Positions 1 to 24,443 of a stretch of 24,443 bases of DNA are shown piece by piece. A program made the translations under genes and the position numbers. This DNA is from a virus. Each line of letters begins with the position of its first letter. Position 1 is the stretch's first letter. The stretch is taken from positions 1 through 24,443 of IMG/VR virus record IMGVR_UViG_3300008120_000885. One strand, given 5' to 3'. A model generated the notes under the pieces. The model was not told the origin of the DNA, made no database searches, and saw only the letters and a program-made list of their open reading frames with translations.

Positions 1-1
1 T

Positions 2-460
2 GAAGGCAAAGGCAAACTCCATCATTGTGCGGCTGACGCATACGAAGCAATGGACGCAGCCGCCAACGCCGAAGGCATCGACCTCTCCCCAACCTCGCAA
101 GCGGACACCTACCGTTCGCTCGAAACCCAAGAGTATGGCTTCTACCAAAGGCACACTGACAACCCGAGCAAGAAACTCCTCAAGCAAAAGCCGCGCATCT
201 ACAAAGGCAAAGCGTGGTACCTGAAGAAGGGCATGGCGCCGATGGCGGTGCCAGGTACCTCCAACCATAACCTCGGGGTGGCCATAGACATTGCCAATGC
301 CAGTGGCAAACGCCTAGAATGGCTGTTGAAGAACGCCCAACGCTTCGGATTTTCTTGGGAGTTGCAGAGCGAACCATGGCACCTGCGCTATGTGGCTGGT
401 GATGCTACTCCTGAGGCTGTAAAACAGTGGCTTGCTACACGTCCTGCGCCTGAGGCGTGA
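2..460 (+). CDS. M15-family peptidase endolysin (D,D-carboxypeptidase/VanY-like), 5' truncated by window edge
   Basis: The reading frame is open from the first bases, so the true start lies upstream; 152 codons are visible and a Met at 50 is internal. It carries the zinc-peptidase signature of the M15B/VanY group: SNHNLGVAID, where His and Asp seven residues apart are zinc ligands, and a later EPWHLRY, where the Glu is catalytic and the His is the third ligand. Upstream residues (KLHHCAADAYEAMDAAA) fit the family's helical start. Known members cut D-Ala-D-Ala or peptide cross-links in peptidoglycan. Followed at once by a one-helix membrane protein, it is best read as the phage endolysin that lyses the host. 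Any cell-wall-binding domain would have to lie upstream of the window, because the protein stops soon after the catalytic domain. Confidence 0.9.
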   Translation, partial: EGKGKLHHCAADAYEAMDAAANAEGIDLSPTSQADTYRSLETQEYGFYQRHTDNPSKKLLKQKPRIYKGKAWYLKKGMAPMAVPGTSNHNLGVAIDIANASGKRLEWLLKNAQRFGFSWELQSEPWHLRYVAGDATPEAVKQWLATRPAPEA

Positions 461-461
461 C

Positions 462-749
462 GTGGACTCCAATGCCGCGCTCATTGTTGCTGCGGCAGTA
501 ACGGCAGTCGGTGGCATCGTAGTCGCCATCATCCAACAGTTCCGCAGGGAGAACCATACCGACCATCAAGTAGTCGTCGGCTTGCTCCAAGTATTGCGTA
601 AGTCCCAGCAGCGGGTAGAGGACAAGGTGGACAGGGTTGACGAACGGCTGGACAAGCACATAGAGTTCCACGCCGAACAGGGGATACTTGACAATGGGCG
701 AGCAGTTAAGCAAACTAGAGTTAAAGGCAATAGCGACCTATCTGCGTAA
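462..749 (+). CDS. Holin-like protein: N-terminal membrane helix plus coiled coil
   Basis: I chose the GTG at 462, one base after the endolysin stop; a TTG at 432 would overlap the endolysin by 29 bases. The 95-residue product starts with a short polar leader, then one hydrophobic helix (residues about 5-25, ALIVAAAVTAVGGIVVAII). A charged, heptad-like region rich in Glu, Asp, Lys and Arg follows (about 40-75). This layout matches the one-helix phage membrane proteins of the DUF2746 type found next to actinophage endolysins and usually annotated as holins. The role, permeabilising the membrane so that the endolysin reaches peptidoglycan, is inferred from architecture and position. A spanin- or anti-holin-like role is the alternative. 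Confidence 0.65.
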   Translation: MDSNAALIVAAAVTAVGGIVVAIIQQFRRENHTDHQVVVGLLQVLRKSQQRVEDKVDRVDERLDKHIEFHAEQGILDNGRAVKQTRVKGNSDLSA

Positions 750-873
750 GGTCTACCCAGGGGTAGCCCAACAGGATGAGTTGTGGAATTTGATAACCAA
801 AGTCGAACAACTCTCAAGGGGGAACAATGCACGACCCAACCGCAGGCGCGGAGATTCTTCTCAAAGCGCATGA
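694..873 (+). CDS. Small lysis-region protein of unknown function
   Basis: The ATG at 694 has a Shine-Dalgarno-like AGGGGA about ten bases upstream, preferable to the TTG at 688. The 59-residue product begins with a helical segment (EQLSKLELKAIATYLRKVYP) and a second helix (DELWNLITKVEQLSR), then a basic tail. It overlaps the preceding gene by 56 bases and the next by 47, so its last third is coded in two frames; the tail is low-complexity and may be poorly conserved. I do not recognise the family. It has no membrane segment, so it is not an obvious second holin. Confidence 0.5.
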   Translation: MGEQLSKLELKAIATYLRKVYPGVAQQDELWNLITKVEQLSRGNNARPNRRRGDSSQSA

Positions 874-1138
874 ACTAATCACGCGCGACAGACAGAACAC
901 TTACTCTCATCCGCTGGATGATTACTCGCGAACAGTTGCCATCTTCAATGCGCTGAAGGGCAAGGACATGATGACCGCTGAAGACGGCGTGTTGTTCATG
1001 GTGTGCGTAAAACTGTCGCGCTTGATGCACGAACTCAACAGTAAGCAAGACTTGCCCGACAACATCATTGACGCAATCGGGTACATGGGTTGCCTGCAAA
1101 TGATTCGCACAACAAGGGCGAACAACAATGAAAAATAG
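827..1138 (+). CDS. DUF6378-like phage protein
   Basis: This 103-residue protein starts at an ATG preceded by AAGGGGG with good spacing. The segment DRQNTYSHPLDDYSRTVAIFNAL, followed by a helix with VKLSRLMHE and a final DNIIDAIGYMGCLQMI, matches the DUF6378 pattern (RQ-TYGHP, then a K-SR motif, then a D-AGY motif) common in phages of Gram-positive and actinobacterial hosts. The all-helical pattern recalls MazG-like folds, but no metal-binding EExxE motif is visible, so I do not claim nucleotide hydrolase activity. It leads directly into the nuclease and exonuclease genes, suggesting a part in early DNA metabolism. Confidence 0.7.
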   Translation: MHDPTAGAEILLKAHELITRDRQNTYSHPLDDYSRTVAIFNALKGKDMMTAEDGVLFMVCVKLSRLMHELNSKQDLPDNIIDAIGYMGCLQMIRTTRANNNEK

Positions 1139-1559
1139 CAAATGGGACATTGAGTCCAACACGTTCTGCTTTGCCAAGGATTTGAAGTATGGGCAGATGG
1201 GCGAGGGCCGCATACGCAAAATGTTGGAGAGCCTCGTTGAGGGTTCGTTTGAAGTGAAGTCTGACCGTTACCGCAATGGAAACATGGCAGTGGAGATGCG
1301 ACAGAATCCACGCCGATGTGGACGCTGGGTGCCGTCTGGGCTGCAGGTAACCAAGGCACAATGGTGGGTGTACATTTTCTCCATGGATGGAGGTTTCATA
1401 ATCGTGGCAGTAGACAGACTGAAGCGCTTTATAGAAGCAAACAAGGACACGCTGGAGACGCGCGACTTCGCACGAAACTCACACAACCCAGCATGGGGCT
1501 ACCTGCTCAAGCCAGCAGACATCTCCCTGCTACTGCATGGTGAAGCGTATGACGGCTGA
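1128..1559 (+). CDS. Predicted PD-(D/E)XK-like nuclease
   Basis: This 143-residue protein overlaps the previous gene by 11 bases. Its core is GEGRIRKMLE (residues 25-34), then FEVKSDRYRNGNMAVEM (41-57), then SGLQVTKAQWWVYIF. That order gives an early Glu, a core strand with VKSD, a second acidic strand ending in VE, and a later strand-helix with conserved Thr/Trp. It is the layout of a phage family of restriction-endonuclease-like folds in which Glu, Lys and Glu bind metal. The assignment rests on motif order only. Sitting between a DUF6378-like gene and a YqaJ exonuclease, it probably processes DNA during replication or recombination. The substrate is unknown, and a structure-specific nuclease is as likely as a general one. 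Confidence 0.55.
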   Translation: MKNSKWDIESNTFCFAKDLKYGQMGEGRIRKMLESLVEGSFEVKSDRYRNGNMAVEMRQNPRRCGRWVPSGLQVTKAQWWVYIFSMDGGFIIVAVDRLKRFIEANKDTLETRDFARNSHNPAWGYLLKPADISLLLHGEAYDG

Positions 1560-1860
1560 AGAACTCACTCGCTGCCCGTGGTCGTTGGTTGCGGTGCACT
1601 GGATTGATGCGTTCGATTCGCAGAACGGCTGGATAAACACGAAAGAATACAAAGCCAAACCTCAGCACGTGATTAGCGTCGGCTGGCTGTGGCCCGATTT
1701 GCTGGAAGGATACGTGTCGGTCACGTGTTCGTGGTGCCCCGACGAAGAACCAGAAATGGAAACCGTCGGCATGGTCACACACATTCCGACTGGGATGGTG
1801 CAAAAGGTTGTCGTACTCGGCGAACCAGATTGGGTTGCAAAACGAATTCGCACACCCTAG
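1537..1860 (+). CDS. Conserved phage hypothetical protein
   Basis: This 107-residue product starts at the ATG at 1537, overlapping the nuclease by 23 bases; the ATG at 1549 would give a shorter overlap. Visible features are a WSLVAVHWIDAFDSQNGW start, an HVISVGWLWPD strand and a central CSWCPDEE. It looks like the small phage proteins with a V-W-DA....GW opening that occur near recombination genes. The product is probably a compact beta-rich cytoplasmic protein. The two Cys are too few for a zinc ribbon. I do not recognise a function. Confidence 0.65.
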   Translation: MVKRMTAEELTRCPWSLVAVHWIDAFDSQNGWINTKEYKAKPQHVISVGWLWPDLLEGYVSVTCSWCPDEEPEMETVGMVTHIPTGMVQKVVVLGEPDWVAKRIRTP

Positions 1861-1888
1861 GATGTCATCAACGAGCGAAGGAGGCTCA

Positions 1889-2836
1889 ATGAATATCAGG
1901 AAAATCAGCAAGCCGACGCACGGCTCCGCCGAATGGCTGGCAGTGCGATGGAAAGATGAGAATGGTCTCGCCCGAATTTCGGCGAGCGTCGCAGCGTCAG
2001 TGCACGGCGTCAACCCATATATGACGACGGCTGACTTGGTCACCGAACTCATCGCCGCCGAACCGCCGCAACCCAAAGAGCCGAACTCGGCGATGATGCG
2101 AGGCAACGTCCTTGAAACACCAATCAGGAACTGGTCATCGCAACTGCTTGGCTACGAACTGCACGAGCCACAAGAGATGTACGTCTACGAAGAGGACGGC
2201 GTGCGCCTTATCGCAACCATAGATGCCATCAACACAGATGGTCTGGTGCACGAAATCAAGACACGCAAGCGTCGCTGGGACAACAAGATGCCAGACATGT
2301 GGTATTGGCAGGGCGTACAGCAAGCCATCTGTACTGGCACAGACAAGGTCATCTGGTGCATTCTTGATGGCGACCTGGACCTCAAGTTCCACACACAGAA
2401 CGTCACGTCTGATGAGAAGCGCATACACATTGAGGCTTGTCGCAGGCTGCTGTCCTATGTGGACATGGGCATGTACCCAGACGATGTGGTACCCACGTAC
2501 GAGAATGTCAAGGAACTGCACAAACAGTCCAAGGACACAAGCGTTGAACTGCCCAAGGAGGCAAACGAACTCATCAACCTGCTACAGAAAACCAATGCCC
2601 ACATCAAGACGCTGACAGACTCAGCATCTGAGATTCAGGCTGAACTGTGCAAGATGATGGGCGAGTCACAGTATGCTGTCATTGACGGTGTAGTCGTGGC
2701 TACATGGAAACCAGTTGTTCGTAACTCATTCGACCAGAAGAAGTTTGAGAAAGAACACTCTGCTCTATACCAGAAATACAAGAAAGCAACCACATACAGG
2801 CAATTCAAAATCAGCAAACAAGGAGAAGAACAATGA
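1889..2836 (+). CDS. YqaJ/lambda-type recombination exonuclease
   Basis: The ATG at 1889 was chosen because AAGGAGG lies four bases upstream; an in-frame start at 1808 lacks this and would extend into the previous gene. The 315-residue protein has the YqaJ viral recombinase layout. ARISASVAASVHGVNPY (29-44) is the G-R/S-A-A-G-like start. RGNVLE (71-76) holds the first Glu. IATIDAI (108-114) supplies the PD-like Asp, HEIKTRK (121-127) the catalytic E-x-K, and WYWQGVQQAI (138-147) the Q-x-Q helix. Family members are Mg-dependent 5'-3' exonucleases that resect duplex ends for strand annealing. The next gene, overlapping by 4 bases, is the likely annealing partner. A helical C-terminal region (about 225-280) is extra to the nuclease core. 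Confidence 0.88.
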   Translation: MNIRKISKPTHGSAEWLAVRWKDENGLARISASVAASVHGVNPYMTTADLVTELIAAEPPQPKEPNSAMMRGNVLETPIRNWSSQLLGYELHEPQEMYVYEEDGVRLIATIDAINTDGLVHEIKTRKRRWDNKMPDMWYWQGVQQAICTGTDKVIWCILDGDLDLKFHTQNVTSDEKRIHIEACRRLLSYVDMGMYPDDVVPTYENVKELHKQSKDTSVELPKEANELINLLQKTNAHIKTLTDSASEIQAELCKMMGESQYAVIDGVVVATWKPVVRNSFDQKKFEKEHSALYQKYKKATTYRQFKISKQGEEQ

Positions 2837-3537
2837 GATTCAATCTGGACAACTACGAGACAGTTGAGCAAAGGCTCGCCAAGTTCTGGGAAGAGTTCCC
2901 GAACGGGCAGGTCTTCACCTCAATCCACCATTACGACGACAGCCGTGTGGTGTTCAAGGCTGAGGTGTACAAAGACATCAGCGACCCACGCCCAGTGGCA
3001 ACTGGATTCGCAGAAGAAGTGCGCGATGCCAGCCCAGTGAACCGCACATCCCACGTAGAGAACGTACAGCGCATGACCGAGGCTCCCCGCAACGACGCGG
3101 ACTTGGTCACCAAGTTCCGTGAAGCGTGCGCCAAGGTTGGTCTTGACCCACAGGATGTGGCAAAAGAGGCAGACGTTGACCTCAACAATCTGACCGATTC
3201 GTCCATGCCCAAGTTGCGTGATGCATTCAAGAAGATGCAGAACAAGCCAGCAGAGCCAACCAAAACTGAAGGCTTCGTGCAGCAGGTGCAGGCTGTATTC
3301 CCTACGGCTACCGAAGAGGAGCCACAAATCAAGGACCCGAGCGCCCCAGCAAGCAGCGCACAGATTGGCAAGTTGCGCGCCATGCTGATGGCAAACGGCA
3401 TTGGTGAGCGACCAAAGCAAACCGAGACAGTTGCCGACATTGTCAACCGTCCAATCAACAAGTTGGATATGCTTACTAAGGGTGAAGCAAACAAGGCAAT
3501 CAAGGCTCTCGAAGCACGCGCCAACCGTGTCTCCTGA
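2833..3537 (+). CDS. Likely single-strand annealing-type protein, partner of the YqaJ exonuclease
   Basis: The start overlaps the exonuclease stop as ATGA, indicating translational coupling. The N-terminal part (residues 1-80: FNLDNYETVEQRLAKFW...VFKAEVY...ATGFAEEV....VNRTSHVEN) matches the phage family of Rad52-like annealing proteins common in actinophages, which place single strands of DNA together after resection. The helix that normally follows, with an ETSAIGRALA-type motif, is absent; the chain runs straight into RMTEAPRNDADLV. A middle helical part (95-140) and a C-terminal SSAQIGKLRAML...LTKGEANKAIKALEA segment (about 178-230) resemble the small tail domain often attached to phage recombination proteins. 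Function is inferred from the N-terminus, tail and neighbour. The missing core helix makes it uncertain. Confidence 0.6.
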   Translation: MRFNLDNYETVEQRLAKFWEEFPNGQVFTSIHHYDDSRVVFKAEVYKDISDPRPVATGFAEEVRDASPVNRTSHVENVQRMTEAPRNDADLVTKFREACAKVGLDPQDVAKEADVDLNNLTDSSMPKLRDAFKKMQNKPAEPTKTEGFVQQVQAVFPTATEEEPQIKDPSAPASSAQIGKLRAMLMANGIGERPKQTETVADIVNRPINKLDMLTKGEANKAIKALEARANRVS

Positions 3538-4018
3538 ACGTGAACGCAAAGGCTATTGCCAAGGCAACTATGACAAATGTTCCAATGAACCGTGCCCTAT
3601 GTTTGGTACTTTGGGAAGACCCGACCGACATGGCGTACGAAGAGTTAGAGGGTGTTCCGACCCTGCCGCGCGAGGTCGTCGCAATAGAACAAAAGGCGAT
3701 TCAAAGGCGCGTCGTGCCCGTAAAAAACTGGGGCTGGGCGGTCATCTTACCCGTCACGAGGAAAACTGGGGCGGTCGCTTTCTTTGTGAAATCAAAGCAG
3801 GCGCGCAGGTCGGTCCGATTGCTACCCGTTTCCAAGCCGCTAAAGCCCAGTCTTATGCGGCGAAGGCGGTGGGCGACATTCGCCCGTTCGTGATGGTCGC
3901 AATGCCTGACGGAACCAGCAAGGGCATCGTGCTGATGGACCTTGATGAATTCAGTCAGATAGTGTCACTCATAGACGACATGGAGAAACGACAAGATAAA
4001 GGGTCCCTTTCCTCCTGA
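3527..4018 (+). CDS. Holliday-junction-resolvase-like PD-(D/E)XK nuclease with zinc-ribbon-like N-terminus
   Basis: The GTG start at 3527 overlaps the previous gene by 11 bases; in this frame the protein begins MSPERERKGY. Cysteines at 11, 18, 23 and 43 suggest a small metal-binding region. The second half is a well-known actinophage motif: RGCSDPAARGRRNRTKGDSKARRARKKLGL, then RHEENWGGRFLCEIKAGAQVGP, then FQAAKAQSYAA...RPFVMVAMPDGTSKG. The Glu at 79 and the E-I-K at 88-90 fit a PD-(D/E)XK active site. Such genes are commonly annotated as Holliday junction resolvases. The role in resolving recombination intermediates or trimming branched DNA before packaging is inferred. An overlapping ORF from 3540 in another frame shows none of these motifs. 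Confidence 0.75.
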   Translation: MSPERERKGYCQGNYDKCSNEPCPMFGTLGRPDRHGVRRVRGCSDPAARGRRNRTKGDSKARRARKKLGLGGHLTRHEENWGGRFLCEIKAGAQVGPIATRFQAAKAQSYAAKAVGDIRPFVMVAMPDGTSKGIVLMDLDEFSQIVSLIDDMEKRQDKGSLSS

Positions 4019-4097
4019 GGGCTTGTCGGCCTCGGTCGCTGGTTACTGGTATTCCCACCGACCGAGGTAAAACCCCTCTATAGAACTGGAGCAACAC
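4019..4097 (+). promoter_or_regulatory. Intergenic region with 9-bp inverted repeat
   Basis: CCTCGGTCG (4030-4038) and CGACCGAGG (4059-4067) form a perfect 9-base stem with a 20-base loop. No T-run follows, so it is a weak candidate for a Rho-independent terminator and could be an operator. Downstream, TATAGA (4079-4084) inside CTCTATAGA could be a -10 box for the secreted lysozyme gene; the same nine bases recur at 10854 in another gene-free region. No good -35 is visible. Confidence 0.4.
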
Positions 4098-4628
4098 ATG
4101 GAATACGCACCAAGAATCTTGGGCTTAATCTCAGTAACACTGTTAGCACTTGGGATAACAGACAGGGCTGAGGTTTCTGCACCACAAACAACTACAACTA
4201 CGTCAACCACGGTTGTCACAACAACCACGGTTGAACCAACCCCCACTACTACTGCCAACGCTGGTGATTCCGCCCACAACCGTTGTGGTCAGTGGTGGGG
4301 GTTGGCACAAGAAATGGGTTGGGGCGCAGAGGAGATGCCCACATTGGACTACGTCATGTGGCGCGAATCCAGGTGCGACCCGACCCAACACAACACGACA
4401 CTGAATGCTGATGGCTCTACCGACATTGGGCTTACGCAGGTCAATGACCGTTCGTGGTGCCTGCCAACTCGCTGGTATCCAAACGGATACTTGCAAAGCA
4501 TTGGCGTGCTCACTAAGGTTGGCTGCGAGGAACTATTCGACCCAGCAATCAACCTGAAAGCAGCCAAAGCAATCTATGACTACTCAAAAGAACACAACGG
4601 AAACGGCTTCCAGCCGTGGGGGATATAA
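4098..4628 (+). CDS. Secreted lysozyme-like (lytic transglycosylase fold) protein with Thr-rich linker
   Basis: The ATG follows GGAGC at five bases. The 176-residue chain begins with a signal peptide or anchor (residues about 5-28, PRILGLISVTLLALGITDRAEVSA). A Thr/Pro/Val linker (31-54) follows, then a lysozyme-like domain: CGQWWGLAQEMGW, LDYVMWRESRCDP with the catalytic Glu at 90, GSTDIGLTQVN (106-116), and a final NLKAAKAIYDYS helix. Three further Cys (63, 121, 143) could form disulfides outside the cell. Related actinobacterial proteins cleave glycan strands in peptidoglycan. It is separate from the lysis cassette and directly upstream of whiB, so it may act on the wall during infection rather than only in lysis. 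The export signal would send it through Sec without a holin. Confidence 0.82.
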   Translation: MEYAPRILGLISVTLLALGITDRAEVSAPQTTTTTSTTVVTTTTVEPTPTTTANAGDSAHNRCGQWWGLAQEMGWGAEEMPTLDYVMWRESRCDPTQHNTTLNADGSTDIGLTQVNDRSWCLPTRWYPNGYLQSIGVLTKVGCEELFDPAINLKAAKAIYDYSKEHNGNGFQPWGI

Positions 4629-4632
4629 CTAC

Positions 4633-4914
4633 ATGGACCTATTAAGCGAATGGGAACTGGTCGACAAAGACGACAGGTTCAAAGAACACGCAGCCTGCAA
4701 GGATGCAGACCCAGCGCTGTTCTTCCCAGAGACAGCAGCGAACAGGGTATACAAAGAAGCAATCGCCATATGCAAAACGTGCACCGTCTACAAGGACTGT
4801 ATGCGCTATGCAATCAACAACAAGATTCCATTCGGAGTCTGGGGTGGGCTCTCACCCAAACAACGCGAACGCGATGGCGAGCAAATACTTGCATCAATCC
4901 TGGGGCAAGCATGA
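4633..4914 (+). CDS. whiB: WhiB-family iron-sulfur transcription factor
   Basis: The ATG at 4633 follows the previous stop by four bases and has GGGGGA about ten bases upstream; an in-frame ATG at 4576 would lie inside the lysozyme gene. The 93-residue protein has the complete WhiB signature: Cys22, Cys47-x-x-Cys50 and Cys56 to hold a [4Fe-4S] cluster, the GVWGG turn (68-72), and a basic stretch SPKQRER for DNA contact. WhiB proteins bind the host sigma factor region 4 and alter promoter choice. They occur only in Actinomycetota and their phages, which is the best host evidence here. In mycobacteriophage TM4, WhiBTM4 represses host whiB2 and affects septation and superinfection; a similar takeover role is plausible but not shown. 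Confidence 0.93.
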   Translation: MDLLSEWELVDKDDRFKEHAACKDADPALFFPETAANRVYKEAIAICKTCTVYKDCMRYAINNKIPFGVWGGLSPKQRERDGEQILASILGQA

Positions 4915-5090
4915 GCGACGAGCAAGTGTTCCAAGCGTGGCTGAATGAACTGCAGATTGTGGTTGATACGCTACGTGAGGACAAGAAAGACCTCCAGCAT
5001 CGGGTGACCGAGTTGGAGAAACAACTAGCCATGTACAAATCCATGGTGGACCGACTAAAACTGGCTATCAGCCAGGGGAGTGATAACTAG
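4911..5090 (+). CDS. Small coiled-coil protein
   Basis: The start codon overlaps the whiB stop (ATGA), so it is probably translated together with it. The 59-residue product is almost entirely helical: FQAWLNELQIVVDTLREDKKDLQHRVTELEKQLAMYKSMVDRLKLAIS, with leucines and other hydrophobics at heptad spacing, giving a strong coiled coil over residues about 10-52. No membrane segment or enzyme motif is seen. A role as a dimeric adaptor or a partner of WhiB is possible but is only inferred from coupling. Confidence 0.7.
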   Translation: MSDEQVFQAWLNELQIVVDTLREDKKDLQHRVTELEKQLAMYKSMVDRLKLAISQGSDN

Positions 5091-5092
5091 AC

Positions 5093-5317
5093 ATGAATGA
5101 CAACGCAAACCCAAACACGTGGTACAAACTCAAGGATGGAACTTGGGGTGCAAAACTCCGTCATCCAGCAAACCCAGGCGACTGCGTCATGCTCGTCACC
5201 AAGAAGGGTGAAGAGAAGCCAGTGTGGCTCATCAACAAGGTTGCATCGTTCCCTGATGCATCTCTGTGGACATGCACCTCAGAAGAGCCAGAGCAAGTAG
5301 TGGAACAGCCGTTCTGA
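5093..5317 (+). CDS. Small beta-rich protein, possible distant relative of the 9969 and 10448 proteins
   Basis: The 74-residue product begins three bases after the previous stop, with AGGGGAG upstream. The pattern NTWYKLKDGTWGAKL...PGDCVMLVTKKGEEKPVWLINKVA...LWTC has alternating strands and resembles the short Gly-turn beta domain seen in many phage small proteins. The same W....G..V.V.K..G...LV......LW pattern appears in the two proteins at 9969 and 10448, so the three may share a fold. This is a visual comparison, not an alignment score. No catalytic residues are evident. Confidence 0.65.
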   Translation: MNDNANPNTWYKLKDGTWGAKLRHPANPGDCVMLVTKKGEEKPVWLINKVASFPDASLWTCTSEEPEQVVEQPF

Positions 5318-5514
5318 TTTACGGTTGCGACCACTGCGGTACGGTGGAACGCGCACTCAAGAAGTGGGAAACCGCTGACATTGAGGGGTGTGAGTGCGCG
5401 TGCCACCTGTACCGTGAAGGAAAACTAACGGCATCAGAAACCAATTGGAGGAAGAAGAATGCAAAACCAGGCAGTAAAGTGCAAAAAGTGCGACGCAGTA
5501 ATCGTCCACGATAA
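5272..5514 (+). CDS. Small zinc-ribbon-like protein, start uncertain
   Basis: The frame contains YGCDHCGTVERALKKWETADIEGCECACHLYREGKL and a basic tail. CDHC and CECACH give four or five Cys plus a His at zinc-ribbon spacing. I give the ATG at 5272, which overlaps the preceding gene by 46 bases and has no good ribosome site. CTG 5314 or ATT 5317, both next to the upstream stop, would remove the overlap and keep the whole ribbon. The product is 64-80 residues depending on start. Function is unknown; it could bind nucleic acid or protein. It is the first of three tiny zinc-ribbon genes in a row. Confidence 0.55.
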   Translation: MHLRRARASSGTAVLIYGCDHCGTVERALKKWETADIEGCECACHLYREGKLTASETNWRKKNAKPGSKVQKVRRSNRPR

Positions 5515-5629
5515 GCGAAGTGTCGTCGGCTGTCACTGTGACCCCGACGCCCCAACATGGGTGTACATCCAACCAGACGGCAAGGTGCGAGGCTTCTCGC
5601 AATCCGAGTGGGAACTGGTGGACTTGTGA
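5459..5629 (+). CDS. Small zinc-ribbon protein (DUF7695-like)
   Basis: This 56-residue gene starts at the ATG at 5459, seven bases after a strong GGAGG, and overlaps the previous gene in a different frame. The product starts MQNQAVKCKKCDAVIVHD, continues VVGCHCDPDAPTWVYIQPDGKV and ends SEWELVDL. CKKC and CHC form a metal-binding knuckle pair. The shape recalls the DUF7695 type of phage and bacterial small protein: CxxC, short turn, CxC, then an acidic strand. Function is unknown. The strong ribosome site suggests real expression. Confidence 0.7.
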   Translation: MQNQAVKCKKCDAVIVHDKRSVVGCHCDPDAPTWVYIQPDGKVRGFSQSEWELVDL

Positions 5630-5775
5630 AAGAGAAGTGGACTTGCCCCAACTGTGACAACTCGATAGTTGTCCACGTGCAGTTATCCCAAGCGCCAGTG
5701 TGCCACAACAAGACGGCGCATACATCCAAGCAGTACGAGATGAATCGAGACAAAAGTGCGAAAGCGAATGATTAA
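5626..5775 (+). CDS. Small zinc-ribbon protein
   Basis: The GTG start overlaps the previous stop as GTGA. The 49-residue product begins MKEKWTCPNCDNSIVVHVQL and has a CPNC knuckle, followed by a single VCHNK about 17 residues later, so the metal site is Cys-Cys-Cys-His or incomplete. The C-terminal half is polar and probably disordered. It is the third consecutive tiny ribbon gene. Function is unknown. Its size and overlap make this a moderate-confidence call. Confidence 0.6.
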   Translation: MKEKWTCPNCDNSIVVHVQLSQAPVCHNKTAHTSKQYEMNRDKSAKAND

Positions 5776-5986
5776 CATTTACGAATTCAGCGAAGAAGAA
5801 AAGCGCGTAGCCGAAGAAGTACTGACCGAACTGGTGGTGCTTGCGCTACAGGTGCGGCCAGCATTGCGCGATTACATCAGCAATCTGTGCGACGGCGTTG
5901 CAGATGCCCTTGATGAGGATGCTGTTGCGAGAAGCAAACAGTATGCCTTGTTGCGCATCAAACAGTTGAAGGAAACTGAGGAGTAG
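5768..5986 (+). CDS. Small helical protein of unknown function
   Basis: The ATG at 5768 overlaps the previous stop (ATGATTAA); a GTG at 5756 is an alternative. The 72-residue product is acidic and helical throughout: EFSEEEKRVAEEVLTELVVLALQVRPALRDYISNLCDGVADALDEDAVARSKQYALLRIKQLKE. The middle helix is quite hydrophobic (VLTELVVLALQV) but too charged at its ends for a clear membrane span. It is the last gene before a regulatory gap and the AAA+/VWA operon. I do not recognise a family. Confidence 0.6.
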   Translation: MINIYEFSEEEKRVAEEVLTELVVLALQVRPALRDYISNLCDGVADALDEDAVARSKQYALLRIKQLKETEE

Positions 5987-6012
5987 CGCTACCGCTACCG
6001 CTACCGCTACCG
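5987..6012 (+). repeat. CGCTAC hexamer tandem repeat (4 copies)
   Basis: Four perfect CGCTAC units start directly after a stop codon, followed by CG. The core CGCTACCG also occurs at the head of the gaps at 9827, 10297 and 10814, so this looks like an expanded copy of a shared intergenic element. It could be a protein-binding site or simple slippage of one. Confidence 0.8.
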
Positions 6013-6049
6013 AAGTCATTCGGAGCAAAGGGATTTCTCGGATTTGGGG

Positions 6050-6094
6050 GCGAACACGCGTTCGCTTGACGACGGGCTGGGGGTCGGGCATACT
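6050..6094 (+). promoter_or_regulatory. Promoter with inverted-repeat operator for the AAA+/VWA operon
   Basis: GCGAAC (6050-6055), four bases, GTTCGC (6060-6065) is a perfect inverted repeat. It abuts a -35 box TTGACG (6066-6071), which is followed by a 17-base spacer and a -10 box CATACT (6089-6094). The spacing is ideal for a vegetative sigma factor. The same operator/-35 arrangement occurs at 9872 and 10347. A regulator bound here would touch polymerase at -35, so either activation or repression is possible. Transcription is expected to begin near 6101. Confidence 0.7.
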
Positions 6095-6100
6095 CGCAGG

Positions 6101-6116
6101 GTCGGCGAACGCCGAC
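6101..6116 (+). promoter_or_regulatory. Leader hairpin at the predicted transcription start
   Basis: GTCGGC-GAAC-GCCGAC is a perfect 6-base stem (7 if the loop closes to two bases). It includes another GCGAAC half-site. It lies at or just after the predicted start and 12 bases before the AGGAGA ribosome site, where it could protect the mRNA end or provide an extra regulator site. Confidence 0.5.
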
Positions 6117-6138
6117 AACAACCCAACAGGAGAAACCA

Positions 6139-6684
6139 ATGACCAATGAAGAAGATGTTCTGGCACAAGTCCAGCAGATAATGGACGAGGCAGGCAAGGC
6201 GCTTGGCTCAGACAGACCAGAGAGTATCAACTCTGAGTTCAGAGCAGTAGAGCAAGCCATGTGGGGCGAACTCGGCAAGATAGATGAGACACACCAGATG
6301 TTCTCTATCTCAGTTGTAGATGAGCCAAGCGACAGGGAGCAAGCGCTCAACGATGTCACCAACGGCAAGGCACATCTTGTCCAAGGTGATGGCACTATCG
6401 AAGGGCATAGCGCCGACACGCTTGTCAACCTCAAGCATGTCGCAGATGCCCCAGACATCTACGAGGCACTCAACGACAAGTGGCTCTCACTTGACCTTGC
6501 TAGGGACAAGGACACCGTTGGTGTTCTTGTACGGCTTGGCGCAAAGTCCTCTACGACACCAGACCAAGACGAAGACACCAAGCGCGACTGTACCGTCACC
6601 ATGATGGTGATGGCAGGACACTTGTATGTTGCCGTTAGACAGGAGAAGACCGATTGGTCAATGCGCTACTCACCTTCCATGTAG
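6139..6684 (+). CDS. Operon protein A, N-terminal part: paralogue of the 8909 protein, apparently frameshifted
   Basis: The ATG has AGGAGA five bases upstream. As read, it gives 181 residues. The start MTNEEDVLAQVQQIMDEAGKAL resembles MSNDKELMSEVASIIDEAKERI of the 8909 protein. Near the end, TVTMMVMAGHLYVAVRQEKTD resembles TTTYIMVAAACVTVHKVLPTGD. After about residue 171 the similarity jumps to another frame (see the fragment at 6654), while this frame ends in a short unrelated tail (WSMRYSPSM). Joined, the two parts would make about 223 residues, close to the 228 of its paralogue. The function is unknown. It is the first gene of the AAA+/VWA operon, so it may be a subunit or substrate of that machine. 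Confidence 0.75.
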   Translation: MTNEEDVLAQVQQIMDEAGKALGSDRPESINSEFRAVEQAMWGELGKIDETHQMFSISVVDEPSDREQALNDVTNGKAHLVQGDGTIEGHSADTLVNLKHVADAPDIYEALNDKWLSLDLARDKDTVGVLVRLGAKSSTTPDQDEDTKRDCTVTMMVMAGHLYVAVRQEKTDWSMRYSPSM

Positions 6685-6809
6685 CAGCAAAGATGCTGTT
6701 TGAGCAGAACAGGGAAGTAGCAGAAGCAATCTACAAAGACCTCTCTCGCCAACGCGAGAAGGAAACAAGCAATACCAACAACAAACAACAGTCCAAGGAG
6801 GACAAGTAA
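6654..6809 (+). CDS. C-terminal part of operon protein A in a shifted frame
   Basis: This frame reads RLVNALLTFHVAAKML...AEAIYKDLSRQ. It lines up with RIVQAQYTFTVAPQAM...YKVMLEQALKAL at the end of the 8909 protein, showing it is the missing tail of the preceding gene. The change is from the frame of 6139 to one base earlier, around 6649-6653. One extra C after ACC (AAG ACC CGA TTG) would restore a single gene. Alternatively, the TTG at 6654, which has AGGAGA eight bases upstream, could start a separate 51-residue protein overlapping its neighbour by 31 bases. The last 15 residues are polar and low-complexity. Confidence 0.6.
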   Translation: MVNALLTFHVAAKMLFEQNREVAEAIYKDLSRQREKETSNTNNKQQSKEDK

Positions 6810-6811
6810 CA

Positions 6812-7540
6812 ATGGATACCCAACAGCAAGAAGCAACACTGACAGCATGGCAAAGAGCAGAGTTCGCCATGGAGCACTCCAACAGAGTGCTTCTGTACGG
6901 ACTCCCAGGAACAGGCAAGACCTACTTCGGTCTGACCCATGCGCTCAACGGCAAAGCCTCATACAGGCTTGCTTGCACTGAGGAGATGACAGAAGCAGAC
7001 CTCATTGGCTTCTGGAGGCGCAAGCAAGACGGCACTCTCGGTTGGTACGAGGGCGTTGGCATCAAGGCATGGCGCGAAGGCGCAAGGCTCGTCGTTGATG
7101 AAGTCAATCGCATCAACGGTGATGTTGAGAGCAAACTCATGATGCTGCTTGACACAGAGGCAAGCGCTTCATGGCAGAACCCTGACACAGGCGAGGTGGT
7201 CAAGCCACATAGCGCCTTCAGTGTCGTAGCCACCATGAACGGACAACCAGAAGACCTAGCGCCAGCAGTGCTAGACCGAATGATTGTTCGTTGCGAGGTC
7301 AATGTGCCAAACCCCAAGGCCATTGAGGCACTGCCAGAGTACTTGCGTGCTCTTGCAAGCACCTTCACCTCAAGCGACGCAGAGCACCGTTACTCGTTGC
7401 GCTCCTTCGTGGAGTTCCACAACATGTACCAGCGCTCAGGCAACATGCCCTTCACGGCACAGGTGGTGTTCCCAGAGGTGGCAGAGTCCATCTTGGACTC
7501 ACTCGCCATCGTGGCATCGGAAGTAGGCACTCATGCCTAA
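6812..7540 (+). CDS. MoxR/CobS-type AAA+ ATPase
   Basis: The ATG follows the previous stop by two bases, with AAGGAGG upstream. The 242-residue protein shows Walker A GLPGTGKT (30-37), a MoxR-style insert with EMTEADLIGFWRR and GIKAWREGARL, Walker B LVVDEVNR (93-100), sensor 1 VVATMN (138-143) and the arginine-finger region APAVLDRM (150-157). A short helical lid domain ends the chain, so it is compact compared with cellular MoxR proteins of about 300 residues. The family forms hexamers that remodel proteins or insert metal together with a VWA-domain partner, as in CbbQ/CbbO, NorQ/NorD and cobalt chelatase CobS/CobT. The VWA gene follows directly. CobS-like proteins are known in other phages; the target here is unknown. 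Confidence 0.9.
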   Translation: MDTQQQEATLTAWQRAEFAMEHSNRVLLYGLPGTGKTYFGLTHALNGKASYRLACTEEMTEADLIGFWRRKQDGTLGWYEGVGIKAWREGARLVVDEVNRINGDVESKLMMLLDTEASASWQNPDTGEVVKPHSAFSVVATMNGQPEDLAPAVLDRMIVRCEVNVPNPKAIEALPEYLRALASTFTSSDAEHRYSLRSFVEFHNMYQRSGNMPFTAQVVFPEVAESILDSLAIVASEVGTHA

Positions 7541-8444
7541 AGCCAAGTACGGTGTGAGCAAGTTCGCTCCAGAGTCACTTGATGTTCGCAAGAAAGCCAA
7601 GCACAATCGCTTTGAGTCCACTGGCACAATGCCTACGACTCTTGACGGTATCTCGGTAATCATGTCGGACTCAGAGAAGAGCCACTTGTACTCAGCACCA
7701 GAGTCAGAAGGAGCAGAGTTCAGGCGACTACGACGCTTTGGCTTGCTTCTCTCGCGCTACGGACTTGTCGATAAGAACAAGTTCGCCAAGAAGAAAGACA
7801 TACCGTTGGAGATAGTGACTTGCGCTGAGCGCCTTGTCGCAACATCGGCATACAAAGACATCTACGGTGGAGACCCCACAGTAGGAACAGTCAACCTTGT
7901 GCCTTTGGCGTCAATGCTCAACAGCAAGGACTGTCCACCATCAGCATTAGCCCATGCGTTATCGTATGCCAATACGGCAGCGTTCCCACAACTCTTGGAG
8001 TTGATTGCGAACCACGACATGCGCATGGACTTGCTCAATGTGGCACAGAACTACCTCTCAGAGACCAGCGTCAACTACCACACACAACGCATCAGGACAT
8101 ACATCAACAAAGAAGGCACAGGGAACACTCGTTACACCAACAGTCACTACCAAGACCTTTGTGGCATGTTGATGAGGTCAGTGGACTCTACGGAAGCCCG
8201 AAAGAAGCACCGTGAGCAGCAAGAACTTGAGCGCCAAGCAGAACGGCAACGCAACCTGCGAGGAAGCGACAAGTACAAGCGCCAACCCACAGACAAACTT
8301 GAGGGCAAGCGCATTGCTCGCAAGCCCACACACGGGGCGCAAAGGCAGGAAACTGATACCCATGCCGTATGGCAAGAGCATCAAGTTCATTGCCAGAGAG
8401 GACACCGACCCAGAACAGAGGGTGTTCACTCGCAAGACCCGTAG
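7533..8444 (+). CDS. N-terminal half of the VWA-domain partner protein, apparently frameshifted
   Basis: The start overlaps the ATPase stop by eight bases, so the two are translationally coupled. The first 268 residues look like a helical domain: basic start, then EFRRLRRFGLLLSRYGL, CAERLVATSAYKDIYGG, SALAHALSYANTAAFPQLLELIANHDMRM. A highly charged helix follows (EARKKHREQQELERQAERQRNLRG). After about position 8337 this frame gives an unlikely tail (HAVWQEHQVHCQRGH), while the VWA domain continues one base further on. The join would give KPTHG then RKGRKLIPMPYGK and a protein of about 460 residues with an N-terminal helical domain and a C-terminal VWA domain, the order usual for partners of MoxR ATPases. 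The shift sits at a GGGG run. Confidence 0.8.
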   Translation: MPKAKYGVSKFAPESLDVRKKAKHNRFESTGTMPTTLDGISVIMSDSEKSHLYSAPESEGAEFRRLRRFGLLLSRYGLVDKNKFAKKKDIPLEIVTCAERLVATSAYKDIYGGDPTVGTVNLVPLASMLNSKDCPPSALAHALSYANTAAFPQLLELIANHDMRMDLLNVAQNYLSETSVNYHTQRIRTYINKEGTGNTRYTNSHYQDLCGMLMRSVDSTEARKKHREQQELERQAERQRNLRGSDKYKRQPTDKLEGKRIARKPTHGAQRQETDTHAVWQEHQVHCQRGHRPRTEGVHSQDP

Positions 8445-8916
8445 CAAGGGAGGCATCGTGGTAGTTGACTGCTCTGGCTCAATGTCGTTTGACGAAAGCG
8501 ACCTTGACCGAATCATGGCAGCAACAGCAGGCGCAACAGTAATCTGCTATTCCTCAGGCTACGAACCACAAGGAGCAAACATGTGGCTAGTAGCACAGAA
8601 CGGCAGACGCACAAGTCGCTTGCCCCACTTCCCAGGCAACAACGGTGTAGATGGGCCAGCACTGGAGTACGCAATGTCCTTACGCAAGCACAATGAGCCT
8701 GTTGTATGGATTAGCGACACCAGAGTCACAGGCGCAGATGACACATGCTCCCAGTACCTACGGGACTGGTGCTTGTCGTTCTGTGAGCGCCACGGTGTGT
8801 ACATCACGCCCAACTCCTACGAAGCAGCAAACCTGCTTACCAAGATACAGCAAGGCAAGAAGCCAAGAATACGCAAGTTCCAACGAGCAACAGGAGGATA
8901 CAAGAACTATGTCTAA
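8362..8916 (+). CDS. VWA-domain (MIDAS) protein, C-terminal half of the AAA+ partner
   Basis: From the ATG at 8362 the 184-residue product contains KGGIVVVDCSGSMS, where D36, S38 and S40 form the metal-ion-dependent adhesion site. It is followed by GNNGVDGPALEYA and VVWISDTRVTGADD, which supply the later MIDAS Thr/Asp loop. This is the VWA pattern of MoxR partner proteins. The frame is open back to 8212, but the upstream codons look non-coding before about 8335. The ATG at 8362 has AGGA about eleven bases upstream, so a separate gene is possible; an unbroken fusion with the 7533 gene is equally likely. The VWA module would bind the ATPase ring or a target through Mg. Confidence 0.85.
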   Translation: MPYGKSIKFIAREDTDPEQRVFTRKTRSKGGIVVVDCSGSMSFDESDLDRIMAATAGATVICYSSGYEPQGANMWLVAQNGRRTSRLPHFPGNNGVDGPALEYAMSLRKHNEPVVWISDTRVTGADDTCSQYLRDWCLSFCERHGVYITPNSYEAANLLTKIQQGKKPRIRKFQRATGGYKNYV

Positions 8917-9595
8917 CGACAAAGAACTGATGAGCGAAGTAGCAAGCATCATAGATGAGGCTAAAGAGCGCATCAACAAAGCAAGAGCAGACGAGGCAAA
9001 GAACGCCCTATTGGCATTAGCCAAGCAGGCAGCAGAGGACAACATGCTCCCCACAGGGCAGCAAGTTCTCTTCTACCTCGTGTCAGCAATACCCATCAGT
9101 GATGTGAATGCCGATACGGCAATACGCCCACCTGGGACAGAGGACAAGACAGTAGAGCAACTGCACGAAGAAGGATACACAGGTGGAGCAGTCACAATGC
9201 CCTTCACCTTTGACACCTACGACGACGCAGTAGGCAACCTTGAGAGCAAAGTCGGAGCAATCATTGCCGACTACTCCCAACAACAAAAGCCATGGGCATC
9301 AGTGACATGTCACAAAGAACAAGGCACGACCACATACATCATGGTCGCAGCAGCCTGCGTGACAGTACACAAAGTGCTACCAACAGGCGACACTGTCACC
9401 TCGCACTATGACCCAGAGACAAGTGAGGCAAAGGACATCGACCAAAGCCTCTACAAAGCAGGCAAGCGCATAGTCCAAGCCCAATACACCTTCACCGTTG
9501 CCCCACAAGCAATGAGGAAGCAATTCCCAGAGACCTACAAAGTCATGCTGGAACAAGCCCTCAAAGCCCTAGGAGAAAGCAATGATGAACAATGA
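8909..9595 (+). CDS. Operon protein B, intact paralogue of operon protein A
   Basis: The ATG overlaps the VWA stop by eight bases and has AGGAGG eleven bases upstream. The 228-residue protein starts with a helical, charged region (residues 1-45), then PTGQQVLFYLVSAIP, a central part with TGGAVTMPFTFDTYDDAV, and strands SVTCHKEQGTTTYIMVAAACVTVHKVL. It ends with RIVQAQYTFTVAPQAMRKQFPETYKVMLEQALKAL. The N- and C-terminal segments match the split gene at 6139-6809, so the ATPase and VWA genes sit between two diverged copies of one gene. No known domain was recognised. The pairing suggests a heteromeric component or client of the AAA+/VWA machine. Confidence 0.8.
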   Translation: MSNDKELMSEVASIIDEAKERINKARADEAKNALLALAKQAAEDNMLPTGQQVLFYLVSAIPISDVNADTAIRPPGTEDKTVEQLHEEGYTGGAVTMPFTFDTYDDAVGNLESKVGAIIADYSQQQKPWASVTCHKEQGTTTYIMVAAACVTVHKVLPTGDTVTSHYDPETSEAKDIDQSLYKAGKRIVQAQYTFTVAPQAMRKQFPETYKVMLEQALKALGESNDEQ

Positions 9596-9737
9596 GCCAA
9601 GCGCTTTGCTTATTGGCACTCTTATTGTGCTTCAGGATACGGCAGCCAGTCGCTCTGGTGCTGGACTGTACATCAGAGCAGGCATAGCAACCCTCCTGAT
9701 ACTTGCGTTCTTCTACGCAAGACAAGCAAGCAAGTAG
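9582..9737 (+). CDS. Small single-pass membrane protein at operon end
   Basis: This 51-residue gene starts at the ATG at 9582 (a second ATG follows at once) with AGGAGA five bases upstream, overlapping protein B by 14 bases. The product MMNNEPSALLIGTLIVLQDT... has one clear hydrophobic segment near the C-terminus (IRAGIATLLILAFFYARQ), then a short basic tail. The first hydrophobic stretch (ALLIGTLIVL) may be a second, shorter helix. The tail would sit in the cytoplasm. It could tie the operon's products to the membrane. No family was recognised. Confidence 0.65.
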   Translation: MMNNEPSALLIGTLIVLQDTAASRSGAGLYIRAGIATLLILAFFYARQASK

Positions 9738-9742
9738 CGCTG

Positions 9743-9802
9743 AGAGACTACGGGTAGGCAGCAATAACCCTCCTAACCTCCTGAAACCTGCCCGTAGTCT
9801 CT
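9743..9802 (+). terminator. Hairpin ending the AAA+/VWA operon
   Basis: AGAGACTACGGG (9743-9754) pairs perfectly with CCCGTAGTCTCT (9791-9802), a 12-base stem closed by a 36-base loop. It starts six bases after the last stop codon. Only a weak T-stretch (TTGTTATC) follows, so termination may be inefficient or Rho-assisted. The long loop could also mean an RNA-stability element. Confidence 0.6.
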
Positions 9803-9822
9803 TGTTATCAGCCTGAACCTCG

Positions 9823-9850
9823 TTGCGCTACCGATGTTGCGTGCTAATAC
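9823..9850 (+). promoter_or_regulatory. Conserved upstream element, copy 1 (possible second promoter)
   Basis: TTGCGCTACCGATGTTGCG (9823-9841) recurs without change at 10293-10311. In both places AATACG follows four bases later. TTGCGC, a 16-base spacer and TAATAC (9845-9850) could be an additional promoter; alternatively it is a protein-binding site placed some 45 bases before the TTGACG promoter. Confidence 0.55.
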
Positions 9851-9871
9851 GCACATGCGCCTGCGACCCCC

Positions 9872-9915
9872 CGAACAGCCGTTCGCTTGACGGGGTGGCT
9901 GGGCTGCCGTACGCT
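9872..9915 (+). promoter_or_regulatory. Promoter with inverted-repeat operator, unit 1
   Basis: CGAAC (9872-9876), four bases, GTTCG (9881-9885), one base, then -35 TTGACG (9887-9892), a 17-base spacer and -10 TACGCT (9910-9915). The layout equals that at 6050. Predicted start is near 9922, giving a leader of about 47 bases. Confidence 0.7.
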
Positions 9916-9919
9916 GGGG

Positions 9920-9946
9920 TTGTCGGCGAGATGGTCTCTCTGACAA
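9920..9946 (+). promoter_or_regulatory. Structured mRNA leader hairpin, unit 1
   Basis: TTGTC (9920-9924) pairs with GACAA (9942-9946), and GAGA (9928-9931) with TCTC (9935-9938) around a TGG loop, leaving a 3x3 internal loop. The apical part is shared with unit 2 while the outer stem differs in sequence but is still paired. It is followed by CAGGAGGG, a very strong ribosome site. Confidence 0.5.
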
Positions 9947-9968
9947 GCACTCAGGAGGGTGCTACATC

Positions 9969-10250
9969 ATGAACAAGCAAGATGAAGAAGCAATGAAGCA
10001 ACTGGAGGGTGCCAAGCAACAACTGTTGCGTGGTACTTGGACAAGTCCAGACACTACAGCCAAGAAAGAAACTTGGTACATTCAGTGCCATGAGACTCAA
10101 GTGGCTGGTAAGCCTGAGGCTGGTCGGGTTGTCTATGTGACGAAGTCACGAGGAGCCTTCCAGTTGGTGGAACTGGTGGAGAACAAGGGTGCTAAGACCG
10201 ACAAGAACGGTCTGGCTGTGTCACTCTGGACTGCCAAGGTTCTTGCCTAG
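9969..10250 (+). CDS. Small basic protein, tandem copy 1
   Basis: This 93-residue protein is translated from a strong site (AGGAGGG, ten bases upstream). It has an N-terminal helix (DEEAMKQLEGAKQQLL), then a beta-rich part: GTWTSPDTTAKKETWYIQC, AGRVVYVTKSRGAFQLVELVENKG and a final LAVSLWTAKVL. The segment SPDTT-KKETW and KSRGAFQLVE are identical or nearly so in the 10448 protein. Each copy has its own promoter, leader and terminator, which suggests high, separately controlled expression. No known family was recognised; the fold may be a small beta-barrel able to bind nucleic acid or protein, but this is inference. Confidence 0.78.
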   Translation: MNKQDEEAMKQLEGAKQQLLRGTWTSPDTTAKKETWYIQCHETQVAGKPEAGRVVYVTKSRGAFQLVELVENKGAKTDKNGLAVSLWTAKVLA

Positions 10251-10265
10251 TTGAGCAAGGGAGTT

Positions 10266-10294
10266 GGGGGGAGGCGCAAGCCTCCCCCCTTCTT
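10266..10294 (+). terminator. Rho-independent terminator, unit 1
   Basis: GGGGGGAGGC (10266-10275), loop GCAA, GCCTCCCCCC (10280-10289), then TTCTT. A perfect 10-base GC-rich stem with a GNRA tetraloop, 15 bases after the stop. Confidence 0.9.
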
Positions 10295-10320
10295 GCGCTA
10301 CCGATGTTGCGCGTGAATAC
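10293..10320 (+). promoter_or_regulatory. Conserved upstream element, copy 2
   Basis: An identical 19-base TTGCGCTACCGATGTTGCG, here directly after the unit 1 terminator, again followed by AATAC (10316-10320). TTGCGC to GAATAC spacing is 16 bases, as in copy 1. It marks the start of the duplicated unit. Confidence 0.55.
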
Positions 10321-10346
10321 GTGCAACGTGGGGGTATGTGGGAGGG

Positions 10347-10391
10347 GCGAACAGGTGTTTGTGTTGACATTCTCGGTGGGTTCGCTAAGGT
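10347..10391 (+). promoter_or_regulatory. Promoter with degenerate inverted-repeat operator, unit 2
   Basis: GCGAAC (10347-10352), four bases, GTTTGT (10357-10362), one base, -35 TTGACA (10364-10369), a 16-base spacer and -10 TAAGGT (10386-10391). The right half-site has decayed while the -35 is a perfect consensus, so unit 2 may respond differently from the other two promoters. Confidence 0.7.
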
Positions 10392-10397
10392 GGTGGG

Positions 10398-10422
10398 TGC
10401 CGAGGGGATGGTCTCCGAGGCA
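10398..10422 (+). promoter_or_regulatory. Structured mRNA leader hairpin, unit 2
   Basis: TGCC (10398-10401) pairs with GGCA (10419-10422). GGGGA pairs with TCTCC around a TGG loop, and between the two stems GA faces GA (10402-10403 and 10417-10418), a tandem G-A mismatch typical of stable RNA. It shares the A-TGG-TCTC apex with the unit 1 leader and is followed by CAGGAGGG. Confidence 0.5.
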
Positions 10423-10447
10423 AGCCCTCTCAGGAGGGGGGCTCAGT

Positions 10448-10735
10448 ATGGCAACAGCAAAGGAACAGAGGCTCAACGGCCTCAAGAAGGCAATTGGCGA
10501 CATCCCACGTGGCAAGTGGTACTCACCAGATACCACCACGAAGAAGGAGACATGGTTCGTATCCGTGGCTCAAGGTCAAGCGGTAGGGATGCCTATCGAA
10601 GGTGACTATGTGTGGGTTGCTAAGAGCCGAGGTGCCTTCCAATTGGTGGAGGTCACCACGCAAGCAGGGGAGCACGTTGACAAGGAGGGACTCAAGCGAG
10701 CCCTCTGGAATTGCAAGGTCGTGAACGACCTCTAG
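10448..10735 (+). CDS. Small basic protein, tandem copy 2
   Basis: This 95-residue product starts at the ATG at 10448, after AGGAGGGGGG; the same frame is open further upstream, but that part overlaps the promoter. It starts with a helix (AKEQRLNGLKKAIGDI), then GKWYSPDTTTKKETWFVSVAQGQ, GDYVWVAKSRGAFQLVEVTTQAG and LKRALWNCKVVNDL. It is clearly homologous to the 9969 protein: the SPDTT, KKETW and KSRGAFQLVE blocks match, while the N-terminal helix and the centre have diverged. Having two diverged copies kept in tandem suggests different partners or promoter-specific expression. No function was recognised. Confidence 0.78.
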   Translation: MATAKEQRLNGLKKAIGDIPRGKWYSPDTTTKKETWFVSVAQGQAVGMPIEGDYVWVAKSRGAFQLVEVTTQAGEHVDKEGLKRALWNCKVVNDL

Positions 10736-10742
10736 AAACCCG

Positions 10743-10790
10743 AGGGGAGGGGCTCGAGCCGCAAGGCTCGGGCTCCTCCTCTTTTTTTTT
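10743..10790 (+). terminator. Strong Rho-independent terminator, unit 2
   Basis: An 18-base stem (10743-10760 with 10765-10782, a few G-T pairs), GCAA loop, and a run of nine T. It is the strongest terminator in the window and separates the early or middle genes from the late genes. Confidence 0.95.
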
Positions 10791-11155
10791 GCCCAGAAGG
10801 AACTAGGGGTATGCCGCTACCGTAGGGGGGTGGGGAGTCAATATACTCGTTCTCTCTATAGAGCCATTTCTTTGGTAGCCCAAGGTTAAGAGTCAGGTTT
10901 ATCTTTTGGCTTCGGCTTCTACTGGCTATCGGCTACCTGTTGCTAGTTGTTCTTAGCCCCCCCAAGTTCTGTTTTACGTCTGAACCCGTCTGTTCTGTAT
11001 ACCGAAAGAAGACGACAAGCAACGGTCCCCTTTTCAGGCCACTATCCCGTGCGGTCTAACCATGCTGCCCTGGCTGTTGTAAGCGAGGAGGAATGTAACC
11101 GTTTAGGGTCCGTATTCGTTCTGTTGTGCGCTAGAGGGTAGCAGGTGATTTCGGC
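10791..11155. other. Gene-free region before the late genes
   Basis: About 390 bases with no convincing gene. It holds another CGCTACCG (10814-10821), a possible -10 TATACT (10842-10847) without a clear -35, and the palindrome CTCTATAGAG (10854-10863), whose first nine bases also occur at 4076. Some TC-rich stretches and short GGCTTCGGC-type repeats follow. An open frame at 10947-11141 has poor coding character. No tRNA could be folded on either strand. It may hold a promoter array, a packaging site or a small RNA. Confidence 0.55.
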
Positions 11156-11183
11156 GGGTTGCAACATGTGCTACTCTTTTTTT
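11156..11183 (+). promoter_or_regulatory. Putative late promoter 1 (extended -10, near-leaderless)
   Basis: GGGTT (11156-11160), six bases, TGTGCTACT (11167-11175), C and seven T. The part TGC-TACTCT (11169-11177) is an extended -10 box ending six bases before the ATG at 11184, which itself has no ribosome site. The same block occurs before the gene at 13404. This is the arrangement expected for leaderless mRNA, which is frequent in Actinomycetota. Confidence 0.5.
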
Positions 11184-11408
11184 ATGGCTGACAAGAAGAA
11201 CAAGAAGGGTTTGACCCGCGGGCAGATGGCTCAGGCTAAGCGTATGTCTGGTCAGGCTGGAGTGATTTTGGCCAATCAGAGGTACTTGGAGAAATATGCA
11301 AACCCTGGTATTGGTTTGGTGTTCCCGAAGACTGGTCGCAAGTTGACGGTGTCTGAAGAGTTGGCTAACTTCCGTGCTGACCCTCGGTTGAAGAAGAAAA
11401 AGGGTTGA
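11184..11408 (+). CDS. Small basic protein preceding the terminase
   Basis: I prefer the ATG at 11184, giving MADKKNKKGLTRGQMAQAKRMSGQ and 74 residues; in-frame starts at 11145 (GTG) and 11166 (ATG) add an odd, Cys-containing leader. There is no Shine-Dalgarno site, but an extended -10 lies just upstream, consistent with a leaderless message. The protein is basic at both ends (LKKKKG at the C-terminus) with a helical centre (VILANQRYLEKYA). Its place directly before the large terminase would suit a small terminase or packaging factor, yet no helix-turn-helix is evident. I do not recognise the family. Confidence 0.65.
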   Translation: MADKKNKKGLTRGQMAQAKRMSGQAGVILANQRYLEKYANPGIGLVFPKTGRKLTVSEELANFRADPRLKKKKG

Positions 11409-11428
11409 CGTTAGGTTTCTGGCTGTAA

Positions 11429-13378
11429 ATGCCTAAGGGGAAACGTAATGTAAGTGCGGAGGACCGCGCTATTTTTTTTCAGGCTATTCAGTCTGGGATG
11501 AATATGAAAGAGGCTGGCCGTTTGGCTGGCATCTCGTATACGACTGCCCGTAACTGGATGGCTCGGTCTAAGCAAACCAAGATTGAGTTGGATGAAGCCA
11601 AGTTGCAAACTGGGCGTGGCACTGGTGGTAATACGCTCACCCGCGATTTAAATGCGATGCGGGATGTGCCACCTGTTATTCCTGGGTCTCGTTTAAAGGA
11701 GCGCGCTCAGCGGGGACTTGAGGACTTTGATTATTTTCGGCGCGTCTATTTGGGGCGTGTGCCATCGAATTGGCAGGTGGATGCGGCATACAAGATTGTT
11801 GAACGTCTGGAGAATAAGGACAAAAAGTTCCTGGTATTGAACTGTCCTCCTGGCGCTGGCAAGTCAACCCTGTTCCACGATGTGGCTGTTTGGGCGATTG
11901 TGCGTAACCGTGCGGTTCGTGTGATGATTGGGTCGATTTCTCAAACTCTGGCAAAGATGTATAGCCGTCGTATTCGTGAGACATTGGAACGTACGGTGCC
12001 TCTTCGTCCCGACCCCGAGTTGGTGAAACGCGGGTTGGCATTGAACGCTGAAGCATGTTTGGCTTTGGACTATGGGCGTTTCAAACCGAACAATGCTGGT
12101 GCTTTGTGGCGAGCCGAAGAGTTCATCGTTGAACAGTATGCAGGCGGCGGCTTAGACAACAAAGAGCCAACCGTGTCTGCGTACGGTATTGAATCAGAGT
12201 TCATTGGTCACCGTGCCGACTTGTGTTTGTTTGACGACGTAGCGTCCCCAGAGAACGCTAAGGAGTCGGTGGCTCGCGACAAGTTGATTGAACGTTGGGA
12301 CTCTATGGCTGAGGCTCGCGTAGACCCAGGTGGACTACTGGCTGTTATCGGGCAGCGATTAGGACCTCTTGACCTTTACGCACACTGTTTGGGGAAAGTG
12401 ACGTATGAGGAAGAAGAGTACGACGGCGAAGACGTTCGCGACATCTCCGACATTCCAGAACCAGTAAAAACCCACAAGTACGAACACCTGGTCTACAAAG
12501 CATATTACGAAGAACTAGATACTGGTCCTGTTTCGCGACGCACTGACGCACCACCGTGGCCAAACGGTCCACTATTGGAGCCTTACCGTTTGTCGTGGCG
12601 CGACCTTTCCTATGTGCGCCATTCCAGTCCACAAAAGTTTGCCACCGTCTACCAGCAAGAAGACATGGCAGAAGGCAACTATCTGATTGAACGGGTTTGG
12701 GCAACTGGTGGCATCGGCCCAGACGGGGTTCTGTATCCAGGTTGCATCGACAAAGACAGACGCCCTGGTTACATCCCTGCTGGTTTGGAACCACCTCTCA
12801 TTTCGATAGCAACCGTTGACCCGTCCCCCACCCAGTTCTGGGCGCTGCAATGGTGGATTTACCAGCCAGATACGAACCTGCGATATTTGATTGATTGTGA
12901 ACGAATCAAACTGACAGCCGAAGACCTACTTGGGTACGACACGCAGTCGCGAACATACGGCGGAATAATGGAGATTTGGCAGGAGCGGGCGTTCCAATAT
13001 GGATACCCCATCTCGCATTGGGTGGTTGAAATCAACGCTGCCCAACGGTTCCTTTTGGCGCACGACTTCGTTCGCCGTTGGCAGGCTCTCCATGGGGTAA
13101 TGATAGTTCCCCACACCACCTCCAGGAACAAACTGGACGAAAACCTGGGTGTTGAAGCATTGCTGCCACCCCTGTGGCGTGCAGGTCAGGTACGTCTGCC
13201 GACAATGGTTGACAACTGGAAGACGCTGGCTTTCGTGGACGAAATGACATCTTGGACTCGCGACAAAAAGAACGGTACCGACCTTGTTATGGCACACTGG
13301 TTTGCCGAACTGCACATGCCGCAGTTGGGTCCAGTGCGTCGTCCACCTAGGATGTGGAGACCAACATGGATGGGTTAA
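11429..13378 (+). CDS. terL: Terminase large subunit with N-terminal helix-turn-helix
   Basis: The 649-residue protein starts MPKGKRNVSAED. An N-terminal HTH (residues about 13-45: FFQAIQSGMNMKEAGRLAGISYTTARNWM) recalls small-terminase or transposase DNA-binding domains. The ATPase has Walker A NCPPGAGKST near residue 140 and Walker B LCLFDDV near 268. The nuclease half has ATVDPSPTQFWALQWW, with the first Asp near residue 460, then HWVVEINAAQ with a Glu, and a late DLVMAHWFAELH with an Asp: the RNase H-like metal site. The enzyme moves DNA into the capsid through the portal and cuts it. An HTH fused to TerL and the lack of a separate recognisable small subunit suggest that DNA recognition is built in. 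Confidence 0.92.
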   Translation: MPKGKRNVSAEDRAIFFQAIQSGMNMKEAGRLAGISYTTARNWMARSKQTKIELDEAKLQTGRGTGGNTLTRDLNAMRDVPPVIPGSRLKERAQRGLEDFDYFRRVYLGRVPSNWQVDAAYKIVERLENKDKKFLVLNCPPGAGKSTLFHDVAVWAIVRNRAVRVMIGSISQTLAKMYSRRIRETLERTVPLRPDPELVKRGLALNAEACLALDYGRFKPNNAGALWRAEEFIVEQYAGGGLDNKEPTVSAYGIESEFIGHRADLCLFDDVASPENAKESVARDKLIERWDSMAEARVDPGGLLAVIGQRLGPLDLYAHCLGKVTYEEEEYDGEDVRDISDIPEPVKTHKYEHLVYKAYYEELDTGPVSRRTDAPPWPNGPLLEPYRLSWRDLSYVRHSSPQKFATVYQQEDMAEGNYLIERVWATGGIGPDGVLYPGCIDKDRRPGYIPAGLEPPLISIATVDPSPTQFWALQWWIYQPDTNLRYLIDCERIKLTAEDLLGYDTQSRTYGGIMEIWQERAFQYGYPISHWVVEINAAQRFLLAHDFVRRWQALHGVMIVPHTTSRNKLDENLGVEALLPPLWRAGQVRLPTMVDNWKTLAFVDEMTSWTRDKKNGTDLVMAHWFAELHMPQLGPVRRPPRMWRPTWMG

Positions 13379-13396
13379 CGATTGTGCTACTGTTTT
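13372..13396 (+). promoter_or_regulatory. Putative late promoter 2 (extended -10, near-leaderless)
   Basis: GGGTT (13372-13376), six bases, TGTGCTACT (13383-13391), G and four T, the same block and spacing as at 11156. The extended -10 TGC-TACTGT ends at 13393, ten bases before the ATG at 13404. GGGTT overlaps the terminase stop, so that part may be coincidence; the 14-base TGTGCTACTSTTTT match is the stronger evidence. Confidence 0.5.
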
Positions 13397-13403
13397 AGCA
13401 GTC

Positions 13404-14720
13404 ATGGCCAAAAAGAAGTTGACTCCATTCGAAAAGGCACAACGCCAATTCGTTCAAGCGCGTCTAGCCGAAACAGGACTCGAAGCATCGCCAGAGACAC
13501 GTCAGCGTTTCCGTCAACGGTTTGAAACCCTTGCCGCAGAAAAGCAGGGTCGCACCAAACTCGCACAAAAACTTCTTCCAACTGGCGGCGCAGAAGAACG
13601 TAAAGGTTTCAAGCGAATGCTTGCCACCGACATGCCAGCACGTGGCGACACTGGTGGAACTGGTGGTGGAAGCACATCTTCCTACAAAGTTCCTACCGCA
13701 AAAGACATTACCGCTGGTTGGCAGCAAGCCGTTAAGAGCGGTTCATACAAGGTTCCAACCCCAGCCACGAAAGCGCCGACTGTTTCAACCCAGCAAACAT
13801 CAACGACTTCATCCAAGTCCAAGGGCAACGTCTTTACCAATCGCCGCCAAAACGTCATTGGCAAAGGTATCAACTATCCAGGCCGAAACTTTATTGAAGG
13901 TGTAGCAAACCCACTCGGCAACGTCGGCGCAATCAAGGACTGGTCGCCTAAGGGTCTAGCGAAAGTTGCTGGTCAGGAACTTAGCGAAGCCGCAAGCGTT
14001 GTGTCCACCGCCCTAACCGCTGGTGCGGGATTAAAAGCCGTAACTTCAGTTGGACGATTTGCCGTAAGCGGTAAATTTGGTTTGAAGAACCTATTTTCGC
14101 GGATTCCAAAACTTGGCGATGCCAGCATCAACAGGTCTGGCGGTGTAGGCAAAGGACCTTACGGTCCGTCCGTGCCATCTGCGCCATCTTCACCAGTTTC
14201 TGCTGCCACATCTGCTGGCAAGTCAACAGCAGCCACCCGTGCAACGACACTGCGCCTGAACGCAAAAGGCGGATACGGTGGCAAGCCATACGGTCCACAG
14301 GTTCCTGCTTCTACCAAAGCGCCTGCCTCTCTTCCTAAGAGCACGACCAACAAGTTTGGTGGTGTTGGTAGCAAGCCATACGGTCCAGCAAAGCCAGCGG
14401 CAACGAAGCCAGCAGCAACGAAGCCAGCGGCCACGAAGCCAGCGGCCACGAAGCCAGCGGCCACGAAGCCAGCGACCACGAAGCCTGCTTCAACCAAAGG
14501 TCCGAAGATTTCCAAGGCAGATGCCGAAGACATTGCTTACCAAGCAGCGCAAACAAAGAATCGTTTCCCTGGCGCAACAGAAAAAGACCTGAAATTTATT
14601 AACGACTATAATCGCGCACAAACGGCAATCGAAAAGCAGTCTGCAGGTTGGCAGGGTTACGCAAACTGGTTGAAGAACCCACAGACGCAATCCACTCTCG
14701 CCAGACTACGGAGAAAGTAG
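13404..14720 (+). CDS. Repeat-rich virion or DNA-associated protein with PYGP and KPAAT repeats
   Basis: The ATG at 13404 starts MAKKKLTPFEKAQRQF; a longer frame from 13284 would run through the terminase end. The 438 residues comprise a basic helical start (1-75), a Gly/Ser/Thr-rich linker (75-150), and a more hydrophobic part (about 160-235: GVANPLGNVGAIKDW...EAASVVSTALTAGAGLKAVTSVGRF). Three GG[VY]G..PYGP motifs follow (about 245-328), then a KPAAT pentapeptide array (330-364) and a helical end. The Lys/Pro/Ala array resembles the tails of histone H1-like proteins. Lying between terminase and portal, it is probably a virion component; DNA binding inside the head is an inference. No known family was recognised. 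Confidence 0.75.
   Translation: MAKKKLTPFEKAQRQFVQARLAETGLEASPETRQRFRQRFETLAAEKQGRTKLAQKLLPTGGAEERKGFKRMLATDMPARGDTGGTGGGSTSSYKVPTAKDITAGWQQAVKSGSYKVPTPATKAPTVSTQQTSTTSSKSKGNVFTNRRQNVIGKGINYPGRNFIEGVANPLGNVGAIKDWSPKGLAKVAGQELSEAASVVSTALTAGAGLKAVTSVGRFAVSGKFGLKNLFSRIPKLGDASINRSGGVGKGPYGPSVPSAPSSPVSAATSAGKSTAATRATTLRLNAKGGYGGKPYGPQVPASTKAPASLPKSTTNKFGGVGSKPYGPAKPAATKPAATKPAATKPAATKPAATKPATTKPASTKGPKISKADAEDIAYQAAQTKNRFPGATEKDLKFINDYNRAQTAIEKQSAGWQGYANWLKNPQTQSTLARLRRK
14391..14495 (+). repeat. 15-bp tandem repeat coding for KPAAT
   Basis: Seven in-frame units of AAGCCAGCGGCCACG and variants. Units 3-5 are identical, and the outer units carry silent and Thr/Ser changes. The near-identical centre implies recent expansion by slippage or recombination. 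The array length probably differs between related phages. Confidence 0.92.
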
Positions 14721-14723
14721 CCC

Positions 14724-16481
14724 ATGCTCTCAGTAGAGCAGATTGTTGACCTGTACAAAAGCCGACAGTTGAAACTCGGACCGATGTTCGAGCAGATGCG
14801 ACGCGTGCGCGATTTGGCAAACGGCGATGTTGTCGTTCCACTGAACGAACTCGACAAGTCTGCAAAGTCAAACGTTGCCAACCTGCTCGTGCAGGGCCTC
14901 GACCAGATGTCAATGCGCGTTGCGTCAACGATGCCATCGCCATACTTCCCACCAGTAAAAGACGGCTCCGACCGCTCCAAGGGCTATGCCCGTATGCGCA
15001 AGAAGGCCGTGCTGTCGTTCTGGGACCACAACAAGATGCAGATAAAGATGCGTCGTCGTGCCCGACACCTGCTCGCGTACTCGCAATCCGCCGTATTTAT
15101 CAAGCCAGATTTCCGTACCCTGATGCCCAAATGGGTGGTGCGCAACCCGCTCGACACCTACCCAGCACCAGTTGAAGACCAAGACGACATCATCCCAGAG
15201 GACTGCATCTTCACCTACAAGGTCAGCGCCAACTGGTTGATGCGCAACTACGGAGAACTCGTTGGTGGACAACTGCGAATGGGCGACATTACGTCCGATT
15301 CGCGTTACACGATGCTCGAATACGTGTCACCAGAAGCACTCCAACTCGTGGTGTTGGGCGCAGAAGACAACCCAGAACTGTCACTGGCAGAACGTGCAGG
15401 TCTTGAAGCAATCATGCTGGAGACAATCCCCAACCGAACTGGGATGCCACTTGCCGTTGTTGCCAACAGAATCACGTTGGACAAACAGCGCGGACAGTTT
15501 GATGGCGTACTTGGCATGTACTACACACGCGCACGCCTGCAAGCACTCACCGAAATTGCCATCGAGCGCGGCGTATTCCCAGAAGAATATCTGGTTGCAC
15601 GAACTGGAGAGAACCCAGAAATCATCCAACTGGCAGACGGACGCAGCGGCATCCTGGGAATCGTGCGCGGCGGAGACATCCGCAGCCAAGACCTCAACCC
15701 TGGCTACAAAACCTACGAAGCCCTCGACCGCCTTGAGCGCCAAGAGCGTCTTGAAGGCGCAATCCCAGCAGAGTTCGGTGGAGAATCGGCAACGAACATT
15801 CGTACTGGTCGCCGTGGAGAAAACGTTCTGTCGGCAACCGTTGACTTCCGAGTACAGGAATCACAAGCCGTATTTGAATCATCGCTTCTCGAAGAAGACA
15901 AGATTGCCATTGCAATCGAAAAGGCGTACTGGGGTGACTTCCCCAAGACATTCTTCATTCCGTCGCGCACATCCGTTGGACAGGAATCGTACGTTCCAAA
16001 CAAGATTTGGGAAACCGACTTCCACTACGTCGCATATTCGGCTGCAGGTTCCGATGTCAACTCCCTCATCATCGGGCTTGGCCAGCGTCTCGGCACTGGC
16101 ATGATGAGCAAAGAATCAGCACGCGAAGCAGACCCGTTGATTTCTGACCCAGAACTAGAACACGACCGAATCATTTCCGAAGGAGTTGAAGCAGCATTGT
16201 TGTCAAGCATCCAACAACAAGCCGTTGACCCCAACGGCCCATACCAACCAGACGACCTTGCGTACCTGACACGCCTTGTCATGGAACAGGACGTTTCACT
16301 TTATGATGCCGTTGAGCGTACGAACAAGCGCGCACAAGAACGTCAAGCAATGGCAATGCCTGCTGGAGCACCAGAGACAATGCCAGGATTAGCAATGCCA
16401 GGAATGGGCGCAGAAGCACCTGTTGCAGGTCCAGGGGGCGAACCGAGCCTGGAGCAACTCTTAGCGCAGATGGGCGGCTGA
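14724..16481 (+). CDS. Portal protein
   Basis: The 585-residue protein begins three bases after the previous stop. Its order of segments fits phage portal proteins: a helical start, then a clamp or wing region with basic residues (RMRKKAVLSFWDHNKMQIKMRRRARHLL), a beta-rich core with MPKWVVRNPLDTYPAP, NRTGMPLAVV, then GVLGMYYTRARLQALTEIAIERG. The late stretch LGQRLGTGMMSKESAREADPLISDPELEHDRI is typical of the portal stem and crown junction. A Met/Pro/Gly-rich tail (545-585) ends it. Twelve copies would form the ring through which TerL pumps DNA. Its place after the terminase supports the call; the exact portal family was not determined. Confidence 0.82.
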   Translation: MLSVEQIVDLYKSRQLKLGPMFEQMRRVRDLANGDVVVPLNELDKSAKSNVANLLVQGLDQMSMRVASTMPSPYFPPVKDGSDRSKGYARMRKKAVLSFWDHNKMQIKMRRRARHLLAYSQSAVFIKPDFRTLMPKWVVRNPLDTYPAPVEDQDDIIPEDCIFTYKVSANWLMRNYGELVGGQLRMGDITSDSRYTMLEYVSPEALQLVVLGAEDNPELSLAERAGLEAIMLETIPNRTGMPLAVVANRITLDKQRGQFDGVLGMYYTRARLQALTEIAIERGVFPEEYLVARTGENPEIIQLADGRSGILGIVRGGDIRSQDLNPGYKTYEALDRLERQERLEGAIPAEFGGESATNIRTGRRGENVLSATVDFRVQESQAVFESSLLEEDKIAIAIEKAYWGDFPKTFFIPSRTSVGQESYVPNKIWETDFHYVAYSAAGSDVNSLIIGLGQRLGTGMMSKESAREADPLISDPELEHDRIISEGVEAALLSSIQQQAVDPNGPYQPDDLAYLTRLVMEQDVSLYDAVERTNKRAQERQAMAMPAGAPETMPGLAMPGMGAEAPVAGPGGEPSLEQLLAQMGG

Positions 16482-16482
16482 A

Positions 16483-16854
16483 ATGGCCAATCGATTTGAT
16501 TTGCAGAACCCAGCAGCCAAAGTTGCCAAAGCGGCAGCCAAAGGACAGACGTACGGCAAAGCCACCGAACAGATGGCAAGCCAGTCGGCTGTTCCAATGG
16601 GTGCATCACCGTCTGACGTTTCTGCCTCCCGCGCAGCACGCGCACCCAAGCCCTTGTCGTTGACCGCACCAACGGAGCGACCAGACGAACCAATCACCGC
16701 TGGCGCACCATTCGGTGCTGGACCAAACATGTATCAGGCTGGCATCCCTATGGCAAATGACTCCCAGATTGCAATGCAGGAAATCCGACAGATTGCAATG
16801 ATGTTCCCCAACGAAGACCTCGAAGACCTACTACTTCGGTACGGGATGGAGTAA
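16483..16854 (+). CDS. Small virion-region protein of unknown function
   Basis: The 123-residue product starts two bases after the portal stop. It is Ala/Pro-rich and probably disordered in residues 1-85 (NPAAKVAKAAAKGQ, SDVSASRAARAPKPLSL). The end is a clear helical segment, SQIAMQEIRQIAMMFPNEDLEDLLLRYGME. The last base of its stop codon is the first base of the next start (TAATG). Position after the portal would suit a scaffold, head-completion or tail-connector role. No motif decides between them. Confidence 0.65.
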   Translation: MANRFDLQNPAAKVAKAAAKGQTYGKATEQMASQSAVPMGASPSDVSASRAARAPKPLSLTAPTERPDEPITAGAPFGAGPNMYQAGIPMANDSQIAMQEIRQIAMMFPNEDLEDLLLRYGME

Positions 16855-19800
16855 TGCTTTACAACAATCTGTTCCCAGAGGACAGAGAGTACATCTTGCA
16901 ACTCGGCCAAGATGCACCAACCATGGGATTCCAAGTATCGCCAGAGTATTCAAAGTCAATGGCTTTGAAGTTAAGCCAAATCAACTATCGCGCACCGTGG
17001 CTGGCGCCAGATGTGCAACTTGCTTTGGCTCGTGGTGGCGCATCCACTGCGGCAATTGACCAAGTCGGCAAGATGTACATGCAGCGCGAACTTGATTCAT
17101 TCGACCAAAAGAAGGCTGCCGTTGGCGTTCTTCCAGGTGTCGTTCAGTCCGTGTACGATGCTGCTGGATTCGTAAAACGCATTTCTGGCAAAACACTGCA
17201 GGCTTTGATTCCTGGTGCAGCCGAAACCGCTGTCGGAACAGCAACTGACCTTGTGGGTTCTTTGGGGCAGGTGGCAACAGAAACATTTAAAACAAAATGG
17301 GCATCCAGGTGGTCATTGGCGGCTTTGATGGCGCTACCCGAATATGCCAATACCGCAATTGGCCAGATTGTAACTGGCAAGGGTCTTGATATTCCTGGCA
17401 TGTTGCACGCCAGCACGTTCCAAACAATGCTTGATAACCGCGAACTGCAGGGTGAGGGTTGGCTTCCAAATCGACAAATTGTAGAAGAACAGGCTGCACG
17501 TGCCCGCGCAGTACGAGGCACGGTTTATGGTTCGGCGTGGACCGTTGGACGAGGCGTCATGTCTGCTGGCGGAATCATCAAGGAAGAAGATGCCGCCTAT
17601 CGCTATGGCTCGGGAATCATCGACGCACTGTTCAACATTATTTTGCCAGAACCAAGCAAATACATCAGCAAAGGTCTGAAACTTGGCGCATACGGTCTTA
17701 CCGCTGCACGAACTGGCGAAGCAATTGAAACGGTAATGAAGGCTGGCGAGCCGATTGCTGGTCTCAAGGGTCTCGTCCCCATGCTGTCTGAAGTAGACGC
17801 AGCATCGCTTCGCAAGGCTCTTGGACCAACCAAGCAAAAGTATTTGCGCGAATCTGGTCTTGGCATGGACGTTTCTGGAGCGACATACAACGCCCTGCAA
17901 TTTGACAAGTTCTTCCGCAGCAACCCATACGCCAAGAAGTTCGTAGAAAAACTGATTGAAACGGAAGATGTTGGCGTCATCTGGGAAGACATATTCGACG
18001 GCAAAATTACAACTGACATGGCATTGCGCCTGCAGAAAGCCAAGAACGAAGACCAAGTCATATCTGCGCTTACCAGTGGTTGGACCTTTGGGGATAGGGC
18101 TTTGAAGTCGGCAATCGGAACCTACAAATACGAGCGCTCGCTGGTTGGCAATTCCATCCGCAAGATGCGCTGGTTTCAACAGGTGCCCGAAGAACTTATT
18201 ATTGTTTCTGGCGGCGACGTAGACAACCAGAAATCCGTCATGAACATCGTTCGCTCACTGCGCGCAGGCGGAGCCAGCGACGCCGAAGTAAAACTAATCC
18301 TTAACGGCGACCCAACCAAGAACCAAATGGGTATCATTGAGTCATTCTCCAAGTTGCCAACCGCAACTCCAACGGCGCGCAAAAACGCAATCAACGCATA
18401 TAAGAGTTACCTTAAAACCTATTTGCGCTCCGCTGGTATCCGCAACGAAATTGTTGAGGAAATCATGAGCGGTGGCGAAATGACCATTGACAGGATGCGC
18501 ACCTGGCTGCGCAACCGTCAGGGTGTAGAAACCGACAACGGACTCATCAAGGTCCTATACGAACAATTCAAAGACAACCTTGACCCAGACGTATTCAATC
18601 AGATGTTTGAGGGCGTTGGATACACGATGAACGACATCCGATTGATGCAGCCAGCAAACTTGGTTGACTTGCTCAACCGAGTACAGGTTCTTCCAGACAC
18701 CCGACAAATCAGGCGACTAACTCGCAGCCCACTGTTCCGCAAAATACTTGAGGGCGGCGATGGCAAACAAATCATCCCCAAACTCCCGATTACCAGCCGC
18801 ACACCAATGCGACTGGTTGACCATGTTGCACCCGAACAGAGAGCCCTATTTGACGAACTGAGAGACGAAGTCTCCAGGCTTGAACAGAATAAAGGTCAAG
18901 CGCGACTCAACGCCCAGGAACGGATTGACGAACTCAAAGACCAGATGGCAGCAATGACTAGTCAGGTTCGTCGTCCAACCCTGACTGGAGAACAGCGTTT
19001 GACGCTGGCATTTGCAGAAATGATGCAACAGCGGGTATGGAAGTTGGCAACGTTGGCAACTGGCGGATACGTGGTGCGCAACATGATGGATGCCCAGGTT
19101 CGTATGGCAACTGGCGGCGTCAATCAATTCCGACACCCAATTGATTACATCCATGCCGTAATGGGCAAGAAGTATGGGACAAGCATCACTGGCGTTGACT
19201 TCACCGACCTTGGTGCTGCTGCTGGACGACAGGCAATTGAAGAAGGACGAGACTTGGCTGAGGCTGGTGTTCGCCGCCGAGTTTGGGAGCGCAGCAACCA
19301 AGAAGACGTATTGGAAGATTTGCGAAACGCGTTCATCAACACCAAGAACCGTGCTGGTTGGAGTTCATTTGACAGCGCATACCATCAACGAAAGAGCGGT
19401 TCGTTCACCCTGGTGAGCCGCGCCGACGGACCCAAGAACTACCCAACCCGATACCACACCGATGGAGTAATCCAGTCGGCACAAAAAACCCTCTCCGACG
19501 ACTTCCAAAGCCGTGTCGCCCTAAGTCTTTCTGCTGGCAAAACAGACGACGAAATCGTAGAAGAACTCATCAAGTTCATGGACAACGAACGCACCTACGC
19601 GTTCCGTGCCACCAATGCACTGTTCTCAGATGGCATCGAGTTCTACGACAGGGCTGGTGACGCGGTACGCAAATTCCCGCCAGTCAATCTGCTCGCAAAG
19701 AAAAAGGAAGACCCAGAGTTCTACAAGTCACTACTTGACGCCTACTTCCGATACGTCGTAATTGACACGGTCAAAACCAACACAGGAAACCTGGACGATG

Positions 19801-21548
19801 TTCTATTCCTGTTTGCACACAACGCCGTAGGTGACCTAAAGAACGCCAGGATTGTCGACCCGTCAATGTTCAAACTCAAGAGCAACAAAGACAAACTTGC
19901 AGTTGGCAACAAACGAACAATTGAAATTGACGGAGTTGAGGTCAAAGGAATCATCCAAAAGATTGATGGCGACGCAATCACGTTTGTCCCAACCATCAGC
20001 GACAACGCAGCCACCGCGGGCAAAAACGGTTTGGGTTCCAAGGAGGCGCGTCGAATCATCGAGCGCGCCGAACTGTGGAGCGACACCACTCAGCGCGGAT
20101 TGGCCCAGGCATACCCGCGTGAGCAGATGATTCGTTATCGCTCGGGTGGCGGCTTCGACTCCATCGAGGAATCGGTCACCGCGTCAATGGACAAACTCAC
20201 TGGCTGGTGGTTTGACTTTTATGATACGGCTTCACGCAAACTTGAAAAGTCTGTTGTGTTCCGTCAGTACTACTACGACGAAGTTGTCAAGCACATAGAC
20301 CAACTGTCCTACGAAGAGGGCATGAAACTGTATGCCGAGATTTACGAAAAGAGTGGCGGCAACATCCGCAAGTACTTTGGCGAAAGCAGTGGAATTGCTG
20401 GTCTTACTCAGAACCCGAAGGTCACCAAAGCAATTGAATCTTTGCCCAACCGCAAAGGCATAAAGGGAACTTTGACGGTCGAAGAACTTGACGAATACTC
20501 GCGGTTTGTTGGCATCACCAGCACTAAAGAACTCCTCTATAATGCATCAGCCCGCAACAACCTCGAAGATGCACTGCGCATAGTTGCGCCATTCGAGGCC
20601 GCATGGCGTGACGTTATTGGTCGCTACTCCTCACTTGCCATCGAAGAAAACATCCACGCTTACCGCCAGTTCCACAAGGTGTATCGGGGCGTGTCTGAAG
20701 CCGACCCAGACCAAGACGGTCGCGGATTCATCTATCGTGACCCTTCGACTGGTGAACAAATGTTCACGTTCCCGCTGTCTGGAACAATTGCCAAACTATT
20801 CACTGGCATCAACGCGCCATTGTCAGCGCCGCTCAGCCGACTGTCACAAGGCATCAGTTTCTATCCAGCACTTGGACCGTACGCAAGTTTTGCCGTCTCT
20901 ACCATTCTTCCCGACGTACCCAAGTACGACCAATTGAAAGCATTACTGCTTCCATATGGCGAGGTGTCGTTTGCGCAGGCGGTGAATGTCGTTCCTTCGT
21001 GGATGCAGAAAGTCGCTCCAGCAGTTGAAGGAATGCTGTTCGACAAGGTGAGTATGAACACCGTATACGGCAACACCTACATGGAAACCCTGCGGGCACT
21101 GTCCGTCAACACCGACAAGTACAACCTGAACACCGAAGATGGCGTCACCCGCCTGATGGCAGATGCCCGTCAACGCGCCCAAATCCTCACCCTCATGCGC
21201 GCCATGGGTCAGTTCACTGGTCCAGCATCCCCAACCACGGAATTCAAGATTCCCACCAAACAGGGCGACAAGTACGTAGACGCCCTACTGAACGAACTGC
21301 GACAGTTTGAGCAAGAAGATTACGACAGCGCAGTTGACAGATTCCTGGACCTATACGGCGATGACCTGGTTCTTTACGTTTCGTCAAAGAGCCGTGCCAT
21401 CGCCCAGGGTCTTGAAGCAACCGAAGAGTTCGGCGTCTGGGAACGCACCAATACCGACATCATCAAGTGGCGAGTTTGCCTTCACCGTGTGGCAGCGCCA
21501 GTTGCAGGAAGGCAAACGACAAAAGTTTACCGACCGAGAAATGATTGA
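16854..21548 (+). CDS. Giant virion-associated protein, main part, apparently frameshifted near its C-terminus
   Basis: As read, it encodes 1,564 residues, by far the largest product here, coupled to the previous gene by TAATG. It is mostly helical. Early segments are amphipathic or weakly hydrophobic (VLPGVVQSVYDAAGFVKRISGKTLQALIPGAAETAVGTATDLVGSLGQV and WSLAALMALPEYANTAIGQIV, about residues 85-180), as in proteins that enter or cross membranes on DNA entry. A coiled-coil-like helix (about 665-705) and long mixed alpha/beta stretches follow. After residue 1538 (21468) the frame loses coding character and the true C-terminus continues one base on. Its size and place after the portal suggest an internal ejection protein or a tail-associated protein. 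No enzyme motif was recognised. Confidence 0.78.
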   Translation: MLYNNLFPEDREYILQLGQDAPTMGFQVSPEYSKSMALKLSQINYRAPWLAPDVQLALARGGASTAAIDQVGKMYMQRELDSFDQKKAAVGVLPGVVQSVYDAAGFVKRISGKTLQALIPGAAETAVGTATDLVGSLGQVATETFKTKWASRWSLAALMALPEYANTAIGQIVTGKGLDIPGMLHASTFQTMLDNRELQGEGWLPNRQIVEEQAARARAVRGTVYGSAWTVGRGVMSAGGIIKEEDAAYRYGSGIIDALFNIILPEPSKYISKGLKLGAYGLTAARTGEAIETVMKAGEPIAGLKGLVPMLSEVDAASLRKALGPTKQKYLRESGLGMDVSGATYNALQFDKFFRSNPYAKKFVEKLIETEDVGVIWEDIFDGKITTDMALRLQKAKNEDQVISALTSGWTFGDRALKSAIGTYKYERSLVGNSIRKMRWFQQVPEELIIVSGGDVDNQKSVMNIVRSLRAGGASDAEVKLILNGDPTKNQMGIIESFSKLPTATPTARKNAINAYKSYLKTYLRSAGIRNEIVEEIMSGGEMTIDRMRTWLRNRQGVETDNGLIKVLYEQFKDNLDPDVFNQMFEGVGYTMNDIRLMQPANLVDLLNRVQVLPDTRQIRRLTRSPLFRKILEGGDGKQIIPKLPITSRTPMRLVDHVAPEQRALFDELRDEVSRLEQNKGQARLNAQERIDELKDQMAAMTSQVRRPTLTGEQRLTLAFAEMMQQRVWKLATLATGGYVVRNMMDAQVRMATGGVNQFRHPIDYIHAVMGKKYGTSITGVDFTDLGAAAGRQAIEEGRDLAEAGVRRRVWERSNQEDVLEDLRNAFINTKNRAGWSSFDSAYHQRKSGSFTLVSRADGPKNYPTRYHTDGVIQSAQKTLSDDFQSRVALSLSAGKTDDEIVEELIKFMDNERTYAFRATNALFSDGIEFYDRAGDAVRKFPPVNLLAKKKEDPEFYKSLLDAYFRYVVIDTVKTNTGNLDDVLFLFAHNAVGDLKNARIVDPSMFKLKSNKDKLAVGNKRTIEIDGVEVKGIIQKIDGDAITFVPTISDNAATAGKNGLGSKEARRIIERAELWSDTTQRGLAQAYPREQMIRYRSGGGFDSIEESVTASMDKLTGWWFDFYDTASRKLEKSVVFRQYYYDEVVKHIDQLSYEEGMKLYAEIYEKSGGNIRKYFGESSGIAGLTQNPKVTKAIESLPNRKGIKGTLTVEELDEYSRFVGITSTKELLYNASARNNLEDALRIVAPFEAAWRDVIGRYSSLAIEENIHAYRQFHKVYRGVSEADPDQDGRGFIYRDPSTGEQMFTFPLSGTIAKLFTGINAPLSAPLSRLSQGISFYPALGPYASFAVSTILPDVPKYDQLKALLLPYGEVSFAQAVNVVPSWMQKVAPAVEGMLFDKVSMNTVYGNTYMETLRALSVNTDKYNLNTEDGVTRLMADARQRAQILTLMRAMGQFTGPASPTTEFKIPTKQGDKYVDALLNELRQFEQEDYDSAVDRFLDLYGDDLVLYVSSKSRAIAQGLEATEEFGVWERTNTDIIKWRVCLHRVAAPVAGRQTTKVYRPRND

Positions 21549-21969
21549 CTTTGCCCAGAACCGTCTTGGTTCGGTCAAGTACCGTGCAGCCCGACGCATG
21601 TTTGGACCCAACCCAACCGAACAACAGCAAAACGCCCTGCGTGCCTACCGAGAATACTTGAACGCCAAGTTGCCTGGATTCCCCAAGCGCGCCCAGTTCG
21701 AAGCAAACAAGTTGGCAAACGACATCGACCAGATGGACAAGTTGGTTAATGACCCACGCCTGAAGGACAACAACATTGCCCAACTTGTTCGCAGGTATCT
21801 AACACGCCGCAAAGAACTAATGGAAAAGGGAGATTTGAAGAGTTTTCAAGCCAAGAAAGCATTGGCTGCTCGCACCGAACTGTACCAATTGGGTGAATCT
21901 TTGGCCAACAAGAACGACGAGTTTGATAGAGTTTGGTCGCGTTTCTTGGCACAAGAGGTAGATTTGTAA
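21469..21969 (+). CDS. C-terminal continuation of the giant virion protein in the +1 frame
   Basis: This frame reads GEFAFTVWQRQLQEGKRQKFTDREMIDFAQNRLG, then helical, basic sequence to VWSRFLAQEVDL. The segment GEFAF...W-RQ...G directly continues the sense of the preceding frame (GVWERTNTDIIK), and the pattern is familiar from the ends of large actinophage virion proteins. Joined, the protein would have about 1,704 residues. No ribosome site or good start exists at the junction; a GTG at 21487 or ATG at 21541 would be needed for a separate protein. One extra base, or two missing bases, around AAGTGGC would explain the break. Confidence 0.7.
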   Translation, partial: GEFAFTVWQRQLQEGKRQKFTDREMIDFAQNRLGSVKYRAARRMFGPNPTEQQQNALRAYREYLNAKLPGFPKRAQFEANKLANDIDQMDKLVNDPRLKDNNIAQLVRRYLTRRKELMEKGDLKSFQAKKALAARTELYQLGESLANKNDEFDRVWSRFLAQEVDL

Positions 21970-22757
21970 TGGCTGGCGAAAACGAAAACACAAACACGGA
22001 CCAGACGGGTGCTGGCGTTGTTGATTTCGACCCATCACTTGCAAACACCGCCAACTACCAACGACGCAAATTTGTTGGCTTCTCACCGCTGCTGTCCGCC
22101 AAAGAGCAAGCCGACTTGCGCGAGGAACTTGGCATTGGGGTATTCCCGCGCCAAACCGTAGCGCAGTACGTAACCCAGCCAGTCATCTACGACAACTCGG
22201 GCAGAATTGCTGGCCGTCAATACAACTTCGAGGACCCATTCCTTGTCGCTCGCGAACTTGACAAATTGTCAACCGATGAACGAATTCGCATTGCCAATGA
22301 GTTCAAACGAATTGGCTGGTATGGCTCAAGCAAGCCAAGCCAAGCGCTAATCGATGGCATCGGCTGGTCCTCGGATGATGAAAAGGTGTGGCTAAAACTA
22401 TTCGATGTGGCCAACAATGCACAACGCCCATGGCAGGACGTGCTTGGTCTCATTGGCTCATGGTCGTCGGTTGGTGGTACTGGACCAACGGTTCGCGTAA
22501 CTTCGGATGAGGATGCGGCTGCATACACCCGTGAAGTATTCTTGCAGTCTCTTGGTCGTATGCCCACCCGAAAGGAAATGGCGGATGCCGCAGACTTTAT
22601 TCGCAACCGCGAACGCCAAGCCGTAGCCTCTGGACAACAAGTACCAAACACTGGACTTATCGCCGAAACATTCGCACAAAAAGCAGACCCCACCTCCCGT
22701 ACCGTGTTCGGTCTCGGTAGCGCAATCTCCTTGGCAATGCAAGCGTTGGGTCAATAA
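21969..22757 (+). CDS. Virion-region protein of unknown function
   Basis: The ATG at 21969 overlaps the preceding stop (TAATG). The 262-residue product has a polar start (NENTNTDQTGAG), then FVGFSPLLSAKEQADLREELGIGVFPRQTVAQYV, a helical middle with LDKLSTDERIRIANEFKRIGWYG and VWLKLFDVANNAQRPWQDVLGLI. It ends with AAYTREVFLQSLGRMPTRKEMADAADFIRNRERQA. The last block (F-Q-LGR-PT--E) is a short helical motif seen in several actinophage tail or internal virion proteins. It is probably structural. No enzyme site was seen. Confidence 0.7.
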   Translation: MAGENENTNTDQTGAGVVDFDPSLANTANYQRRKFVGFSPLLSAKEQADLREELGIGVFPRQTVAQYVTQPVIYDNSGRIAGRQYNFEDPFLVARELDKLSTDERIRIANEFKRIGWYGSSKPSQALIDGIGWSSDDEKVWLKLFDVANNAQRPWQDVLGLIGSWSSVGGTGPTVRVTSDEDAAAYTREVFLQSLGRMPTRKEMADAADFIRNRERQAVASGQQVPNTGLIAETFAQKADPTSRTVFGLGSAISLAMQALGQ

Positions 22758-23803
22758 TGGCTGAGATGACCAAAGACCAATACATTACGGAACAGTTGAC
22801 CGCCAAAGGTTTGAAGGATACGGCTGCCAATCGCAAGCGACTGGGCAATCAGTACGACAAAAGGTACGGAACTTCGGCATCTGGCGATTGGCGCGACCGA
22901 TTCAAGACAGAGTTCCCGCAGTTCTCGGATTTGGTTGACGGCGCTGAAGGCGAAGCAAAAGCCAGACAGGAATTTGGCGATGACCTTATTGACCTATTCC
23001 TTGACTACGCAAAGAATCCAGATAATTATGACCTGACCAGCGATGCTGGACGAAAGGTTTGGACCTCCAAAGTTCAGGCTACAAACCTGTACACCAAGGT
23101 CGGCCCATCGCGCCGTGCTTGGACACTAACCCCAGAACCAACCAAACAGGAACAAATCGAATCCAAGAAAGTTGAACTGTTGCAGGAGTTCGGGGACCTG
23201 GAATTGGACGACAGGCAACTCGTTGACATTGCAACGTACGCGTTGAGCAACAAAGCCTCCAATGCGCAAACCAAGTACTACGCGTTTTCAATCATTTCTG
23301 GACGCAAGGCAGCACAGGGTGCGCCAGTCGCTCTTGAGGAAACCGATGAGGCAATCGCTTTGCGCAACTCTCTCAAGCGATACAACTATGCGCCTCCTGG
23401 AATCGAGGAGCAAATCACATCTGCGTTGACTGGCAAATCGTACCTTGGCACCACTTACACGTCCGACCTTCTCATCAAGAAGGCCAGGGACAACGCCAAG
23501 ATTATGATGCCGCATTTTGCCCAACAGTTTGAACAGGGTTACACCCTCGATGACGTGTTTGAACCGTACCGAGACATTGCTGCCCGAACACTTGAAATGA
23601 ACCCGCTGGACATAACTTACAACGACCCGAAGTTCATGGCTGCGCTCAACAAGAAACCAGACGGAACCAGCATGACGGCGACCGAATGGGAATACATGTT
23701 GAGGAAGGACCCGAAGTACAAGTGGTCTCAAACCAAGCAGGCAAAACAGAAGGCATCGGACATGATTAACATTCTTGAGCGAGCACTAGGACAGTACATC
23801 TAA
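22757..23803 (+). CDS. Virion-region helical protein of unknown function
   Basis: The ATG at 22757 overlaps the previous stop as TAATG; a second Met is four codons on. The 348-residue protein is strongly helical and charged, with DWRDRFKTEFPQFSDLV near the start, a central LDDRQLVDIATYALSNKASNAQTKYYAF, and FEQGYTLDDVFEPYRDIAARTLEMNPLDITYNDPKF followed by a helix, KQAKQKASDMINILERALGQ. The F..G..LDD...PYRD.AA.TLE motif recurs in uncultured-phage virion proteins. It is likely an internal or tail-tube-associated component; a catalytic domain is not visible. Confidence 0.7.
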   Translation: MAEMTKDQYITEQLTAKGLKDTAANRKRLGNQYDKRYGTSASGDWRDRFKTEFPQFSDLVDGAEGEAKARQEFGDDLIDLFLDYAKNPDNYDLTSDAGRKVWTSKVQATNLYTKVGPSRRAWTLTPEPTKQEQIESKKVELLQEFGDLELDDRQLVDIATYALSNKASNAQTKYYAFSIISGRKAAQGAPVALEETDEAIALRNSLKRYNYAPPGIEEQITSALTGKSYLGTTYTSDLLIKKARDNAKIMMPHFAQQFEQGYTLDDVFEPYRDIAARTLEMNPLDITYNDPKFMAALNKKPDGTSMTATEWEYMLRKDPKYKWSQTKQAKQKASDMINILERALGQYI

Positions 23804-24443
23804 TGAGCGACATGGTCATGATGCCCGATGAGGATTTGGCAACAATACCCACAGTTGACCCATACGCCGCAAAGGGCGCGTACTACACAGCAAGTTCTCA
23901 AACCGTCGTTGAAAACGGTCGCAGAATTCAAATCACAACCGACTTTAACGGCAAGGTTACCCGCACTGATATTGGACCAGCAGACCAAGACACCACCACC
24001 ACTACCACCACAACCACCACCAACAACAATCAACAGGCTGACGAAGTTGACGAGAATGTGTTTGCTCGCCTCAGGTCATACCTCAGCGACTATGGCTTGA
24101 CCTCCCTTGAGGGGATGCTCAATGACCTTTTGGCTCGTGGAATAGAAGATGAAGCATCGGTCCTGTACGAACTGCGCGGCACCGACGTGTTCAAGAAACG
24201 CTTTGCAGCCAACCAGGCACGACAGGCCGCTGGACTTCCAGCCCTGACTCCACGCTCGTATGTTGACATGGAAAACACCTACCGCGAAGTCCTACGCCGC
24301 GGTGGAATGCTGGAGTACTTTAATCGCCAAGACGTATTTGAGTCACTCATTGCTGGGGACGTATCCCCATCAGAGTTGTATGACCGCATGACCAACGCCT
24401 ATCAGGTCGTTCGGGACGCGGACCCAGCCGTCAAAGCCCAGAT
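23803..24443 (+). CDS. Virion-region protein with poly-Thr linker, 3' truncated by window edge
   Basis: The ATG overlaps the previous stop (TAATG) and the frame is open to the last base (213 full codons). The start is acidic and Met-rich. A run of ten Thr (residues about 64-74) and an Asn-rich stretch separate it from a helical domain: FARLRSYLSDYGLTSLEGMLNDLLARGIEDEASVLYELRGTDVFKKRFAANQARQAAGLPALTPRSYVDMENTYREVLRRGGM and FNRQDVFESLIAGDVSPSELYDRM. That domain (YGL-SL, LR-T--K-RF-AN--R-AGL--L----Y---E-Y) is a recurrent conserved block in uncultured aquatic phages, placed among virion proteins. It is likely an internal or tail protein. Confidence 0.8.
   Translation, partial: MSDMVMMPDEDLATIPTVDPYAAKGAYYTASSQTVVENGRRIQITTDFNGKVTRTDIGPADQDTTTTTTTTTTNNNQQADEVDENVFARLRSYLSDYGLTSLEGMLNDLLARGIEDEASVLYELRGTDVFKKRFAANQARQAAGLPALTPRSYVDMENTYREVLRRGGMLEYFNRQDVFESLIAGDVSPSELYDRMTNAYQVVRDADPAVKAQ

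Follow-up and report, generated by a model that had tools for sequence, protein, structure and literature searches.

The window, the 24,443-bp virus record IMGVR_UViG_3300008120_000885 analyzed here over its whole length, carries an operon that we interpret, with a probability of roughly 0.55, as encoding a MoxR-VWA remodelling chaperone that includes two phage proteins, A and B, as dedicated acidic partner or adaptor subunits. The placement of A and B in this putative machine rests on their linkage to the ATPase and VWA genes, their charge and their common tempo of change, and the choice of adaptors over clients is a judgement on our part. A MoxR-VWA pair in phages is already known; the new variant is one in which a metallopeptidase-like site is disarmed and A and B, sometimes with a sister protein, C, are built in. 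We did not find this variant described in the open-licence papers searched. The job of the common viral MoxR-VWA pairs is itself unproven, with metal insertion, virion assembly and processing all having been proposed, and A and B provide concrete partners for pull-down experiments in that they are locked to the pair, charge-matched and fast-evolving.

Operon layout and the frame breaks of this record

In close relatives the operon runs in the order A, MoxR-type AAA+ ATPase, a single VWA gene (∼490 aa), B, a 51-aa membrane protein and a hairpin. The genes and terminal hairpin described in an initial annotation of this DNA follow one another on the + strand of the window, and their order is kept in relatives. 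Gene A (6139..6809, +) encodes the acidic partner protein, a 241-aa ORF in relatives whose frame is broken at ∼6641 here. It is followed by the genes for the 242-aa ATPase (6812..7540, +) and the VWA protein (7533..8916, +), the latter having a variant MIDAS, a diverged N-terminal domain and a length of ∼487 aa in relatives, with its frame broken at ∼8324 here. The 228-aa product of gene B (8909..9595, +) is an acidic homologue of A whose C-terminal tail is also acidic, and the ORF of the 51-aa membrane-type protein (9582..9737, +), conserved at this position in the window and in 10 close relatives, starts within the end of B. The genes had been called overlapping, which is true of the later ones, whereas A and the ATPase gene are separated by a 2-nt gap.

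A promoter-like site, TTGACG-17 nt-CATACT, stands before gene A (6066..6094, +) with 9 of 12 consensus matches, in a region where such sites are found at near-chance frequency (5 found versus 2.8 ± 1.7 expected). The 12-mer GTTCGCTTGACG has exact copies at 6060 and 9881, the latter before the next gene. The operator that had been proposed with the promoter lacks support, as no inverted repeat was found at 5950–6150. The proposed terminal hairpin is present (9743..9802, +), with 16-nt arms that are 94% complementary, a 28-nt loop and a fold of −34 kcal/mol, and it is kept in relatives L004 and L007. The rest of the phage includes a RecE-like exonuclease, a lysozyme-like protein, terminase and portal, with terL (11429) and portal (14724) downstream of the operon on the same strand. 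A near relative of 38,157 bp, IMGVR_UViG_3300005805_000212, also encodes a major head protein, and the window aligned to the end and then the start of that record, as in a circular or permuted genome.

Three relatives served for comparison, of which one is 99.9% identical across the initial 3 kb and another ∼99% over 4 kb; fewer than three cover some of the sites. Relative to them, the window has four private losses: 90 bp at ∼3064, ∼55 bp at ∼6641, ∼80 bp at ∼8324 and 41 bp at ∼21466. Those at 6641, in A, and 8324, in the VWA gene, are out of frame. Because the loss at 8324 splits the VWA gene, the initial annotation reported a VWA protein in two frames, which is an artefact of the missing ∼80 bp: in relatives L002, L003, L004 and L007 the VWA protein is one ORF of ∼487 aa, and PHROG 33218 is matched by both window halves and, end to end, by the intact protein (1.2e-95). 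Likewise, the segment of A quoted in that annotation, RLVNALLTFHVA, is in a different frame from the first 168 codons because of the ∼55-bp loss at 6641. A programmed frameshift, on record for chlD-derived chelatase subunits (cited in PMC8651126), was considered for the split VWA gene and rejected given the uninterrupted ORF in relatives and the ∼80 bp missing from the window. Judging from these sequence comparisons, the breaks in A and VWA look specific to this record, as either assembly errors or real deletions. Four private deletions, of which two disrupt the A and VWA genes, could also mean that the operon is decaying or misassembled and has no function in this phage. We regard this explanation as very unlikely: relatives that are 99% identical carry the operon unbroken, dozens of divergent phages have conserved it, and the breaks look confined to this record.

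Homology of the operon proteins and the sister protein C

The assignment of a MoxR-type AAA+ ATPase beside a VWA protein was borne out. The ATPase scores far above the cut-off of Pfam AAA_5 (69.2 bits, 4.8e-19; cut-off 22), matches PHROG 16448 (1.2e-52) and has midasin (1.2e-29), NorQ (1.9e-9) and CbbQ (1.4e-8) as PDB relatives; its Walker A (GLPGTGKT) and Walker B (LVVDE) motifs are conserved across the clade, and the VWA protein carries a DxSGS motif. The ATPase also matches phrog_249, annotated 'porphyrin biosynthesis' (5.4e-22), and cyanophage CobS by tblastn. These matches could point to a CobST-like metal-chelatase helper working with host CobN, a borrowing that has been proposed for viral cobST clusters (PMC8651126). 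We consider this highly improbable. With the CobS/CobT equivalog models, the ATPase reached only 12 bits against TIGR02442 (cut-off 779) and the VWA protein had no match, a result that leaves kinship possible. CobN was found in 0 of 25 metagenome-assembled genomes (MAGs) with a chromosomal copy of C, in which controls were detected and which may not be hosts of the window phage, and a ribonucleotide reductase gene, which could have given a phage CobST a purpose, is absent from the A/B-clade records searched.

A and B had been described as diverged copies sharing N- and C-terminal segments, and this likeness is real: profile–profile comparison gave E = 2.4e-10 over 220 columns with nine sequences each, and E = 1.1e-16 over 204 columns with larger alignments. 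AF2 models of A from an intact relative (pLDDT 86.6, pTM 0.79; 44 sequences, no B included) and of B (pLDDT 87.7, pTM 0.81; 27 sequences, no A included) have the same predicted order of elements, with an N-terminal helix or helices, strand, helix, strand, two helices, four strands and C-terminal helices. The acidic C-terminal tail of B occurs in 27 of 27 sequences. Pfam, NCBIfam and PADLOC gave no match for A or B, PHROGs gave chance-level matches only, and defence models returned only generic ATPase matches; B had no tblastn match in INPHARED phages. A PDB structure search with A and B returned nothing at E ≤ 0.001, and a PDB sequence search with VWA and A profiles gave no useful match. Entries of the p32/MAM33 family recur in the structure search at low scores (Z 4.2–5.5 with rmsd above 6 for B, 4.8 for A), values below any safe threshold, and we set this likeness aside as a functional clue. 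In a viral library, A matched three uncharacterised proteins at E of 5e-10 to 1e-5: A0A1B0XUJ8 (240 aa), A0A1B0XUI3 (150 aa) and A0A1B0XTX4 (234 aa). These are neighbouring accessions, and their lengths fit A, C and B, respectively.

C (∼155 aa) is encoded between the ATPase and VWA genes in some operons. It matches A at the profile level and also matches the A-type protein of its own operon, and in a joint alignment it spans the core of A and carries a GDVYELLE motif and a WAxP...PSxHPxRRRVRL segment. C also occurs unlinked to the pair. Among 61 phage records with unlinked C, which are partly related and partly fragments such that the fraction is no test of independence, 31 have a VWA gene elsewhere in the record, usually many kb away. 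A genome scan, for which a tight alignment of C was used as a broader first alignment proved too diverse, located C as a chromosomal gene in 25 MAGs, mostly of Acidimicrobiia/Ilumatobacteraceae, freshwater Actinobacteria; in three of the MAGs read closely it lies directly before nadA. VWA was absent from all 25. Because chromosomal C occurs without any VWA protein, the A/B/C fold does not need the AAA-VWA pair. The phage host is probably among the freshwater Actinobacteria, a placement that rests on where chromosomal C occurs rather than on the window phage.

C shares a C-terminal strand-strand-helix region with an HPxRxxVR motif with the actinobacterial PPA1309 family (NF040618), for which we found no paper in the open-licence literature. 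The match is weak and partial (hhalign E = 1.6e-5 over 55 columns), and scores against NF040618 (16.3 and 14.7 bits) are below its cut-off of 70; A and B have no match to it, differing from the family in their extra N- and C-terminal helices and the loss of the motif. The claim that A and B form a new protein family is thus too strong in the strict sense, as a remote actinobacterial relative exists in C and, via C, in PPA1309. This relationship connects a AAA+ system with a chromosomally encoded actinobacterial protein family of unknown function.

Linkage, charge and the lost metallopeptidase-like site

We counted linkage at 58 VWA loci with enough flanking sequence, 33 from the clade of the window and 25 from its sister clade; these IMG/VR loci include near-duplicates, such that the counts overstate the independent evidence. 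The 33 window-clade loci are arranged as A-AAA-VWA-B (23), A-AAA-C-VWA-B (5) or AAA-C-VWA-B (5), so that B is downstream and A and/or C upstream of VWA in every one of them. In contrast, neither A nor B is present at any of the 25 sister-clade AAA-VWA loci, one of which has C downstream. Wherever there is enough flank to tell, the ATPase gene stands directly upstream of VWA, separated from it by C at most. The expectation that homologues of A and B always accompany a AAA+/VWA pair therefore stands for A and B proper, which were found only there where flanks allow, and is blurred by C, with its unlinked and chromosomal copies. A B-like protein behind the AAA-VWA pair of locus L039 (hhalign probability 17%, E = 0.0015) was too distant to claim. 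In an AAA+ tree of 48 rows, the form with A and B makes up one side of a single branch (support 100/99), and we infer that the strict linkage is one evolutionary gain (or loss, the root being unplaced) and not many. A role as dedicated subunits fits this strict linkage.

Across the A/B clade the predicted charges are opposed, with a pI of 4.5 for A, 4.6 for B and 9.5 ± 0.2 for the VWA protein, and this opposition is kept across divergent operons; in the sister clade, without A and B, the pI of the VWA protein is 8.4 ± 1.5. Linkage and charge complementarity would also fit A and B as clients or a VWA protein that binds nucleic acid. If A and B were clients, the AAA+/VWA motor would assemble or open an oligomer of A and B, possibly with C, that is itself the effector. 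MoxR-VWA pairs often adjoin the gene of their client, as NorQD does with cNOR (PMC9976466); phages whose VWA protein has the HExxH form (see below) carry C unlinked, yet C and that form often co-occur; and the models of A and B bear a weak but repeated likeness to the ring-forming p32 family. That likeness falls short of a safe threshold, however, and the pair always lies between A and B, both of which are kept, as would suit parts of one complex. We consider the client reading unlikely, though well short of negligible.

The MIDAS residues D339, S341, S343 and D422 (L004 numbering) are invariant, such that DxSxS and the final Asp are present. The MIDAS threonine position is an aspartate in 66 of 66 readable VWA sequences from both clades, unlike NorD, which has a threonine there, and because of this substitution metal-dependent ligand binding by the phage VWA protein may differ from that of NorD. 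The two clades separate at a second site. An HExxH motif in the N-terminal domain is found in 0 of 16 VWA proteins of the A/B clade versus 19 of 24 in the sister clade, and in 30 of 30 VWA proteins from records with unlinked C; proteins that keep it also have a conserved Glu some 25–30 residues later. On this distribution of residues, the A/B clade has lost a metallopeptidase-like HExxH...E site that sister-clade proteins keep. The natural contrast between operons with and without A and B, and with and without HExxH, offers a route to the target.

Tempo of change, target and the proposed machine

The operon proteins do not change at one rate. Between the window and IMGVR_UViG_3300020183_000391, identity is 91% for the ATPase, 96% for terL and 93% for portal, but 61% for B, 63% for the N-terminal part of the VWA protein and 49% for A (taken from the intact near relative), and the same gradient of divergence was seen across 28 pairs. 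A and B also show less synonymous agreement than AAA does, and the fast evolution of A and B may partly reflect recombination. A gene of the virion module (21967–22757) diverges as fast as A and B. Because A, B and the N-terminal part of the VWA protein diverge far faster than terminase and portal, a host-side target appears slightly more likely than a virion target.

The same gradient bears on the possibility that the operon encodes a virion-assembly chaperone, in which AAA+/VWA matures the particle with A and B as assembly factors or clients. Virion assembly has been proposed for the MoxR and metallopeptidase-vWA pair of jumbo phages (PMC7824862), and that paper cites a requirement for a MoxR-vWA pair in the tail assembly of Acidianus two-tailed virus (ATV); the window operon, moreover, lies just upstream of terL and portal on the same strand. 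On the other hand, it has a promoter-like site and a terminal hairpin of its own, A and B outpace terL and portal in their divergence, and the metallopeptidase-like site proposed to process structural proteins is gone in the A/B clade. A role in virion assembly is thus conceivable, but we think it rather unlikely.

For the remodelling chaperone that we favor, the mechanistic template is NorQ/NorD, in which the VWA protein inserts a finger in the pore of a hexameric AAA+ ring, is turned by ATP and binds the target partly by its MIDAS (PMC13036017, PMC9976466). By analogy, the phage ATPase would form a hexamer with the VWA domain docked in its pore, and ATP hydrolysis would turn or stretch the VWA protein against a bound target. 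Acting as target-recognising adaptors, the acidic A and B would be held by the basic VWA protein, probably via its fast-evolving N-terminal part, with the acidic tail of B a candidate MIDAS ligand. Such a complex would remodel its target and not cut it. More tentatively, and with less confidence than we place in the chaperone itself, the operon could be a disarmed metallopeptidase-like MoxR-VWA pair with duplicated, swappable acidic adaptors from a host actinobacterial family—a viral remodeller re-aimed via a captured host fold.

Three known systems resemble this arrangement to different extents. The jumbo-phage pair, to which many of the viral 'cobST' clusters (PMC8651126) probably correspond, has the same order of AAA+ and then VWA, and the sister-clade VWA proteins that keep HExxH...E are related by sequence to that of the window; the window clade differs in being without HExxH and having gained A, B and sometimes C. 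NorQ/NorD and CbbQ/CbbO are sequence kin of the ATPase and likewise have a VWA protein whose VWA domain is C-terminal, behind an N-terminal domain, but the phage operon is without a known metalloenzyme client, and A and B have no counterpart in those systems. The MoxR-vWA ternary conflict systems (VMAP and others, PMC7159879) likewise encode another conserved protein beside a MoxR-vWA core; in these systems it can be VMAP, iSTAND or FtsH, whereas A and B drew no match in Pfam or PADLOC. In contrast to these, the intact phage VWA protein has its VWA domain at the C-terminal end with no effector domain beyond it, and the operon is phage-borne and carries two copies of the third component.

Metal-site and metallopeptidase-like motifs in the VWA proteins

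The viral VWA proteins of the sister clade, whose AAA-VWA loci lack both A and B and which are termed 'CobT-like', retain an HExxH motif together with a downstream glutamate (L146:5188-6630, L178:1408-2958, L042:7085-8902 and others). This arrangement is like that of a zinc metallopeptidase, and the peptidase annotation of these sister-clade proteins may be correct after all. Every one of the 66 phage members of the VWA family that could be read at the MIDAS threonine position has an aspartate there (D400 in the compared locus L004, 6722-8182). In contrast, Gordonia phage gp70 retains the threonine.

The operon upstream region and losses private to the window record

Immediately ahead of the operon lie short tandem GCTACC repeats (window 5984-6010), where the window carries one extra 6-nt unit compared with two relatives. 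Between the promoter region and A, an ORF of 107 aa (L004:4947-5270) is present in the near relative IMGVR_UViG_3300005805_000212 and in the compared locus L007, and is missing from the window and from IMGVR_UViG_3300042452_000370. Judged by eye, its product is a possible DNA-binding protein.

Compared with near-identical relatives, the window record has four private losses of 41–90 bp, at ∼3064, ∼6641, ∼8324 and ∼21466, three of which break a reading frame (A, the VWA gene and a 1564-aa ORF). These losses could be attributed either to assembly error or to real deletion.

Other window genes and the chromosomal C gene

Two adjoining small genes (window 9969-10250 and 10304-10735) are paralogues, ∼46% identical, and are retained as a pair in relatives. 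A virion-module gene (window 21967-22757) diverges as rapidly as A and B, with identities of 68% and 36% where the portal shows 100% and 93% in the same comparisons, making it a possible partner or host-range gene.

Chromosomal C lies directly 5′ of nadA in three compared loci (L210:5971-6498, L202:5971-6501 and L218:2697-3191), overlapping it by 4 nt in L218, and leuC/leuD are close by in L210 and L202, a possible link with NAD synthesis or Fe-S enzymes. The C gene and neighbours of one MAG, L206, are nearly identical to those of the Ilumatobacteraceae MAG L221, yet L206 is titled Bifidobacterium breve, probably wrongly.
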